From Tissierellales bacterium (GTDB taxonomy: Bacteria; Bacillota; Clostridia; Tissierellales; Sedimentibacteraceae), in NCBI GenBank assembly GCA_018433765.1, contig JAHDQO010000005.1, positions 62,001 through 126,000 of the forward strand: DNA of 64,000 nucleotides, given 5' to 3'. The position numbers and the translations under genes are program-made. Below, piece after piece: positions 1-64,000 of this stretch. The notes under the pieces are model-generated. The model was given only the letters and a program-made list of their open reading frames with translations, ran no database searches and was not told the origin of the DNA. Each line of letters begins with the position of its first letter. Within the stretch, counting starts at the first letter, position 1.

Positions 1-111
1 GATACAACTATAAGTATATCTATAGAAGCACTTATTGCAGCTCAAACTTCAGCAATGATTGCAGCGGCTACTGCTTCTTATATTGCAGTGTATTCAACTT
101 CATCTAATTAA
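1..111 (+). CDS. C-terminal end of an unidentified protein (partial)
   Basis: An open frame runs in from the left edge and ends at a TAA at 109-111. The visible 36 residues are rich in Ala, Ser, Thr and Ile, with two alanine-rich stretches (ALIAAQTS and MIAAATASY), and contain no recognisable domain. Such a tail could be a surface-exposed or amphipathic helix, but nothing identifies the family. The next gene starts 77 bases downstream. Confidence 0.45.
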   Translation, partial: DTTISISIEALIAAQTSAMIAAATASYIAVYSTSSN

Positions 112-188
112 AAATAACAACTTATAAAATTAGAAAATATGGTAAACTTATTATAAGAATAATTTATTTCATAATAAGGAGTTATTAA

Positions 189-995
189 ATGCAATGGAAG
201 AAAGATTTTATTAATTTATTTGAAAATGATGAAATAGATGAAGCTTATAAACTAAAACATAAAAAAATACCTAGTAAACTATATAAATATTTACCATTTA
301 ATTCAGATAATTTAAAAAGTACATTAAACAATGAAATATGGTTTTCTATCCCCAAAAGATTTAATGATCCTTTTGACTGTATGGGAATATATTGGGATAG
401 TAAAGAAATGATTGATTATGTTTCAAAAAAGAATAGCAATAAAAAAGTTCTTAGTATAGAAGATATAAACAAAATACTAAAAAGTACAATTCAATCGTTA
501 ACATATCATATAAAGGTTTCTTGTTTTACAGAAGATTTATACAGTATGCCAATGTGGGCAAATTATTCAGAAAATCATAGTGGGTTTTGTATAGAATATG
601 ATTTTAGTAAGCTTAGTTATAATGATAATTTTTCAAAATATCTTTTTCCTGTAGCTTATGAGTCCAATAAATATGATATAACAGAATTGTTTAAAATAAT
701 ACTAAATAACACTAATGATCACAGGGTTTTCTTACTATTTTTTTTAATGCAGACTAAACACATTAGCTGGAATTATGAAAAAGAGTGGAGAATTTTTAAT
801 ATTGAACATTCAATTATTAGTGGATCAATAAAATGTCCTGTAAAACCAACAGCTATTTATCTAGGATTCAAATGCAATTCAGAAGATACCAAGATGGTAT
901 TAAAACTGAAAGAACACAATAAAATAGAATGTCCTATTTATTCATTAAAACAAACAGAAACAAAATTTTTTGATTTCGAGATAATTGAAAAATAG
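189..995 (+). CDS. DUF2971 family protein
   Basis: A 268-residue soluble protein with the hallmarks of DUF2971: an N-terminal KLYKYLPF segment, IWFSIPKRFNDPFDC at about residues 50-65, a central SCFTED...MWANYSENHSGFCIEYD block, and a late EKEWRIF and AIYLGFKC. The biochemical role of the family is not established; members are scattered accessory genes, some near mobile or defence loci. An ATAAGGAG site just before the ATG supports the start. The gene lies between an unidentified partial gene and a small PH-domain membrane protein on the same strand, so it may be co-transcribed with the latter (98 bases apart). No signal peptide or membrane segment is visible. Confidence 0.8.
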   Translation: MQWKKDFINLFENDEIDEAYKLKHKKIPSKLYKYLPFNSDNLKSTLNNEIWFSIPKRFNDPFDCMGIYWDSKEMIDYVSKKNSNKKVLSIEDINKILKSTIQSLTYHIKVSCFTEDLYSMPMWANYSENHSGFCIEYDFSKLSYNDNFSKYLFPVAYESNKYDITELFKIILNNTNDHRVFLLFFLMQTKHISWNYEKEWRIFNIEHSIISGSIKCPVKPTAIYLGFKCNSEDTKMVLKLKEHNKIECPIYSLKQTETKFFDFEIIEK

Positions 996-1093
996 GGATA
1001 TATTATTACAAAATTGTGGACAACTTTTATAATTTTTTATATGCTGAGTATAAAAGTAAAATAATATCTTTAGAACCAAAGGAGGAAATAGCT

Positions 1094-1492
1094 GTGAAAT
1101 TTTATTCAAAACGTGATATTTGGACAGGTGTTTTTTTATTAGTACTTGTAGCATCGATATTAGTTACAGCATTAAGAAACTCAACTTTTTCAATATGGCA
1201 CATTGCAGTACCATTAGTATTTTTAATATTATATTGGATATTAGCCGGTACAAAATTCATAATTGAAGAAGATAATCTATTTATTAAATCAGGCCCTTAC
1301 AAATATAAAATAAAAATATCGGAAATTATCTATATTAACATGTCAAGAAAAACAGTATCTTCACCATCATTATTATTTGGACGTATAGAAATAAAATCTG
1401 AATACAAATATATAGTAACTTCACCTCCTAATAACAAAATATCTTTTTTGAAATTATTAGAAGAAAAAAATCCTAATATTAAATTCAACTAA
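1094..1492 (+). CDS. Small membrane protein with bacterial PH domain (bPH_6-like)
   Basis: The start is taken at GTG 1094, which has AAAGGAGG at the right distance. An in-frame GTG further upstream has no ribosome site and would add 26 unsupported residues. The 132-residue protein has two hydrophobic helices near the N-terminus (about residues 10-26 and 36-52), then a beta-rich domain beginning GTKFIIEEDNLFIKSG that resembles bacterial PH-like domains such as bPH_6/DUF1200. Such proteins have the PH domain on a membrane hairpin, and their function is mostly unknown. It ends at a strong bidirectional terminator facing ilvN. Confidence 0.65.
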   Translation: MKFYSKRDIWTGVFLLVLVASILVTALRNSTFSIWHIAVPLVFLILYWILAGTKFIIEEDNLFIKSGPYKYKIKISEIIYINMSRKTVSSPSLLFGRIEIKSEYKYIVTSPPNNKISFLKLLEEKNPNIKFN

Positions 1493-1494
1493 CC

Positions 1495-1534
1495 AAAAAA
1501 GGAATTCATTTATAAAAAACGAATTCCTTTTAAT
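1495..1534. terminator. Bidirectional intrinsic terminator
   Basis: An inverted repeat AAAAGGAATTC ... GAATTCCTTTT with A and T tracts on the two sides sits between two convergent genes, the PH-domain protein and ilvN. It can serve both strands. Confidence 0.85.
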
Positions 1535-1570
1535 TTTGCATTTTGCATCTTAAATTTTAAATTTATAAAA

Positions 1571-2050
1571 TCATCCTCTTTCAATAGCAGTAAGTCCAGT
1601 TCTGGTTATTTCTATTATTCCATAAGGTTTAACAAGTTCAAGAAATCCTGAATTCTTGCTTTCGTCGCCTGTAATTTGAATTGTTATACTTTTGGCACTT
1701 ACATCTACTATATGTGCTCTAAAAATATTTGCAATTTGAGTTAGTTCACTTCGAGTAGAAGTTGTACAGCTTATTTTAACGAGCATTAATTCTCTTAAAA
1801 CAGAAGCACATTCAGTTAGATTTGTAATTTTTATTACATTAATTAACTTATTGAGCTGTTTTGTTATCTGCTCAAGTACATATCCATCTCCTGTTACGGT
1901 AACTGTAATTCTAGATATTTTAGGATCTTGAGTTTCAGCAACATTTAACGTATCAATATTATAACCTCTTCTGCTGAACAATCCAGCAACTTTACTTAAT
2001 GTTCCTGAGTAATTTTCAACTAATATAGATAAAACGTGTCTTTTATTCAT
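1571..2050 (-). CDS. ilvN: Acetolactate synthase small (regulatory) subunit
   Basis: A 159-residue protein with an N-terminal ACT domain (HVLSILVENYSGTLSKVAGLFSRRGYNI, residues 5-32) and the conserved ITVTVTGDG segment, followed by the C-terminal IlvN domain (ISCTTSTRSE, FRAHIVDVS, ITGDESK). It binds the large subunit IlvB, activates it and confers valine feedback in branched-chain amino acid synthesis. Length is typical of the family. Its ATG has AGGAGG nine bases upstream inside the end of ilvB, and the two genes overlap by eight bases, which implies translational coupling. Confidence 0.95.
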   Translation of the reverse strand: MNKRHVLSILVENYSGTLSKVAGLFSRRGYNIDTLNVAETQDPKISRITVTVTGDGYVLEQITKQLNKLINVIKITNLTECASVLRELMLVKISCTTSTRSELTQIANIFRAHIVDVSAKSITIQITGDESKNSGFLELVKPYGIIEITRTGLTAIERG

Positions 2051-3698
2051 TTTGTCTACCTCCTAATCTTGGTATAGATGGAAAATTAGAATCTACTATA
2101 CATTCCAATAAGAAAGGTTTATCATCTTTAAATATTCTTTCTACTGCAAAGTCAATTTCTTCTTCTTTTGATATTTTCATTCCTTCGATTCCATAAGCTT
2201 CTGCAAGCTTAATAAAATCAGGATTAAATCCTATTTCAACTCCATAATATGAATCTTTTCCATATGCGTTGAGCTGAAGTTCTTTTACCATACCTAAATA
2301 ATTATTATTAAAAATAATTATTTTAACACCTAATTTATGCTCTGTTATTAAAGCAAGTTCACCTAAAAGCATTTGGAAGCCTCCATCACCCATAACGGAA
2401 ACTACATCGCATTCTTTCTTAGCAATTTTTGCACCTATTGCGGCAGGTAAACTATAACCCATAGTTCCTAATCCGCCAGAAGTCATAAACTTTCTTTCTT
2501 TTTTAGCACTAAAGCAGTGTGCAGACCAAATTTGATTCAATCCAACGTCTGCAGTTAAAATACCTTCATCATTCATATTATCAGAAATCTTTTTAATCAA
2601 TCTTCTTGGATTAATTCCAGTTTTATTTATTTCTAAAAGTTTTTCTTTATAAAGTTTTCGTTTTCCTTGGATATTATTAAGCCATTCATCTGTATTTATT
2701 GAATAGTTGTATTGTAAAAGAGAATTTAATATATTTTTAGCATCGCCAACTATTGGAACTTTAGTCGATACATTTTTACCTATTTCAGCAGGATCAATGT
2801 CTATATGGATTACGTTTTTGGTAACTTCACTTTTGTTTAGCATAGAAGTAGACCTATCTGCAAATCTTGCACCAATAACAATAAGTAAGTCAGATTTATT
2901 CATATAATTGTTTATAAAAGGATAACCGTGAGATCCTAATAAACCTGCAAAATATTTAGAATCATTAGGGAAGCTATCTACTCCCATCAATGAACAAACT
3001 ACAGGTATTTTAGTTTTTTTAACGAATTCAACTAATTCTTTTTTAGCATCGGATGAAGAAATACCTCCTCCAACACAGATAATTGGTTTTTTTGATTTAT
3101 TAATGTATTCAACTGCTTTTTTTATTTGTCTAGTATTTCCATTGTAAGTCGGTTTGTATCCTCTAATATTAATTTTTTTTGGATAAGAAAAATCTATAAT
3201 TTGATTTTGTATATCTTTTGGTATGTCTATTAAAACGGGTCCTTTTCTTCCAGAATTAGATATATAAAAAGCTTCCTTAATTATACGAGGAAGCTCATCT
3301 GCATTTTTAACTAAAAAATTATGTTTTGTAAAAGGTTCACTAGCTCCACTTATGTCAGCCTCTTGGAACATATCTCTTCCAATCATCTGGGAGTTAACTT
3401 GACCTGTAATAGCAATAAGTGGTATAGAGTCCATATATGCAGTAGCTATTCCTGTTATTAAGTTTGTTGCTCCCGGTCCAGAAGTAGCTAAACACACACC
3501 AACTTTTCCTGAAGCTCTTCCATATCCACTAGCCATATGAGCAGCGGATTGTTCCTGCCTTACGAGTATATGTTCTATGCTAGAACTACGCAAGGCCTCA
3601 TATAAAGGTAAGACGGCACCGCCAGGATATCCAAAGAGGACTTTAACATTCTCCTTTTCTAGACATTTTACAATTGCTTCTGAAACTTTGATTTTCAT
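2043..3698 (-). CDS. ilvB: Acetolactate synthase large (catalytic) subunit
   Basis: A thiamine-diphosphate enzyme condensing two pyruvates to acetolactate, or pyruvate with 2-oxobutyrate, the first common step of valine, leucine and isoleucine synthesis. The N-terminal TPP-binding region has FGYPGGAVLPLYEAL and the catalytic glutamate in VRQEQSAAHMASGYGR. A central domain follows (ICVGGG), then a C-terminal TPP domain with MGDGGFQM...NNNYLGMV, the GDG-NN motif. The start is placed at ATG 3698, well spaced from AAAGGTGG; a GTG nine bases earlier sits almost on that site. The protein is 551 residues, normal for IlvB. I looked for a T-box leader upstream and found none; a dispersed palindromic repeat lies there instead. 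Confidence 0.95.
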   Translation of the reverse strand: MKIKVSEAIVKCLEKENVKVLFGYPGGAVLPLYEALRSSSIEHILVRQEQSAAHMASGYGRASGKVGVCLATSGPGATNLITGIATAYMDSIPLIAITGQVNSQMIGRDMFQEADISGASEPFTKHNFLVKNADELPRIIKEAFYISNSGRKGPVLIDIPKDIQNQIIDFSYPKKINIRGYKPTYNGNTRQIKKAVEYINKSKKPIICVGGGISSSDAKKELVEFVKKTKIPVVCSLMGVDSFPNDSKYFAGLLGSHGYPFINNYMNKSDLLIVIGARFADRSTSMLNKSEVTKNVIHIDIDPAEIGKNVSTKVPIVGDAKNILNSLLQYNYSINTDEWLNNIQGKRKLYKEKLLEINKTGINPRRLIKKISDNMNDEGILTADVGLNQIWSAHCFSAKKERKFMTSGGLGTMGYSLPAAIGAKIAKKECDVVSVMGDGGFQMLLGELALITEHKLGVKIIIFNNNYLGMVKELQLNAYGKDSYYGVEIGFNPDFIKLAEAYGIEGMKISKEEEIDFAVERIFKDDKPFLLECIVDSNFPSIPRLGGRQNE

Positions 3699-3730
3699 TA
3701 AAATCACCCCACCTTTATATTTTTAGTTAA

Positions 3731-3832
3731 ATTAATGGAAGCTTTTACAAAAAATTAATTTATGTAGTAAAGTTTCCATTATTACTAGTTACTCATTTAT
3801 GGTTACTAGTTTTATGTTATTAGTTATGAATT
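3731..3832. repeat. Dispersed palindromic repeat, copy 1
   Basis: AATGGAAGCTTTTAC and GTAGTAAAGTTTCCATT form inverted arms. Degenerate tandem units of the TTACTAGTTACTCAT type follow. It is a member of the family found at least 13 times in this window and lies in the upstream region of ilvB. Confidence 0.65.
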
Positions 3833-3997
3833 ATAGCATACCATGAATACTTATACAATAAAAAAATATAGAATCATGATAATATATAGTATTAAGATAC
3901 TATTATTTTTTATAAATGAATAAGTTGACAAAACAAACAATACATTACATAATACACATAAGAAGTATTATTAATGTGTTAATTATAGGAGGTAAAA

Positions 3998-4345
3998 ATG
4001 GTTGTAAATCACAAAGAAAATGTAGTATACAAAAAAATTGATTCACCAAAAGTAAAAGATGCATTTATGAAAGCTGTTATTTCACCTAATGAAGGATGGG
4101 AAGGCTATGTAATGAGAATATTAAAACTTGGAAAAGGTGGATATAGTCCTAAACATACTCATGATTGGCCTCATATTAACTATATAATAAAAGGAGAAGG
4201 AAAGCTTCATATAGATGGAGAAGATCATGAAATAAAAGAAGGCTCTTATGCTTATGTACCCGGAGGAGCATGTCATCAATTTATAAATATTGGAGAAGAA
4301 GATTTGGAATTTATTTGTATAGTACCAGAAGAAGGACATAAATAA
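3998..4345 (+). CDS. Small cupin-domain protein
   Basis: A 115-residue single-domain cupin. The two conserved motifs are visible: SPKHTHDWPHINYIIKGEG (motif 1 with three histidines and a glutamate) and YVPGGACHQFINIG (motif 2, with its histidine). These residues normally bind one divalent metal. Small cupins of this kind act as isomerases, dioxygenases or sensors, and the sequence gives no specific substrate. The start has AGGAGG at ideal spacing. It is monocistronic, since a clear terminator follows and the next gene has its own promoter. Confidence 0.85.
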   Translation: MVVNHKENVVYKKIDSPKVKDAFMKAVISPNEGWEGYVMRILKLGKGGYSPKHTHDWPHINYIIKGEGKLHIDGEDHEIKEGSYAYVPGGACHQFINIGEEDLEFICIVPEEGHK

Positions 4346-4373
4346 TCTAGAATTTTTTTATGAATAAACCAAT

Positions 4374-4426
4374 AAAAACTATGAAGTGAACTTTAAATTA
4401 AAATAAAGAACTTCATAGTTTTTTTA
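4374..4426 (+). terminator. Intrinsic terminator after cupin gene
   Basis: AACTATGAAGT pairs with ACTTCATAGTT and is followed by a run of T. The loop is long (about 20 bases). Confidence 0.8.
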
Positions 4427-4501
4427 TACAGATTTTTATAGTATTAAAGTCTAACGCCATTCCTTAAAAGCATATAAAAGGATAAAAAGTAATAAAAAAG
4501 G

Positions 4502-4530
4502 TTGAAAAAGTACTTTGTGTATGGTATTAT
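4502..4530 (+). promoter_or_regulatory. Sigma-A type promoter for HTH-hydrolase operon
   Basis: TTGAAA and TATTAT are separated by exactly 17 bases and lie 28 bases before the start codon of the HTH gene. Confidence 0.6.
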
Positions 4531-4557
4531 GAAAAAAAAGAAAAAGTAGGAGATATT

Positions 4558-5037
4558 ATGGAAAATAAATTTTATACTGTGGATCAAGTATCTGAAATGG
4601 TAAACATCCACTCAAAAACAGTTCGAAAGTATATAAGAGAAGGAAAATTAAGAGCTACAAAAATGGGTAAACAATGGAGAATTACAGGACACGATTTGAG
4701 TTTATTCATGGAAAATAAAACAAATGTGATTCCAGAAAATTCACATGAAGTAACAGATAATTTTTTCAAATTAGATGGTAGTTCAAATACGAACAATAAT
4801 AAAATTTCTGTTTCCACAGTAATTGATATTATTGTTGACAACAAAGATGAAGCAGAGAGAATATCTAATACCCTTATAGCAGTTATGAATTCTAAAGATC
4901 CTCAGTACGGAAAGTCAACAATCAATGTTCAATATATTGAGAGATCTTGTAAATTAAGAGTTATGTTATGGGGAACGATTCATTTTATTGAGACATTGCT
5001 TAGCTGCATATCTGTTTTAATAGATGAAAAAGATTAA
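4558..5037 (+). CDS. Excisionase/MerR-like helix-turn-helix protein
   Basis: The first 50 residues form a winged HTH of the excisionase/BldC type (FYTVDQVSEMVNIHSKTVRKYI, then EGKLRATKMGKQWRI). The following 30 residues are Asn/Ser-rich and probably a linker. The last 75 residues (from ISVSTVIDIIVDN) have alternating hydrophobic strands compatible with a small alpha/beta sensing or dimerisation domain that I do not recognise. The gene is 15 bases upstream of an alpha/beta hydrolase, so it probably forms a two-gene operon with it. A role as autoregulator of the hydrolase is inference only. Confidence 0.75.
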   Translation: MENKFYTVDQVSEMVNIHSKTVRKYIREGKLRATKMGKQWRITGHDLSLFMENKTNVIPENSHEVTDNFFKLDGSSNTNNNKISVSTVIDIIVDNKDEAERISNTLIAVMNSKDPQYGKSTINVQYIERSCKLRVMLWGTIHFIETLLSCISVLIDEKD

Positions 5038-5052
5038 TAAAGGAGAGTTGAA

Positions 5053-5895
5053 ATGAAAAATAATTCTATATATAAATCTAATGAAGGTAAAGCATTAATT
5101 ATAAATCAATATGAGAATCTTATTAAAAAATGGCCAGTACAAAATGAAATTATTAATGTTAATACAATCTTTGGTAAAACTTTTATTATTGCTAGCGGAA
5201 AAAAAGAAAATAAACCTATTGTATTGTTACATGGTTCTTCAACAAATTCAGCTATGTGGATGGGCGATATAGAAAAATATAGTAAAAATCACAGAGTATA
5301 TGCTGTAGATATATTAGGAGAACCAGGAAAAAGTGATGAAAATAGACCTGATTTGAAAGGTGATTATTATGGAAAATGGATAGATGAGGTATTAGATGCT
5401 CTGAATATTGAGAAGATAATTCTTATAGGAAATTCACTTGGAGGATGGATGTCGCTAAAATATGCTGTTTATAAGCCAGAAAAAGTTGAAAAACTTATTT
5501 TGCTAGCTACATCTGGTATTACTCCTGCAAAACTTTCTTTTTTATTTAAAACTATGTTATTTATGTTATTAGGACAAAAAGGTATTGATAAATTAAATAA
5601 AATTGTTTATGGAAAAGAAGATATACCTGAGCAAGCTTTAAAATTTGGAAATCTTATTATGAATCATTACAATCCGCGTATGGGATCATTGCCAGAATTT
5701 ACAGATTACGAATTAAATAAGTTGATAATGCCTACTTTATATATTGGTGGAGAAAATGATGCATTATTGCCATCTAAGAAAATAGCAAACAGGATAACCA
5801 AAATGCTTCCAAAATCTAAGACGATGGTATTAAAAAATACAGGACACGTTTTAATTAATGTAGTAGATAATGTTATATCTTTTTTAGAGGGTTAA
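5053..5895 (+). CDS. Alpha/beta hydrolase
   Basis: A 280-residue protein of the alpha/beta hydrolase fold. The oxyanion-region motif VLLHGSSTN is near residue 60, the nucleophile elbow GNSLGG places the serine at residue 128, the acid is probably in GGENDALLP, and the histidine is in KNTGHVLIN near the C-terminus. It has no signal peptide, so it is cytosolic. The substrate is not predictable; relatives include esterases and C-C bond hydrolases. GGAGAG precedes the ATG, and the gene follows the HTH gene closely. It ends 60 bases before the riboswitch of the next operon. Confidence 0.85.
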   Translation: MKNNSIYKSNEGKALIINQYENLIKKWPVQNEIINVNTIFGKTFIIASGKKENKPIVLLHGSSTNSAMWMGDIEKYSKNHRVYAVDILGEPGKSDENRPDLKGDYYGKWIDEVLDALNIEKIILIGNSLGGWMSLKYAVYKPEKVEKLILLATSGITPAKLSFLFKTMLFMLLGQKGIDKLNKIVYGKEDIPEQALKFGNLIMNHYNPRMGSLPEFTDYELNKLIMPTLYIGGENDALLPSKKIANRITKMLPKSKTMVLKNTGHVLINVVDNVISFLEG

Positions 5896-5955
5896 TTAAA
5901 TTCAGCTTTTTCAACCAAATATACAATTATTAATATTTGATTAATTACTTAAAAT

Positions 5956-6078
5956 ATGCTAAAATATTAACGACTCCGAGCTGTTTATCCTAAAGGAAAC
6001 TATGGATTAACAGTCGATAGGGAATAAGCTGGAAACGGTTATTCCTCCCGGTGTGGAAAGGAGAAAATATTTTAGTAT
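5956..6078 (+). promoter_or_regulatory. Moco-type (molybdenum/tungsten cofactor) riboswitch aptamer
   Basis: The leader has the signature blocks of the Moco RNA motif: CGACTCCGAGC at the 5' side and CCTCCCGGTGTGGAAAGGAG at the 3' side. P1 pairs CTCC with GGAG and can extend through ATGCTAAAATATT and AATATTTTAGTAT. Two internal stems are visible: CTGTT...AACAG around 5981-6012 and GGAATAA...TTATTCC around 6021-6044. An intrinsic terminator follows directly, so control is probably by premature termination. The downstream operon encodes a metal-oxyanion-type transporter, consistent with Moco or Tuco sensing. Motif recognition is from memory and was not tested with a covariance model. Confidence 0.78.
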
Positions 6079-6086
6079 TAAAAATT

Positions 6087-6115
6087 AACCTATTCCGCAC
6101 GAATAGGTTTTTTAT
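6087..6115 (+). terminator. Riboswitch expression-platform terminator
   Basis: AACCTATTC and GAATAGGTT form a perfect nine-base-pair stem with a CGCAC loop and a T tract, eight bases after the aptamer and 28 bases before the first gene of the operon. Confidence 0.88.
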
Positions 6116-6143
6116 TATACCAAAATTTTATTAGGAGGAGAAA

Positions 6144-6689
6144 ATGTATAGATTTAAGAAAGGTATATGCATAATAATTGCAGCATTAATGATTTTAAGT
6201 GCATTAGCATCAGCCACACTTATATTTGCTGAAGAAGGAAACAATCCCTTATTTATAAATGAATGTACACCTGCTGATGGGTCTTCAAATATACCGACTG
6301 ATACTGAGATTAAAATTAACTTTAGTAAAAATGTAGTTAATTTATCTGTTAAAGATACAAATCTAAAATGTTTTTCAATGAAAGATAATGAAGGAAATGT
6401 TGCTGATGTAAATGTAGTAATGGCAGATGATCAAATAGATAGAGAAAATAGAAATGATATCATATTAGTTCCTGTAAATGGTTTGGAAGAAGAAAAAGAA
6501 TATACTATTACTATAAGTTCAAACTTAACAGCTAAAAATGGCAATACACTTGGAGAGGAAAAAACTATTACATTTTCAACAGTAGGATTTGTTAATGAAG
6601 ACAAAGTAGATATAGTTAAAATAGCTTTAATAATTATAATTGCTGTTATAATTGTTTTTGTTGTAATTAAATTAAATAAGAAAAAATAA
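6144..6689 (+). CDS. Secreted, membrane-anchored Ig-like (Big_5/SbsA) domain protein
   Basis: A 181-residue protein with a signal peptide (basic start, then IIIAALMILSALASATLIFA). One bacterial Ig-like domain follows, with the typical opening TPADGSSNIPTDTEIKINFSK and the closing YTITISS...TFST (about residues 35-150). A C-terminal transmembrane helix (IIIIAVIIVFVVIKL) ends in a KKK tail. It should be displayed outside the membrane. It is the first gene behind the Moco-type riboswitch and 20 bases before the substrate-binding lipoprotein, so a role in the metal uptake system, perhaps as an extracellular accessory, is inferred. AGGAGGAG supports the start. Confidence 0.8.
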   Translation: MYRFKKGICIIIAALMILSALASATLIFAEEGNNPLFINECTPADGSSNIPTDTEIKINFSKNVVNLSVKDTNLKCFSMKDNEGNVADVNVVMADDQIDRENRNDIILVPVNGLEEEKEYTITISSNLTAKNGNTLGEEKTITFSTVGFVNEDKVDIVKIALIIIIAVIIVFVVIKLNKKK

Positions 6690-6709
6690 AAAGAAATGAG
6701 ATTAGAAGA

Positions 6710-7807
6710 ATGAATTTTTTTATATTAAAGAAGTATAAAATAGTTTCTATAATATTAATTTTGATAATAACTATAACAGGATGCAGTCAAGTAAATCATG
6801 ATAAGAATAAGGATATAGAAACGCATATAATTGTAGATAGCATTGGTAGAAGTGTTGAAGTCCCTACAAATGTTGAAAGAATAGCTTGTATGTATACAGT
6901 TTCTGGACATATAGTTACTATGCTTGGAGAAGGAGATAAAATAGTTGCCGTAACAAATGGATTAAAAAGAGATAAATTACTTCATAAAATTAATCCTTCA
7001 ATATTAGATACTGTTACTGCTAAGTCCAGCGGTTCAATCAATATAGAAGAACTTATTAAAGTAAATCCTGATATAGTTTTAGTAGATAGAGTTATAGGGA
7101 CTAATCAAAAAGAAAAAGAAAAATTAGAAAAATTTAATATACCATATTTAATAGTTGATTTTCATTCTATAGAAGAACAGCAGTATTTAGTAGAAATGAT
7201 AGGAAAAGTTGTTGGAAATGAAGAAAAAGCAACGGAGTTTAATAATTTCTATGATGAAATAATTAATAGTGTAAGAAATATAACTAATACTATACCAGAT
7301 GAGAAGAAATTTAAAGTATATCATTCTGTTAATGAAGTTCTTAGAACAGACTCTAGTGATTCTTTAGGTATGGAATGGACAACAATAGCAGGATGTAAGA
7401 ATATTTCAAAAGATATGAATTTAGAAGCTGAAGCTGATGATTACTATACTAATGTAGAACAAATACTGCTTTTAAATCCTGAGGTAATACTAGTTAATGA
7501 ACAGGGAGTAGATGAATATATCAAAACCCAGCCTATGTTTAGTCCTATAGATGCTGTAGTTAATGATAGGATATATTTGCTTCCTGTGGGTATATCAAGG
7601 TGGGGACATACGACTTCTATTGAAACAGTATTAGCTATACCATATACAGTAAAAAAACTTTATCCTGATTATGCAGAAAACATTGATGTAGAAAAAATTA
7701 CAAAAGATTTTTATCAAAATTTTTTCAATTATAGTTTATCAGAAGACGAACTTAATCATTTAATGAGTGGAAAAGATATGAGATTAGGTAAAGACGAGAC
7801 AAATTGA
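6710..7807 (+). CDS. FecCD-type ABC transporter substrate-binding lipoprotein (probable molybdate/tungstate)
   Basis: A 365-residue lipoprotein with a lipobox ending ITGC at about residue 24. It then has a two-lobed periplasmic-binding domain of the BtuF/FepB/MolA type (DSIGRSVEVPTNVERIAC, IEELIKVNPDIVLV, LLNPEVILVNEQ, WGHTTSIETVLAIP). Proteins of this fold bind siderophores, cobalamin, haem or, in the MolABC group, molybdate and tungstate. The Moco-type riboswitch upstream points to the oxyanion option; sequence alone cannot exclude another metal complex. It is 14 bases before the permease gene. Confidence 0.82.
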   Translation: MNFFILKKYKIVSIILILIITITGCSQVNHDKNKDIETHIIVDSIGRSVEVPTNVERIACMYTVSGHIVTMLGEGDKIVAVTNGLKRDKLLHKINPSILDTVTAKSSGSINIEELIKVNPDIVLVDRVIGTNQKEKEKLEKFNIPYLIVDFHSIEEQQYLVEMIGKVVGNEEKATEFNNFYDEIINSVRNITNTIPDEKKFKVYHSVNEVLRTDSSDSLGMEWTTIAGCKNISKDMNLEAEADDYYTNVEQILLLNPEVILVNEQGVDEYIKTQPMFSPIDAVVNDRIYLLPVGISRWGHTTSIETVLAIPYTVKKLYPDYAENIDVEKITKDFYQNFFNYSLSEDELNHLMSGKDMRLGKDETN

Positions 7808-7821
7808 AATGAGGACTTTAA

Positions 7822-8844
7822 ATGAGCAAAAGTAAAAAGGTAAATACAAAGGTACTTACTATAATATTAATTATAGCACCATTTATACTTTTATTTGTTT
7901 CATTGTTTATTGGTAGATATCCTTTAACAGTTAACGAAGTTATAAAATACTTATCTTTAGGACATGATGTTGCATTAAAAGGAACAGATGCAATAAAATA
8001 CACTGTAATATGGCAGATAAGAATGCCTAGAGCTATATTAGCGTTATTAGTAGGTGGAAGTTTAGCCATTAGCGGCGGAGCTCTTCAGGGTATGTTTAGA
8101 AATCCCTTAGTTGATTCTGGAATGCTGGGTGTTAGTGCTGGAGCAGGATTTGGTGCGGCGATATCAATAATAATATTCAATAACACTATTTTTACTTATT
8201 TATTTGCTTTTGGATTTGGAATGCTGGCTGTAGTTTTAAGTTATCTTACAGGTAAAATATATAAAAGTGCACCCACAGTTACTCTAGTTTTAGGTGGAGT
8301 TATCATCTCATCAATTTTTAGTGCACTTCTTTCATTTGTAAAATATGTAGCTGATCCATATGAACAACTTCCTACAATAGTTTTCTGGCTTATGGGAAGT
8401 CTTTCAAGTGCGAATTATAAAGATATTCTTATTGCACTAATACCTATGTCTATAGGTGTAATAGGTATATTACTCATCAGGTGGAGAATTAACATTTTAT
8501 CTCTTGGAGAAAGAGAAGCTAAAACCTTAGGTGTTAATACAAAATTATGTAGAGTACTTATTTTAGCATGTACTTCTCTTGCGACAGCAGGTGCAGTTTG
8601 TGTTAGTGGAACAATAGGATGGATAGGTCTCGTAATTCCTCATATAGGACGTATGATAGTTGGAAATGATAATAGAATACTCCTTCCCACATGTATATCT
8701 ATAGGAGCATGTTTTTTAATTATAGTGGATAATATTGGCCGTGCAATAACAGGCGGAGAAATTCCATTAGGAGTACTAACTGCTATAGTTGGAGGTCCAT
8801 TTTATATTTACTTGTTAAAGAAAACCAGAGGAGGAAGCTGGTAG
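7822..8844 (+). CDS. FecCD-family ABC transporter permease
   Basis: A 340-residue integral membrane protein with about nine or ten hydrophobic helices and the family motifs RMPRAILALLVGGSLAISG, ALQGMFRNPLVDSGMLGVS, GEREAKTLGV and GTIGWIGLVIPHIGRM. The last of these lies close to the coupling region that contacts the ATPase. It works as a homodimer with the binding lipoprotein upstream and the ATPase downstream. GAGGAC precedes the ATG. The ATPase gene is separated by a 211-base gap filled by a dispersed palindromic repeat, so co-transcription must cross that hairpin. Confidence 0.93.
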   Translation: MSKSKKVNTKVLTIILIIAPFILLFVSLFIGRYPLTVNEVIKYLSLGHDVALKGTDAIKYTVIWQIRMPRAILALLVGGSLAISGGALQGMFRNPLVDSGMLGVSAGAGFGAAISIIIFNNTIFTYLFAFGFGMLAVVLSYLTGKIYKSAPTVTLVLGGVIISSIFSALLSFVKYVADPYEQLPTIVFWLMGSLSSANYKDILIALIPMSIGVIGILLIRWRINILSLGEREAKTLGVNTKLCRVLILACTSLATAGAVCVSGTIGWIGLVIPHIGRMIVGNDNRILLPTCISIGACFLIIVDNIGRAITGGEIPLGVLTAIVGGPFYIYLLKKTRGGSW

Positions 8845-8860
8845 AAGCAGTTGATTAATA

Positions 8861-9032
8861 AACTAAAAGATAAAAGTTAAAAGATAAAAGTTATGGAAAC
8901 TTTGCTCATAACTTCGCAAAACTATTTAGTACTAAAAAAATAAAAAAGAAATTTTAACATAAAATTTCATCCATAATTTTTAACTTTAAACTTTACACTT
9001 TTATCTTAAATCGGTATTAACTAGACAGTATA
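8861..9032. repeat. Dispersed palindromic repeat, copy 2
   Basis: Tandem units AAAAGATAAAAGTTA lead to ATGGAAACTTTGC on the left. The right arm CCATAATTTTTAACTTTAAAC is its imperfect complement. The outer right flank TATTAACTAGACAGTATAA recurs in inverse orientation at copy 4, near 13392. The copy splits the transporter operon between permease and ATPase. Confidence 0.75.
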
Positions 9033-9055
9033 AAAAAAAGGGTGGTTTTTTGTTT

Positions 9056-9865
9056 ATGGCAGTATTGGAAGTTAAAAACTTGAATTTTGGATATAATGAT
9101 ATAAACCTTATTAATGGATTGAATTTTGAAGTTGAAGAGGGGCAGGTGCTGTGTCTTTTTGGTCCTAATGGGAGCGGTAAAACTACTATATTAGATTGCA
9201 TTTTAGGTCTTAATAAGATAAGAAAAGGGGAAATCATTATAGAGGGTGTAAATTCGTTAGGATTAAAGCCTGAGGAATTAGCGCAAAAAATATCTTATGT
9301 CCCACAGAAACATAATAGAACTTTTCCATATACAGTTTTAGAAATAGTGCTTATGGGACGTACTGCTTATACATCTATGTTTTCTTCTCCTGGTAAGGAA
9401 GATATAAGAATAGCTGAACAATCTTTAAAAAAAGTAGGTATGCATAGATTTAAAGATAGAATATTTACAAGTTTGAGCGGAGGAGAAGCACAACTTGTTA
9501 AAATAGCTAGAGCATTAGCACAAGATACTAAGCTATTAATATTTGATGAACCTACATCACATCTTGATTTTAGACACGAATTAAATGTATTAAAATATAT
9601 TGTAGAGCTTGTTAAAAGTAATAATATATCTGTTTTGATGGCAACTCATTTTCCTAATCATGCCTTTTATCTAGAAAACAATGGTATAAATACAAAAGTT
9701 GCGATGATAGAAGACGGAAAATTTGGTGCATTAGGTAAACCAAGCGTTATTCTAAATGAAAGAAATATGGAAAACATATTTAAAATTAAAACAAAAGTAT
9801 TTGAATATGTAGAAAATAATAAAAAACTAAATTATATAGTACCTGTAGACTTTAATACGAATTGA
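9056..9865 (+). CDS. FecCD-type ABC transporter ATP-binding protein
   Basis: A nucleotide-binding subunit of about 269 residues: Walker A GPNGSGKT near residue 34, Q-loop SYVPQKH, signature SLSGGEAQL, Walker B LLIFDEPTSHLD and H-loop MATHFP. It energises the permease encoded upstream. ATG 9056 is preferred over a TTG six bases earlier because its spacing from AGGGTGG is better. The last two codons (Asn and stop, AATTGA) coincide with the first bases of dispersed repeat copy 3, so the present C-terminus may have been set by repeat insertion. Confidence 0.92.
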   Translation: MAVLEVKNLNFGYNDINLINGLNFEVEEGQVLCLFGPNGSGKTTILDCILGLNKIRKGEIIIEGVNSLGLKPEELAQKISYVPQKHNRTFPYTVLEIVLMGRTAYTSMFSSPGKEDIRIAEQSLKKVGMHRFKDRIFTSLSGGEAQLVKIARALAQDTKLLIFDEPTSHLDFRHELNVLKYIVELVKSNNISVLMATHFPNHAFYLENNGINTKVAMIEDGKFGALGKPSVILNERNMENIFKIKTKVFEYVENNKKLNYIVPVDFNTN

Positions 9866-10062
9866 GAAATGAGAAATGAGAATGGAGAATTAATGGTAGT
9901 TTTGCATGCAAAATAATAAAACAATAAAACGAGAAACTAGAAACGAGAAACTAGAAACATGGTAGTTTCGCATATGCAAAACAATTTATTAATAAATTAA
10001 ATTTTCTGAAAGAAAATTTTTACCATGTTACTCGTTACTCGTTTCTAATTACTAGTTTCTTA
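9862..10062. repeat. Dispersed palindromic repeat, copy 3 (double)
   Basis: Tandem GAGAAATGAGAAATGAG units come first. A core ATGGTAGTTTTGCATGCAAAA follows, then GAAACTAGAAACGAG units and a second core, ATGGTAGTTTCGCATATGCAA. A closing complement TACCATGTTACTCGTTACTC completes the element. The arms pair imperfectly over about 35 bases. It begins in the stop codon of the preceding ATPase gene. Confidence 0.8.
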
Positions 10063-10077
10063 AAAGGAGTGTTATTA

Positions 10078-10956
10078 ATGAAAATACTGTTATGTATAGA
10101 TGATACGGATAATTTAGAATCTAAGGGTACGGGTTCTATAGCAACTGAAATAAAAGAGATAATAGAGCATAACAAGTGGGGAACATGTGGATTTATAACT
10201 AGACATCAGCTTTTACTACATAAAGATGTTCCGTATACTTCACACAATAGCTCTATGTGTTTCGATGCTGAAATTAAAAAAGAGCATTATATGGATATTG
10301 TTCAAGCATCAGCTGAATATTTAAAAAATGAAAGTGCAGAAGGATCAGATCCTGGAATATGTATCGTAATTATAGATAAAATAAATGAAAAAGAAAAATT
10401 AATAAACTACGGTATAAGAGCAAAACGACAAATCATAAAAAAAGAAGAAGCATATAAACTTGCTAAAGAATTAAATATATATTTAGAAGAAAAAGGTGGA
10501 GATGGTCAGGGAGTTATAGGTGCACTTGCAGGAGCAGGACTAAGGCTTGGTAAAAATGATGGAGAGTTAAAAGGCGGTGTAAGCAAGCTACAGAGGGGAG
10601 AATATTATAAAGTGTCTGAAATGCTTAAATATAAGCAAATAGATCAAGTTTGTACAGCTGACATGGATATTCTAAATAATAATGAAATAGTTAAAATAGG
10701 ATGGAAAGCAAAGCCTGTTTTAAGTAATGGAAAATTTATAGTTATAGTAAAAAAGAATGAAGAAAAAGAATGGATAACCCTTAATAAAAGTGAGATAAGA
10801 ACATTTGGAGATGAAAAGATATATAAAATAATTTGTGAAAATTTTTCGCCTGATGTTGAAGAAGAAAAAGTATCAGGAGAAGCAAAAACTTGTTTAAACT
10901 GCAAATATAGGAGATGGACAGAAAAATCTTTTATATGTATGATTGATAAACATTAA
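10078..10956 (+). CDS. TiaS-like protein (tRNA-Ile2 agmatidine synthetase homologue)
   Basis: A protein of 292 residues that begins with CIDDTDNLESKGTGSIA, the diagnostic Asp-rich nucleotide-binding motif of archaeal TiaS. GDGQGVIGALAGAGLRLG lies at the centre, then an OB-like segment and a C-terminal zinc-ribbon-like cluster (CLNCKYRRW...CMIDKH). Archaeal TiaS converts the anticodon C34 of tRNA-Ile2 to agmatidine. Bacteria normally use TilS/lysidine, so this shorter bacterial homologue may do something else. The ATG has AAGGAG eight bases upstream. It follows the metal transporter operon and is convergent with a NitT/TauT ATPase, overlapping it by four bases. Confidence 0.7.
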   Translation: MKILLCIDDTDNLESKGTGSIATEIKEIIEHNKWGTCGFITRHQLLLHKDVPYTSHNSSMCFDAEIKKEHYMDIVQASAEYLKNESAEGSDPGICIVIIDKINEKEKLINYGIRAKRQIIKKEEAYKLAKELNIYLEEKGGDGQGVIGALAGAGLRLGKNDGELKGGVSKLQRGEYYKVSEMLKYKQIDQVCTADMDILNNNEIVKIGWKAKPVLSNGKFIVIVKKNEEKEWITLNKSEIRTFGDEKIYKIICENFSPDVEEEKVSGEAKTCLNCKYRRWTEKSFICMIDKH

Positions 10957-11630
10957 AACAGTTTTAACATTTCATCTTTTATATTATTTAAATTGTCTGT
11001 AGAAGTTATTTCTATTTTTTTAACAACTTTTGCAGGCAGTTCATTTAATATATATATACTATTTGACAGCTCTAATGCTTCATCAATATCATGAGTTATA
11101 AATAATACAGTTCTTTTATCTTTATTCCATATTTTTAAGAAAGAATTCATTAAATCCTTTTTTAATTTTACATCAAGACCTTTGAATGGTTCATCCATTA
11201 TTAATATGTCAGAGGGAAAAGCAAAAGCTCTTGCAATAGATACTCTTTGAGCCATACCACCGCTAAGTTTCTTTGGCATATAATCTTTATAATCTGCTAA
11301 TTCTACTATTTTTAAATATTTATCAATTAAATTTTTTCTAGAAAGTTCATCCATAATATCTTTAAGAACAAAATCAATGTTTTCATAAACACTATACCAT
11401 TCTAATAATCGGGGTTCTTGAAAAATGTAAGAAAACTTAGCATTTTCTGTTCCTAAAATCCTGCCGTTATCAGGTTGTACAAGTCCTGAAACCATATTAA
11501 CAATAGTTGTTTTACCAATTCCTGAAGGACCAAAAATACATGATATCTTATTTTCTTCAAATGATATATTAAAATTATTAAAAAGCTGTAAACTATCAAA
11601 TTTTTTATCTATTCTTTGTAAACTTAACAT
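10953..11630 (-). CDS. NitT/TauT-family ABC transporter ATP-binding protein
   Basis: A 225-residue ATPase: Walker A GPSGIGKTT, Q-loop YIFQEPRLLEW (typical of SsuB/TauB), signature KLSGGMAQRVSIARA, Walker B ILIMDEPFKGLD and H-loop FITHDIDEAL. It is the last gene of a minus-strand operon in the order TM1266-like protein, binding lipoprotein, permease, ATPase. Family substrates include nitrate, sulfonates, thiamine precursors and others; nothing in the ATPase fixes the choice. The gap to the permease is 38 bases. Confidence 0.9.
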   Translation of the reverse strand: MLSLQRIDKKFDSLQLFNNFNISFEENKISCIFGPSGIGKTTIVNMVSGLVQPDNGRILGTENAKFSYIFQEPRLLEWYSVYENIDFVLKDIMDELSRKNLIDKYLKIVELADYKDYMPKKLSGGMAQRVSIARAFAFPSDILIMDEPFKGLDVKLKKDLMNSFLKIWNKDKRTVLFITHDIDEALELSNSIYILNELPAKVVKKIEITSTDNLNNIKDEMLKLF

Positions 11631-11668
11631 AGCCTATGCCGTTCCTTTCATTAGAGATTGTTATAATC

Positions 11669-12418
11669 TTAATAATTTTGTGATTTTGAAAGTATTTTTT
11701 TTAATATACGCTCTGATATATAACTTAAGATAATTACAACTATAGTCCAAGCAAATAATTCCTTTGTTTCAAGATAAATTTTTGAATCATATAAATGAGT
11801 ACCAATAGAATAATCAGGAAAACTAAGAACTTCAGCAGCAGCAGTTACTTTCCAGCCTATGCCTAAAGCAGATATCATTCCTGAAGTAATATAGGGTAAT
11901 GCTGAATACAGGTAAACAGATTTTATTATTCTCCATTTTTTTATATTATATATTTTGCACATTTGAAGCAGTTTTTCATCTGTGTTTCTAATACCTTCAA
12001 CTACATTAGTCCACATAATAGGAAAGCACATTAAAAAACTAACAATTACAGGAACTATATTTGAATGAAACATTATAATAGCCAGTATTATAATAGAGAT
12101 GACAGGTGTTGCTCTCATTACTATAATTAAGGGATTAATAAGTTGGTAGAAAAAATTACTAATACCGCATACATATCCTATAGCTATTCCTAAAAAACAC
12201 GACAAAAAATAAGCTGTTAATAATCTTAATAAACTAGAACCAACTGAAATATAAAATTCTTTAACAAACAGCATGTTATATAGTGTTTTTAAAGTCGAAA
12301 AAGGAGAAGGGAGAAAAACCTCCTTATTGATTAATAATGCGATTATCTCCCATATAATAATCCAAAATATAATTACTAATGTTTTTTTTATTTTATTCTG
12401 AATAATAGAATCCTTCAT
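11669..12418 (-). CDS. NitT/TauT-family ABC transporter permease
   Basis: A 249-residue membrane protein with about six helices of the binding-protein-dependent permease fold (SsuC/TauC type). The EAA-like loop is around EKLLQMCKIYNIKKWRI. The start at ATG 12418 lies 26 bases inside the 3' end of the binding-protein gene and is served by GGAGG eleven bases upstream, so translation is coupled. A longer frame would begin 39 bases earlier without a suitable site. Confidence 0.88.
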   Translation of the reverse strand: MKDSIIQNKIKKTLVIIFWIIIWEIIALLINKEVFLPSPFSTLKTLYNMLFVKEFYISVGSSLLRLLTAYFLSCFLGIAIGYVCGISNFFYQLINPLIIVMRATPVISIIILAIIMFHSNIVPVIVSFLMCFPIMWTNVVEGIRNTDEKLLQMCKIYNIKKWRIIKSVYLYSALPYITSGMISALGIGWKVTAAAEVLSFPDYSIGTHLYDSKIYLETKELFAWTIVVIILSYISERILKKILSKSQNY

Positions 12419-13376
12419 CTGGCATATTTCCTCCAACTGCTGATGGATTAAAATCATATAATACTTTCAAATAACCATTGACAGCATTTTTACATTCTTG
12501 AGCACTTTGATAAGTTAAATTACAATTTGGAATTGCTAATTCAGCAAGCTTAGCATTTGCCAATATTTCGTGCTTTTCAATTAGTTCTCCAGCTTTTGCA
12601 GGATTTTCATTAACCCAGTTAATAGATGTTTCTAATTGTTTTAAAAATTCTTTAACATATTCTTTATTGTTTTCAGCAAATTCTTTATTAATTACAAGAC
12701 AGCTCATTGCAAAAGTACTATCATCACCAGCCGTTTCGTTCCAAGCTTCATTGAGATCAACCAATAGTTTAACATCAGTATTTTTCATCATTACTTGAGT
12801 TACAAAAGGCTGCGGTAATACTGCTATTGATGTATTTCCTGCAATTACAGATTGAGCAAGACTTGTATGCTCTGGATAGAAATTAAGTTCTACTTTATCA
12901 GTTAGACCTTTCTTTTCTAACATATATTTTACAGCATATTCAGGTGTAGCTCCTTTACCACTTATATCAATGGTTTTGCCTGCCAAGTCCTCTAATGAGC
13001 TAACGTCTTCTGTACCTACAATATGTATAACTCCAAGCATATCTAAAGCTAAAAATTGTATATCACCTTTTGTTTTGTTATACAAAACAGAAGCTGAATT
13101 TGTAGGAAGTGCTGCTATTTGAACTTCACCGTTGATTAATTTACCAGTTATTGCATCAGGTGCTCCTTCAATTATATACTTTGTGTTATAGTTTTCGCTT
13201 GTAGCTTCTTCATCTATCATATTAATCATACCTATTGAAGAAGGACCTTTTAGTCCTGCTACAACTACGTTAACAGGTTCTTTTGAACTGTCATCTGCAG
13301 GAGTAGTATTGTCACATCCCACAATAACCAAACTTAAAACTAAAATTAATACTAAAAATAAAGATATTTTTTTCAT
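12393..13376 (-). CDS. NitT/TauT-type ABC transporter substrate-binding lipoprotein
   Basis: A 327-residue lipoprotein: signal peptide with LVLSLVIVGC lipobox, then an NMT1/SsuA-like two-lobed domain with INGEVQIAALPTNSASVLYN, LAGKTIDISGKGATPEYAVKY and VIAGNTSIAVLPQPFV. Close relatives are seen with TM1266-like genes, as here (copy 4 of the dispersed repeat separates the two). The ligand is unknown; no basic oxyanion-binding motif is obvious to me. AGGAGGTTTTTT precedes the ATG. Confidence 0.85.
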   Translation of the reverse strand: MKKISLFLVLILVLSLVIVGCDNTTPADDSSKEPVNVVVAGLKGPSSIGMINMIDEEATSENYNTKYIIEGAPDAITGKLINGEVQIAALPTNSASVLYNKTKGDIQFLALDMLGVIHIVGTEDVSSLEDLAGKTIDISGKGATPEYAVKYMLEKKGLTDKVELNFYPEHTSLAQSVIAGNTSIAVLPQPFVTQVMMKNTDVKLLVDLNEAWNETAGDDSTFAMSCLVINKEFAENNKEYVKEFLKQLETSINWVNENPAKAGELIEKHEILANAKLAELAIPNCNLTYQSAQECKNAVNGYLKVLYDFNPSAVGGNMPDEGFYYSE

Positions 13377-13391
13377 TTTAAAAAACCTCCT

Positions 13392-13527
13392 ATTGTTTTC
13401 TTATACTGTCTAGCTAATACTGCTTAAGATAAGAGCTAAAAGTTAAAAGATAAAAGTTATGGTTGAAATTTTTTTTATTTTTTTATTTAAAATTTATTCT
13501 TAAACTTTACACTTTTCACTTTTAGTT
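13392..13527. repeat. Dispersed palindromic repeat, copy 4
   Basis: The left flank TTATACTGTCTAGCTAATAC is the inverted counterpart of the right flank of copy 2. It is followed by AAAAGTTAAAAGATAAAAG and, on the right, TTAAACTTTACACTTTTCAC. Sharing of the outer flank suggests that the mobile unit is longer than the palindromic core. Its end touches the last codons of the TM1266-like gene (KDKN). Confidence 0.75.
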
Positions 13528-13779
13528 TTTATCTTTTTGTTTTGTAAGAGCACTTTTTACATTAACGCCTTCAAGAGTACCTAATTTACCTGTAAGACTT
13601 CCTATTTCATCAGTTGTTCCATCAACAATTACAGAAATAACATTAACTTTTTTTTCTTTATATGGAAGACCTAATCTTCCTACAATGATGCTACCGTATT
13701 GATGAAGTAAATCATTTATTTTATAAACTTGAGTCAAATCTTCAATGACTATTCCTATAACTCCAATTCTGTTGTTCAT
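13522..13779 (-). CDS. TM1266-family putative [FeFe]-hydrogenase system regulator
   Basis: An 85-residue protein closely matching the pattern of Thermotoga TM1266: GIVIEDLTQVYKINDLLHQYG, RLGLPYKEKKVNVISVIVDG and IGSLTGKLGTLEGVNVK. The fold is a small ferredoxin-like (ACT/NikR C-terminal) domain that probably senses a ligand. The family is named for its frequent position beside HydEFG maturases, none of which are in this window. It is the first gene of the transporter operon and is preceded by an attenuator-like terminator. The C-terminal KDKN abuts repeat copy 4. Confidence 0.85.
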   Translation of the reverse strand: MNNRIGVIGIVIEDLTQVYKINDLLHQYGSIIVGRLGLPYKEKKVNVISVIVDGTTDEIGSLTGKLGTLEGVNVKSALTKQKDKN

Positions 13780-13802
13780 AATAAACTCCTTATAATTTTA
13801 AT

Positions 13803-13844
13803 AAAACAGAAAAACCCTTACTAACTATTAAAGTGAGTAAGGGT
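13803..13844 (-). terminator. Terminator in the leader of the TM1266-like operon
   Basis: Read on the minus strand, ACCCTTACT and AGTAAGGGT form a perfect stem followed by TTTTTCTGTTTT, only 24 bases before the TM1266-like start codon. It is either an attenuator of this operon or the terminator of the broken frame upstream. Confidence 0.75.
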
Positions 13845-13924
13845 GTACTTACGGTAATATGTATACTTTAATATTTCAATTAAAATTATATAACAATAAA
13901 ATCATTATATAAAATTAAAAGACA

Positions 13925-14077
13925 TTAACTTTCCTCACTCTTAGAAAAATCCTTAAGCTTAGATTTACTTTTTATTACTTTACCATAAAATTTATCAACA
14001 TTCAATACTAATTTTGATAAATTTTTAACAAATAATTGTATTATAGATTCATAAATTAATTGAAATATTGGATAATT
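13925..14077 (-). pseudogene. Possible gene remnant, 50 codons without a start
   Basis: A stop-to-stop frame on the minus strand encodes a protein-like sequence ending KSKSKLKDFSKSEES but has no ATG and no ribosome binding site. The Lys/Ser-rich tail and its position before a terminator fit the 3' end of a decayed gene whose 5' part was lost, perhaps to the neighbouring repeat copy 5. It could also be chance in AT-rich DNA. Confidence 0.3.
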
Positions 14078-14100
14078 TTAATTACAATAGTGATATAACA

Positions 14101-14188
14101 AATTAAGATAAAAGATAAAAGTTAAGGAAGTTTTACTAACGTAAGCAAAATTAATAAAGTATGAGTTAATAACTTTTTAACTTACAAT
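14101..14188. repeat. Dispersed palindromic repeat, copy 5
   Basis: AAGATAAAAGATAAAAGTTA precedes a core GGAAGTTTTACTAACGTAA. A shortened right arm (TTAATAACTTTTTAACTTAC) follows. It lies immediately upstream of the GNAT gene. Confidence 0.7.
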
Positions 14189-14211
14189 ATTATAATTTAG
14201 GAGGCAGCAAT

Positions 14212-14658
14212 ATGGTTTCAACAAAATGGTTTAAAGGGATGAATGATTTTGAAGATGTTTTATTAGTAAGAAATAAAGTTTTTATAGATGAACAAAAAAT
14301 TTCTAAAGATTTAATAACAGATGAATACGATCAAATATCATATAATGTAGTAGTTTATGAAAAAAATGAACCTGTTGGTACAGGAAGATTAATATTTAAA
14401 GACAGTAAATATCAAATAGGTAGAATAGCTGTATTAGATGAATTTAGAGGAAAAAGATATGGAGATTTAATTGTTAGAATGCTAATAAGAAAAGCAGTCA
14501 ATATAGGAGCAGAAGAAGTACACCTGCATTCTCAGCTAAATAAAAAAGAGTTTTACGAAAAAATAGGTTTCAAAACATATGGAAACCCATATAGTGAAGC
14601 AGGTATAGAACACATATCAATGGTTAGAAAAGGTGATGTCGGTGGAGACTGTTCATAA
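14212..14658 (+). CDS. GNAT family N-acetyltransferase
   Basis: A 148-residue acyl-CoA-dependent acetyltransferase. The early LVRNKVFIDEQKISK segment is typical of the ElaA-like GNAT group. The acetyl-CoA pyrophosphate loop IGRIAVLDEFRGKRYGDLIV is central, and HLHSQLNKKEFYEKIGFK is the C-terminal beta-bulge region. The acceptor is unknown. AGGAGG precedes the ATG. It lies between two dispersed repeats and so is probably monocistronic. Confidence 0.88.
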   Translation: MVSTKWFKGMNDFEDVLLVRNKVFIDEQKISKDLITDEYDQISYNVVVYEKNEPVGTGRLIFKDSKYQIGRIAVLDEFRGKRYGDLIVRMLIRKAVNIGAEEVHLHSQLNKKEFYEKIGFKTYGNPYSEAGIEHISMVRKGDVGGDCS

Positions 14659-14665
14659 TAATTAA

Positions 14666-14850
14666 TAGAGGCTTTACTAACGTAAAGCAGGTAAGAACGA
14701 GAAATGAGGAAATAGAAACGAGAATGGAGAATTAGTGGTAATTTTGCATACGCAAAAACAATTTATTAATAAATTAAATTTTCTAAAAGAAAATTTTTTC
14801 CATGTTACTCGTTACTCGTTTCTAATTACTCATTTTTTTATTACTATATG
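14666..14850. repeat. Dispersed palindromic repeat, copy 6
   Basis: It contains the core GAGGCTTTACTAACGTAAAGC, the tandem AACGAGAAATGAGG arm, a second core GGTAATTTTGCATACGCAAAA and the closing arm CCATGTTACTCGTTACTCG. It resembles copy 3 almost block for block. Confidence 0.8.
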
Positions 14851-14862
14851 TAAGGAGTTTGT

Positions 14863-16233
14863 ATGACTAAAAGAGTTAATTTACTTGAAGGAAATATTTC
14901 TGAAGCTTTGATAAAGCTTGCTTTACCTATAATGGGAACATCTTTTATACAAATGGCGTATAATATGACAGATATGATTTGGATAGGAAGAATAAGCAGT
15001 GATGCAGTGGCAGCTGTTGGCACAGCAGGATTTTATATGTGGCTTTCAGTAGGACTTATACTTGTTTCTAAATTAGGTGCACAAGTGAAAGTTTCACAGC
15101 TGTTAGGTGGAGGAAATTATAAAGAAGCAAAAAAATATGCAAGAAATGCACTGCAAATGAACTTTTTCTTTGCTGTTCTATATAGTCTTATTATTGTTAC
15201 TCAAGCAGATAAACTTATAGATTTTTTTAATGTAGATGATGTTTATGTTGTTAATCAAGCAGTAGTTTACTTAACAATTGTTGGATTGGGTAATATATTT
15301 CCCTTTACTAATCAAGCAATGACAAGTATAGTTACAGGAACGGGTAACAGTAAGACACCTTTTATAATTACAACTATAGGATTGATATTTAATATTATTT
15401 TAGATCCGATGCTTATTTTTGGTATAGGACCTTTTTCCGAATTAGGTGTGAAAGGTGCAGCAATTGCTACAGTATTATCTCAAGGAATAGTTTTTTTATT
15501 ATATATTTTATATGCAGTAAAAGACGATTACATATTTGCAAATTTTCAGTTGCTAAAAAAACCTGAAATCAATTGTTTAAAACAAATTGTTAAAATAGGA
15601 ATGCCTACAGCTGTGCAAAGTGCTATGTTTACATTTTTCTCTATGATAATAGCTAGAATAATAGCTGATTGGGGACCTTTAGCAATTGCTGTACAAAAAG
15701 TTGGGTCACAAATTGAATCTATTTCTTGGATGACATCAGATGGTTTTTCTAGCGCTCTAAATGCATTTACAGGTCAGAATTATGGAGCTAATAAATACGA
15801 TAGAGTTAAGAGAGGATATTATACTTCTATAAAAATAATATCAATAGTTGGTATAGCAGCTACATTGTTGCTTATATTTGCGGCAGGACCAATATTTAAT
15901 ATTTTTATACCTGAAAAAGAAGCTTTGCCATACGGAATAAATTATTTAAGAATACTGGGTATATCACAATTTTTTATGTGTATAGAAATAGTGACCCAAG
16001 GATCTTTTTATGGATTAGGAAAGACAATACCTCCGTCTATAATAGGTATAATTTTTAATGCATCGAGAATCCCATTAGCTTTACTGCTTTCTAAAGAAAA
16101 CATATTGGGGCTAAATGGAGTGTGGTGGAGTATAAGTATAACAAGTATTTTAAAAGGAATAATACTCAGTATAATGCTTATGTATTATATAAAAAATAAG
16201 CTAGGACAAAATGAAGAACATGTTTTGAATTGA
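14863..16233 (+). CDS. MATE family multidrug/cation antiporter
   Basis: A 456-residue membrane protein with 12 hydrophobic helices in two homologous halves. The MATE motifs are visible: LALPIMGTSFIQMAYNMTDM at the start, MTSIVTGTGNSKTPF in the middle, and GMPTAVQSAMF with ALNAFTGQNYGANKYDR in the second half. Such proteins extrude cationic drugs in exchange for Na+ or H+. The start has AAGGAG. The final Asn codon and stop (AATTGA) overlap the beginning of repeat copy 7, as in the ATPase gene ending at 9865. Confidence 0.93.
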   Translation: MTKRVNLLEGNISEALIKLALPIMGTSFIQMAYNMTDMIWIGRISSDAVAAVGTAGFYMWLSVGLILVSKLGAQVKVSQLLGGGNYKEAKKYARNALQMNFFFAVLYSLIIVTQADKLIDFFNVDDVYVVNQAVVYLTIVGLGNIFPFTNQAMTSIVTGTGNSKTPFIITTIGLIFNIILDPMLIFGIGPFSELGVKGAAIATVLSQGIVFLLYILYAVKDDYIFANFQLLKKPEINCLKQIVKIGMPTAVQSAMFTFFSMIIARIIADWGPLAIAVQKVGSQIESISWMTSDGFSSALNAFTGQNYGANKYDRVKRGYYTSIKIISIVGIAATLLLIFAAGPIFNIFIPEKEALPYGINYLRILGISQFFMCIEIVTQGSFYGLGKTIPPSIIGIIFNASRIPLALLLSKENILGLNGVWWSISITSILKGIILSIMLMYYIKNKLGQNEEHVLN

Positions 16234-16352
16234 GAAATAAAAACGAGTAATTAGAAATTAGAAACATTGAGAGTTTTTATATTATTTTTAAATAAGTTTT
16301 CATTTAAAAATTTTTATAATGTTACTATTTATTCGTTACTAATTACTAGTTT
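16230..16352. repeat. Dispersed palindromic repeat, copy 7
   Basis: AATTGAGAAATAAAAACGAG opens the copy inside the preceding stop codon. The closing arm is AATGTTACTATTTATTCGTTA with ACTAATTACTAGTTT. The copy has no stop in one frame, which makes the downstream nitroreductase appear 43 residues longer than it is. Confidence 0.7.
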
Positions 16353-16395
16353 TGATAGTATCTATCATCAACAAAAAAGAAGGGTGGTGAATATA

Positions 16396-17169
16396 GTGAT
16401 TAAAGAAATTGAGATTAGAAGGTCTGTAAGAGAATATAAAGACATGATGCTATCGGATGAAGACTTTAATATAGTTAATGAAGCAGCAAAAGATATACAG
16501 CCTCTAAATCAAAATATAAGATATGACGTGATACCTATAAAAAATGGAAGTCAGTTTAGTAATGCATTTAAATTGCCTATCGGTAAAGTCAAAGCACCTC
16601 ATTATCTTTTATTTGTTTCTGAAGAAAAAGAACAATATCTTGAGAATATAGGCTTTATTGGTGAACAAATAGTTTTAAAGCTTACAGAATATGGTATAGG
16701 TACTTGTTGGCTAGGTTCAATAGCTAATAATAAAAAGAAAATAAAAAAATTAGTTTCAGTTGAAGATGGATTGCAGCCAGTTATGATAATAGCATTTGGA
16801 TATCCAACAAAAGAATTAGTACCAGTTGAAGATAGGAAGAGAAAAAAGATAGATAAGATTTTTAAAGGAAAAATAGATAAAAATTTTATTTCTATAGCTA
16901 AGGCCTTACAAGCGGCACCATCAGGCTTGAATTCACAGCCTTGGAGAGTTTTTATTCAAGATGAAGAATGGAACTATTATATAGAACCTAAGAAAGGGTT
17001 ACTTAAAAAAATATATAAAAATATGAATAAAATAGATGCTGGTATAGGGTTAACTCATATATTATATGAAGGAATGAAGTCGGGGTATGTAGTAAATTTT
17101 AAATATAACAAAATAGTAAATGAAGTAAAAGAATTTGAATACATTATTACGATAAGTTTTGGTAGGTGA
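16396..17169 (+). CDS. Nitroreductase family protein (TM1586-like)
   Basis: The start is set at GTG 16396, preceded by AGGGTGGTG; the longer frame runs back through a dispersed repeat. The 257-residue product shows the FMN-binding nitroreductase signature IRRSVREYKD at the N-terminus, the segment YGIGTCWLGS, and the late ALQAAPSGLNSQPWR, the pattern of the TM1586-type group in which two half-domains are fused. It should bind FMN and use NAD(P)H; the physiological substrate is unknown. It is followed after four bases by a YhhN-family gene, whose ribosome site overlaps its stop. Confidence 0.85.
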   Translation: MIKEIEIRRSVREYKDMMLSDEDFNIVNEAAKDIQPLNQNIRYDVIPIKNGSQFSNAFKLPIGKVKAPHYLLFVSEEKEQYLENIGFIGEQIVLKLTEYGIGTCWLGSIANNKKKIKKLVSVEDGLQPVMIIAFGYPTKELVPVEDRKRKKIDKIFKGKIDKNFISIAKALQAAPSGLNSQPWRVFIQDEEWNYYIEPKKGLLKKIYKNMNKIDAGIGLTHILYEGMKSGYVVNFKYNKIVNEVKEFEYIITISFGR

Positions 17170-17173
17170 TATA

Positions 17174-17830
17174 ATGAAATATATTTCTATAATTTTATTT
17201 TGTGTAGTGACAATAATGCATTTAGCATACAGTTTAGAAAGTGATATTAAAGGCAGAAAGGATACAAAACCATTAATAGTACCGTCTATTATACTTATAT
17301 ATCTATCATGGAATATAAACGCACTAAACAAATATTTATTGATAGGACTCATATTTGGGTTTCTTGGAGATTATTTTTTAATGAGTTCAAGAAAAAAATA
17401 TTCTTTTTTAGGGGCTGGAGCATTTGCTATAGGACATATTTTTTATATAAAAACTTTTTTGGATATTACAGGTAATCAGCTGCAGTTTAGGTTTTCCTAT
17501 ATAATTGTAATAGCATTATATGCTATTTATGCATTCTTTGTTTATAAGCTTATATTTACAACAATGCTGGAAAAAGAGAAAAAAGTAAAGATTATTGGAG
17601 CAATAGTATATATAGTAATTATTGCTGTGATGAGTTTATCAGCATATACAGCAGTTGCAGCCGGCATTAGTGGTATGAAAATTGCTTATTTAGGAACAAT
17701 TATGTTTATAATATCAGATACATGTTATTTATATAGAGCAAATATTAATAGAGGTAAATATATTAATTTTATTGTCATGTTAACCTACATATCAGCTCAA
17801 TTATTGATTGTGTTAGGCTTTATTGTTTAA
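17174..17830 (+). CDS. YhhN/TMEM86 family membrane protein (lysoplasmalogenase-like)
   Basis: A 218-residue protein of about seven or eight transmembrane helices. The family signature FGFLGDYFLM, with GAGAFAIGHIFYI and FIISDTCYLY, is present. Eukaryotic TMEM86 members hydrolyse the vinyl-ether bond of lysoplasmalogens, and plasmalogens are common in anaerobic clostridia, so a similar role is plausible. The start at ATG 17174 uses AGGTGA, which overlaps the stop of the nitroreductase gene; this indicates coupling. Confidence 0.85.
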   Translation: MKYISIILFCVVTIMHLAYSLESDIKGRKDTKPLIVPSIILIYLSWNINALNKYLLIGLIFGFLGDYFLMSSRKKYSFLGAGAFAIGHIFYIKTFLDITGNQLQFRFSYIIVIALYAIYAFFVYKLIFTTMLEKEKKVKIIGAIVYIVIIAVMSLSAYTAVAAGISGMKIAYLGTIMFIISDTCYLYRANINRGKYINFIVMLTYISAQLLIVLGFIV

Positions 17831-17983
17831 GAACAAAATCACATTTCTGTAATTGTTAAATATTATTAATAATTTGTCGCTTAAAGTAATAAAAAAGTAA
17901 TAAATGTCTAATGTAAAAACAATTCATAAAATTTTGTAGATGAATTACGGATAAAATATTACAAAATCTTAACAATAAACGCA

Positions 17984-18011
17984 TTTACAAGTTGGTTTTT
18001 TCTTGTATAAT
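17984..18011 (+). promoter_or_regulatory. Promoter of a candidate small RNA
   Basis: TTTACA and TATAAT are separated by 16 bases. No open frame follows before the terminator about 60 bases on, so the transcript would be non-coding. Confidence 0.5.
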
Positions 18012-18016
18012 TAGAT

Positions 18017-18106
18017 TTGTAAAAAATTCCCCCCTCTATTTATTATATATATTTTGTTTGTTCGGTTAAGAATCAAGTTTAAAACTTGATTCTTATTTTT
18101 TTTTAT
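18017..18106 (+). ncRNA. Candidate small RNA with C-rich anti-Shine-Dalgarno motif
   Basis: The predicted transcript is about 90 bases, from a good promoter to a strong terminator (AAGAATCAAGTTT paired with AAACTTGATTCTT, then nine T). Its unpaired 5' part carries ATTCCCCCCTCTATT, which is complementary to Shine-Dalgarno sequences. C-rich single-stranded motifs of this kind are used by several Firmicute regulatory RNAs. It contains no start codon with a ribosome site. Confidence 0.45.
18068..18106 (+). terminator. Terminator of candidate small RNA
   Basis: A 12-13 base-pair perfect stem closes on a very short loop and is followed by ATTTTTTTTT. It is about 240 bases after the YhhN gene and belongs more naturally to the small transcript. 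Confidence 0.85.
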
Positions 18107-18193
18107 GAAAAATTATTTACTTTTGCCAATCAAAATATTAAAATTAATATATAGCAATTAAATTGCTTTATATTGAAAGGAATGAATTTTGAT

Positions 18194-18697
18194 ATGGCAA
18201 AATTTATGCAGAATATTGTCAAAATGGATATGAGTGTTTTAAGTATAATGAACAAAAAAATCAGAAACAGGTATTTAGATGTTATTATGCCTAAAATTAC
18301 ACTCATCGGAGGCTTTATTTTTAACATTTCTTTAATAATACTATTATTTTTCAGCAAAAGTAGGATTATATATAGTCTTTTCATGTCTATTACAGTATCA
18401 GTTACGAGTTCACATTTATTAAAAAGATTAATATCAAGAAATAGACCTTTTGAGACGATTGATAAAATAGATTTTTTGGGTAAGGAATGGAAAGATAAGT
18501 CGTTTCCTTCTGCACATACTGCAGCAGCATTTTCAAATGCATTTGTTTTGTCATTTTATTATACAAATTTCACTATACTATTCTATTTATTGGCATCATC
18601 AGTAGCAATATCAAGAATATATATGGGTGTACATTATCCATCAGACATTATAGGAGGAGCTTTAGTAGGGTTAACAGTTGCTACTTTTTTTATATAA
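18194..18697 (+). CDS. PAP2 family phosphatase
   Basis: A 167-residue membrane phosphatase. The three PAP2 motifs are complete: KRLISRNRPF (motif 1), PSAHT (motif 2) and SRIYMGVHYPSD (motif 3 with the catalytic histidine). Four or five hydrophobic helices place the active site at the membrane surface. Likely substrates are undecaprenyl pyrophosphate or phosphatidic acid. The start is taken at ATG 18194; two earlier in-frame starts are either on top of or before the GAAAGG site. A hairpin terminator follows the gene. Confidence 0.88.
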   Translation: MAKFMQNIVKMDMSVLSIMNKKIRNRYLDVIMPKITLIGGFIFNISLIILLFFSKSRIIYSLFMSITVSVTSSHLLKRLISRNRPFETIDKIDFLGKEWKDKSFPSAHTAAAFSNAFVLSFYYTNFTILFYLLASSVAISRIYMGVHYPSDIIGGALVGLTVATFFI

Positions 18698-18745
18698 AAT
18701 TATATTTTAAGTTGTATTAATTATCAGTTTATGGTATACATTATA

Positions 18746-18786
18746 TAGTAAAGTTTAAGAACAAGTTAAACTTTACTATTTTTTAT
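18746..18786 (+). terminator. Intrinsic terminator after PAP2 gene
   Basis: ATAGTAAAGTTTAA pairs with TTAAACTTTACTAT and is followed by seven T. Confidence 0.88.
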
Positions 18787-18823
18787 TATAGACAGTTAAA
18801 ATAAGCGAAAGGAATATAACATT

Positions 18824-20317
18824 TTGAAAAAAGCAAACAAGGTAATTAGAATAATTTTTTTAGCAGTAATAATTTTAATAATAGGTATAGCATATAAAAT
18901 TTATAGTGATCATAGCTTTGCTAAACCGGAAGGGAATGTTTATAAAAATGACTGCTTTGGCTACACGTATATATATGATGACAGTTTGAAATGCGATTTA
19001 TCAATGGAAAGAGTAAAAACAACTTTTAAGAATGATGATATTGAAATAGAAATTTTCTATGATGACTTTAATGATAATTTAAATAATAGCAGAACATTAT
19101 TAAATTATGGAAATAAAAATATAAAAGATAATGATTATGTTGATGTTAAGGTTAATAAAACAGTGTATAGATTATTTTATAAAGTAAATGTATTAGGATG
19201 GGAAAGAAAAGAATTATCAGGTATAGAAAATGACAAAAATTACTATTTAAGCCTTCAATATATAAAAAATAAAAATGAAGTTTATACTGTGTTGGTTAGG
19301 TCTGCTTATTCAATTAATTATAAGGATATTATTAATAGGCTTAGTTTTCTTAAGAATAAAGAAGGAAGCATAGATGATCTTAATTTTGACAAGTTAAAAC
19401 CAAAAGTAACACATGATATACAAACACAATCAGGAAAATATTATAACGAAACATTTACTGACGAAAAACCTATGAAATGGGGTATATTTTATCCATTAGC
19501 ATGTGCAGGTGATTTTGAGGCATTAAGAAATCTAGAAAATGAAATAGGATATAAGTTTGAAGTTTTGTTGGATTATAAGAGTATAGGTATTAGTTCACCA
19601 AACACACATTTATTTGAATTAAAGGATAGAGTTGTAGAATATACACTTCAAGTTTTAGGAGACAATACTAATCCAATAATTATGTATGATTTATTGGATG
19701 GTAAATATGATGATAAAATAAAAGAATACGCAGAACAAATTAAAAAAATTGAAAATGTTGTTCTATTTAGACTTAATAATGAAATGAATGGAGACTGGTG
19801 TTCATATTGTGCTTGGTTCACTCAAACAGATACATCAATATATAAAGAAGTATGGAAATATATACATAATAAATTTAAAGAAAACGAAGTAAACAATATT
19901 TTATGGGTATGGAATCCAAATTGGGGAGATTTTCCTGCATTTAAATGGAATCATTATTTAAATTATTTTCCCGGTGAAGAATATGTAGACATTGTAGGAG
20001 TTACAGGTTATAATACTGGTACATATTATAAACATGAAAAGTGGAGAACTTTTGAAGAAATTTATGATCCAATGATGGAAGAATACAGAGAATATTTTGA
20101 TTATAGATTTATGATTACAGAATTTGGGTGCAGTAGTTTTGGTGGCAATAAATCTGAATGGATTAGTGACATGATGGCAAAAATTGAAAAATATAATTTT
20201 GATATAGCTATATGGTTTAGCGGCACTGATTATGATGGTGATGGAAATCCTGCAAGAATATATACTATTGATGAAAATAAAGATGTAATAAATTCATTTA
20301 AAGATGGTATTAAATAA
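18824..20317 (+). CDS. Membrane-anchored glycoside hydrolase family 26-like protein
   Basis: A 497-residue protein with an N-terminal membrane anchor (VIRIIFLAVIILIIGIAYKIY) and a 180-residue region of unknown fold. From about residue 215 there is a GH26-like catalytic barrel (MKWGIFYPLACAGDF). The likely acid/base is Glu320 in RLNNEMNGDW and the nucleophile Glu433 in MITEFGCSS, the usual spacing for beta-mannanase-type GH26. WVWNPNWG and DIVGVTGYNTG are also typical. It should act on the outer surface on a beta-linked polysaccharide. The TTG start has GAAAGGA eleven bases upstream. Two hairpins follow the gene. Confidence 0.85.
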   Translation: MKKANKVIRIIFLAVIILIIGIAYKIYSDHSFAKPEGNVYKNDCFGYTYIYDDSLKCDLSMERVKTTFKNDDIEIEIFYDDFNDNLNNSRTLLNYGNKNIKDNDYVDVKVNKTVYRLFYKVNVLGWERKELSGIENDKNYYLSLQYIKNKNEVYTVLVRSAYSINYKDIINRLSFLKNKEGSIDDLNFDKLKPKVTHDIQTQSGKYYNETFTDEKPMKWGIFYPLACAGDFEALRNLENEIGYKFEVLLDYKSIGISSPNTHLFELKDRVVEYTLQVLGDNTNPIIMYDLLDGKYDDKIKEYAEQIKKIENVVLFRLNNEMNGDWCSYCAWFTQTDTSIYKEVWKYIHNKFKENEVNNILWVWNPNWGDFPAFKWNHYLNYFPGEEYVDIVGVTGYNTGTYYKHEKWRTFEEIYDPMMEEYREYFDYRFMITEFGCSSFGGNKSEWISDMMAKIEKYNFDIAIWFSGTDYDGDGNPARIYTIDENKDVINSFKDGIK

Positions 20318-20327
20318 TAAATAATAA

Positions 20328-20359
20328 TCAACAATCAGAGCATATGCTCTGATTGTTGA
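20328..20359. terminator. Perfect 32-base palindrome after the GH26 gene
   Basis: TCAACAATCAGAGCAT and its exact complement are adjacent, giving a 16-base-pair stem with practically no loop. No T tract follows. It shares the arm CAATCAGAGC with the next hairpin. Confidence 0.6.
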
Positions 20360-20397
20360 CATGGTAAAAAAACTTGAAGTTTTAGCATAATAGCTCC

Positions 20398-20426
20398 AAT
20401 CAGAGCATTTAGCTCTGATTTTTTTA
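20398..20426 (+). terminator. Second hairpin (classical terminator) after the GH26 gene
   Basis: AATCAGAGC, loop ATTTA, GCTCTGATT and then TTTTT form an intrinsic terminator. The arm sequence duplicates that of the palindrome 40 bases upstream. Confidence 0.88.
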
Positions 20427-20456
20427 ACTTATTAAAAGTTATAAAAATATATCAAG

Positions 20457-20579
20457 TTATTTTTCGTTGTCATCAACATCTTTTTTTTCTTCGGTAACTT
20501 CAATTTCAGGAGGTATATATACATTACCTTCACGTTTCTCTTTGATTTTTTTAAATTTATTTTTATCGGTTTTTTTCAT
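20457..20579 (-). CDS. Small charged protein, 40 residues
   Basis: The short frame has a proper GAGGTG site seven bases before its ATG. The product is basic in the first half (KKTDKNKFKKIKEKRE), then has YIPPEIEVTEE and an acidic tail. It has no membrane segment. I do not recognise a family. It lies on the minus strand just downstream of the 70-residue gene at 20625, so the two may be co-transcribed. Confidence 0.6.
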   Translation of the reverse strand: MKKTDKNKFKKIKEKREGNVYIPPEIEVTEEKKDVDDNEK

Positions 20580-20624
20580 TATTTGACACCTCGTAAATAT
20601 TATTACCACGAAGTTATTAAAATA

Positions 20625-20837
20625 TTAATCTAATTTTAAATACATTTTTAAATAACTAAATAAAGTATTGTAAAATTGATTAAAAGAAACATCTTTACCG
20701 AAAATAAATGAGTTGTAAACAAAATGTCTACCCATGTCTTCAAGTGCAGTCTTAAGTAATTCATTTGTCAATAAAATTTTTCTGTCTGTTATATTTTCTA
20801 AATCCTTGTATAATTTTTCTCTAATATAATTGTACAT
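20625..20837 (-). CDS. Small helical protein of unknown function, 70 residues
   Basis: The start has AAGGGGGG seven bases upstream, a very strong site. The sequence is amphipathic and probably all-helical (YIREKLYKDLENITDRKILL, then FNQFYNTLFSYLKMYLKLD) with no recognised domain. It is divergent from the XRE-type regulator at 20946 and may be its target; that is inferred from the arrangement only. Confidence 0.6.
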   Translation of the reverse strand: MYNYIREKLYKDLENITDRKILLTNELLKTALEDMGRHFVYNSFIFGKDVSFNQFYNTLFSYLKMYLKLD

Positions 20838-20945
20838 TTATATGCCCCCCTTAACATTCATTTACATTATAGCATAAATTTCTACATTTTGAAGCAAAAA
20901 AATCTAAAAATTTAAATTTATGGTAGGATTACATGAGGTGGTAAG

Positions 20946-21320
20946 ATGAGCTTTGCAAGTAGATTAAAACAGCTTAGAGAAGAAAAAGGTATACAGCAGT
21001 CAGAACTAGCAAAAATATTAAACATTAGCAGACAATCAGTTAGTAATTATGAAAATGGAACAAGATTTCCAAGTGATGAAAAATTATTTATAAAAATGGC
21101 AGAATATTTTGATGTATCTGTAGATTACTTATTTAGTTTGACAAATATTAGAAATTATAAAGATTATTACAAAACCAATCGAGTGATAAAAGAAGATGAT
21201 GAAAGTTATTATAATCGAAAAAAAGAAGCACTGCAGGAATTATTTTTAATAGCAAACAACTTATCTTATATGGATTTAAAAAAAGCAAATGAAATTTTAA
21301 AGATAATAAATAAAAAGTGA
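20946..21320 (+). CDS. XRE-family transcriptional regulator
   Basis: A 124-residue protein with an N-terminal Cro/C1-type HTH (LKQLREEKGIQQSELAKIL, then ISRQSVSNYENGTRFPS, residues 7-45). A helical C-terminal half rich in Lys, Glu and Tyr probably serves dimerisation. GAGGTGG precedes the ATG. It is divergent from two small minus-strand genes, so control of these and of itself is likely. A long terminator shared with hsp20 follows. Confidence 0.88.
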   Translation: MSFASRLKQLREEKGIQQSELAKILNISRQSVSNYENGTRFPSDEKLFIKMAEYFDVSVDYLFSLTNIRNYKDYYKTNRVIKEDDESYYNRKKEALQELFLIANNLSYMDLKKANEILKIINKK

Positions 21321-21331
21321 GACTTATTTTA

Positions 21332-21376
21332 CCATTCATCTTGTTGACAAAGTCAACAAGATGAATGGCTTTTTTG
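21332..21376. terminator. Bidirectional intrinsic terminator
   Basis: CCATTCATCTTGTTGAC and GTCAACAAGATGAATGG form a perfect 17-base-pair stem with a three-base loop and T tract. It lies between the convergent XRE and hsp20 genes. Confidence 0.92.
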
Positions 21377-21385
21377 TTCTCACTT

Positions 21386-21805
21386 TTAATTAATATCAAT
21401 TTTTTTATAATGTTTAGTAGTCATATTAGTTTTAGGAAGAATAAGTTTCAAAATACCATTTTCGTAGGATGCTGTAATATTGTCATCTTTTATGTTATCC
21501 AATCTAAAAGATCTTTTAAAAGAGCCGTAATTTCTTTCTTTTCGTAAATAACCTTCTCTTTCCTCACTATAATGTTCATCACGTTTTCCTTTGATGGTAA
21601 GTACATCATTGTTTACCTCTATGTCTATTTCTGATTTGTCAAATCCAGGCATTTCAGCTGTTAGAATATACTCTCTCTCATTTTCTTTGACGTCAGTCTT
21701 CATAGATATGCTTTTAAAATTACTTAAGGTAGGAAAAAAATCACTGCTAAAAAAATCTTTAAAAAATTGTTTGTCAAAATTTGAATACGGTTCTATATCT
21801 CTCAT
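21386..21805 (-). CDS. hsp20: Small heat shock protein (Hsp20/alpha-crystallin)
   Basis: A 139-residue ATP-independent chaperone. The alpha-crystallin domain spans about residues 35-130 and includes EYILTAEMPGFDKSEIDIE, VLTIKGKRDEHYSEE and the closing YENGILKLILPK (the G-x-L signature). A short C-terminal extension follows. The start is set at ATG 21805, served by GGAGGTG; 25 further codons upstream lack such a site. It binds unfolding proteins in the cytosol. No CIRCE element is visible upstream. Confidence 0.93.
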   Translation of the reverse strand: MRDIEPYSNFDKQFFKDFFSSDFFPTLSNFKSISMKTDVKENEREYILTAEMPGFDKSEIDIEVNNDVLTIKGKRDEHYSEEREGYLRKERNYGSFKRSFRLDNIKDDNITASYENGILKLILPKTNMTTKHYKKIDIN

Positions 21806-21908
21806 ATAAACACCTCCAAAAATATTTTTAACAAAAGAATTCGAATTATACATACTTTTTATATTAACCTTGAAAGACACTTTGAATAATATATTATATG
21901 CAGAAATT

Positions 21909-22149
21909 TAAAACGAGGAACGAGAAAGCAATAATGAATTGAGAAATGAGAAATGAGAATGGAGAATTAATGGAAACTTTACTGACGTAAAGTAAATTAA
22001 AACGAGGGATGAGAAATAAGAAACGAGTAACATGGAAACTTTACTTACGTAAAGTAATTTAAAACGAGGAAAAAACAAAATAATATTTATTAAATAAATT
22101 TTATAAAAAAATTTATACCATTAACTATCAACTATCAACTATAAATTAT
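21909..22149. repeat. Dispersed palindromic repeat, copy 8 (double)
   Basis: This is the longest copy, with two cores, GAAACTTTACTGACGTAAAG and GAAACTTTACTTACGTAAAG. They are separated and flanked by AACGAGGGATGAGAAATAAG-type units. It closes with TTAACTATCAACTATCAACT, a third arm type. It lies between hsp20 and the second NitT/TauT ATPase. Confidence 0.82.
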
Positions 22150-22169
22150 TATATTGGGGAGAGTATTTT

Positions 22170-22925
22170 TTGAGGGATATATCTGTTGAATTAAAAAATA
22201 TAAGTAAAAAATTTCATACTATACAAAATGAAACTATGGCAATAGACGATATTTCCTTTAAAGTATATGAAGGTGAGATATTAGCTATCGTTGGGCCAAG
22301 CGGATGTGGTAAATCAACAATATTATCTATAATTGCTGGATTGGTAAAACCTTCAGGAGGAATATTGAATATAAAGAATAAAAATATTGGATTTATGTTT
22401 CAGAAAGATCAGCTTTATGAATGGAGAACAATATTTAAAAATGCTGTCATCGGATTAGAAGTGCAGGATAAATTAACACAGAATAATATACAAAAAATAG
22501 AAGAAATGCTTGAAAATTATGGTCTTGGTAGCTTTAAAAATCACTATCCATCACAGCTTTCAGGAGGCATGAGGCAGAGGGTTGCTTTAATTCGTACATT
22601 AGCAGTAGAACCTGAAATATTACTGCTAGATGAACCTTTTTCTGCACTAGATTATCAAACTAGACTAACAGTTGGCAATGAGGTGGGAACAATCTTAAGA
22701 GAAAGAAAAATAACTACAATTTTGGTTACACATGATATACCTGAAGCAGTTAGTATTTCAGATAGAGTGCTAGTTCTTACTGAAAGACCTGCTAGAATAA
22801 AAAAAGAATTTAATATAGTTTTTAATACAATGGAGACTAATAGAACACCTATGAAATGCAGACAAAGCAGTGAATTTGGAGAATATTTTAAAAACATATG
22901 GGAGGAGATGGATGTTGTTGAGTGA
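22170..22925 (+). CDS. NitT/TauT-family ABC transporter ATP-binding protein (second system)
   Basis: A 251-residue ATPase: Walker A GPSGCGKST, Q-loop FMFQKDQLYEWR, signature LSGGMRQRVALIRT, Walker B LLLDEPFSALD and H-loop VTHDIPEAV. It starts at TTG 22170 behind GGGGAG. It is coupled to the permease gene, with a 14-base overlap. No binding protein is encoded in this cluster; it must be elsewhere or shared with the system at 10953-13376. Confidence 0.9.
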   Translation: MRDISVELKNISKKFHTIQNETMAIDDISFKVYEGEILAIVGPSGCGKSTILSIIAGLVKPSGGILNIKNKNIGFMFQKDQLYEWRTIFKNAVIGLEVQDKLTQNNIQKIEEMLENYGLGSFKNHYPSQLSGGMRQRVALIRTLAVEPEILLLDEPFSALDYQTRLTVGNEVGTILRERKITTILVTHDIPEAVSISDRVLVLTERPARIKKEFNIVFNTMETNRTPMKCRQSSEFGEYFKNIWEEMDVVE

Positions 22926-23718
22926 CAAAGGAATGTCGGAAGAACATAAAATGTTTTTAGAAGGAATTAAAAAAGAAAAGAGAGTTATAAAAATTTCTCA
23001 AGTAATACTGCTATTAGTCTTTTTTGGAGTATGGCAATTAGCTGCAAATTTAAAAATTATAGATACATTTTTAACAAGCAGCCCAAAACAGATTTTTGAT
23101 TTATTATTAAAATTATCTGAAAATGGCATGATATTTAAACATTTATGGGTATCCACACAAGAAACAATAGTAGGTTTTTTATTAGGTACTACAATAGGTA
23201 TAATAACAGCAATACTTTTGTGGATGTCTGAGAGAGCTGCTAAAATTATGGAGCCATATTTAATAATATTAAACAGTCTCCCAAAAACAGCACTTGCACC
23301 TGTAATTATACTGTGGGCTGGAGCAGGATTTTCAGGTATTGTAGTTACAGCAGCTGCTGTATCTGTTGTAATAACAATAATGACAGTATACACAGGTTTT
23401 AAAAATGTGGAAGAAGATAAAATAATATTATTAAAAACATTTGGTGCTACAAAATTACAGATACTGCAAAAAGTAATTATTCCTGCTAATATACCTATAA
23501 TGATTAGTGCTATGAAAGTTAATATAGGACTTTCATGGGTTGGTGTCATAGTAGGTGAATTTCTTGTATCAAAAGCAGGAATAGGATATCTTATTGTTTA
23601 TGGAGGTCAAGTTTTTAAACTAGACCTTGTCATGACTAGTGTATTTATTTTAGCAATAACAGCTGGAATAATGTATTTTATAGCACTATGGATAGAAAAG
23701 AAAGTAATAAAATACTAA
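22912..23718 (+). CDS. NitT/TauT-family ABC transporter permease (second system)
   Basis: A 268-residue membrane protein with about six helices and the family segments LLLVFFGVWQLAANLKIID, TSPKQIFDLL, LGTTIGIITAILLW, LNSLPKTALAPVIILWAGAG and GVIVGEFLVSKAGIGYLI. The start is placed at ATG 22912, preceded by GGAGGAG in the end of the ATPase gene. Its stop codon overlaps the stop of the convergent DUF3243 gene. Confidence 0.9.
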   Translation: MLLSDKGMSEEHKMFLEGIKKEKRVIKISQVILLLVFFGVWQLAANLKIIDTFLTSSPKQIFDLLLKLSENGMIFKHLWVSTQETIVGFLLGTTIGIITAILLWMSERAAKIMEPYLIILNSLPKTALAPVIILWAGAGFSGIVVTAAAVSVVITIMTVYTGFKNVEEDKIILLKTFGATKLQILQKVIIPANIPIMISAMKVNIGLSWVGVIVGEFLVSKAGIGYLIVYGGQVFKLDLVMTSVFILAITAGIMYFIALWIEKKVIKY

Positions 23719-23981
23719 CTTTCATTACTTCCGTCTATCATTTTTATTAATAACCTTGCAATAACTTTTTTTTCTTCCTTAGTTGCAGTTTTCCATAAAT
23801 TTAATAATAATTTTTCTGATTCATTTTCAGGTTCTGCTGCCATTGCTATAAAATCACCAATTTTCTTTACAGAAGATTCTATTATCTTATCGGACAAGCC
23901 AACATTTCTACTTTTATCTAGAGCAGTTCCTAAAACCTTTTTCCATTTTTCCCAATTTAGACTTTCATTTTGATTATTCAT
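23715..23981 (-). CDS. DUF3243 family protein (YmfJ-like)
   Basis: An 88-residue soluble protein resembling Bacillus YmfJ: an early LNWEKWKKVLGTALDKSRNV, the IGDFIAMAAEPENESEKLLL block and a terminal LLIKMIDG. The function of the family is not known. ATG 23981 is chosen; a TTG nine bases earlier is also possible. Confidence 0.82.
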   Translation of the reverse strand: MNNQNESLNWEKWKKVLGTALDKSRNVGLSDKIIESSVKKIGDFIAMAAEPENESEKLLLNLWKTATKEEKKVIARLLIKMIDGSNES

Positions 23982-24222
23982 AAAATACAATCACTCTTTC
24001 TTTATAATTTCTCAATTCTTATTTTTTTCAAATTAATTAAAAATATACTAAAATAGTTTATATAAAAATTGGAAATATTAGAATTTCAACAATCAGTTAA
24101 CTTTAAATTATTGTCATATAATTTACAATTTCAATTCAAAATGATAAAATAAATATAAATTATAGTTTATATAAAATTTACAGTATTTTATTAATTTTTA
24201 GATTTGGTGGTGACATAAGAGG

Positions 24223-27200
24223 ATGAATAAATTTACTCATTTACATGTGCATACAGAATACAGCCTTTTAGATGGAGCAGCAAGAATTAGTGAACTTATT
24301 AAAAAAGTTAAAGAATTAAATATGGAAAGCATCGCAATAACAGATCATGGTGTTATGTATGGTATAGTTGAATTTTACAAGCAAGCAAAAAAAGCTGGTA
24401 TTAAGCCAATTATTGGTTGTGAAGTATATGTATCTGAAAGAAAGTGTACAGATAAAGATCCTCAAAAAGATAAAAATCAATATCATCTTGTACTTCTTGC
24501 TGAAAATCAAGAGGGTTTTAAAAATTTACTGAAAATAGTATCTGAAGGTTTTGTAAATGGATTTTATTATAAACCTAGGATAGATTATGATATTTTAAGA
24601 AAATACAGCAGAGGTATAATTGCGTTGAGCGCATGTTTAGCAGGTGAAGTTCAATATCATTTACTTAATACAAGCTATAGTAAAGCTGTCCAAAAAGCAC
24701 TGATATACAAAGAAATATTTGGCGAGAATAACTTTTTTCTAGAATTACAAGATCATGGTATGGAAGAACAAAAGGTAATCAATAAAGGCCTAGTAAAAAT
24801 GAGTAAAGAATTAGAAATTTCTCTTGTTGCGACAAACGATATACATTATATAAATAGGGAAGATGCAAAATTTCATGATATACTGCTTTGTGTACAAACT
24901 CAAAAAACTATAGATGAAGATAGAATGAGATTCCCATCTAACGAATTTTATTTAAAATCATATGAAGAAATGGTTAAATTATTTCCAAAAGAATCTTTAG
25001 AGAATACTGTTAAAATTGCAGAGAGATGCAATGTAGAGCTTGATTTTGATACAGTTCATTTACCTGAGTTTAAAGTACCTACAGGGTATACAAAGCAGAA
25101 GTATTTAAGAGAATTGTGTCAAAAGGGATTAATTAGTAGATATAAAAATATTACACAAGAAATTCAAGATAGATTAGACTATGAGCTTGGAGTAATTGAG
25201 CAAATGGGTTATGTTGATTATTTTTTAATAGTATGGGATTTCATAAAATATTCTAAAGATAATAACATAATGGTAGGACCGGGCAGAGGATCAGCAGCAG
25301 GTAGTTTAGTTGCATATACACTTAAAATTACTAATATAGATCCATTAAAATATAATCTAATATTTGAAAGATTTCTAAACCCTGAAAGAGTAAGTATGCC
25401 TGATATAGATATAGATTTTTGCTATGAACGAAGAGAAGAAGTTATTGATTATGTAATAAGAAAGTATGGAGAAGAAAAAGTTGCACAAATTATTACATTT
25501 GGTACTATGGCTGCAAGAGGTTCTATAAGAGATGTTGGAAGAGCATTAAACATGACTTATGGTGAAGTTGACTATATTGCAAAGCAGATACCAATGAGTA
25601 TTGGTATGACTATAGAAAAAGCCTTGGAAATAAACAAAGAATTTAAAGAGTTATACGAGACAGATGATAAAGTTAGAGAATTAATAGATGCTGCTAGAAA
25701 AGTTGAAGGACTTCCGAGACATACTTCAACACATGCAGCAGGAGTGCTCATATCAAAAGAACCAGTAACAGAGTATGTTCCTCTTTCTAGAAGTAAAGAT
25801 GTAATAACTACTCAGTTTAATATGATAGAGCTAGAAGAATTAGGCTTGTTAAAGATGGATTTTTTAGGTCTTAGAACTTTAACAGTAATTAGAGATGCAA
25901 TAGATTTGATTAAGAAAAATCATAACAAGGTGATAAACTTTGATGATTGTGAATATGATGACAAAGAAGTGTATAAAATGTTTGCAAAAGCAGAAACATT
26001 AGGGATATTCCAATTTGAGAGTTCAGGAATGAGAGTGTTTCTAAAAGAGTTAAAACCTACACAATTTGAAAATATAGTTGCAGCAAATGCATTATTTAGA
26101 CCGGGACCTATGGGCCAAATACCAACATATATAAAAAATAGAATTAATCCAGAAAATGTAGAATACCTTCATCCTAAACTAGAGCCTATATTAAATGTAA
26201 CTTATGGATGTATGGTTTATCAAGAGCAAGTTATGCAAATAGTAAGAGATATTGGCGGTTTTACTATGGGACGTTCTGATTTGTTAAGACGAGCCATGGG
26301 AAAAAAGAAAATGAAAGTAATGCAAGAAGAAAGGCAGCATTTTATTTATGGTAGCAAAGATGAGGACGGAAATGAAGCAATACCGGGTGCGATAAAAAAA
26401 GGTGTAGATGAAAAAACAGCAAATGAAATATATGATTTGATGATTGATTTTGCTAAATATGCCTTTCCAAAAGCACACTCAACAGCATATGCTGCTTTAG
26501 CATATGAAACGGCATGGCTTAAACATTATTATCCTGTAGAGTTTATGGCTGCACTAATTTCAAGTATAATGGGAAACACAAATTCTGTGTCATTATATAT
26601 TAGAGAATGCAAGAGATTAGGAATTGAAATACTACCTCCTGACATTAATGAAAGTGAATCAAAATTTACAGTAAAAGATGGAAAAATAAGATTTGGATTA
26701 GCAGCTGTAAAAAATGTCGGAACAAATGCAATAATAAATATTGTTAAAACTAGGCAAGAAAAAGGTAAATTTGTTAGCTTCATAGATTTCTGCCAGAAAG
26801 TTGATTCAATGGTATTAAATAAAAGACAAATTGAATCATTAATAAAATGCGGAGCATTTGATTCTATGAATGTAAGAAGATCGCAATTAATGGCAGTATA
26901 TGAAAAAACTGTAGACAGTATAAATAATCAAAGAAAGAAAAATATTGATGGACAGGTATCACTTTTTGATTCTTCTATGGGTAAGAATGCTATAACAATA
27001 GAAGAAAAATTACCGGACATTAATGAGTTTAATGAAAAAATGTTATTAGCAATGGAAAAAGACATGATGGGAGTATATATAAGCGGTCACCCATTATCAG
27101 AATACGAACAAGAGTTGAACAAGCTGACAACTACAAATTGTAGTGAATTAAATGAATTAAAAGAAAATAACGAAAATTCAGAACCTAATATCAAGATAAA

Positions 27201-27738
27201 AGATGGAAGTAAGGTTATAGTTGGTGGAATAATAATAAAAAAACAAAACAAAATAACAAAAAACAATAATATGATGGCATTTATTACTTTAGAAGATTTA
27301 TATGGAACAATTGAAGTAATTGTATTTCCTCGAACACTTGATACATACTCTAATTATGTATTTGAAGACAGCTTAGTGTTAATTGAAGGTAATATTAATA
27401 TTAACGAAGAAGAAAATCCAAAGCTAATATGTAATAAAATAAAACCTTTGGTTAAAATAAATGAGGAAAAATTAATTCAAGAAAAAATAGAAAAACCTGA
27501 AAGAAAATTGTTTCTAAAAGTTAAAGATTCATATCATTACAAAAAAATCAGGACAATTCTTGTAGATACTTTAAATATTAGCCAAGGCAATGATCCTGTA
27601 ATAGTATATAACGAAAATAGTAAAGGATTAATTAAAATACAAAAATGTAATTGGGTAAATTCAGAAGATAAATTTTTAATAAGTGAATTAGAAGAATTAT
27701 TAGGTAGAGAAAATGTAATAATTAAATATATACAATAA
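24223..27738 (+). CDS. dnaE: DNA polymerase III alpha subunit (DnaE)
   Basis: An 1171-residue replicative polymerase. The N-terminal PHP domain begins THLHVHTEYSLLDGAA, and the C-family palm has VGPGRGSAAGSLVAYTL and the catalytic aspartates in MPDIDIDFCYERREEV. The fingers region has GLPRHTSTHAAGVLIS and FRPGPMGQIP. A helix-hairpin-helix and an OB domain (IVGGIIIKKQNK, MAFITLEDLYGTIEVIVFP) complete it. Length matches the DnaE1 type. In low-GC Gram-positives it works beside PolC. The dnaE-pfkA-pyk order is common in Clostridia. Confidence 0.96.
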   Translation: MNKFTHLHVHTEYSLLDGAARISELIKKVKELNMESIAITDHGVMYGIVEFYKQAKKAGIKPIIGCEVYVSERKCTDKDPQKDKNQYHLVLLAENQEGFKNLLKIVSEGFVNGFYYKPRIDYDILRKYSRGIIALSACLAGEVQYHLLNTSYSKAVQKALIYKEIFGENNFFLELQDHGMEEQKVINKGLVKMSKELEISLVATNDIHYINREDAKFHDILLCVQTQKTIDEDRMRFPSNEFYLKSYEEMVKLFPKESLENTVKIAERCNVELDFDTVHLPEFKVPTGYTKQKYLRELCQKGLISRYKNITQEIQDRLDYELGVIEQMGYVDYFLIVWDFIKYSKDNNIMVGPGRGSAAGSLVAYTLKITNIDPLKYNLIFERFLNPERVSMPDIDIDFCYERREEVIDYVIRKYGEEKVAQIITFGTMAARGSIRDVGRALNMTYGEVDYIAKQIPMSIGMTIEKALEINKEFKELYETDDKVRELIDAARKVEGLPRHTSTHAAGVLISKEPVTEYVPLSRSKDVITTQFNMIELEELGLLKMDFLGLRTLTVIRDAIDLIKKNHNKVINFDDCEYDDKEVYKMFAKAETLGIFQFESSGMRVFLKELKPTQFENIVAANALFRPGPMGQIPTYIKNRINPENVEYLHPKLEPILNVTYGCMVYQEQVMQIVRDIGGFTMGRSDLLRRAMGKKKMKVMQEERQHFIYGSKDEDGNEAIPGAIKKGVDEKTANEIYDLMIDFAKYAFPKAHSTAYAALAYETAWLKHYYPVEFMAALISSIMGNTNSVSLYIRECKRLGIEILPPDINESESKFTVKDGKIRFGLAAVKNVGTNAIINIVKTRQEKGKFVSFIDFCQKVDSMVLNKRQIESLIKCGAFDSMNVRRSQLMAVYEKTVDSINNQRKKNIDGQVSLFDSSMGKNAITIEEKLPDINEFNEKMLLAMEKDMMGVYISGHPLSEYEQELNKLTTTNCSELNELKENNENSEPNIKIKDGSKVIVGGIIIKKQNKITKNNNMMAFITLEDLYGTIEVIVFPRTLDTYSNYVFEDSLVLIEGNININEEENPKLICNKIKPLVKINEEKLIQEKIEKPERKLFLKVKDSYHYKKIRTILVDTLNISQGNDPVIVYNENSKGLIKIQKCNWVNSEDKFLISELEELLGRENVIIKYIQ

Positions 27739-27747
27739 AATAAAAAA

Positions 27748-27817
27748 TTCTACCATTAAATATCAATTATCAACTATCAATTATTAATTGTAAAATCATT
27801 GTTAAAATGATTTTACA
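27748..27817. repeat. Dispersed palindromic repeat, copy 9
   Basis: ACCATTAAATATCAATTATCA, the AACTATCAATT arm type, is followed by a perfect 12-base-pair hairpin, TGTAAAATCATT/AATGATTTTACA with loop GTTAA. It lies between dnaE and pfkA; there is no T tract, so it is not a classical terminator. Confidence 0.65.
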
Positions 27818-27910
27818 CAGTGGACATTGCAAATAAAAGATGTTATAATTTTAAAAATAGGGACACAAAAACGAATACTGGGACAAAATAAGACCAAGGA
27901 AGTGAATACA

Positions 27911-28870
27911 ATGCGAACAATAGGAGTGTTAACAAGTGGTGGCGATGCACCGGGAATGAATGCTGCTGTAAGAGCTGTAGTTAGATATGGCATTTATCAT
28001 AATTTAAATATTATTGGTATAAAAGCAGGATATAAAGGATTAATAGAAAATACCATGGAAGATATGACTTTATCATCGGTTGCAGATATAATTCATAGAG
28101 GTGGTACAATCTTAGGTACTGCAAGATGTGAAGAGTTTAAGGATGATGAAGGATTTAAAAAAGCACTAAATAATATAAAGTATAGAGGGATTGAGGGCAT
28201 AATAGTTATAGGTGGAGATGGTTCATTTAGAGGTGCTCAACAGCTTAGCAGAGCAGGAATATCAGCTGTGGGTATACCGGGCACAATAGATAATGACCTT
28301 CCTTATACTGAGTATACACTTGGTTTTTATACAGCACTTAATACAGTACTTGAATCAGTAGGAAAAATTAGAGATACTTCATCATCACATGGAAGAACTA
28401 ATGTTATTGAAGTGATGGGTAGAAATTGTGGAGATATAGCTCTTTATTCTGGATTAGCCGGAGGAGCTGAACTTGTTGTTGTCCCAGAAGAGCAATTCGA
28501 TATGCAGGAAATATGTGAAAAAATAATGCAGGGAAGAGCAAGAGGTAAGAGGCATAGCATTGTTATACTTGCAGAAGGAGCAGGAAATGCAAAAGAATTA
28601 AGTGAGCAAATAGAGAATATAACTGGTATAACTACAAAATATTCAGTTTTAGGATATATTCAAAGGGGAGGAACACCTACTGCGTATGATAGAATATTAG
28701 GAAGCAAAATGGGTGCGAAAGCAGTAGAAGTTTTGATGAGTGGAAAGTCAAGCAGAGTTATAGGAATAAGGGGAGGAAGTATATTTGATATGGATATAGA
28801 AGAAGCTTTGCTGACTGAAAAAGAATTTGATAAAGAGTCATATGAATTGACAAAAATACTGTCAATATAG
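27911..28870 (+). CDS. pfkA: 6-phosphofructokinase
   Basis: A 319-residue ATP-dependent enzyme converting fructose 6-phosphate to the 1,6-bisphosphate. The start at ATG 27911 has AAGGAAG; 28 additional upstream codons are unsupported and would lie over an intergenic repeat. Motifs: [18 protein letters not shown] (ATP site), [29 protein letters not shown] (catalytic Asp) and [12 protein letters not shown]. Length and motifs match bacterial PfkA allosterically controlled by ADP and PEP. The pyruvate kinase gene follows 148 bases later, with repeat copy 10 between. Confidence 0.96.
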
Positions 28871-28871
28871 A

Positions 28872-28972
28872 ATCAATTAAAAGTTAAAAGATAAAAGTTA
28901 TGTAAGACTTACGAAGTGTGAGTAAGTCATCATTGTTACTAGTTACTCATTAATCGTTATTCGTTCAAAAAA
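28872..28972. repeat. Dispersed palindromic repeat, copy 10
   Basis: AAAAGTTAAAAGATAAAAGTT on the left, a variant core TAAGACTTACGAAGTGTGAGT, and TTACTAGTTACTCATTAATCG on the right. The two arm types (GATAAAAG and TTACTCG) are combined in one copy. Confidence 0.7.
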
Positions 28973-29018
28973 TATAACTTGGTTTAACTAATAAATAGAT
29001 TAAAGGAAGGGAATAATA

Positions 29019-30776
29019 ATGAGAAAAACAAAAATAGTATGTACAATAGGTCCAGCTTCGGAAAAAGAAGATGTATTTAAACGTTTAGTGTTGAATGGTT
29101 TAAATGTGGCAAGATTAAACTTTTCTCATGGTAATCATAAAGAACATAAAGTGAGAATAGAAACTATAAAAAAAGTAAGGAAAGATTTAGATTTGCCTAT
29201 AGCCATTATGCTTGATACAAAAGGACCAGAAATAAGAACAAGAGATTTTGAAAACGGTTCAGCAGAATTAGTCGAAGACCAAACTTTTACAATTACTTCT
29301 AGAGACGTAATAGGAAATAGTAAAATAGGAAGTGTAACTTATGATGATTTTGCTAAGGATGTAAAAGAAGGTGATACAGTACTAATAGATGATGGATTAA
29401 TAGAGTTAAAAGTAGTAGAAATAATTAATGATACTGACTTAAAATGCATAGTAAAAAATGCAGGAACTATTAAGAACAAGAAGGGTGTAAATGTACCTAA
29501 TGTTAAAATTCAATTACCTGCACTTACAGAAAAAGATATAAATGATATACTATTTGGTATAGAAATGGATATAGACTTTATTGCAGCATCATTTATAAGA
29601 AAGTCAGAAGATGTTATTTCAATTAGAAAAGTATTAGAAGAAAATAATGCAGAGCATATACAAATAATATCAAAAATAGAAAATAGAGAAGGCGTAGAAA
29701 ATATTGATGGTATTATAGAAGTGTCCGATGGAATTATGGTAGCGAGAGGAGATTTAGGAGTAGAAATACCTGCTGAGGAAGTTCCTCTTGTACAAAAAGA
29801 ATTAATCTATAAATGTAATAATGCAGGAAAACCAGTAATTACAGCTACTCAAATGCTTGATTCTATGATACGCAATCCTAGACCTACCAGAGCTGAAGTA
29901 TCTGATGTAGCAACTGCTATATTTGAAGGTTCTGACGCTATAATGCTTTCAGGAGAAACAGCAGCAGGAAGTTATCCAGAAGAAGCAGTAAAAACAATGA
30001 ATGATATAGCATTAAAAATAGAGAATTCATTAAATTATGAAGAAATACTACAAAATAAATATGTAGGGAGTAATAACACTATAACAAATGCTATAAGTTT
30101 ATCAACCTGTAGAACAGCTTTAGACCTTAAAGCAAGTGCTATAATAACAGCTACATCTTCTGGATATACAGCAGGTGAAGTTTCTAAATTTAGACCTAAA
30201 GCTCCTATAATTGCGACAACTAATACAGAACGAATCATGAGAAGAATGGTATTATATTGGGGCGTATATCCAGTGGTTACAGAAAAAGTTAAGTTAACAG
30301 ATGAAATCATAGATATATCTGTAAAAAAAGCTTTAGAAAAAAAATACATAAAAAATGGCGATTTAGTTGTAGTAACTGCAGGTGTGCCAGTTGGAGTAGC
30401 TGGTAGTACAAACCTAATAAAAGTGCATATAGTAAGTGAGTTACTTTATAAAAAAGTTGGAGCTGGAAAAGAAACAGTAATTGGAAAAGCATGTGTAGGT
30501 AGAACTGTAGAAGATATTAGAGATAAATTTAATGAAGGAGATATCCTTGTCATGCCAGCAACAGACAAAGATGTTGTTAAATACATGGAGAAGGCTTCAG
30601 CAATTATAGCAGAAGTAGGAGGACTTACATCACATTCGTTAATAGTTGCAATGAATCTTGGTAAAGAAGTAGTAGTTGGAGCTGAAGACTGTACTAAAAT
30701 TATAAAAGATGGTGAAGTTCTTACTGTAAATGGAAACAGAGGTTTGGTTTACAGAGGAGAAGCAAGAGTACTTTAA
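29019..30776 (+). CDS. pyk: Pyruvate kinase with C-terminal PEP-utiliser domain
   Basis: A 585-residue glycolytic enzyme converting PEP and ADP to pyruvate and ATP. TKIVCTIGPAS opens the barrel; IISKIENREG carries the catalytic lysine, MVARGDLGVEIP the metal and substrate loop, and ATQMLDSM follows. The regulatory C domain is followed by an extra PEP-mobilising domain (residues about 480-585, GGLTSHSLIVAMNLG with the His position), as in Bacillus and Clostridium Pyk. The start has AAGGAAGGG. Confidence 0.96.
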   Translation: MRKTKIVCTIGPASEKEDVFKRLVLNGLNVARLNFSHGNHKEHKVRIETIKKVRKDLDLPIAIMLDTKGPEIRTRDFENGSAELVEDQTFTITSRDVIGNSKIGSVTYDDFAKDVKEGDTVLIDDGLIELKVVEIINDTDLKCIVKNAGTIKNKKGVNVPNVKIQLPALTEKDINDILFGIEMDIDFIAASFIRKSEDVISIRKVLEENNAEHIQIISKIENREGVENIDGIIEVSDGIMVARGDLGVEIPAEEVPLVQKELIYKCNNAGKPVITATQMLDSMIRNPRPTRAEVSDVATAIFEGSDAIMLSGETAAGSYPEEAVKTMNDIALKIENSLNYEEILQNKYVGSNNTITNAISLSTCRTALDLKASAIITATSSGYTAGEVSKFRPKAPIIATTNTERIMRRMVLYWGVYPVVTEKVKLTDEIIDISVKKALEKKYIKNGDLVVVTAGVPVGVAGSTNLIKVHIVSELLYKKVGAGKETVIGKACVGRTVEDIRDKFNEGDILVMPATDKDVVKYMEKASAIIAEVGGLTSHSLIVAMNLGKEVVVGAEDCTKIIKDGEVLTVNGNRGLVYRGEARVL

Positions 30777-30826
30777 ACAATAAAGATAAAAGATAAAAGT
30801 TAAGGAAATTTTACTAACGTAAAACG
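30777..30826. repeat. Dispersed palindromic repeat, copy 11 (short)
   Basis: AAGATAAAAGATAAAAGTTA is followed by the core GGAAATTTTACTAACGTAAAA. The right arm is absent, so it looks like a truncated copy. It starts at the stop codon of pyk. Confidence 0.7.
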
Positions 30827-30842
30827 AAAATATATAAATATA

Positions 30843-30873
30843 GAAATTCGCTCGATGAGCGGATTTCTTTTAT
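30843..30873 (+). terminator. Intrinsic terminator after pyk
   Basis: GAAATTCGCTC and GAGCGGATTTC form a stem with one mismatch around a GAT loop, followed by TTTTATA. Confidence 0.75.
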
Positions 30874-31059
30874 ATATATTGAAAGATAGATTATATTAAA
30901 TAGTTTTAATCTGCTTTGACTCACTATGTTCAAAATTCTAACTTCAAATTCACTTACCAAAATGATATGATGATAAAAGATAGAATTTATATAATTAAAT
31001 TTAAACTATATGTACATATATATTAAATCAAGTAAGAAGATTGGAACAAGGAGGAAAAA

Positions 31060-31926
31060 ATGGGCATTATAATAAAAGGAAAACCTGTAGCAGATTCAAT
31101 TACAGAAGAATTAATAAAAGAGGTAGACACACTAAAAACTAAAAATATCTATCCTAAATTGCAAATAATAAGAGTAGGACAAAATGAAAGTGATCTTGCA
31201 TATGAAAGAGGAGCACTTAAACGTATGGAAAAATGTGGAATATTAACAGAAGTAACAGAACTTCCACTAGACATAACTCAAGAAAATTTTATAAAACAAT
31301 TGAAAAAGGTAAACGAAGATAATACGGTACACGGTATATTGATATTTAGACCGCTGCCGAAGCAGCTCGAAGAAGAAGTAATTAAACATGTGATAGCACC
31401 TGAGAAAGATGTAGACTGTTTTTCCCCAATTAATGTTGCAAAAGTTACAGAAGGAGATGAAAGCGGATTTCCGCCTGCAACTCCTAAAGCAGTAATGGAA
31501 ACGCTCAAATATTATAATATAGACATAAATGGAAAGCATGCAGTAGTTTTAGGTAGATCAATGGTCGTAGGTAAGCCTGTTTCAATGTTGTTACTAAAAG
31601 AGAACGCAACTGTAACAATATGCCATTCAAGAACAAAAAGTCTTCCAGAAATAGCATCAACAGCAGATATTCTTGTTGCAGCAATTGGAAGAGCTAAAAT
31701 GGTTAATTCATCATATATTAAAGAGGATGCTGTAGTTATAGATGTAGGAATAAATGTTGATGAAAATGGTAAAATGTGCGGAGATGTTGATACAGAAAAC
31801 TGTATGGATATAGCAAGTATGATAACACCAGTGCCAAGAGGAGTAGGATCAGTTACTACATCTGTTTTAGCAAAACATGTAGTGCAGGCATGTAGGGAAA
31901 TTCAGAATGCAAAATTAATGAAATAG
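31060..31926 (+). CDS. folD: FolD-type methylenetetrahydrofolate dehydrogenase, probably lacking cyclohydrolase activity
   Basis: A 288-residue FolD family protein with the NADP-binding domain VVLGRSMVVGKPVSMLL, VTICHSRTK and TPVPRGVGSVTTSVLAKH. In bifunctional FolD a lysine four residues after the conserved tyrosine, and a glutamine in the ILVQLPLP motif, support cyclohydrolase activity. Here Tyr48 is followed by Ala52 (DLAYERGALKR) and the second motif reads ILIFRPLP with Phe96. Both key residues are missing, so a dehydrogenase-only enzyme is predicted, with a separate cyclohydrolase such as FchA elsewhere. The last ten residues (REIQNAKLMK) are encoded by a dispersed repeat arm. Confidence 0.9.
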   Translation: MGIIIKGKPVADSITEELIKEVDTLKTKNIYPKLQIIRVGQNESDLAYERGALKRMEKCGILTEVTELPLDITQENFIKQLKKVNEDNTVHGILIFRPLPKQLEEEVIKHVIAPEKDVDCFSPINVAKVTEGDESGFPPATPKAVMETLKYYNIDINGKHAVVLGRSMVVGKPVSMLLLKENATVTICHSRTKSLPEIASTADILVAAIGRAKMVNSSYIKEDAVVIDVGINVDENGKMCGDVDTENCMDIASMITPVPRGVGSVTTSVLAKHVVQACREIQNAKLMK

Positions 31927-31995
31927 TGAAATTCAGAATTTAAAATTAAAAATTGAGGAGTCTTTACTGATGTAAAGCAATATAATAAACGAGAT
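31897..31995. repeat. Dispersed palindromic repeat, copy 12, entering the folD 3' end
   Basis: GAAATTCAGAATGCAAAATTA and GAAATTCAGAATTTAAAATTA are tandem units of a fourth arm type. The first lies within folD codons. The core GAGTCTTTACTGATGTAAAGC follows, then ATAAACGAGATG. Confidence 0.7.
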
Positions 31996-32030
31996 GTGTA
32001 TGTAAAAAATAATAAAAAAGTAAGTATATA

Positions 32031-32058
32031 TTGAAATTATAAAATTATATGTTAAAAT
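32031..32058 (+). promoter_or_regulatory. Promoter of busR-like gene
   Basis: TTGAAA and TAAAAT are separated by 16 bases, 44 bases before the TTG start codon. Confidence 0.5.
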
Positions 32059-32102
32059 ACATGATATAGATAATAGCATAATATATTCTATGAGGTGGCA
32101 AA

Positions 32103-32726
32103 TTGAAGAAAAGTGGGAATGCAAAGTTTCTTTTTATTGCATATGACATAGCAGATAAAATACATAAAGGTGATATAAAAGAAAATGAAAAATTAAGGGG
32201 ACGTTCTGTATTAGCTAGCCGTTATAATGTATCTCCTGAAACAATTCGAAAAGCTATGATATTATTAAGTGATATGAATATAGTAAGAATTGTTGATAAA
32301 TCAGGAATTATAGTAGAGTCTAAAGAGAATGCTGAAATATTTATACAGAAATATAAAGTTAAAAAAAATCTTTTAGATTTAAAAAATAATATTAAAAAAA
32401 AATTTGAAGAGAGACAAAAAATTGATAATGATATTCTTGAATCATTAGCTGAAATTGAAACTTTAGCATATCCTGAAAAAAACTTAATAAATTTATTGAT
32501 TGAGTTTTTTCCTATAGAAAAGAGTTCACCCCTTTTAAATAATAGTGCTGAAAATATGTTCTTTTGGGAAAAGACAGGGGCTACTATTGTTGCTGTAATG
32601 CGTAATAACCAGCTGCTTACTTCACCGGGACAAAACATTAAATTGTTAAATGGTGATTTAGTATACTACATAGGTGAAGAAGATACAAAAGAAAGAATAT
32701 TAAAATTTAATAATAGTGAAATATAA
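32103..32726 (+). CDS. busR: BusR-like GntR/RCK_C regulator (probable c-di-AMP-responsive repressor)
   Basis: A 207-residue protein. Residues 10-72 form a GntR winged helix (LRGRSVLASRYNVSPETIRKAM). A charged coiled-coil (residues about 80-115) leads to a C-terminal RCK_C domain (ATIVAVMRNNQLLTSPGQNIKLLNGDLVYYIG). This exact architecture is that of BusR, which binds c-di-AMP through RCK_C and represses osmolyte uptake. The gene stands directly upstream of an osmoprotectant ABC operon, which matches. Start TTG 32103 has GAGGTGG six bases upstream. Confidence 0.85.
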   Translation: MKKSGNAKFLFIAYDIADKIHKGDIKENEKLRGRSVLASRYNVSPETIRKAMILLSDMNIVRIVDKSGIIVESKENAEIFIQKYKVKKNLLDLKNNIKKKFEERQKIDNDILESLAEIETLAYPEKNLINLLIEFFPIEKSSPLLNNSAENMFFWEKTGATIVAVMRNNQLLTSPGQNIKLLNGDLVYYIGEEDTKERILKFNNSEI

Positions 32727-32758
32727 GATAAATTAGTGATATTTTATAATAGCATTAA

Positions 32759-32794
32759 AGAAAAAGTTACATGTAAATTTATGTAACTTTTTTT
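32759..32794 (+). terminator. Intrinsic terminator after busR
   Basis: AAAAAGTTACAT and ATGTAACTTTTTTT form a strong hairpin with T tract that separates busR from the transporter operon. Confidence 0.9.
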
Positions 32795-32801
32795 GTGTTT
32801 T

Positions 32802-32830
32802 TTGACAAATAAATGATAATATGCTATTAT
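32802..32830 (+). promoter_or_regulatory. Promoter of the osmoprotectant transporter operon
   Basis: TTGACA and TATTAT are separated by exactly 17 bases. It is placed immediately after the busR terminator. Confidence 0.75.
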
Positions 32831-32839
32831 ATTTAAAGA

Positions 32840-32867
32840 AACAACTTATTAAAAATATAAAGTTGTT
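32840..32867 (+). promoter_or_regulatory. Candidate BusR operator
   Basis: AACAACTT and AAGTTGTT form a perfect inverted repeat separated by 12 bases, starting about 10 bases after the promoter -10 element. The position suits a repressor site; the sequence has not been compared with known BusR sites. Confidence 0.45.
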
Positions 32868-32894
32868 AGATATTTATTGATTGGAGGTAATTTA

Positions 32895-34034
32895 TTGATA
32901 AGATTAAAAAATGTAAGTAAGTATTATAAGAAAAAAGAAGGAGCAGCTGTTTCAAATTTAAACCTTCATGTGGAAGAAGGCAAAATATGTGTAATGGTAG
33001 GTCCTTCCGGATGCGGAAAGACAACTACTTTGAAAATGATAAATAGAATAATAGAACCAAGTGACGGAAACATTTATGTGAATGATAAAAATGTAATGGA
33101 ACAAAATCCTAATGAATTAAGGCTGAAAATAGGGTATGTTATTCAAAAGATAGGACTATTTCCACATTATACAGTATATGAAAATGTAGCAACAGTACCT
33201 AAGTTACTAGGTTGGAAAGAAGAAAAAATTAGGAATAGGGCAAATGAACTGCTAAAAATTGTAGGATTAAGTCCACAAGAGTACGCAAAAAAATATCCAA
33301 ATCAGCTTTCAGGAGGTCAAAAACAACGTGTAGGTGTAGCTAGAGCAATGGCAGCTAATCCACCTGTAATGCTTATGGATGAACCTTTTGGAGCAGTTGA
33401 TCCTATTACGAGGAATCAGCTTCAAAATGAATTTTTAAAAATACAGAAAAAAATGAAAAAGACTATTTGTTTTGTAACTCATGATATTGATGAAGCCATT
33501 AAAATGGGTGACAAAATAGCAATAATGTGTGATGGAAAACTTGTACAATATGATACTCCTGAAAATATATTATTCTCTCCTAAAAATGAGTTTGTCGAAG
33601 AATTCGTAGGATCTGATAGAGCATTAAAAGTTTTAAATTTATTAAAAGTGGATACAATTTTAGATACATCTCTTCCTAAAATAAGTATTGATACAGATTC
33701 CGATGTATTGAAGAAACTTGCACTTAAAGGACAAGATCATGTAGTAGTTTTGGATGATGAAGAAAAGCTTGTAGGATATATAAAACTTAGAAAAATTGTT
33801 GAACGAAGGTCTTTAGAAAAATGGGACAAATACATAAAAAGATATGTATCAACTATTGATGAAGACTCATCATTAAAAAATGCTATGGTTAGTATGCTTC
33901 AGTTTGATGTTTTTAATATACCTGTTATAAGTGAAAATGGAGTATATAAAGGTATTGTGAATTTCAATATGATTAAATCATATATAAGTGAAGAATATGA
34001 AACAAACAATATAGTGGACAAGGTTGTGGGATAA
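32895..34034 (+). CDS. opuCA: Osmoprotectant (glycine betaine/carnitine/choline) ABC transporter ATPase with CBS domains
   Basis: A protein of 379 residues: Walker A GPSGCGKTTT, Q-loop YVIQKIGLF, signature LSGGQKQRVGVARA, Walker B MLMDEPFGAVDP and H-loop THDIDEAI. Two CBS domains follow (about residues 255-375), typical of OpuA/OpuC, where they sense ionic strength or c-di-AMP. The start is set at TTG 32895 because GGAGGT is six bases upstream; the frame extends 18 bases further only through that site. It overlaps the first permease by one base. Confidence 0.92.
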   Translation: MIRLKNVSKYYKKKEGAAVSNLNLHVEEGKICVMVGPSGCGKTTTLKMINRIIEPSDGNIYVNDKNVMEQNPNELRLKIGYVIQKIGLFPHYTVYENVATVPKLLGWKEEKIRNRANELLKIVGLSPQEYAKKYPNQLSGGQKQRVGVARAMAANPPVMLMDEPFGAVDPITRNQLQNEFLKIQKKMKKTICFVTHDIDEAIKMGDKIAIMCDGKLVQYDTPENILFSPKNEFVEEFVGSDRALKVLNLLKVDTILDTSLPKISIDTDSDVLKKLALKGQDHVVVLDDEEKLVGYIKLRKIVERRSLEKWDKYIKRYVSTIDEDSSLKNAMVSMLQFDVFNIPVISENGVYKGIVNFNMIKSYISEEYETNNIVDKVVG

Positions 34035-34705
34035 TGTCAACTATTAAATATTTTATAAATAACATTAATAAAATAACTGAGCTAACTTATGAGCATTTTA
34101 TTTTGATATCTATAGCAATTGTTCTTGCAGTAATAATATGGTTTACAGTTGGCGTAGTCATTCGTAATAACAATAAATTAGCAAATGGAGTTATCGGAGT
34201 TGGAAGTATAATCATGTCAATTCCTAGTATATCAATGTATGGAATTTTGGTGACAATACCTTTTTTTGGGCTGTCAAGAAAAAGCGCTGTTACTGCATTA
34301 GTTTTGTATGCTATGCTTCCTATAGTAAGAAATGTTTATGTAGCATTAAATGAAGTAGATAAAAGCATACTAGAAGCTGCATCTGGAATGGGAATGAATA
34401 AGAAAAATGTTTTATTAAAAGTACAACTGCCTTTGGCACTACCCGTAATATTTGCAGGAGTGAGAGTGGCATTAGTTATGATGGTAGGGGTAGCTACTTT
34501 AGCAGTATATATCGGAGAAAGAAACTTAGGACGTTTAATTTCCCAAGGAATTACACGTACTCATACTGATATGGTATTAGTTGGAGGCATATTGGTAGCT
34601 TTAATGGCTATATTAGTAGATATGATTATGGCTTTCATTCAAAAGAAACTAATATCTCCAGGATTACACAACTCAAATGAATATATAAATCAGGAGGGAT
34701 GTTAA
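34034..34705 (+). CDS. opuCB: Osmoprotectant ABC transporter permease 1
   Basis: A 223-residue permease with about five or six helices. IPSISMYGILVTIPFFGLS and the EAA loop EAASGMGMNKKNVLLKVQLPLALPVIFAGVR are typical of OpuCB/ProW. The ATG overlaps the stop of the ATPase gene (TAATG), and its own stop overlaps the start of the second permease, so translation is coupled along the operon. Confidence 0.9.
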   Translation: MSTIKYFINNINKITELTYEHFILISIAIVLAVIIWFTVGVVIRNNNKLANGVIGVGSIIMSIPSISMYGILVTIPFFGLSRKSAVTALVLYAMLPIVRNVYVALNEVDKSILEAASGMGMNKKNVLLKVQLPLALPVIFAGVRVALVMMVGVATLAVYIGERNLGRLISQGITRTHTDMVLVGGILVALMAILVDMIMAFIQKKLISPGLHNSNEYINQEGC

Positions 34706-35346
34706 TGGAAACGATAAGTATATTTGATATTTTAACTAAAGAGGCACCAGAACATATATTACAGCATTTAAAGTTAGTTTTAATATCTTTAAATATAGCT
34801 ATATTGATTGCAGTTCCAACAGGAGTACTACTTACGAGAAAAAGTTTTAAAAAATATTCATCTAAAGTAATAGCAGTATTAAATACAGCACAAGGAGTAC
34901 CAAGTCTCGCTATAGTTGCCATTTTTCTTAATATATTAGGAATCGGTATTGTTCCGAGCATAGTTGCATTGACGCTATACGGACTTTTACCAATTGCCCA
35001 AAATACTGTTGCAGGTATAAACAACATAAACTATGAAGTTATAGAAGCTGCTAAAGGAGTAGGAATGTCAGATAAACAAGTCCTTTATAAAATAGAACTT
35101 CCTTTAGCACTGCCTATAATTATAGCTGGGATACAGACTTCATCAGTCTTAATAGTTGGTACTGCTGCTATAGCAGAACTTATTGGTGCAGGAGGGTTAG
35201 GAAGGATGATTTTCCTAGGAATAACACATTTCTTACCTAAATACACTCTAGTAGGTGCTTTGCTTTGTGCTGTCATGGCTATTATATTTGACCAATTCTT
35301 TAGAATATTAAATATTAAATTAACTAGAAATTATAAACAAACATAG
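34705..35346 (+). CDS. opuCD: Osmoprotectant ABC transporter permease 2
   Basis: A 213-residue permease of the same family, with VLNTAQGVPSLAIVAIFL, the EAA loop EAAKGVGMSDKQVLYKIELPLALP and AELIGAGGLGRMIF. The start is ATG 34705 with AGGAGGG seven bases upstream; an ATG six bases earlier is too close to that site. It probably forms a heterodimer with the preceding permease. Confidence 0.9.
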   Translation: METISIFDILTKEAPEHILQHLKLVLISLNIAILIAVPTGVLLTRKSFKKYSSKVIAVLNTAQGVPSLAIVAIFLNILGIGIVPSIVALTLYGLLPIAQNTVAGINNINYEVIEAAKGVGMSDKQVLYKIELPLALPIIIAGIQTSSVLIVGTAAIAELIGAGGLGRMIFLGITHFLPKYTLVGALLCAVMAIIFDQFFRILNIKLTRNYKQT

Positions 35347-35355
35347 GAGGTAATA

Positions 35356-36258
35356 ATGAAAAAAATAATAAGCATTTTATTAATAATAACATTAATCATT
35401 ACTTTTACTGGCTGTAGTAAAAATGAGGGCGAACCTACAATAACTGTAACATCAAAAACTTATACAGAACCACTTATTTTAGGTAACATAACATTACAAT
35501 ATCTTGAATCATTAGGATATAATGTAGAAGATCAAATAGGTTTAGGAGAAACACCTGCAATTAGACCTGCTCTTTATTCAGGAGAAGTAGACATGTACTG
35601 GGAATATACTGGTACTGCATTAGTATTAGTCATGGGAGAGGAGATAGAAACAGACCCTACTAAATGTTATGAAAAAGTAAAAAAATGGGACAAAGAAAAT
35701 AACAATTTAGAATGGCTAGAGCCAGCAGCAGCAAATAATACATATACATTAATGTTAAGAAGAGAATTTGCGCAAAAAAACAATATAAAAACTATAAGTG
35801 ACTTAGCAAAGTATATTAACGATGGTAATGATGTTAGATTAGGAGCTAGTATAGATTTTATAGAAAGAGAAGATGGGATAAAAGGATTGCAAAAAGCGTA
35901 TGATTTTGAATTTGACGATGATCTTATGGTATCTATGACAATTGGATTAACATATCAAGCACTGCATAATGATAAAGTAGATGTAGCTATGGGATTTAAT
36001 ACTGATGGAAGAATTCAAGCACTCGATTTCATTTCATTAGAAGATGACAAGCAGTTTTTCCCTGTTTACAATCCAGCACTTGTTATAAGAGAAGAAACAC
36101 TAGAAATTCATCCTGAAATTGAAGAACAAATGAATAAAATATCTAAACTTTTATCTGAAGATAAAATAAGAGAGTTAAATATGAAAGTTGATATTGATGG
36201 TATGGAGCCAGAAGATGTCGCACAAAATTTCTTAAAAGAAAATAATTTGATAAAATAA
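35356..36258 (+). CDS. opuCC: Osmoprotectant-binding lipoprotein
   Basis: A 300-residue lipoprotein with lipobox TFTGCSK and an OpuAC-type ligand domain: ITVTSKTYTEPLILGNITLQ, GETPAIRPALYSGEVDMYWEYTGTAL, VDVAMGFNTDGRI. The aromatic residues in the YWEYTG region belong to the usual quaternary-ammonium site. Here both permeases precede the binding protein, whereas B. subtilis opuC has the binding protein between them. AGGAGG precedes the ATG. Confidence 0.9.
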   Translation: MKKIISILLIITLIITFTGCSKNEGEPTITVTSKTYTEPLILGNITLQYLESLGYNVEDQIGLGETPAIRPALYSGEVDMYWEYTGTALVLVMGEEIETDPTKCYEKVKKWDKENNNLEWLEPAAANNTYTLMLRREFAQKNNIKTISDLAKYINDGNDVRLGASIDFIEREDGIKGLQKAYDFEFDDDLMVSMTIGLTYQALHNDKVDVAMGFNTDGRIQALDFISLEDDKQFFPVYNPALVIREETLEIHPEIEEQMNKISKLLSEDKIRELNMKVDIDGMEPEDVAQNFLKENNLIK

Positions 36259-36270
36259 ATTTAATATGAG

Positions 36271-36302
36271 AGATAGATAAAAAACATATCTATCTTTTTT
36301 TG
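36271..36302 (+). terminator. Intrinsic terminator of the osmoprotectant operon
   Basis: AGATAGATA and TATCTATCT form the stem, with T tract. The remaining 36303-36478 is AT-rich sequence in which I see no gene. Confidence 0.85.
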
Positions 36303-36478
36303 TATCTAAAATTTTTAAATTAATATATATGCATTATGTATTTTCATATAAATATATTTATTTATTAAAAATTGAAGATATTCTGTTATATAAATATGCA
36401 TAATTATGATTTAATTCTTTTTTTTACTTTAGTGAAATATTTTGATACATATATTTAGTTTAAATACATTACAGTAAA

Positions 36479-36507
36479 TTGACATTAGAATATGTATAAT
36501 ATAATAT
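36479..36507 (+). promoter_or_regulatory. Promoter of pepF
   Basis: TTGACA at 36479 is followed by overlapping -10 candidates TATAAT (15-base spacing) and TAATAT (17-base spacing), about 65 bases before the pepF start. Confidence 0.6.
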
Positions 36508-36570
36508 TTTTATATGAATATGTAAAAAATGTAATTAATATCAGCTAAACTACAAAGGAGAGGGTATAAA

Positions 36571-38376
36571 ATGAGCAATAATGCAGTGAAACGCAATCAA
36601 GTGCCTGCTGAATACAAATGGGATTTATCAAAAATCTTTAAAGATTATGATACTTGGAAAAAAGCCTTTTTAAATGTAACATCAGAAATTTCAGAAATCA
36701 AACAAGCTATAAGTAGAATGGATAAAAATATAGATAGCTTTGTTTATGCACTTGAAATAGTGAGCAGTACGAAAAGGAATTTTGATGATATAAAATGGTA
36801 TGCTAAGTTAAAATTTCAAGAAGATATGAATATTAGCATTCATCAAAACATGAATGATCAAGTATCAAATTTAGAAATTAAACTTGATAGTGTTGCATCT
36901 ACCTTACAAACAAAATTATTGTCAATGGATAAAACAATTATAGACAAATATATTTTAAAAGAGAAAAGATTAGAATCGTTTAAAATATTCATAAATAATA
37001 TACTCAGAAAAAAACCTCATACATTAACTGATAAAGAAGAAGAAATTTTATCAGGCACAAAAACACTAGCAATAATGCCTGAAAAAATTTTTGATATAGT
37101 TACTAATATGCAAATGAAGTTTCCGTCTATAAAAGATAATGATGGAAACTATATACAAATTAACAATATTGCTTATCAAACATTAATGTTTAATAATAAT
37201 AGAGAAGTTAGAAAGACTGCATATGAAAGTTTATATAATACATATGCAGAACAAAAACAGATTTTTGGTACAACACTTTTTTCATCAATGCAAGCTACAT
37301 CTGCAATTGCTAAAGCTAGAAATTATAACAGTGCTTTAGAAGCATCTTTATTTGAAGAAAACATAAGTATAAATACATATAACAGTCTTATAAATGCAGT
37401 TAAAGGCAGGATTAATATATTTCATAAATATTTAAGTCTAAGAAAAAAATGTCTTGGCTATGATAAATTATATATGTATGATATTCAAGTTCCTTTTGTA
37501 AAACAGAATAATATTAAGATTAAGTATAAGGATCTTAAAGAACTGGCATTAACAGTATTAAAATCTTTAGGTGAAGAGTATGTTAAAGATTTAAAAAATA
37601 GTTATGAAAAAGGCTGGATTGACGCTTTAAAAAATGATGGCAAATGTTTTTACCCATATTCAACTGCAACATATAATTCACAGCCATATGTATCTGTTAA
37701 TTATGATGAAACTGTTTTATCTGCATCTACATGGATTCATGAAATGGGACATGCTATGCATTATTATTATTCATTTAAGAATCAGCCCTATGCAAATTCA
37801 ATGTTTTCAATTTTTACGGCTGAAGTTGTAGCAATACTAAATGAGCAGTTATATGCAATGTATCTTATAAATAATTCTAGAACTAAAGCAGAAAAATTAC
37901 AATATATTAATCACTTTTTAGAACAATTCAGGATTGCTGTTTTTAGACAAACTATGTCAGCAGAATTTGAAAAATTATGTTATGAAAAAATAGAAAAGGG
38001 TAAAATAGTTACAGCAGATGACTACAGTAAAATATACTCCGAACTAAATAAATTTTACTATGGAAAAGATGTTGTAACAGATGAGTATATTTCTTTGGAT
38101 TGGAGCAGAATACCACATATGTATACATCGTTTTATCTTTATAAATATGCTGTAGGTTTTTCAGCAGCAGCAGCTCTATCAAAAAAATTAATTAATAAAA
38201 AAGACTGTGCCCAAGAGAAATATATTGAGCTACTTAAAAGCGGAGGAAATGACTTTCCTATTAATCAGCTTAAAAAAGTAGGTGTTGATATGGATACAAC
38301 AAAACCAATTGAGCAGGCATTGGATATATTTGAGAATTTAATAGATGAATTTGAAAAATTGCTAGATATAACTTAA
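36571..38376 (+). CDS. pepF: M3B family oligoendopeptidase F
   Basis: A 601-residue cytosolic zinc peptidase cleaving short oligopeptides. It opens with VPAEYKWDLSKIFKDYDTWK, typical of PepF. The zinc site is in WIHEMGHAMHYYYS (HExxH at His390), with the third ligand in the following FTAEVVAILNE helix. The C-terminal RIPHMYTSFYLYKYAVGFSAA is conserved. The gene has its own promoter and AAGGAGAG. It is the first of a long series of peptidases, separated from the rest by the kal unit. Confidence 0.94.
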   Translation: MSNNAVKRNQVPAEYKWDLSKIFKDYDTWKKAFLNVTSEISEIKQAISRMDKNIDSFVYALEIVSSTKRNFDDIKWYAKLKFQEDMNISIHQNMNDQVSNLEIKLDSVASTLQTKLLSMDKTIIDKYILKEKRLESFKIFINNILRKKPHTLTDKEEEILSGTKTLAIMPEKIFDIVTNMQMKFPSIKDNDGNYIQINNIAYQTLMFNNNREVRKTAYESLYNTYAEQKQIFGTTLFSSMQATSAIAKARNYNSALEASLFEENISINTYNSLINAVKGRINIFHKYLSLRKKCLGYDKLYMYDIQVPFVKQNNIKIKYKDLKELALTVLKSLGEEYVKDLKNSYEKGWIDALKNDGKCFYPYSTATYNSQPYVSVNYDETVLSASTWIHEMGHAMHYYYSFKNQPYANSMFSIFTAEVVAILNEQLYAMYLINNSRTKAEKLQYINHFLEQFRIAVFRQTMSAEFEKLCYEKIEKGKIVTADDYSKIYSELNKFYYGKDVVTDEYISLDWSRIPHMYTSFYLYKYAVGFSAAAALSKKLINKKDCAQEKYIELLKSGGNDFPINQLKKVGVDMDTTKPIEQALDIFENLIDEFEKLLDIT

Positions 38377-38417
38377 AAAATCAAAATTTATAGAGAAAAA
38401 GGTAAAAAGACAACATA

Positions 38418-38446
38418 TTGCATTTTTTTATATATTATGTTATACT
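38418..38446 (+). promoter_or_regulatory. Promoter of the lysine-riboswitch transcript
   Basis: TTGCAT and TATACT are separated by exactly 17 bases; the transcript would start about 30 bases before the aptamer. Confidence 0.6.
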
Positions 38447-38483
38447 ATTACAAAATAATATATAATTTTTATATATAAGTAGA

Positions 38484-38657
38484 AGATGAGGAGCGAAATA
38501 AAGGGTAGCTATAAGATGATAAGAAGAGACACCCTTCAACTGCTTAAAGTGAATTATTATTTCGCCGAAGAGTAATTTTAGGTACTTAGAATTATTCTGG
38601 GAGTTAAAAACAATTTTTAACTACTGTCATGCATAGGATATGCGTGGAGAGCGTTTT
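38484..38657 (+). promoter_or_regulatory. Lysine riboswitch aptamer (L-box)
   Basis: The conserved blocks appear in order: GATGAGGAGCG at the 5' side, then AAGGGTAGC...ACCCTT as the P2 region. Next come TTTCGCCGAAG, the stem AGTAATTTT...AGAATTATTCTGGG, the stem GTTAAAAA...TTTTTAAC, then ACTGTCATGCATAGGATATG and GTGGAGAGC. These match the five-helix lysine aptamer. Downstream are an antiterminator pairing (AATCGTGCT at 38670 with AGCACTGATT at 38718) and a terminator. The regulated gene is catabolic (kal), so an activating response to lysine would make biological sense. Confidence 0.88.
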
Positions 38658-38714
38658 TTAGCATTAAGTAATCGTGCTGAGGTTTATCTTATGTTCTATT
38701 TAGTTAGATATAAT

Positions 38715-38745
38715 GCGAGCACTGATTATGTGCTCGTTTTTATTA
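38715..38745 (+). terminator. Terminator of the lysine riboswitch
   Basis: GCGAGCAC and GTGCTCGT with loop TGATTAT, then TTTTATT. Its left arm can instead pair with AATCGTGCT 40 bases upstream, giving mutually exclusive structures. Confidence 0.88.
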
Positions 38746-38820
38746 TATTTATAATTGTAGTTAATAATCGATTTGCTATCATTATAAATCGACTAATATA
38801 ATATAAGGAGATGAGTTTAT

Positions 38821-39204
38821 ATGGAAGCTATGATAAGACTTCGTATGAGTGCTCATGACGCTCATTATGGAGGAGATCTTGTAGATGGTGCAAGAATGCT
38901 AGCTTTGTTTGGAGATGTAGCAACTGAGTTATTGATTAGACGTGATGGAGATGAAGGACTATTCAGAGCTTATGAAAACGTGGAGTTTTTAGCACCAGTT
39001 TATGCAGGAGATTATATTGAAGCAGTTGGTAAAATTGTAAAAGAAGGTAATTCATCAAGAAAAATGGAATTTGAAGCTAGAAAAGTTATAGCACCTAGAC
39101 CTGACATTAATGATTCTGCTTGTGATGTATTAAAAGAACCAGTTGTTGTATGTAGAGCGACTGGAACTTGTGTAGTTCCTAAAGATAAACAAAGAAATAA
39201 ATAG
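38821..39204 (+). CDS. kal: 3-aminobutyryl-CoA ammonia-lyase
   Basis: A 127-residue hotdog-fold enzyme of lysine fermentation that removes ammonia from L-3-aminobutyryl-CoA to give crotonyl-CoA. The sequence has the family start [21 protein letters not shown] and [17 protein letters not shown], and the length equals the characterised enzyme. It stands alone between a lysine riboswitch and a terminator; the other pathway genes (kamA, kamDE, kdd, kce) are not in the window. AAGGAG precedes the ATG. Confidence 0.9.
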
Positions 39205-39220
39205 ATATATAAATAATAAA

Positions 39221-39265
39221 AAATAACCTAATTAATTTTAAGTAAGTTAATTAGGTTATTTTTTA
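39221..39265 (+). terminator. Intrinsic terminator after kal
   Basis: AAATAACCTAATTAA and TTAATTAGGTTATTTTTT form a long stem with T tract, making kal monocistronic. Confidence 0.9.
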
Positions 39266-39572
39266 TTTCTGTAAATATGATTTATATAAAAATAATATAT
39301 TTCATACAAATATTAATATTCTTAAATAATACTAATTTTGTTTTCTTTTTAAATTAGTTAGTATTTTATCAATAAATATTTTTACTATAAATAAAAAAAT
39401 ATATTGTTTTTTTGATTTATATACTATTTGTTGAATTTGTAATAAACAATATTCTAAATATATAATAAGGTAAAGTTAATACATTCTATCATCTAATCTT
39501 ATAAGTTAAGACTTAAGAAAGAATTAATAAAGTTAAAAAACAGGAAAAGGTTTTAAAGAAGGGAGAAATAAT
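39266..39572. other. AT-rich intergenic region upstream of the esterase-tldDE genes
   Basis: I see no open frame with a ribosome site here. The near-palindrome TTAAGACTTAA lies around 39507 and a GAAGGGAG ribosome site is at the end. A promoter is expected, but no clear consensus pair stands out. Confidence 0.5.
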
Positions 39573-40697
39573 ATGTTTGAAAATGTTAAAGAACTACCAA
39601 AACCGTTAGGAAGTTATGTAGTAGGAATTACGCAAACTGAATTTACTTACAATTATAAAGACGAACAAAGAGACATATCCGTTTTTATTTATTATCCAGC
39701 AGATAATTCAGAAGATAAAGAAAGCTATCCTTATGGTTTTCCTGAGCTTTTTGGAAATAATAAAGATAATGATAGCATTTTAAAAACAAAAACACATTGC
39801 TACTTGGATTTAAAAATTTCACGAAATCAGAAAGATTATCCAGTCATAATTTATAACCACGGTTATGGATGCTTTGAAATGATAAATACAATTCTTTGCT
39901 CGGATTTGGCTAGCTGTGGATATATAGTTGTTTCGGTTGGACATCCTGAGGATTCAACAGCTACTCGTTATCCAGATGGTAGAATTGTAAAGTTTAATCC
40001 TAAATATTCAGAAGAAATGACTAAAGAAACAATGAGTCTACTTGAGACTAAAATAAAAGAAATGCGCAGTTTAGATAATAGTGATGATGAAAAATTTATT
40101 GAATTAGGAAGAAAGTTTTTTGAACTTCAAGGATGTTATAATAAACGTATAGATATATGGGTAAAGGATACTATAAAAACAGCTGATTTTGTTGAAAAAC
40201 TTAATAGTGGTGAAGAAATCAATATGTTTAAAGGTAAATTGCGACTTGATAAAGGAATAGCTTTAACTGGTCATTCTTATGGTGGCTCAACATCAATACA
40301 GGCATGTCATGATGATGAACGGTTTGTATGTGGTATAAACATAGATGGTGGTAACTTTGGAGATAATTATGGACAGAATATTAAAAAACCTTTCTTAACA
40401 ATAGGTAATCCAAATCTATGGAACATAAACAGAGCTGTTTTTATTAATAATTCAGCAGATGCATATCATCTTACAGTTCAAAATGCAATGCATATGGGAT
40501 TTACAGACTATCTTTTTATAGGCAGAGATGTTGAAAATGAAGATCGTCTTGGAGATAGAGAACCTTTTAATTTCCGTGAACTTGTCACAACATATCATCT
40601 TAGATTCTTTGAAAAATACTTACTAAAAAAAGATAATAAGTTTGATGATTTAAAATATGAAGATACACGATTTTATAAAAAAATAGCTGAAAAATAA
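39573..40697 (+). CDS. Alpha/beta hydrolase of the PAF-acetylhydrolase-like type
   Basis: A 374-residue cytosolic hydrolase. Features are an N-terminal beta region (RDISVFIYYPADNS), the oxyanion segment VIIYNHGYGCFEM, the nucleophile elbow LTGHSYGGST with Ser235, and a late MHMGFTD carrying the probable histidine. The pattern resembles PAF-acetylhydrolase isoform II/dienelactone hydrolase-like enzymes acting on short esters. A paralogue of equal length is encoded at 50891-52003 in the same peptidase region. It lies 33 bases before tldD and is probably in one operon with it. The substrate is unknown; an ester or lactone in a peptide is a possibility. Confidence 0.82.
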   Translation: MFENVKELPKPLGSYVVGITQTEFTYNYKDEQRDISVFIYYPADNSEDKESYPYGFPELFGNNKDNDSILKTKTHCYLDLKISRNQKDYPVIIYNHGYGCFEMINTILCSDLASCGYIVVSVGHPEDSTATRYPDGRIVKFNPKYSEEMTKETMSLLETKIKEMRSLDNSDDEKFIELGRKFFELQGCYNKRIDIWVKDTIKTADFVEKLNSGEEINMFKGKLRLDKGIALTGHSYGGSTSIQACHDDERFVCGINIDGGNFGDNYGQNIKKPFLTIGNPNLWNINRAVFINNSADAYHLTVQNAMHMGFTDYLFIGRDVENEDRLGDREPFNFRELVTTYHLRFFEKYLLKKDNKFDDLKYEDTRFYKKIAEK

Positions 40698-40730
40698 ATA
40701 GATTTAAAATTAAATGTTTTGAGGTGTATT

Positions 40731-42107
40731 ATGATAAAACAAGATCTAAATGCTTTTAAAAACCTTTTTTCAGGTTATACTGAATTAAGACTGCAAGAAA
40801 ATAGAGAACTTTTGTTAACCTTTGTTAATGGTAACAATGTTTTAAATAAAAAAAGTGTAACTGCTGGCGTAAGTTCTAGAGTATATAAAAACGGTTCTTG
40901 GGGCTTTTCTTCAAATCCAGTAATCTCTAAAGCATCAATAAAGGACGTTATAAAAGATGCAAATGATAACGCATGTTTTTTAGATAGCAAAATTAATAAG
41001 AACAAAAAGCCTTTTAACAATAAAATAATTGTTTGTAATAACGACTTTTCAGCTAAACCTAACCGTGTTTCTCAAAATGAAATAAATGAGTATATCAAAG
41101 AAATTGATAATTATGTTGCTAAAAAATATCCATCATTAGTAAAACGTTCAATTACTTTAAGTTGCTCAGATATAGAGAAAAACTTAATTACTTCTGCTGG
41201 ATCTATTTGTTATTCTATGACACCAAATACTCTTTTAGTTATACATTTAACTACTATAAAAGATGGAAAACCAGTAGAGTTATTTGAATATTGGGGAGGG
41301 TTAGGACAATTTGAAGATGTTCTTCATAACCCTGAACAGCATTATTCTGATATAGATAATATATATAATGAACTAATGCAAAAAGCAGAGGGAGAATATG
41401 CTGAAGCAGGTCTTAATACTTGTATTTTAGATAGTAGATTAGCAGGAGTTTTAGCGCATGAGGCAGTTGGACATACAACTGAAGCAGATTTTGTTATGAG
41501 TGGGTCTGTTGCTGGTCAGATGATGTCAAAACAAGCTGCTAGTCCTCTTATAACTTTAGTTGACTTTGCAAATACTGCGTTTGGAGAAACATGTACTGTT
41601 CCAATATATGCTGATGACGAAGGTACACCGGCAGAAGATGTTGTAATAATAGAAAATGGTATCCTTAAAAATTATATGCATAATAAGGAAAGTGCACAAT
41701 ACTTTGATGTACATCCAAAAGGCAATGCCCGAGCTTCACAATTCTCAGATGAACCTTTAATTAGAATGCGTAATACAGCAATTTTACCCGGCAAAAGCAA
41801 GTTAGAAGATATGATAGAATCAGTTGAAGATGGTTATTATCTAACCAGGAGAGTAAACGGACAGGCAGATTCTACCGGAGAATTTATGTTTGGTGTCAAT
41901 ATGGGATATCATATTAAAAATGGAAAGATTGGCAAAGCAATAAAAGATTTAACTATTTCAGGAATGGCTTTTGAACTTCTAAAAACTGTAGATATGGTAT
42001 CTGATGAATTAACATGGAATTCTACTCCTTGCGGTAAGAAACAGATGATATCTGTAAGCATGGGTGGACCAGCTATCAGATGCAAAGTTAACTTAGGAGG
42101 TAGATAA
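40731..42107 (+). CDS. tldD: TldD-type metallopeptidase subunit
   Basis: A 458-residue member of the TldD/PmbA family (peptidase U62). The zinc motif HEAVGHTTEAD is near residue 243, followed by the characteristic VTLVDFANTAFGE-like block, DDEGTPAEDVVIIENGILKNYMHN and a C-terminal GGPAIRCKVNLGGR. In E. coli the TldD/TldE heterodimer degrades unfolded or modified peptides and matures microcin B17. Start ATG 40731 is preceded by GAGGTG. tldE follows after two bases. Confidence 0.93.
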   Translation: MIKQDLNAFKNLFSGYTELRLQENRELLLTFVNGNNVLNKKSVTAGVSSRVYKNGSWGFSSNPVISKASIKDVIKDANDNACFLDSKINKNKKPFNNKIIVCNNDFSAKPNRVSQNEINEYIKEIDNYVAKKYPSLVKRSITLSCSDIEKNLITSAGSICYSMTPNTLLVIHLTTIKDGKPVELFEYWGGLGQFEDVLHNPEQHYSDIDNIYNELMQKAEGEYAEAGLNTCILDSRLAGVLAHEAVGHTTEADFVMSGSVAGQMMSKQAASPLITLVDFANTAFGETCTVPIYADDEGTPAEDVVIIENGILKNYMHNKESAQYFDVHPKGNARASQFSDEPLIRMRNTAILPGKSKLEDMIESVEDGYYLTRRVNGQADSTGEFMFGVNMGYHIKNGKIGKAIKDLTISGMAFELLKTVDMVSDELTWNSTPCGKKQMISVSMGGPAIRCKVNLGGR

Positions 42108-42109
42108 CT

Positions 42110-43405
42110 ATGAAGGATAAAGATTTAATGCAATATTGCTTGGATGCATTGAATAAAGCAGGAGCAGAAAAAGGACAATGTAGACTGGCTAAGACAGAAA
42201 AATATGAGATAAATATTGATTCTGGAGAATTTTCACTTATTAGAAGTACATCAAGTTCAAGTCTTGGGCTTACAGCCATTAAAGATAAGCGAAAAGGAAG
42301 TATAACAATTAATAAGATTGATAACAAGTCAATTTCAGACGCTGTAATAGATGTTATTAACATTGCCAATTCATCGCAACCAGATGATAATTTTGATATA
42401 TCACCTTATCAAGAAAGCAAAGTTTTTCATATAGGTGATAATAAACCCGATAAAGATAAAATGTTTAGTTTTCTCAACGAATTTAAAGATCAATGCTCAG
42501 AAAAATTTCCTTATATATGTTTAAATCAAGTAGTTTTTTCATTTAATTATACAGAAATATATTTTGCTAATTCTAATGGAACCTTATTTAATGAAACTAA
42601 AGGTTACTATGAATTTTCCAGCAGATTCAACTCAAAAAAAGATAAAAAAACAACTTCTTTCAATTTAATTAATTATTTTGTAAAAGAACTAAAAGATTCT
42701 ATTATCAGTAATGCTGGCATTGCTACGCAATTAAAGCAATCTCAAGAGCATTTGAATGCACAACCATTTAGGGGTAAATTTTCGGGAGACCTGCTTATTA
42801 CTCCTCAATGTTTAGATTATTTTATTCAGACTTTAGTTAGAATTGGTTTTAGTGAACAGTCTGTTTTTAGCGGTTCTAGTATTTATATAAATCAACTTAA
42901 TAAATTAGTAGCGTCAAGCTTGTTAACAATTCACAGCGATCCTTTATCTGATAATATAGCAAAAGGCTATGCTATCACACCAGACGGCTATGAAGCTAAA
43001 AATACAACATTAATACAAAATGGTATACTAAAATCATATCTTGTAAGCCAATATGGTTCAAATAAAACCGGCATTAAAAGATCATCTAGTGCTGGTGGAG
43101 CTTATATAATAGATTCTGGAAACAAAGAACTTTTAGAAATGATTAAGGGTATAAAAAAAGGATTGCTTATAGGTCGTTTTTCTGGAGGAAATCCTACTGG
43201 TAGCGGGGATTTCTCAGGTATAGCAAAAAACAGTTTTTATATTGAAGATGGTAAGATTCAATACCCCGTAAGTGAGACTATGATCTCAGGTAATTTAATT
43301 TCTATATTTAAGCAAATAAAGGCAATATCTAAGGAAAGAATAAACTCTGGAACTTCCATTTTACCATGGATTTTATCAGATGGTATAACAATTTCAGGTA
43401 AATAA
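42110..43405 (+). CDS. tldE: TldE/PmbA-type metallopeptidase subunit
   Basis: A 431-residue partner of TldD. It lacks the HExxH motif, as expected for the non-catalytic subunit. It has NIDSGEFSLIRSTSSSSLGLTA near the N-terminus, SDPLSDNIAKGYAITPDGYEA and GIAKNSFYIEDGKIQYPVSETMISGN at the C-terminus. It overlaps functionally and positionally with tldD (two-base gap). The operon is interrupted after it by repeat copy 13. Confidence 0.92.
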   Translation: MKDKDLMQYCLDALNKAGAEKGQCRLAKTEKYEINIDSGEFSLIRSTSSSSLGLTAIKDKRKGSITINKIDNKSISDAVIDVINIANSSQPDDNFDISPYQESKVFHIGDNKPDKDKMFSFLNEFKDQCSEKFPYICLNQVVFSFNYTEIYFANSNGTLFNETKGYYEFSSRFNSKKDKKTTSFNLINYFVKELKDSIISNAGIATQLKQSQEHLNAQPFRGKFSGDLLITPQCLDYFIQTLVRIGFSEQSVFSGSSIYINQLNKLVASSLLTIHSDPLSDNIAKGYAITPDGYEAKNTTLIQNGILKSYLVSQYGSNKTGIKRSSSAGGAYIIDSGNKELLEMIKGIKKGLLIGRFSGGNPTGSGDFSGIAKNSFYIEDGKIQYPVSETMISGNLISIFKQIKAISKERINSGTSILPWILSDGITISGK

Positions 43406-43510
43406 CTAAAAACGAGAGATGAGTTATAAAGAACGAGAGATGAGTAATGAGTAAACGAGGAACATGGAAGCTTTACTTGCGTAAAGCAGATTAAACGAGA
43501 GAACATTAAA
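43406..43510. repeat. Dispersed palindromic repeat, copy 13
   Basis: AAACGAGAGATGAG units occur three times, then the core GGAAGCTTTACTTGCGTAAAG and a short AAACGAGAGAAC tail. It separates tldE from the DUF885 gene and starts at the tldE stop codon. Confidence 0.8.
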
Positions 43511-43550
43511 AAGTTATTTATTATCAAATCTAAAGGAGTGAATTTTCTGA

Positions 43551-45266
43551 ATGGAAATAAATGAAAGAGTCAGGTATTTATTAGATGACATTTATGAATA
43601 TTATAATAATATACCAAGCTTTACTAAATTAATGCGAGGTGAATATAGTAAAAAAAATAGATTTCCTGATTTGTCATATGAAGCAATCCTTGAGAATAAG
43701 GAAGTACGTGATAAATATAGAAAACGCATAAATGATATTAGAGATACAACTAATCTGACAAATTATGATTTACTTGTGTTGGATGAAGCAGAATATTTCA
43801 TTGATTATTCAATGTTTCCAATAAGCTGTCTCATACTTTTTAGCTGTTTCAATGAAGAATTTTATTATTTAACTTTTAATATAACAACTTATAACATGCC
43901 TGTTTCCGAACTTTGGGATTATCTTAAACTGCTTGATTGCAGCAGCAGAGATAATGTAAAGAAACATATGGAGCTTACTAAAGATTACATAAGATTTTGC
44001 AAGCAAATAAGAGATAAGGTTTTTGAGCAGGCAAATAGAGGAATATATCTATTTTCAGATGCTATTAATGGCTCTTGCGAAATAATAAAATCATGTGCTT
44101 TAGTAAATTATGATGAACATCCACTTAACATGAAAAGACCGGGAAGTGCAGCAACTCAAGAGCAAATTGAGATAGAAAAAGGATATATACAAGAGGCAAA
44201 TAAATACTTAATGGATATAGTTAAGTTTTTAGAATCCAGAGATTATAAAGAAAAAGCACCTAAGAATTTAGGATGGAATCAATATGAAAATGGCTTAGAA
44301 TATTATAGATATTTACGAAAATACCATCTAAGTTATGATTTAAGTGCTGAAGAACTTCATAATCTTGGAATTTCACTATTAGAAAAAGCTGATAAAAAAC
44401 AAGAAGAAATAAGAAAAAAACTTGGTTTAAATTGTTCACATGAGAAATTTTTAGAAACATTAAAAGGTAATGAAAGGTTTTATCCTACAAAAGCAGAAAA
44501 AATAGGCGAATTGATGAATAACTTTAAAAATTTAGTTTCTGATAATATGGATAAATACTTTAATGAAAAAATAGAAACACCATGTAGTATAAAGAGGCTT
44601 AGTCCCAATTTAGAGGAAAGTATGACTTTTGGATTTTTTAATCCTTCACAGGATAAGAATGTTGAAGGTGTGTATTATTACAATGGTTCAGGGTTAGAAG
44701 AAAAATGTCAAATAAATATACCAGCATTGATTACACATGAACTGCTGCCTGGACATCATTTTCAGCAGTCATTTGTTAGTGAGAGTGAAACTCTACACCC
44801 TCTGCTTAAAGAGATAACAACTGGATGTTATTTAGAAGGGTGGGCTGAATACGCTTCAATTTTATTAAGAGAAGTAGGATTATTTGATGATTATGACGAA
44901 TACGGAAGATTAGAAATGCAGAAAATGGGATGTGCAAGACTAATAGTAGATACAGGAGTAAATGAATTAGGATGGAATAAAGATAAGGCTGTAGATTTTT
45001 TAATAAATAATACATTTGCAACACCACAAATGGCAGAATCTGAAGTTCTTAGATATGCAACAAGTATTCCAGCACAGTGTCTTCCTTACAAGTACGGATG
45101 CGTTAAGATGTTAGAATTAAGAGAAAAATATAAAAAAGCAAAAGGCAAAGATTACAATATTAAGGATTTTCACTCTTTGATTTTAGGTGTAGGCAATGTA
45201 CCTATGTCATTACTTGAAAAATATATAGATAGCGAAGATATTTCATTAAAGTATAAAAACTACTAA
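43551..45266 (+). CDS. DUF885 family metallopeptidase
   Basis: A 571-residue protein with the DUF885 zinc signature HELLPGHHFQQS (His396) and the following EGWAEYASILLREVGL, in which the glutamate is the likely third ligand. The ends are LRYATSIPAQCLPYKYG and FHSLILGVGNVPMSLLE. DUF885 enzymes are gluzincin-type carboxypeptidase or dipeptidase-like proteins. No signal peptide, so it acts on imported peptides. Ribosome site AAAGGAG. Confidence 0.9.
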   Translation: MEINERVRYLLDDIYEYYNNIPSFTKLMRGEYSKKNRFPDLSYEAILENKEVRDKYRKRINDIRDTTNLTNYDLLVLDEAEYFIDYSMFPISCLILFSCFNEEFYYLTFNITTYNMPVSELWDYLKLLDCSSRDNVKKHMELTKDYIRFCKQIRDKVFEQANRGIYLFSDAINGSCEIIKSCALVNYDEHPLNMKRPGSAATQEQIEIEKGYIQEANKYLMDIVKFLESRDYKEKAPKNLGWNQYENGLEYYRYLRKYHLSYDLSAEELHNLGISLLEKADKKQEEIRKKLGLNCSHEKFLETLKGNERFYPTKAEKIGELMNNFKNLVSDNMDKYFNEKIETPCSIKRLSPNLEESMTFGFFNPSQDKNVEGVYYYNGSGLEEKCQINIPALITHELLPGHHFQQSFVSESETLHPLLKEITTGCYLEGWAEYASILLREVGLFDDYDEYGRLEMQKMGCARLIVDTGVNELGWNKDKAVDFLINNTFATPQMAESEVLRYATSIPAQCLPYKYGCVKMLELREKYKKAKGKDYNIKDFHSLILGVGNVPMSLLEKYIDSEDISLKYKNY

Positions 45267-45378
45267 ATAATTGAAGGATATTTATTACAATTAATTGTAT
45301 TCATAGTTAAAACAATATATTTTCTCTTATTAGGAAAAAAATAAGTGTAAAATTATTACATTTGTAAAAATAGGAAAA

Positions 45379-45407
45379 TTGACATACAAATAGAGCAGCC
45401 ATATAAT
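45379..45407 (+). promoter_or_regulatory. Consensus sigma-A promoter before the first oligopeptide-binding protein
   Basis: TTGACA and TATAAT with exactly 17 bases between them, a perfect consensus. It is the strongest promoter I see in the window and drives the cluster 45483-52003. AACGTTATCATTAGC directly after it could hold an operator. Confidence 0.85.
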
Positions 45408-45482
45408 AACGTTATCATTAGCTATTTAATAATGCTTAACCTTTCTATTAATTTAAAAAAATATAATAAATGGAGGAGAAAG

Positions 45483-46997
45483 ATGAAAAGAATTATAGCA
45501 TTAACATTAGTAGTAATAATGACATTAACTATATTTACAGGATGCTCATCATCAGGAAATGGACAAGAAGGTCAAAAGAAAGATACTATAACCTTTGTTC
45601 CGCAGATTAATACTGAAACTCTTGATCCTGTTTCAGGAAAAATAGCAGATCATACAGTCTTTCATGCTATGTATGATACAATTGTAAAATTAGGGTCAAA
45701 TGCTGAGATACTTCCTAATTTAGCTGAAAGTTGGACAGAAGCTGATGAAGGTATGTCTATAATATTTAATTTTAGAGAAGATATAAAGTTTCATGATGGT
45801 TCTCAATTTACGGCTGAAGATGTTATTTATTCTTTTGATACAATGTTTACATTTCCTATATATGCTCAATTTAAAAATGTAATATCATCTTGGGAGAAAA
45901 TTGATGTAAATAAAGTTAAGTTTACAAAAACTTCACCTCATAGTGATATTTTAAGCACTTTAGCAATGATGAGCTTTATTGTGCCAAAAGAATTACATTC
46001 ACAAGATCCTCAAGCATTTAGTAAGAATCCAATTGGAACAGGTGCATATAGATTTGTTTCAATGGAGGCAGATGGTTCTGTTAAATTGACAGCAAATGAA
46101 GATTATTTTGGAGGAAAACCTGAAATTACAAATGCTTTAATAAAAGTACCTTTAGACTCTTCAACATCTGTTGTAGCACTTGAAAACAATGAGGTTGATA
46201 TGATTACTCGTGTACCACCAGCACAAATACCTATAATAGAAAATAATAAAAATTTAGTTTTAGAACAAATTACTTCATCATATACTTATGATCTAATGAT
46301 GTTAGGAGATACACTAAGCAGTGATATAAACCTTAGAAAAGCTATTTATTATGCCATAGATAGAGAGAAAGTAATTGCTTTTGCAAGTGAAGGAATAGGA
46401 GAAATATCATCTAATTTGGCTGCAGAAAGAGTTATGGGTAAATTTGCAGGAGTTGTAGATATAGGGGGATATGATGAATCTTTAGCAAAAGATTATTTAG
46501 AAAAATCTAGTTATGATACAAGTAAAGTATTTAAAATAATAATTACAGAACAAGAAATAGCACTAGCACAAGCTGTTCAAGCTGATTTAAAGAAAATAGG
46601 CATAGAAACTGAAATAGAGCAGTTAGATATTAATGCATGGTCAGTAAAACTTATGGGTGGAGAAGCTGAAATAACTATAACTCAATTAGGTGGAAACGCA
46701 TCATCTGTTGAATCTTTATTATCTACGTATGCTAAAACACATCCATACTTTGGAAAATATATGGCTTCAACAAATGAATTTGAAGAACTAGTTCTTCAAA
46801 TAAATAATGAGAAAAATGAAGAAAAACGTAAAGAATTGGTTATAGAAGGTTTGCAAATACAAAATGAACTGGATAATGTAGTTCCACTGTTTGATACAGT
46901 CGTTAACTTTGCACACAATAAGCAAATAACCAATATTTCACCTATAAGTGCAGATACTAATATTTATTATTTAGGAGATTTCAAATTAGCTCAATAA
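45483..46997 (+). CDS. Oligopeptide-type ABC transporter substrate-binding lipoprotein (first paralogue)
   Basis: A 504-residue SBP_bac_5 family lipoprotein: lipobox TIFTGCSS, then AESWTEADEGMSIIFNFRED, IKFHDGSQFTAEDVIYSFD and NPIGTGAYRFV. It closely resembles the protein at 54205 throughout (same block order, many identical stretches such as VVALENNEVD and AIDR). The start is set at ATG 45483 with GGAGGAG; upstream codons are unsupported. It stands first in an operon with five hydrolytic-enzyme genes and must use a membrane part encoded elsewhere, presumably the Dpp genes at 56150-59917. Confidence 0.92.
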   Translation: MKRIIALTLVVIMTLTIFTGCSSSGNGQEGQKKDTITFVPQINTETLDPVSGKIADHTVFHAMYDTIVKLGSNAEILPNLAESWTEADEGMSIIFNFREDIKFHDGSQFTAEDVIYSFDTMFTFPIYAQFKNVISSWEKIDVNKVKFTKTSPHSDILSTLAMMSFIVPKELHSQDPQAFSKNPIGTGAYRFVSMEADGSVKLTANEDYFGGKPEITNALIKVPLDSSTSVVALENNEVDMITRVPPAQIPIIENNKNLVLEQITSSYTYDLMMLGDTLSSDINLRKAIYYAIDREKVIAFASEGIGEISSNLAAERVMGKFAGVVDIGGYDESLAKDYLEKSSYDTSKVFKIIITEQEIALAQAVQADLKKIGIETEIEQLDINAWSVKLMGGEAEITITQLGGNASSVESLLSTYAKTHPYFGKYMASTNEFEELVLQINNEKNEEKRKELVIEGLQIQNELDNVVPLFDTVVNFAHNKQITNISPISADTNIYYLGDFKLAQ

Positions 46998-47037
46998 ATG
47001 CCCTTAAAATAAAATAATAAATTAGGAGGAAAATGAA

Positions 47038-48543
47038 ATGACATACGAAAAATCATTACAACGTGTAAAAGAAATAAGTACAGAATTATCATATATAAGA
47101 GCTATTAATGCTTTGTTTATGTGGGATCAATGGATGGGACTGCCTAAAGAAGGAAATGAATATAGACAAAAACTACAAGGATATGTAGTAGGAAAAAGCT
47201 CAGAAATATTGAATTCCAGCGAAACAAAAGAACTAGCTAAATATTTTTCAAAAATTGACTTAGATACAATCGAAAATGATATAGATAAAGCTGTAATAAG
47301 AACATTTCTTCATAAATTTAATTATTCAGTAAATGTACCTGTTGAAAAAAATAAGAGATTAGCTGAACTATCTTTAGAAGCTCAAAATGCATGGATAAAA
47401 GCATTAAATGAAAAAAATTATAGTATATTTAAACCATACTTAAAAGAGCTTTTTGAACTCAGATTGGAAATATCTAAATATATAGACCCTAACCGACCAC
47501 CTTTTGAAGTTATGATGGATGAAAGCGGTGAAGGCATATGTTTAGAAGAAGTTAACAGAGAATTTAGTAAATTAAGAGAAGCAATAATAGAACTTGTACC
47601 TAAAATAACTAAGAGTACTGTAGAAATTGATGATAGTTTCCTAAAACAAAGCTTTGATAAAGATGAATTAATAAGCTTTGTTAAATTTATTGTAGAAAAA
47701 ATGGGATACGACATAAATAAAGGTGCATATGGTGAAGTAATACATCCATTTACTAACATGTTTGGGCCAAAGGATGTGAGAATTACTTTAAATTGTAAAT
47801 CTTATAAATTTGGGGTTTTTGCAGCAATTCATGAAGCAGGTCATGCTATGTATGGTTTTAGAGGAAATAAAGAAGTAGATGAGGCTCAACTGTGGGGCGG
47901 AATTATGGGAGGATTTCATGAAGGTCAATCACGTTTCCATGAAAATATAATAGGTAAAAGTAAAGAATTTTGGCAGTATTTTTATCCTGAAGCACAAAAA
48001 AGATTTAAACAATTTGAAAATGTATCTTTTGATGATTACTACAATGCAATTAATAAAGTGCAACCTTCATTAAGCAGAATATTAGCAGACGAAGTTACTT
48101 ACAGTTTACATCCTATAATTAGATTTGAATTAGAACAAGAATTAATTGATGGTAAGATTAACTTTGATGAATTACCCCAAGCATGGAATGACAAATATTA
48201 TGAATATTTAGGTATTAGACCTGAAAATGATGCTGAAGGAGTACTACAAGATATACATTGGTCAGCGGGAATGGTAGGATATTTCCAAAGCTATACTTTA
48301 GGAAATATTTACGGCGGACAAATAAGAAATACATTGCTTAAGGCAGTACCAAATGTTTATGATGAGATAGCAAAAGGTAATTTTGATCCATTTAATAATT
48401 GGATGACAGAAAATATTCATCAATACGGAGAATGTTATACTGCAAGTGAAATAATTAAAAGAATTTCAGGTGAAAGTTTAAATGCTGACTACTTCATTGA
48501 TTATTTAAATGAGAAATACAACAGTATTTATAAATTGAAGTAA
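47038..48543 (+). CDS. M32 family carboxypeptidase (thermostable carboxypeptidase 1-like)
   Basis: A 501-residue zinc carboxypeptidase. Family signs are MWDQWMGLPKEG at the N-terminus, HPFTNMFGPKDVRIT, the zinc motif HEAGHAMYGFRG (His265), GGFHEGQSRFHENIIG with the third ligand, and DEVTYSLHPIIRFELE. It removes C-terminal residues from peptides in the cytosol. AGGAGG precedes the ATG. It lies 40 bases after the binding protein and 12 before the NTF2-like gene. Confidence 0.93.
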   Translation: MTYEKSLQRVKEISTELSYIRAINALFMWDQWMGLPKEGNEYRQKLQGYVVGKSSEILNSSETKELAKYFSKIDLDTIENDIDKAVIRTFLHKFNYSVNVPVEKNKRLAELSLEAQNAWIKALNEKNYSIFKPYLKELFELRLEISKYIDPNRPPFEVMMDESGEGICLEEVNREFSKLREAIIELVPKITKSTVEIDDSFLKQSFDKDELISFVKFIVEKMGYDINKGAYGEVIHPFTNMFGPKDVRITLNCKSYKFGVFAAIHEAGHAMYGFRGNKEVDEAQLWGGIMGGFHEGQSRFHENIIGKSKEFWQYFYPEAQKRFKQFENVSFDDYYNAINKVQPSLSRILADEVTYSLHPIIRFELEQELIDGKINFDELPQAWNDKYYEYLGIRPENDAEGVLQDIHWSAGMVGYFQSYTLGNIYGGQIRNTLLKAVPNVYDEIAKGNFDPFNNWMTENIHQYGECYTASEIIKRISGESLNADYFIDYLNEKYNSIYKLK

Positions 48544-48555
48544 ACGGAGGAAAAA

Positions 48556-48900
48556 ATGGGTGCATCTGAAATTATAGTAGATAAGCAGTTAAATGCATAT
48601 AATACTCATGATTTAAAAAGTTTCTTGGAATGTTATCATAGCAAGGCTGTAGGTATTCATTTAGATATGGATAAAGTTCTTTTTTCATCTAAAGATGAAA
48701 TGAGAATTTTATATGCGGAGCTTTTTAAGAATAAACAATTACATTGCAGCATAAAAAATAGGATGGTATTAGAAAATATAGTTGTTGATAATGAACATAT
48801 TACACATAATAATAATGGAGACAGTAAAGAAGCTGTTGCAATGTATTATATAGGTAAAAGTGGTTTGATTGAAAAAGTATGGTTTACAAATGGAGGATAA
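48556..48900 (+). CDS. SnoaL/NTF2-like small protein
   Basis: A 114-residue single-domain protein with the NTF2-like opening VDKQLNAYNTHDLKSFLECY and a C-terminal GLIEKVWFTNG strand. Such domains are ligand-binding cones with isomerase, hydrolase or unknown roles. It is translated within the peptidase operon, and the M55 gene starts one base after its stop. Its role here is unknown. Confidence 0.75.
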   Translation: MGASEIIVDKQLNAYNTHDLKSFLECYHSKAVGIHLDMDKVLFSSKDEMRILYAELFKNKQLHCSIKNRMVLENIVVDNEHITHNNNGDSKEAVAMYYIGKSGLIEKVWFTNGG

Positions 48901-48901
48901 A

Positions 48902-49741
48902 ATGAATAAAGAGTTAAAACGTGTATATATTTCTGTAGACATTGAGGGAATGGAAGGTGTTGTAAGCAGAAAGCAGATTATGAGAAATGGTGCTGATTTT
49001 TCCTTTGCTAGAAAACGTCTAGCAGAAGATGTAAACGCAGCAGTACAAGCGTGCTTAGATTCTGGAGTAGAAGAAGTTGTTGTTTGTGATGGACATGGAG
49101 ATATGGAGAATATATTAATTGAAGATCTCCATCCAGAGGCAAAGCTTATTAACGGTGCGATGCGGTCGAGCTTACAACTTCAGATGATTGAAGATGGATT
49201 TGATGCTGTCATATTTTTTGGACATGCAGGTGCTGGAGTTTCATATAACGGTGTTCTTGATCATGCGTATCATGCTGGAAAGATTTACAATATAAGAATG
49301 AATGGTATTACTATGAATACAGAAGCTGTTATAAATTCTGCAATAGCAGGTTACTATAGTGTACCTGTAGTTGCAGCAGTTGGAGATGCAGCTTTTGCTG
49401 ATGAAATAAGACAATTTATACCTGAAATTGAGACAATAGTTGTAAAACAAGGATTGTCTAGATTTTCCGCACTTTCAATTCATCCTACTAAAGCAAGAAA
49501 ACTAATATATGAAGGTGTAAAGAAAGGTCTTTCTAATAAAAATAAGATAGAACCTTATAAACTGAGTTCACCAATAACAATGGAAATCGATTTTAAAGAT
49601 TCTAATATGGCTGAGACAGCAGTATTGATTCCGGGAGTAAAACGTATTTCACCGCGTACTATTTCATTTTGTGGTGATCCTGAAACTGTCTTTAAACTTC
49701 AAACATTAATTATATATAGATTAGTTGATGAACTAATATAA
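48902..49741 (+). CDS. dppA: M55 family D-aminopeptidase (DppA-like)
   Basis: A 279-residue zinc peptidase. The DppA ligands are visible in ISVDIEGMEGVV (Asp and Glu), CDGHGDMENI (His), FFGHAGAG (His) and MNTEAVINS (Glu). B. subtilis DppA is a D-aminopeptidase encoded with the Dpp transporter, as this gene is with the Dpp genes nearby. The start ATG 48902 has GGAGG in the end of the preceding gene. It suggests that the imported peptides include D-residues, as in murein fragments or peptide antibiotics. Confidence 0.9.
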   Translation: MNKELKRVYISVDIEGMEGVVSRKQIMRNGADFSFARKRLAEDVNAAVQACLDSGVEEVVVCDGHGDMENILIEDLHPEAKLINGAMRSSLQLQMIEDGFDAVIFFGHAGAGVSYNGVLDHAYHAGKIYNIRMNGITMNTEAVINSAIAGYYSVPVVAAVGDAAFADEIRQFIPEIETIVVKQGLSRFSALSIHPTKARKLIYEGVKKGLSNKNKIEPYKLSSPITMEIDFKDSNMAETAVLIPGVKRISPRTISFCGDPETVFKLQTLIIYRLVDELI

Positions 49742-49753
49742 AGGAGGAATATC

Positions 49754-50860
49754 ATGGATCCAAGATGCAGTAAACTTGCAAAAAATATAGTTGAATATTC
49801 TTTAGAAGTAAAAAAGGGAGACAAAGTACTTATTAAATGTAGTGGAGATTCTGGGAAAGTACTTGTAAAAGAAATAATAAAAGAAGTATATAATGCAGGA
49901 GGTTTACCTTTTGTAGAATTAACTGATAACAGTATAGATAGAGAACTATTAAAAGGATATTGTCAAGAACAAGTAAATTTGATTTCTGAAAGCAGAGTAA
50001 ATTTTTCAAATAAAATGGATTGTTATGTTTCCATCAGATCAGATGAAAATAGCACTGAACTATCGGATGTTTCATCAGAAAAAATGAAATTATTAAGAGA
50101 AAGTAACAAAGAAAACTACAAAATATTATTAAATAAAAGATGGGTAGGATTGAGATATATAACCAATGGTTTTGCACAATCTGCTAATATGAGCTTAGAA
50201 GCTTTTGAAGATTATTTTTATAATGTATGCAATGTTGATTATAAAAAAATGTCTAATGCAATGGATAAATTAGTTTCATTAATGGAAAAAACAGATAGAG
50301 TGAGAATAACAGGAAAAGAAACAGATTTAACATTTTCTATTAAAGATATACCAGTTATTAAAGCTGCTGGCGAGAATAATATACCAGATGGTGAGGTATT
50401 TACAGCACCAGTTAAAAATTCAGTTAATGGTACTATAAGATATACTATTCCTTCTAATTACGAGGGAATTACTTTTGAAAATATTAAACTTGAATTTAAA
50501 GATGGAAAGATAATAAAAGCTGAAGCAAATGATATAGAAAAAATAAATAAAATATTGAATACAGATGAAGGTTCAAGATATATAGGAGAATTTGCTTTTG
50601 GAGTTAATCCATATATAACAAAACCAATAGGTGATATATTGTTTGATGAAAAAATATCAGGAAGTATACATTTTACGCCGGGAATGAGTTATGACTATGC
50701 ATCAAATGGCAATTCGTCAAATATTCATTGGGATATAGTAAGCATTCAAACACCTGAATATGGTGGAGGAGAAATATACTTTGACGACAAGCTTATAAGG
50801 AAAGATGGTCTTTTTGTATTACCAGAGCTTGAATGTCTTAATCCAGAAAATTTACAATAG
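49754..50860 (+). CDS. M29 family aminopeptidase (AmpS/PepS-like)
   Basis: A 368-residue metallo-aminopeptidase. Conserved segments: IPDGEVFTAPVKNSVNGT (metal Glu), GEFAFGVNP, SIHFTPGMSYDYA (His) and SNIHWDIV (His and Asp). It removes N-terminal residues from peptides. It is 12 bases after the M55 gene with AAAGGAGG before the ATG, and is followed 30 bases later by the second PAF-AH-like hydrolase. Confidence 0.9.
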   Translation: MDPRCSKLAKNIVEYSLEVKKGDKVLIKCSGDSGKVLVKEIIKEVYNAGGLPFVELTDNSIDRELLKGYCQEQVNLISESRVNFSNKMDCYVSIRSDENSTELSDVSSEKMKLLRESNKENYKILLNKRWVGLRYITNGFAQSANMSLEAFEDYFYNVCNVDYKKMSNAMDKLVSLMEKTDRVRITGKETDLTFSIKDIPVIKAAGENNIPDGEVFTAPVKNSVNGTIRYTIPSNYEGITFENIKLEFKDGKIIKAEANDIEKINKILNTDEGSRYIGEFAFGVNPYITKPIGDILFDEKISGSIHFTPGMSYDYASNGNSSNIHWDIVSIQTPEYGGGEIYFDDKLIRKDGLFVLPELECLNPENLQ

Positions 50861-50890
50861 TTATATAAAATAATATAAGTGAGGGAAAAA

Positions 50891-52003
50891 ATGAATAAAC
50901 AAGTGCAATTACCTAATCCAAAAGGTAAATATTCTGTTGGATATTTTGACAGTTTCTTTAATTACAAGTCTGAAAATGAAGACAGAAGTATAGGCTATAG
51001 ATGCTACTATCCTGCGAAAGCGACCAAAGGATTACCGGTAAATTATTATATAGATGATGAAATGGTAGAATTATTTCTTAGACAGAACCCTAATGGTCCT
51101 TTTAATGACATAACAAAAACATTTTCAAATCTATTAACTCATAGTTATGAGAATGCACCATTAATAGAAAATCAAGAACCTTTTAAAGTTGTTATATATT
51201 CTCATAGTTTTGGCAGTCTTCCATGGGCTAACTTAGTACAGATAGAAGAATTATCTAGTCAAGGTTATGTTGTAGTTGTGATATCTCATACGGGCGATAC
51301 ATTTTGTACATTATTAGGAGACAAAAAAATTGAGCAAAATCAAGATATTAATATTAAAATGAGGGAACAATTAGTACAGGTAATGATGGAAACTGGTACT
51401 AATCCTTTTGTTTATACAACTGAACAAATTCAAAATTATATAAAAAAATGTACTTATTCAACTGAAAGAGTAAATGTATGGACAGAAAATATTATGGGTC
51501 TAATAGATGAACTGGAAAATATCAATAAAAATACGGAGCATATCTTTTATGACAGATTAGAGTGCACTGAAATAGGAGCATTTGGTAATTCGTTTGGTGG
51601 TGCAGCAGCTATTAACACAGCGTTATTTGATAAACGAATTATAGCTGCTATTAATATTGATGGCTTTCAACTTGGCGGGAATTTGATAGATAAAAGATTA
51701 GAAGTACCGGGTTTATTTATTACTAAGTTTGGCGGTCATTATGAAGGCAATTACGGTGCTCATAATGATATGGTTGGCTGTTTAACAATAGAAGGTTCAT
51801 CTAACCTTTTTATGTCTGATTATTGTATTTTATTTGAAGAAGGAGTTAGGGCATTAGATAATCCAACTATTGATGGAGAACTTATGTCAGAGATTCTTAC
51901 AGAATCTGTTTTAACTTTTTTCAATAACAATGTAAAAAAAGATAAATCAGTAGTATTGTCTGACTTATCTAATAGATATAAAGAAATAAGTATTACTAAA
52001 TAA
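50891..52003 (+). CDS. Alpha/beta hydrolase of the PAF-acetylhydrolase-like type (second paralogue)
   Basis: A 370-residue paralogue of the hydrolase at 39573: the same order of blocks, VVIYSHSFGSLPWANLVQ, nucleophile elbow GNSFGGAAA with Ser234 at nearly the same position, and AAINIDGF after it. The oxyanion loop reads SHSFG in place of NHGYG, so specificity may differ. It is the last gene of the operon, followed by a shared terminator. The start is ATG 50891, preceded by GAGGG. Confidence 0.82.
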   Translation: MNKQVQLPNPKGKYSVGYFDSFFNYKSENEDRSIGYRCYYPAKATKGLPVNYYIDDEMVELFLRQNPNGPFNDITKTFSNLLTHSYENAPLIENQEPFKVVIYSHSFGSLPWANLVQIEELSSQGYVVVVISHTGDTFCTLLGDKKIEQNQDINIKMREQLVQVMMETGTNPFVYTTEQIQNYIKKCTYSTERVNVWTENIMGLIDELENINKNTEHIFYDRLECTEIGAFGNSFGGAAAINTALFDKRIIAAINIDGFQLGGNLIDKRLEVPGLFITKFGGHYEGNYGAHNDMVGCLTIEGSSNLFMSDYCILFEEGVRALDNPTIDGELMSEILTESVLTFFNNNVKKDKSVVLSDLSNRYKEISITK

Positions 52004-52046
52004 AAAAAATAGATGCATAGTTAGTTAAAATGCATCTATTTTTTAT
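52004..52046. terminator. Bidirectional intrinsic terminator
   Basis: AAAAAATAGATGCAT and ATGCATCTATTTTTT form a long stem between the convergent hydrolase and regulator genes. Confidence 0.92.
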
Positions 52047-52759
52047 ATAGTCTTTGCAATTATAAGTCTATTTAATTTCTTAATATTTGCAACTTCTTGT
52101 TTAGTAAACTTTAATTGTCCAATTAAATCATCATCTATAGTAAGAATTTTTCTAGACATTATTACTTTAGAAGCACTTGGTAAAAACGGATATCCAACAA
52201 TTCCTAATACCAATCCTATCATAACAGATGTGGTACTTAATGGATTAATTATTGTTATATTCATTTGTTCAATATTATTAGATTGATTTTCAAGCTGAAA
52301 ATTTGATATAGAATCAAAAGGCTTAAATTCTCCAAAATATAAATACTTACAACTGTCTATGTTGTCATAAGAATCAATATCCATATATAAAGTAGCTTCA
52401 TAAATGCTTTTGCTTACATTATAATTAAGATGAATTATACTGCTGATTATTTTTCTAATAATACCATCATAAAAATACATATAAAGAATATCATTATTTC
52501 CAAATATAGATTTATTAGGAAGTATTTTTTTATTTCTTTTCATAGAATAACTATAATCTATTAATTGAGTAATATCAGCGTCAAGAGCTTCAGCAATATT
52601 AAATAAAGTTTCAATATCTATTGATATATTTCCGTTTTCATACTTCGAAATAGTTGCAACACTTTTATTAATCTTTTTTGAAAAATCTTCTAAAGTCATA
52701 TTTTTAATTTTTCTTAAGAGTTTTATTTTTTTACCTATATGTAATGACAAGTCATTCAT
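52043..52759 (-). CDS. XRE-family regulator with a C-terminal sensing region
   Basis: A 238-residue protein. The first 65 residues are a Cro/C1-type HTH (IKLLRKIKNMTLEDFSKKI, NKSVATISKYENGNISI). The remaining 170 residues are unrecognised and include a hydrophobic stretch, MIGLVLGIVGYPFLP. Start ATG 52759 is served by AAGGTAGG. It is the only regulator inside the peptide region and is divergent from the deacylase-SBP-Dpp genes, so it is the best candidate for their regulator; this is inferred from position. Confidence 0.82.
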   Translation of the reverse strand: MNDLSLHIGKKIKLLRKIKNMTLEDFSKKINKSVATISKYENGNISIDIETLFNIAEALDADITQLIDYSYSMKRNKKILPNKSIFGNNDILYMYFYDGIIRKIISSIIHLNYNVSKSIYEATLYMDIDSYDNIDSCKYLYFGEFKPFDSISNFQLENQSNNIEQMNITIINPLSTTSVMIGLVLGIVGYPFLPSASKVIMSRKILTIDDDLIGQLKFTKQEVANIKKLNRLIIAKTI

Positions 52760-53160
52760 AAATAACACCTACCTTGTTTGTATAGCTTTCATTATATCAT
52801 AAGTATAGTTACTATTCTACTTTAAAGAAAAAAACACATGTTTATTTTGAAGAATTGTAAAGTTTCTTATATCATTTAATTTTAGCTAAAATTTATTTCT
52901 TATAAATATTATAAAATTATGAAAATTAACTATGCTATATAGTATTTTAATAAATATTAATTAAATTATACAATTATTTTTATTATAAAGAAAAAATGTA
53001 CAAGAATATTTTACAATATTCTATTTTCACAAATTTGAAAAATTGAATGATCTCATATATAATTCATTAACTAGTAAAATAAACTATTCTTCAAATATAA
53101 ACCATTCTTTTGATTCATGTAAAGATTTATTTAAATATCTACTTTAAGAGGAGTGATTAA
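52760..53160. other. 400-base divergent intergenic region with direct repeats
   Basis: Very AT-rich with no credible gene. Two 13-base direct repeats, ATAAACTATTCTT and ATAAACCATTCTT, at 53079 and 53097 have an 18-base period; ACTATTCTACTTTAAAG near 52810 is related. They could bind the divergent XRE-type regulator. Confidence 0.45.
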
Positions 53161-54108
53161 ATGTCAAGTAATTTAAAAGTAGGAAATTTAACTGCTGAAA
53201 AAGGGAAAAAAATTCAAGGGTATCTAGATGTTTGTGATACTAATTTAAAAATACCTATTACATTAATTAATGGTAATAATAATGGTAAAACTGTAGTTAT
53301 CACATCAGGTATTCATGGAGGAGAATATTTGGGAATTGAAACAGCTATTAGGCTCGCTGCAGAATTAAACCCGGATGCAATTAATGGAAAAATTATAATT
53401 GCACATCCTGTTAATACTTCTGCTTTTTTTGAGAGGATGCAGTATGTATGTCCTTATGATGCAAAAAATTTAAATAGAATGTTCCCCGGTAAGGCAAAAG
53501 GAACAATTTCAGAAAAAATTGCACATGTAATAACAAAAGAACTTTACAGTCAAGCTGACTTTTTTATGGATTTACACGGTGGAGATTTACATGAAGAATT
53601 ACATCCTTTCGTTGTTTATGCAGATAGCGGCGATGAAGAAGTTAATCGTATTACAATAGAAGCATCTGCGTTAATGGGTATAAAATATTTAATAAAATTT
53701 GATTTTCCTAAAGCTACTTTCGGTGCTGGAAGCAGAATGGGAATTCCTGGATTTTTATCTGAAATGGGTAAGTGTGGTCTATGGAATGAACAAGATGCAG
53801 TTAAGTATATGAAGGGAGTTAAAAATGTATTAAAATATTTAAATGTTTTACATGGAAACTATGAAAATTTGTGTGAAGATATCGTGTATTTAGACGAATA
53901 TTATAGTGCTAACGCTAAGTCAGAAGGATGCTGGTACCCATGTGTAAAAGCAGGAGATACTGTAAAAAAAGGTGATAAAATTGGAGAGATAAAAGATTTC
54001 TTTTCAAATGTTATTTGCGAATATTACGCTGAGACGGACGGTGTAATACTTTATGTTGTTAGATCTTTAGCTATAAAAGCTGATGATCCCATTTATGCAA
54101 TAGGATAA
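53161..54108 (+). CDS. AspA/AstE-family zinc deacylase
   Basis: A 315-residue member of the succinylglutamate desuccinylase/aspartoacylase family. The zinc ligands are in SGIHGGEYLGIETA (His and Glu) and MDLHGGDLHE (His), with the substrate-binding CPYDAKNLNRMFPG (Asn-Arg) between them. It should remove an N-acyl group from an amino acid or short peptide, making blocked substrates accessible to aminopeptidases. The C-terminal beta domain (AGDTVKKGDKIGEI) is typical. AGAGGAGTG precedes the ATG. Confidence 0.88.
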   Translation: MSSNLKVGNLTAEKGKKIQGYLDVCDTNLKIPITLINGNNNGKTVVITSGIHGGEYLGIETAIRLAAELNPDAINGKIIIAHPVNTSAFFERMQYVCPYDAKNLNRMFPGKAKGTISEKIAHVITKELYSQADFFMDLHGGDLHEELHPFVVYADSGDEEVNRITIEASALMGIKYLIKFDFPKATFGAGSRMGIPGFLSEMGKCGLWNEQDAVKYMKGVKNVLKYLNVLHGNYENLCEDIVYLDEYYSANAKSEGCWYPCVKAGDTVKKGDKIGEIKDFFSNVICEYYAETDGVILYVVRSLAIKADDPIYAIG

Positions 54109-54204
54109 AAATTATTTGATATTTGTAAAAATATCTTTATAATTAATAAGATACAGATAATGAGGCAGAAGCCTTTTTATAAATATTAATAAATGGAGGA
54201 AAAA

Positions 54205-55722
54205 ATGAAAAAAATAATAGTATTTATTTTAACAGCAGCAATGATTATTGGTATGTTTACTGGTTGTTCAAATTCAACAGGCAGTGACCAAGAAAGTGTT
54301 GTAAAAGATACAATTACATTTGTATCAAGAATTAAAGGGGAAACACTTGATCCTACTTCAGGTAAATCAGGAGACCATACAACTTTTCATTCGCTTTATG
54401 ATACATTAGTTAAATTTGGTGCTGATGCAGAAATACTTCCATGTTTAGCTGAAAGTTGGACAGAAACTGATGAGGGAATGTCATATATATTTAATTTAAG
54501 ACAAGATGTAAAGTTTCATGATGGCTCTGATTTTACAGCAGATGATGTAATATATTCATTTGATACTATGTTAGGAAAACCTAATTATGCATCATTCAGA
54601 ACAACTATAGGTTCTTGGGAAAAGATTGATGATTATAAAGTTAAATTTACTAAAACATCTCCATACAGCAATCTTTTAAGTGTTTTAGCGTATATGGGTT
54701 ATATCGTTTCAGAAGAAGCACATTCTCCAGATCCTGTTACATTTGATAATAATCCTGTAGGAACCGGTGCATACAAATTTGTCACTAAAGAAGCAGATGG
54801 TTCTATAACATTAGCAGTAAATGATAATTATTTTGGAGGGAAACCTGAGTTTGCAAATTTAGTAATAAAGCAACCTTTAGATGCATCAACAGCAGTTGTA
54901 GCACTTGAAAATAATGAGGTTGATGTAATTAGTTACGTTCCGCCGGCACAAATTCCTATAATTGAAAGTAATGATAAACTAGAAATGGTAGAAGTAAATT
55001 CATGGTATGTGTATGAACTTATGATGATGGGCGATACACTAAATAAAGATGTTAATCTTAGAAAAGCTATATTTCATGCTATAGACAGAGATAAGGTAAT
55101 TACATTTGCTAGTGAAGGAAAAGGAAATGTTTCAACTAATATATCATCTGAAAGAATTATGAGTGATTATTTAGGAACAGTTGATTTAGGTGGATATGAT
55201 GTATCATTAGCAAAAGAATATCTAGATAAGTCAAACTATGATTCAAATAAAGTATTTAAAATTTCTATAACTTCTGATGAAGCAGCTATAGCACAAGCTG
55301 TACAAGCTGATTTAAAAGAAATAGGAATAGAAACTGAAATAGAACAGTTGGATATTAATGATTGGGCTACAAAAATTATGGGTGGAGAAGTTGAAATTAC
55401 CATAACTCAAGATGGAGGTGTGACAGGAACACCAGAGAGTGTATTGAATACATTTGACAAAACACACGCTTACTTCGGAAAATATATGGCGACAACAGAT
55501 GAATATAGTACTTTAGTGCAGCAAATGAAGGCAGAAAAAGATGATTCGGTCCGCAAAGAAATAGTAAAAAGAGGATTAGAAATACAAGCTGAATTAACTA
55601 ATTCAGTTCCATTATACGATACAATGGTTAATTTTGCATACAACAAGGAAATTACAAATATTACACCTGTAAGTGCTGCAACTAATGTATATTATGTAGG
55701 TGACTTTAAATTAACAAAATAA
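54205..55722 (+). CDS. dppE: Oligopeptide-type ABC transporter substrate-binding lipoprotein (second paralogue)
   Basis: A 505-residue SBP_bac_5 lipoprotein: lipobox MFTGCSN, AESWTETDEGMSYIFNLRQD, VKFHDGSDFTADDVIYSFD, NPVGTGAYKFV. It is strongly similar over its whole length to the protein at 45483, indicating gene duplication. The start is ATG 54205 behind GGAGG. A possible promoter TTGATA-15-TATAAT lies at 54117-54143. It is probably the cognate binding protein of the Dpp membrane complex downstream, although a terminator lies between them. Confidence 0.92.
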   Translation: MKKIIVFILTAAMIIGMFTGCSNSTGSDQESVVKDTITFVSRIKGETLDPTSGKSGDHTTFHSLYDTLVKFGADAEILPCLAESWTETDEGMSYIFNLRQDVKFHDGSDFTADDVIYSFDTMLGKPNYASFRTTIGSWEKIDDYKVKFTKTSPYSNLLSVLAYMGYIVSEEAHSPDPVTFDNNPVGTGAYKFVTKEADGSITLAVNDNYFGGKPEFANLVIKQPLDASTAVVALENNEVDVISYVPPAQIPIIESNDKLEMVEVNSWYVYELMMMGDTLNKDVNLRKAIFHAIDRDKVITFASEGKGNVSTNISSERIMSDYLGTVDLGGYDVSLAKEYLDKSNYDSNKVFKISITSDEAAIAQAVQADLKEIGIETEIEQLDINDWATKIMGGEVEITITQDGGVTGTPESVLNTFDKTHAYFGKYMATTDEYSTLVQQMKAEKDDSVRKEIVKRGLEIQAELTNSVPLYDTMVNFAYNKEITNITPVSAATNVYYVGDFKLTK

Positions 55723-55726
55723 ATTT

Positions 55727-55769
55727 ATAAATGAGGATGGAAACGTCCTCATTTATGAAATGTTTTTTT
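55727..55769 (+). terminator. Intrinsic terminator after the second binding protein
   Basis: ATAAATGAGGA and TCCTCATTTAT form a perfect 11-base-pair stem, with TTTTTTT after a ten-base spacer. Confidence 0.8.
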
Positions 55770-56149
55770 CATATGAATATACAAAACTATGAAATACTAG
55801 TAAATTTATAAAAAATATATAATTATATTAAAAATCAATAAATAATTTTTCTCGTCAGTATAAAAATAGTTAACAATTTTTCATATATCTATGGTAGCGT
55901 AATTTGTAACCTTGCTAAAATTATTATAAAATGTAATTTACAAATTTTGATGAAAACGTTACAGCTTAACCTTACTATTCAGTATATTTTAAACTTAAAA
56001 GATGTCTATAAACGTAAATTGTGACATAACTAAGTGTAAAAAATCTTAGCTCTGAAAAGTTAATATAAGATTCTACGACTCTGAATACCCAATATAATGG
56101 TTGCACATTTAGCAACCGTCTATTAAAAGTAATATATAAGGAGGTAAAA
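55770..56149. other. 380-base leader region of the Dpp operon
   Basis: No supported gene. Two hairpins without T tracts lie near the 3' end: AATCTTA/TAAGATT at about 56042-56070 and GGTTGC/GCAACC with loop ACATTTA at about 56099-56117. They lie 30-110 bases before dppB and could be part of a structured leader. AAGGAGG is the dppB ribosome site. Confidence 0.4.
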
Positions 56150-57076
56150 ATGGCGAAATATGTAGTGAAAAGACTACTATTAATCATACCAATAATATTA
56201 TTAGTAATTTTTATAGTTTTTAATATATTAAACATAACACCGGGCGATCCTGCAACAATAATTCTAGGAAAAGATGCACCTCAAGAGGCTATAGACCAGC
56301 TTAATAAAGAATTAGGAATGGATAAGCCGGTAATGCAGAGGTATTTGAAATATGTTACTGATGCTGCAAAACTAGATTTTGGAACATCTTACAGAAGTGG
56401 AAAATCTGTATCTGAAGAAATACTCTCTAAATTTCCAACGACTTTAAAGTTAGCAATATTATCAGTGATAGTATCATCTTTAATTGGTATACCTCTAGGA
56501 ATTGTATCTGCTATTAGGCAGTATTCAGTACTAGATGTTACACTAACAGTATCATCATTATTTTTAGCATCAGTACCGGGATTTTGGCTTGGTCTCATGT
56601 TAATATTAATATTTTCATTAATGTTAGGATTATTGCCATCAAATGGTATAGGTTCTATAAAACATTATATTATGCCGGTATTGACTCTCGGACTTCCATC
56701 AGCAGCATTTTTAGCAAGAATGACAAGAACAACAATGCTTGAAACAATGCGTCAAGATTATATAAGAACGGCTAAAGCAAAAGGAGCAAGCAAATCAAGA
56801 ATAATAAATAAGCATGCCTTAAAAAACGCACTAATGCCTGTAATAACAATGTTGGGTATGTCATTTGCTGGACTTTTAGGAGGAACTATAGTAGTAGAAC
56901 TGGTATTTGGTATGCCGGGCTTAGGCTCCACAATAATAACAGCTATAAAGATGAAAGATATACCGATAGTAATGGGATCAACAGTATTCTTATCAATACT
57001 ATTTATGATAATCATGTTAATTGTAGATCTAATATACGCTTTTATAGATCCAAGAATAAAAGCACAATTAAAATAG
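56150..57076 (+). CDS. dppB: Oligopeptide/dipeptide ABC transporter permease DppB
   Basis: A 308-residue permease with about six helices: N-terminal VVKRLLLIIPIILLVIF, TPGDPA, then PTTLKLAILSVIVSSLIGIPLG, and the EAA loop DYIRTAKAKGASKSRIINKHALKNALMPVI. It forms a heterodimer with DppC. Ideal AAGGAGG site. First gene of the five-gene operon dppBCDF plus an M20 amidohydrolase. Confidence 0.95.
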   Translation: MAKYVVKRLLLIIPIILLVIFIVFNILNITPGDPATIILGKDAPQEAIDQLNKELGMDKPVMQRYLKYVTDAAKLDFGTSYRSGKSVSEEILSKFPTTLKLAILSVIVSSLIGIPLGIVSAIRQYSVLDVTLTVSSLFLASVPGFWLGLMLILIFSLMLGLLPSNGIGSIKHYIMPVLTLGLPSAAFLARMTRTTMLETMRQDYIRTAKAKGASKSRIINKHALKNALMPVITMLGMSFAGLLGGTIVVELVFGMPGLGSTIITAIKMKDIPIVMGSTVFLSILFMIIMLIVDLIYAFIDPRIKAQLK

Positions 57077-57091
57077 GAAGGTAGAGAATAT

Positions 57092-57970
57092 ATGAAAAAG
57101 AAAAAAGTAGTATTAAATAATAAGCAAAGTCAGATAGCAGATGTTTGGTTTAGATTAAGAAAAAATAAAACGGCAATGGTAGGTTTGTTTATAATAATTA
57201 TAATATTGTTCTTTGCTTTATTTGCAGATTTTATAGCAGATTATGATACTAAAGTAATAGAACAAAATCCAGTGGAGAGATTACAAGGACCTAGTTTTAA
57301 ACATATATTTGGAACAGATGCATATGGAAGAGACTTATTTGCCCGTATAGTTCATGGAGCAAGATATTCACTGTCTTTTGGAGTTGTATGTACTATAATT
57401 TCTTTAATAGGAGGAGGTATATTAGGTGCAACTTCGGCATTTTTTGGAGGAAAAGTGGATAACATAATAATGCGTATATTAGATGCATTTATGTGTATAC
57501 CAGCCATGCTTTTATCATTATCTCTAGTATCAGCATTAGGACCGGGACTTGAGAATATAATGATAGCAATATCAATATCATCTATACCTGGATTTGCTCG
57601 TGTGATCCGCTCTGTAGTATTAACGGTTGTTAGAGAAGAATATATAGAAGCAGCAAGAGCTTGTGGGGTAAGTACAACAAGAACTATAATACTTCATGTA
57701 CTGCCCAATGCTATTGGACCAATAATTGTAAACGCAACAATGAATGTAGCGGGATTAATTATGGCAGCAGCAGGATTGAGCTTTATAGGTATGGGAATAC
57801 AACCTCCATCACCAGAATGGGGTGCAATGCTATCAGAAGCTCAAATATATATGAGATTATATCCTCATTTAGTATTTGTGCCGGGATTAGCAATAGTAAT
57901 TACTGCGTTATCATTTAATTTATTAGGTGATGGTCTATCAGAAGCACTAGACCCAAGAATGAAAGATTAA
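57092..57970 (+). CDS. dppC: Oligopeptide/dipeptide ABC transporter permease DppC
   Basis: A 292-residue permease with the OppC N-terminal domain (WFRLRKNKTAMVGLFIIII), HIFGTDAYGRDLFARIVHGARYSL and the EAA loop EYIEAARACGVSTTRTIILHVLPNAIGPII. It is 15 bases after dppB and 11 before dppD. Confidence 0.95.
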   Translation: MKKKKVVLNNKQSQIADVWFRLRKNKTAMVGLFIIIIILFFALFADFIADYDTKVIEQNPVERLQGPSFKHIFGTDAYGRDLFARIVHGARYSLSFGVVCTIISLIGGGILGATSAFFGGKVDNIIMRILDAFMCIPAMLLSLSLVSALGPGLENIMIAISISSIPGFARVIRSVVLTVVREEYIEAARACGVSTTRTIILHVLPNAIGPIIVNATMNVAGLIMAAAGLSFIGMGIQPPSPEWGAMLSEAQIYMRLYPHLVFVPGLAIVITALSFNLLGDGLSEALDPRMKD

Positions 57971-57981
57971 GAGGTGTAATA

Positions 57982-58956
57982 ATGAGTTTACTAGAAATAA
58001 AAGATTTAGAAATTATATACACAAACGGAAAAAATGTAGTACAGGCAGTAAATGGAATTAACTTTACTCTAGATAAGAAAGAAACATTAGGATTAGTAGG
58101 AGAAACTGGAGCAGGTAAAACTACGACAGCATTAAGCATATTAAGGCTGTTGCCGGAAAGAACAGGTAAAATAATAAATGGTTCAGTAAACTTTGATGGA
58201 ATACCTCTTTTAGACTTGAATGAAAGAGAGATGCAGTCTATAAGAGGTGCAAGAATAGCTATGATATTCCAAGACCCTATGACAAGCCTAAATCCAGTAT
58301 TGACAGTAGGCGAACAAATAGAAGAAGCACTTATGCTTCATAATATTGATAATGAAAGCAAAGAAGAAATAACAAAAAGAGTGGATGAAATACTAACTTT
58401 AGTAGGAATAAATCCAGAAAGAAAGAAGAACTATCCACATGAATTTTCTGGAGGTATGAAACAAAGAGTTGTAATAGCAATGTCTTTAGCTTGTTCACCA
58501 GAATTATTAATAGCAGATGAACCAACAACAGCATTAGATGTTACTATTCAAGCACAAGTTCTAGACATGATGGAAGAACTTAAACAAAAGCTGGATATGT
58601 CAATGATAATGATAACTCATGATTTAGGAGTAGTAGCAAAAACATGTGATAAAGTTGCAGTATTATATGCAGGAGAGATAATAGAATATGGGACATTTGA
58701 GGATTTCTTTATTAACAAAGCACATCACCCATATACAGAAGGACTATTTGGGTCAATACCAAGTATAGAAGATGATGCAGAAAGATTAACGCCTATAGAA
58801 GGATTAATGCCTGATCCTACTGAACTGCCTGAAGGTTGTAAATTTCACCCTAGATGTCCAAAATGTATGGAAAAATGTAAAACTGAAAAACCTAAAGATT
58901 TTATAAAAGGTACACATTCAATAAAATGTCATCTTTTTGCGGAGGAGGAGAACTAA
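57982..58956 (+). CDS. dppD: Oligopeptide/dipeptide ABC transporter ATPase DppD
   Basis: A 324-residue ATPase: Walker A GETGAGKTT, Q-loop MIFQDPMTSLNPV, signature FSGGMKQRVVIAMSL, Walker B LLIADEPTTALDV, H-loop ITHDLGVVA. The C-terminal oligopeptide extension has four cysteines (GCKFHPRCPKCMEKC), the region that binds an iron-sulfur cluster or metal in some members. Confidence 0.95.
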   Translation: MSLLEIKDLEIIYTNGKNVVQAVNGINFTLDKKETLGLVGETGAGKTTTALSILRLLPERTGKIINGSVNFDGIPLLDLNEREMQSIRGARIAMIFQDPMTSLNPVLTVGEQIEEALMLHNIDNESKEEITKRVDEILTLVGINPERKKNYPHEFSGGMKQRVVIAMSLACSPELLIADEPTTALDVTIQAQVLDMMEELKQKLDMSMIMITHDLGVVAKTCDKVAVLYAGEIIEYGTFEDFFINKAHHPYTEGLFGSIPSIEDDAERLTPIEGLMPDPTELPEGCKFHPRCPKCMEKCKTEKPKDFIKGTHSIKCHLFAEEEN

Positions 58957-58957
58957 T

Positions 58958-59917
58958 ATGGCAGAAATATTAATAGAAACAAAAGGCTTAAAAAAGTATT
59001 TTGACATAGGAAAAAATAAACTTCATGCAGTAGATGATGTGAATTTAAAAATAGAAAAAGGTAAAACACTTGGGATAGTAGGAGAGTCAGGCTGCGGTAA
59101 ATCTACCTTAGGAAGAACAGTATTAGGACTGCTTAAAGCAACAGATGGACAAGTATTATATCAAGGAAGAGACATTACCAAATATAACAGCAAACAATTA
59201 AAAAATTTAAGAAAAGAAATACAAATAATATTTCAAGATCCATATTCAAGTATAAATCCTAGGCATTCTATAGGACGAATTATAGGAGAACCTATATTAG
59301 TAAATGGAATAATAAAAGACAAGTCTATAAGACGACAAAGAGTACTAGAACTAATGGAAACAGTTGGGCTATCACAAAAATTGTATAATTCATATCCTCA
59401 TGAATTAGATGGAGGGAGAAGACAGAGAGTAGGAGTAGCGAGAGCTTTATCTGTTAACCCCAAATTTATTGTATGTGATGAACCAGTTTCAGCTCTTGAT
59501 GTAAGCATACAAGCTCAGATATTAAACTTATTAATGGATTTACAAGACGATTTAGGATTAACATATATGTTTATCACACATGATTTATCAGTAGTTAAGC
59601 ATATATCAGATGAAATAGCTGTAATGTATTTAGGACAATGTGTGGAAAGAAGTTCGTCAAAAGAGCTGTTTAAGAATCCTATGCATCCGTATACAAAAGC
59701 TCTGTTAACAGCTATACCGATACCAAGTGCAAAAGCAAGAGAAATAAAAACCGAGATGATAAAGGGAGAACTTACAAGTCCTATAAATCCAAAACCTGGA
59801 TGTAGATTTGCCAGTAGATGTCCACAAGTAAAAAATGAGTGCACTAAAGCAAATGTACCATTGAGAGAAATAAAACCGGGACATTTTGTTGCATGTACAT
59901 TGTACAACAATGAGTAA
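58958..59917 (+). CDS. dppF: Oligopeptide/dipeptide ABC transporter ATPase DppF with variant signature motif
   Basis: A 319-residue ATPase: Walker A GESGCGKST, Q-loop IIFQDPYSSINPR, Walker B FIVCDEPVSALDV, H-loop ITHDLSVVK, C-terminal GCRFASRCP. The ABC signature reads HELDGGRRQRVGVARAL, so Ser of the usual LSGGQ is replaced by Asp. This variant recurs in clostridial OppF-like proteins and may make one of the two ATP sites less active. Start ATG 58958 follows GGAGGAG; the frame could extend seven codons into dppD. Confidence 0.93.
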   Translation: MAEILIETKGLKKYFDIGKNKLHAVDDVNLKIEKGKTLGIVGESGCGKSTLGRTVLGLLKATDGQVLYQGRDITKYNSKQLKNLRKEIQIIFQDPYSSINPRHSIGRIIGEPILVNGIIKDKSIRRQRVLELMETVGLSQKLYNSYPHELDGGRRQRVGVARALSVNPKFIVCDEPVSALDVSIQAQILNLLMDLQDDLGLTYMFITHDLSVVKHISDEIAVMYLGQCVERSSSKELFKNPMHPYTKALLTAIPIPSAKAREIKTEMIKGELTSPINPKPGCRFASRCPQVKNECTKANVPLREIKPGHFVACTLYNNE

Positions 59918-59985
59918 TAATATAAAAGTGATTCTAGCTAATTACTTACACAGAGTTTTAAGTTTTAAAATGGAGTGGAGATTTA

Positions 59986-61158
59986 ATGGACAAATATATA
60001 ACTATTAAAGAAATTTCAGAAAAGTATAAAGATTATGCAGTAAAAATGAGAAGAACATTTCATCAAATACCTGAAATTAGGCATCAAGAGTATAATACCA
60101 GTAAAATAATAAAACAGCAGTTAACTGATATGAGTATAGATTGGTATGAATATGCTGGCACAGGTGTTATGGGAATAATTAAGAGTAACAATCCTGGTAA
60201 AGTAATTGCTCTAAGAGCAGATATGGATGCTTTAGAAGTTCAAGAAAATGTAAATTTAGATTATAAATCTAAAACAAATGGATTGATGCATGCGTGTGGA
60301 CACGATGGTCATATGGCAATGCTGTTAACAGCAGCAAGAATGCTTATAGAAACAAAACATGAGTTTAATGGTACTATAAAACTTATATTTCAACCAGCAG
60401 AAGAGGGTGGAAATGGTGCTCATAAAATGATAGAAGAAGGTGTTATGAAAGATGTAGAAGGAATATTTGGTATACATCTTTGGCCTGATTTAAATACAGG
60501 TAAAGTTTCAGCAGAATCAGGACCTAGATTAGCATCGGCAGATTTTTTTGATATAGATATAAAAGGATTTTCGGGACACGGTTCAATGCCTCACAAATGT
60601 ATAGATTCTGTGGTTGTAGGTTCTGCTATAGTAAACAATATTCAAGCTTTAGTGAGTAGAGAAATTAATCCACTGGACCCTGTAGTAATTACAATAGGTA
60701 CATTTCAAAGTGGTACTAGAAATAACATAATAGCAAGTGATGCTAAGCTGACAGGAACAACCAGAACTTTCAGTAATGAGCTTAGGCAACAGATTCCTTC
60801 TATGATGGAAAGAGTAATTAAATCAACTGTACAAGCTCATAAAGCAGAGGCGGTATTGAAATATTATTTTGGATCACCACCTGTAATTAATGATATACAT
60901 CTATCTCATATAGCACAAAATGCTATTGTTAATATATTAGGAGAAGAAGGAATTGCTAATGTAGAAAAAACTATGGGTGGAGAAGATTTTTCAGAATACA
61001 CTAAAGAAGCCCCTGGTGCAATGATGTTAGTAGGAACAAGAAATGATGCTAAATTTGAAAATTATCCACTTCACCATGGATCTTTTCAAATAGATGAAGA
61101 TAGTCTTATAATAGGTGCTTGCCTATATATGAAGTGTGCTCTAGATTTTTTAAAATAA
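59986..61158 (+). CDS. M20 family amidohydrolase/carboxypeptidase
   Basis: A 390-residue zinc hydrolase of the IAA-amino acid hydrolase/hippurate hydrolase group. Metal-site motifs: ALRADMDALEV, MHACGHDGHMAM, FQPAEEGGNGA, and the dimerisation-domain HGSMPHK; TMGGEDFSEYT near the end. It hydrolyses N-acyl amino acids or small amides in the cytosol. It follows dppF by 68 bases with a GGAG site and ends at a terminator, completing the Dpp operon. Confidence 0.93.
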   Translation: MDKYITIKEISEKYKDYAVKMRRTFHQIPEIRHQEYNTSKIIKQQLTDMSIDWYEYAGTGVMGIIKSNNPGKVIALRADMDALEVQENVNLDYKSKTNGLMHACGHDGHMAMLLTAARMLIETKHEFNGTIKLIFQPAEEGGNGAHKMIEEGVMKDVEGIFGIHLWPDLNTGKVSAESGPRLASADFFDIDIKGFSGHGSMPHKCIDSVVVGSAIVNNIQALVSREINPLDPVVITIGTFQSGTRNNIIASDAKLTGTTRTFSNELRQQIPSMMERVIKSTVQAHKAEAVLKYYFGSPPVINDIHLSHIAQNAIVNILGEEGIANVEKTMGGEDFSEYTKEAPGAMMLVGTRNDAKFENYPLHHGSFQIDEDSLIIGACLYMKCALDFLK

Positions 61159-61191
61159 ATAAATAGTATAATTTATAGATTTATAACTATT

Positions 61192-61241
61192 CCTAATTAA
61201 TAGATTACATTCAATATTTTCTATTAATTAGGATTATTTTA
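61192..61241 (+). terminator. Intrinsic terminator of the Dpp operon
   Basis: CCTAATTAATAG and CTATTAATTAGG form a perfect 12-base-pair stem with a 17-base loop, followed by ATTATTTT. Confidence 0.8.
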
Positions 61242-61304
61242 TATTAGTCAATAAAGTATGGACATGCTATAATAATGATAGTATGTAAGTGAAGGAAGGA
61301 TATT

Positions 61305-62345
61305 ATGAGTAAAAATAAAAGACTATTGGAACTCGATTATATAAGAGTTATCGCTTGTTTTTCAGTTATTATTGTTCATATATCTGCTATAGGGATAACA
61401 AGTTATTTACCTGACAGTTTACATCTTAAAATAACTACATTAATTAATAGAGGATTTAAATATACTACTCCCGTTTTTCTATTCTTAAGCGGAATTACGA
61501 GTTTTTATAGTTATAGAAATGGTGGTTTCAAATACACCAGTTTTTTAAAAAAGAGAATGCCTAAAATATTAATCCCTTATATTGCATGGAATGTAGTATA
61601 TTATTGTCTCTTTATTTCATTAGGTAAATATAATTTTGATAGTAAGATGTTTTTATATAAATTAATAACAGGAACAATGAATTATCATCTATACTTTATA
61701 GTTATACTTGCTCAAATGTATTTATTGACTCCAATATTTAATTATGTTTTTAACAAATTTAATAGAAAATCAATACTGGCAGTAACAGCTTTTATTACAA
61801 TAATAAGTGTAGGAAAGCTTGAGTTTCTTTATTCTGATAGGATTTTTCTTAAATACTTGTTTTTCTACGTGCTAGGTATTTATGTAACTAAGGAATACAG
61901 TAATTTTAAATCAATAGTTAAAAGATATAATTGGCTTTCAGTTGTTTTATATGTAACTATAACAGGAATTTATGCTGTATTGTATTATAAACATAATATT
62001 ATTTATCTAGGCTATGTATGGTTTGTATTTTGCTCTGTTTCAATAATATTTTTATACAATGTAGGGATGTATCTAGAAAAACATATGACAAAAATATATA
62101 AAGCAGTAAAGAGAGTAAGTAAAAGTTCTTATTATATATATTTAATGCATCCATTAATATTAAGTTTTTCTAGCATTGTTTCAATCAAATTAGGTATACA
62201 ATCAATAACATTACAATTAATATTTCATATGATTTTAGTATCAACTATCAGTACAATAGTTTCAGTATTATATACAATATTTAAAGAAAAAGTTAAGAGC
62301 AAAAACAAAAGTAAAGATTTTAATGTAGTAAAATCTAATAAATAA
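61305..62345 (+). CDS. Acyltransferase-3 family membrane protein (first of two)
   Basis: A 346-residue protein with about ten transmembrane helices. The N-terminal signature LELDYIRVIACFSVIIVHI carries the conserved Arg and His of acyltransferase-3 proteins, and SSYYIYLMHPLIL is typical of the C-terminal part. Members O-acetylate surface polysaccharides, peptidoglycan or lipids. Ribosome site GAAGGAAGG. The next gene is a close paralogue. Confidence 0.9.
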   Translation: MSKNKRLLELDYIRVIACFSVIIVHISAIGITSYLPDSLHLKITTLINRGFKYTTPVFLFLSGITSFYSYRNGGFKYTSFLKKRMPKILIPYIAWNVVYYCLFISLGKYNFDSKMFLYKLITGTMNYHLYFIVILAQMYLLTPIFNYVFNKFNRKSILAVTAFITIISVGKLEFLYSDRIFLKYLFFYVLGIYVTKEYSNFKSIVKRYNWLSVVLYVTITGIYAVLYYKHNIIYLGYVWFVFCSVSIIFLYNVGMYLEKHMTKIYKAVKRVSKSSYYIYLMHPLILSFSSIVSIKLGIQSITLQLIFHMILVSTISTIVSVLYTIFKEKVKSKNKSKDFNVVKSNK

Positions 62346-62346
62346 A

Positions 62347-62374
62347 GCTCCTAGTTATATAGGAGTTTTTTTTA
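62347..62374 (+). terminator. Intrinsic terminator between the two acyltransferase genes
   Basis: CTCCTA and TAGGAG with a six-base loop, followed by eight T. The two paralogues are thus separate transcripts or only partly co-transcribed. Confidence 0.82.
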
Positions 62375-62447
62375 TTAATGTTTTTTATTAATTATGTTTA
62401 AAATATGATATAATTATAAAGCATTAAATTAGTAAAGGACAGCATGT

Positions 62448-63470
62448 ATGGACAAACAAAAAGACAGAATAAGAGAGATTGATTATTTTAGAGTATTTGC
62501 ATGTTTTTCAGTTATAGTTATTCATGTAAGTGCTATAGGTGTTGTTAGTTTTAATCAAACTAGCAGTTATTATAAATTTATTATTTTTATAAACAGATTT
62601 TTTTCTTTTGCAGTACCTGCTTTTATATTTCTAAGTGGTATGACAAACTCATATAATAAATTAGGTAAAGTAAATTATTTTAAATTTATAAAAAGAAAAG
62701 TATCAAGAATATTAATTCCATATCTAGTATGGAATATAATATATTATACAGTCCTTTTGATTTGCTATGATTGGCAGATTGATATAGTATTTTTTCTAAG
62801 GAAATTTATAACAGGTGATATGTATTATCATTTATATTTTGTTGTTATAATTGTTCAATTATATTTATTGACACCTGTATTTGATTATATTTTTAGTAAA
62901 TACAATAAAAATAATATTTTAATAATTGCAGCTATAATAACAATACTAAGCAGCATAAAACTTAAATTTATTTATTCAGATAGAATATTTTTAAAATATT
63001 TAATATATTATGTATTAGGAATATATGCAGCTAAAGAATATAAAACTTTTGTAAAAAAAGTAAAAAAATACAAAGTATTTTCATTTATAACATATATTAT
63101 ATTAACTATAATATATGCAGTATTATTTCACTATAAAAATTATACAGTTATAGATTATATATGCGTACCTTTTTCAATTGTTTCTATAATATTTTACTAT
63201 AGTGTATGCATGAATTTGAACATGTGTAAAAATAAAATATATAATGTAATAACTAAAATTAGTAAGAGTTCTTATTATATATATCTTATGCATCCATTAA
63301 TTTTAAGCATTTCTAAAAGTTTAGCATTAAAATTGCGTATACAGTCAACAACTTTACAGCTTATATTTTGCTTTATAGTAGTAACAATAAGCAGTAGTAT
63401 TGCATCAATTGTTTATACAAATAGTAAAGAAAAAATCATTAATGCTTCTAAGAAACTAAAAAGTACATAA
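62448..63470 (+). CDS. Acyltransferase-3 family membrane protein (second of two)
   Basis: A 340-residue paralogue of the preceding protein: IREIDYFRVFACFSVIVIHVSAIG at the start, then RKFITGDMYYHLYFVVI, FIYSDRIFLKYLIYYVLGIYA and SSYYIYLMHPLILSI. The same blocks occur in the same order as in the first copy, so it is a tandem duplication with divergence. About ten helices. A weak AAAGGA site precedes the ATG. It ends at a terminator shared with pflA. Confidence 0.9.
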   Translation: MDKQKDRIREIDYFRVFACFSVIVIHVSAIGVVSFNQTSSYYKFIIFINRFFSFAVPAFIFLSGMTNSYNKLGKVNYFKFIKRKVSRILIPYLVWNIIYYTVLLICYDWQIDIVFFLRKFITGDMYYHLYFVVIIVQLYLLTPVFDYIFSKYNKNNILIIAAIITILSSIKLKFIYSDRIFLKYLIYYVLGIYAAKEYKTFVKKVKKYKVFSFITYIILTIIYAVLFHYKNYTVIDYICVPFSIVSIIFYYSVCMNLNMCKNKIYNVITKISKSSYYIYLMHPLILSISKSLALKLRIQSTTLQLIFCFIVVTISSSIASIVYTNSKEKIINASKKLKST

Positions 63471-63501
63471 AAAAGAAATCCGAGTATGGATTTCTTTTTA
63501 A
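63469..63501. terminator. Bidirectional intrinsic terminator
   Basis: AAAAAGAAATCC and GGATTTCTTTTT form a hairpin between the convergent acyltransferase and pflA genes. Confidence 0.88.
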
Positions 63502-63518
63502 ACTTTATAAACTTATTC

Positions 63519-64000
63519 TTAGATAAGATTAGCTAAATTCATATATGATTTTAATTTATTTAAGTTGTTTATATTCATAGAATCAATATTTTCTAACTTA
63601 TATGGTATACCTAATTCTCTATACTTAAATACTCCTAAAGTATGATAGGGAAGAAGTTCAATTTTTTCAATGTTTTTCAATTTAAAGCTTTTAATTTCTT
63701 CTTCAAGTTTTTTTATATGCTGTATGTCATCCGTTAGACTAGGTACTACAACATGTTTTATCCAAAGTTTCTTGTCATTTTTGATAACAGCATTTTTAAA
63801 TATTCTATAATCATTAATAGAGTGGCCTGTTACTTCTTTATACAATATAGGGTCTTCATGCTTTATGTCAAGAACAACAAGATCAGTATAACTTAATATT
63901 TCATCGTACATACCTAATCCTACGCCAGATGTATCTAAAGTAGTATGAATACCTTCTTTTTTACATAACTTTAAACATTCAATAAGAAAATCAGGTTGAA
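63519..64000 (-). CDS. pflA: Pyruvate formate-lyase activating enzyme (partial, N-terminus beyond the window)
   Basis: The frame is open to the right edge. The visible 160 residues include GIHTTLDTSGVG, the conserved S-adenosylmethionine-binding segment of radical-SAM glycyl-radical activases. LVVLDIKHEDPILYKEVTGHS, WIKHVVVPSLTDD and ELLPYHTLGVFKYRELGIPY follow, all characteristic of PflA. The CxxxCxxC cluster motif lies outside. The enzyme generates the glycyl radical of pyruvate formate-lyase, whose gene is probably next to it. Confidence 0.93.
   Translation of the reverse strand, partial: QPDFLIECLKLCKKEGIHTTLDTSGVGLGMYDEILSYTDLVVLDIKHEDPILYKEVTGHSINDYRIFKNAVIKNDKKLWIKHVVVPSLTDDIQHIKKLEEEIKSFKLKNIEKIELLPYHTLGVFKYRELGIPYKLENIDSMNINNLNKLKSYMNLANLI

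Follow-up and report, generated by a model that had tools for sequence, protein, structure and literature searches.

The enzyme encoded by kal, 3-aminobutyryl-CoA ammonia lyase, acts in lysine breakdown, and repression of kal by lysine would be perverse. In the window considered here (the whole stretch of DNA that was analysed, 64,000 nucleotides), kal is preceded by a lysine riboswitch (L-box), which raises the question of whether lysine would switch the gene on or off. The first-pass annotation had placed an L-box, a terminator and a competing antiterminator ahead of kal alone, with a terminator of its own after the gene, and this arrangement is confirmed by the RF00168 match, the folds and the NF052388 match. 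The parts of the locus are as follows.

38418–38446, forward strand (+): putative sigma-70 promoter, TTGCAT (38418–38423), 17 nt, TATACT (38441–38446), read by eye
38476–38490, forward strand (+): 5' strand of helix P1', the rival of P1, forming nine plus five pairs with 38688–38702; in MFE folds
38478–38662, forward strand (+): lysine riboswitch aptamer RF00168, catabolic subclass; 78 bits, gathering score 30, E 1.1e-20
38480–38488, forward strand (+): 5' strand of P1 (strand 1), pairing with 38652–38660
38652–38664, forward strand (+): 3' strand of P1 (38652–38660) with the overlapping 5' arm of the anti-antiterminator (strand 2, 38656–38664); from folds
38674–38682, forward strand (+): strand 3, the 3' arm of the anti-antiterminator hairpin, of which 38674–38678 (GUGCU) doubles as the antiterminator strand
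38688–38702, forward strand (+): 3' strand of helix P1'; from ensemble folds
38715–38741, forward strand (+): intrinsic terminator, stem GCGAGCAC/GUGCUCGU, loop of 7, T-rich tract; its 5' arm is strand 4
38805–38810, forward strand (+): ribosome binding site AAGGAG, read by eye
38821–39204, forward strand (+): kal, 3-aminobutyryl-CoA ammonia lyase, 127 aa; NF052388 equivalog, 203 bits, cut-off 160
39215–39267, forward strand (+): AT-rich terminator hairpin 3' of kal; −23.2 kcal/mol, z −7.87

Together these make up a transcription unit of promoter, aptamer, terminator, kal and terminator, of which the promoter part was read by eye alone: a consensus promoter scan returned 6 promoter-like sites against 6.4 in shuffles and does not list TTGCAT-17-TATACT, with which the start given in the first-pass annotation, 38418, coincides. 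The leader terminator (hairpin 38715–38737) is one of two terminator-like sites in 38360–39320, where shuffles average 0.1, the second being the same hairpin on the minus strand; the hairpin after kal is absent from the list of that scan, which requires three G-C pairs. A small AT-rich hairpin, ATCGATTT/AAATCGA at 38767–38794, was seen by eye between the leader terminator and the ribosome site. The gene upstream of the leader encodes oligoendopeptidase F (516 bits, cut-off 490.55), and the one downstream of kal is hydrolase-like by eye, an NCBIfam search of it giving no match.

The aptamer spans model positions 1–182 of the 182 in RF00168 and shows the five-helix architecture, and a score of 78 bits rules out a chance match as its explanation. 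A profile search of the genome itself recovers the same place. The leader, 291 nt long, has a folding energy of −80.8 kcal/mol (z −5.22), a stability equalled by none of 200 shuffles. The default Rfam scan of the whole 64 kb missed this L-box, as did a search for L-boxes in many genomes, and divergent catabolic L-boxes may be under-annotated owing to speed filters. What the default scan did list was a single Moco/tungsten-type riboswitch (RF01055, window positions 5962–6079 (+), 65 bits), which precedes three ORFs, one containing an Ig-like domain and two resembling, by eye, the substrate-binding protein and the permease of an importer of the siderophore/B12 type; this is possibly a molybdate or tungstate importer.

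We propose that the element is a lysine-binding transcriptional ON switch for kal, a model to which we assign a probability of roughly 0.8. With the polymerase at 38664–38684 the aptamer would have folded and P1 would be closed. If lysine is bound, P1 would stay shut and its 3' strand would be barred from the hairpin that hides strand 3 (GUGCU, 38674–38678); the exposed strand 3 would then capture the terminator 5' arm (AGCAC, 38718–38722), and transcription would enter kal. Without lysine, hairpin 2-3 and P1' would displace P1, strand 3 would be masked, and the terminator would form and stop transcription before kal. We infer, for this scheme, that the ligand is lysine, that its binding keeps P1 closed and that the antiterminator outlives the passage of the polymerase. 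Activation rather than repression had already been suggested in the first-pass annotation, and both the ensemble folds and the comparison with other kal L-boxes and controls lend it support as a model.

The growing leader transcript was folded length by length as an ensemble, either free or with P1 held. P1 consists of nine pairs, in order UA, AU, GU, AU, AU, GU, AU, UG and GC, and the mean probability of its inner six pairs is 0.99 falling to 0.84 for transcript ends at 38664–38684. In the free fold, hairpin 2-3 (38656–38664 with 38674–38682) has a probability of 0.84–0.89 from 38688 on, and the nine-pair part of P1' of 0.96–0.99 from 38704 on. For ends at 38724–38732, the antiterminator (38674–38678 with 38718–38722) stands at 0.86–0.97 with P1 held and at 0.00 in the free fold, where the terminator, once completed, has a probability of 0.98–1.00. 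The same exchange is seen in the transcript 38453–38729: free, it gives 0.78 for P1', 0.80 for hairpin 2-3, 0.06 for P1 and 0.06 for the antiterminator; holding P1 gives the antiterminator 0.98, forbidding P1' gives P1 and the antiterminator 0.97 each, and forbidding hairpin 2-3 gives them 0.89 each. Just ahead of the terminator 3' arm the leader is close to two-state, holding either P1 and the antiterminator or P1' and hairpin 2-3, and the price of holding P1 at this stage is 2.0 to 5.1 kcal/mol, varying with the ends chosen.

Closed P1 precludes the terminator in ensembles just before the terminator 3' arm exists, but not at full-length equilibrium. Because the full-length P1-held ensemble also prefers the terminator (0.96–0.99 from 38740 on), antitermination must be kinetic. 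The terminator 5' arm becomes less accessible when P1 is enforced (0.80 to 0.35), and its accessibility is unchanged, at 0.81, when the aptamer minus P1 is enforced. With a tighter definition of the arm, accessibility falls from 0.78 to 0.27, a fall matched by 3 of 300 dinucleotide shuffles of the 54-nt linker. Taken as isolated arms, strands 3 and 4 are unexceptional in their complementarity, which is equalled by 43 of 200 shuffles.

Comparing expression platforms across L-boxes had been put forward in the first-pass annotation as a check. Our controls (n = 31) were the L-box before dapA in the same genome and the 30 best-scoring other L-boxes fetched from the order (L039–L068, which include near-identical sequences). 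They precede uptake genes and one lysA-like gene, as judged by Pfam for 10 of the 31 and by eye from the first 60 residues for the rest; locus L061 is without an ORF. A terminator was detected in 28 of the 31 kal L-boxes and in 30 of the 31 controls. In 20 of these 28 kal elements, termed direct, the 3' strand of P1 serves as the terminator 5' arm, with an overlap of 9–14 nt, terminators of −14.0 to −27.8 kcal/mol, and 0 to −9.1 kcal/mol left for the part after P1; use of the P1 3' strand as a terminator arm is the simplest ON design. The terminator lies further downstream in the remaining eight, the focal element included, which are termed indirect, and six of them lose at least 0.28 of arm accessibility when P1 is enforced, with L073 and L037 unchanged. 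Among the 30 controls with a terminator, none overlaps P1, the largest fall is 0.14, 14 rise by at least 0.13 and the others are about unchanged. By the same rules 26 of 28 kal elements and 0 of 30 controls are ON-like, the terminator and accessibility thresholds for this first set having been chosen with those data in view. Under a laxer hairpin rule, a P1-overlapping hairpin whose U tract is poor appears in three of the 31 controls (L041, L046 and L048), and two kal elements without a terminator under the stricter rule (L202 and L195) become direct. Many controls have a hairpin that starts in the P1 3' strand but is without a U run.

The four-strand exchange proposed for the focal leader recurs in part among the other indirect elements. 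With P1 held, the helix between strands 3 and 4 has a probability of 0.43–0.86 in all eight; hairpin 2-3 forms in the free fold of six, and L037 and L073 pair strands 3 and 4 in both states. The focal hairpin 2-3 is weak, at −4.5 kcal/mol against −8.8 to −23.9 kcal/mol in the seven other indirect elements, and a hairpin search of the leaders did not list it. A measure of coupling gives values close to zero in most indirect elements, since at equilibrium the complete terminator prevails.

A later set of 27 loci, the best scores of a model (R2) built from the kal L-boxes, played no part in setting thresholds. Two of its three catabolic elements are direct, and the third, L205, is a kal element of the four-strand kind whose accessibility, like that of L073 and L037, is unchanged. 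Among the 24 others, 23 have a terminator, 17 rise by at least 0.10 and the largest fall is 0.17 (L215); one, L219, carries a P1-overlapping hairpin that is weak (−8.1 kcal/mol) and is followed by an ordinary terminator. The Fisher values for this set (1.7e-9 and 1.7e-14) overstate certainty, since related sequences are not independent. In these models ON logic is common to most kal L-boxes.

Seven kal leaders with two or more listed terminators were examined for a relay between them. In L121, L087 and L074 the 5' arm of terminator 2 is approximately a copy of the 5' arm of terminator 1 (that is, of the P1 3' strand), and none of 200 shuffles pairs the terminator 2 5' arm with the terminator 1 3' arm equally well. 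The same pairing is equalled by 3 of 200 shuffles in L139, and in L118, L079 and L094 it is no better than shuffles (35, 56 and 50 of 200, respectively). Holding P1 frees the 3' arm of terminator 1, which then lies on the 5' arm of terminator 2 with an occupancy of 0.99 in L121, 0.79 in L087, 0.74 in L074, 0.55 in L139, 0.48 in L118, 0.00 in L079 and 0.02 in L094. In some relatives one aptamer could, on this modelling, govern two terminators by relay. The four-strand plan of the focal leader follows the same logic, except that no clear U run comes after its first hairpin; any evolutionary order between the two plans is an inference. Among the literature matches listed for single-aptamer tandem terminators, the term 'tandem terminators' is absent.

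We aligned 62 aptamers (the focal one, 30 others before kal and the 31 controls), with Thermotoga maritima numbers placed by the Rfam consensus and not by structure. The conserved positions given in the available part of PMC3764141 include G9, A10, G11, G12, G14, C15, G77, C78, C79 and G80, and also A81, G114, G163 and C166. In our alignment, columns 10–13, 16–17, 136–140, 190–191, 282, 284 and 285 are identical in the focal and the 61 other aptamers. Loss of the lysine-contacting core had been named in the first-pass annotation as grounds for abandoning its reading; those pocket and junction positions of PMC3764141, as far as that part of the source lists them, that could be placed are conserved. 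One P1 pair of the focal aptamer is U·G where the 61 others have A-U. In the kal set 93.0% of cells are paired against 63.5% in shuffles, in an alignment fitted to that structure, and 46 of 52 pairs show changes on both sides.

Tertiary docking differs. The available part of PMC3764141 describes docking of L4 on P2 through A127 with A23-G69 and A126 with U24-G68; it gives the L4-P2 triple as fully conserved and regards this docking as crucial for attenuation. The focal aptamer does not show this docking arrangement. The first base of the AGUA motif is G in the focal aptamer and in 29 of the 30 other kal aptamers, and A in none of those 30 and in all 31 controls; the fourth base of GAAAGG is U in the focal aptamer, G or U in 30 of 30 kal aptamers and A in 31 of 31 controls, and its last base is A in the focal aptamer and G in 10 of 30 kal aptamers and in every control. 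In the A23 column there is a gap, of uncertain placement, in the focal and 19 of the 30 kal aptamers and an A in the 31 controls, and one L4 adenine is lost in the focal aptamer, kept in two of 30 kal aptamers and kept in 31 of 31 controls. The curated RF00168 model still accepts the docking-changed aptamers, which therefore constitute a subclass and are not excluded from the family.

A tree of the aptamer core, to be read as a drawing as it carries no support values, splits the kal L-boxes from those of uptake and synthesis. In it the focal aptamer falls among L073, L082, L080, L098, L100, L037 and L168, every one of which has the four-strand plan; the dapA L-box falls among the controls. A leave-one-out column score put the dapA L-box, whose P2 is mostly gaps, with the kal group; the docking columns, like the tree, place it with the controls. 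Scores of the catabolic model R2 do not separate the two lineages.

Among the 27 loci of the later set, 22 have the AGUA form and three GGUA, two being unread by the pattern. One GGUA locus lies before kal-kce, and the other two (L206 and L210) lie before a HemL-like transaminase (ORFs L206:113-1366 (−) and L210:132-1385 (−), with best NCBIfam matches below cut-offs). Both have a direct ON platform, and in L206 a piece of kce lies downstream of the HemL-like ORF. PMC3149608, in its available part, describes a HemL-like transaminase of 3-aminobutyryl-CoA, named Kat, that is encoded at the kal locus in other lysine fermenters, and the transaminase of L206 and L210 is possibly this enzyme. Since catabolic L-boxes also stand before such a gene, the lineage seems to follow lysine breakdown and not kal as such. 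A wider reading of these data, which we hold tentatively and would put a little short of an even chance, is that there are two deeply separate L-box lineages of opposite sign. The catabolic one, before kal and the Kat-type transaminase, would have kept its pocket, rebuilt its L4-P2 docking and come to turn genes ON. Its platforms would form one series, from a terminator on the P1 3' strand, by way of a duplicated relay in which the freed 3' arm of terminator 1 disarms terminator 2, to the focal form, whose first hairpin is without a U tract and acts as anti-antiterminator only.

The genome contains two L-boxes, the focal one and a canonical one before a dihydrodipicolinate synthase gene (dapA, PF00701) that is followed by a dapB-like ORF; it therefore has one for synthesis and one for breakdown. 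They form a natural pair in which the same ligand could lower synthesis and, through the ON-type kal element, raise breakdown. The focal L-box was considered as a copy of the dapA L-box; it belongs to the kal lineage, the dapA L-box falling among the controls in the core tree, and the switch was therefore not copied from there. Holding P1 barely moves the arm accessibility of the dapA L-box (0.44 to 0.46), whose antiterminator may, as judged by eye, capture the terminator 3' arm instead; since the accessibility measure is blind to 3'-arm capture, its OFF sign rests on analogy.

The first-pass annotation had also concluded that kal has split from the kam operon, which is true here. There is one match to kal in the genome, and the kam genes (kdd, kamA, kamD, kamE and kce, with two more ORFs) lie together without kal on another contig, C30 (locus L006); kamA matches TIGR03820 over its cut-off at 643 bits, and kdd, kamD, kamE and kce were given their presumed roles from their sequences. 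A second L-box before kamA, which it had suggested looking for, was not found: a search of L006–L008 with the L-box model R1 returned a sole row at E ≤ 1, of 8.8 bits, which rules out an L-box belonging to the kam operon itself, and the other L-box of the genome is the one before dapA. A scan for sigma-54 sites near the kam operon was at chance level (7 found, 5.7 expected). Locus L008 carries a second lysine 2,3-aminomutase-like gene (L008:2934-4181 (+), 470 bits, below the AblA cut-off of 525) near an ORF resembling, by eye, an alanyl-tRNA editing protein; this gene is perhaps a glutamate 2,3-aminomutase.

To place the solitary kal in context, kal was sought in 249 genomes of the order, 86 of which gave a match above the family cut-off. 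All 86 kal places were scanned with R1 (built from 22 L-boxes), and 84 of them have at least 450 nt upstream, L016 and L166 having less. An L-box precedes kal at eight of the 86, the focal place included. Nineteen other kal places belong to the focal family, and an L-box before kal was found at none of the 18 with enough upstream sequence. Among the 16 same-family relatives with about 1 kb downstream of kal, kce is missing there in 15 and present in one. With 15 of 16 relatives lacking kce after kal and 0 of 18 carrying the L-box, the split is either older than the genus or recurrent. Flanks were listed for five of the 19 places, at four of which an ORF upstream of kal resembles DnaJ by eye; of four neighbours of the focal kal, none was found at any of the 19. 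At one same-family kal (L158) a c-di-GMP-I riboswitch (L158:886-975 (−), 74.9 bits) lies directly after kal on the same strand and presumably serves the next gene. In a tree of KAL proteins the focal protein groups with those of L118, L117, L194, L127 and L204 (support 0.93) and not with its own family; deeper nodes near it have support of 0.22, 0.31 and 0.81, and the protein is short.

The 80 named kal loci examined from the GTDB collection are the best of at least 577, so their frequencies are not population estimates; five of the 80 have less than 450 nt upstream of kal. An L-box lies directly before kal at 23 of these best-scoring 80, and at all 23 what follows kal is kce, kdd or kamA. The usual place of the L-box is therefore the start of a kal-kce-kdd-kamA run, of which the focal locus has only the first gene. 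A solitary kal with an L-box is also found at L037, and at L168 the contig ends soon after kal. The arrangement had been treated as rare in the first-pass annotation; the available passages of PMC5584792 already give a lysine riboswitch before a single kal in Fusobacterium nucleatum, and 31 kal L-boxes, for the most part operon leaders, were collected here.

Three other explanations of the focal element have to be weighed against activation by lysine. If it were an ordinary OFF switch, lysine would close P1, break the antiterminator and halt transcription, so that kal was repressed. Given that kal degrades lysine, such repression would be perverse on pathway grounds, and the folds run the other way: the free leader has the terminator and an antiterminator at 0.00, it is holding P1 that makes the antiterminator, and the controls largely shift in the opposite direction or stay put. 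The equilibrium fold of the full-length, P1-held leader does retain the terminator, as an OFF switch would have it, and the signs demonstrated for lysine riboswitches, those of Bacillus subtilis and Escherichia coli, are OFF according to the available part of a 2024 review (PMC11477304). On balance we regard repression as unlikely.

Somewhat less probable again is an L-box that has decayed and lost its switching, the relic of an operon leader stranded ahead of a solitary kal. The absence of an L-box before kal in all 18 same-family relatives with enough upstream sequence would suit such a relic, as would the changed P1 pairs beside the pocket and a P1 weaker than its competing helices. Decay would not be expected, however, to leave 51 of 52 pairs of the aptamer model formed, both altered P1 pairs still paired on two sides, the placed pocket bases intact, and a linker that outperforms 297 of 300 shuffled versions. 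We give least credence to a variant aptamer for another ligand, such as beta-lysine or another intermediate of the pathway. The kal L-boxes are indeed a distinct lineage with coordinated changes in L4-P2 docking, but these changes affect tertiary docking, outside the pocket, and the pocket positions from the available part of PMC3764141 that could be placed are identical in the focal and in 30 of 30 other kal L-boxes. A switch by which lysine would turn kal on is the reading we prefer.

Catabolic L-boxes were reportedly first described by Rodionov in 2003. In the available passages of Mukherjee et al. 2017 (PMC5584792), a lysine riboswitch is placed before kal-kce in Clostridium sticklandii, before a single kal in Fusobacterium nucleatum and before pspF3-kal-kce in Thermoanaerobacter; the regulation of these genes is stated to be positive, with reference to a review by Serganov and Patel (2009). 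An L-box before kal is already known in kind; what is new beyond the papers found is the two ON designs (direct and four-strand), the rebuilt docking that marks an aptamer subclass, and the possible relay. In the literature searched, within which most subscription literature was unsearchable, no experiment on lysine binding by a catabolic L-box, or on termination at one, was seen, and no paper was found for lysine riboswitches together with lysine degradation, aminomutase or 3-aminobutyryl-CoA. With the present loci one can ask by what route a riboswitch family comes to change its sign, and whether a supposedly essential tertiary contact is lost along with it. Lysine leaders that activate would also be of use as parts in strains that produce lysine.

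The focal locus resembles the systems of PMC5584792 in having an L-box upstream of kal, in the solitary kal of F. nucleatum and in the positive regulation stated there; the passages available from that source are without platform anatomy, an aptamer subclass or an experiment. With the lysine riboswitches of synthesis and uptake it has in common the RF00168 aptamer family, the pocket and a transcriptional terminator. In those riboswitches, however, the terminator lies apart from P1 and in about half of our controls is more exposed when P1 is held, and they have the AGUA, GAAAGG and L4 AAUA docking bases that are changed in the kal lineage. A parallel in logic may be found in adenine riboswitches, which Mandal and Breaker are said to have shown in 2004 to activate by disrupting a terminator: a P1 closed by the ligand withholds a would-be terminator strand, much as in the direct kal elements. 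The adenine aptamer is a different one, and the focal switch would add to this scheme an exchange of strands among P1, anti-antiterminator, antiterminator and terminator.
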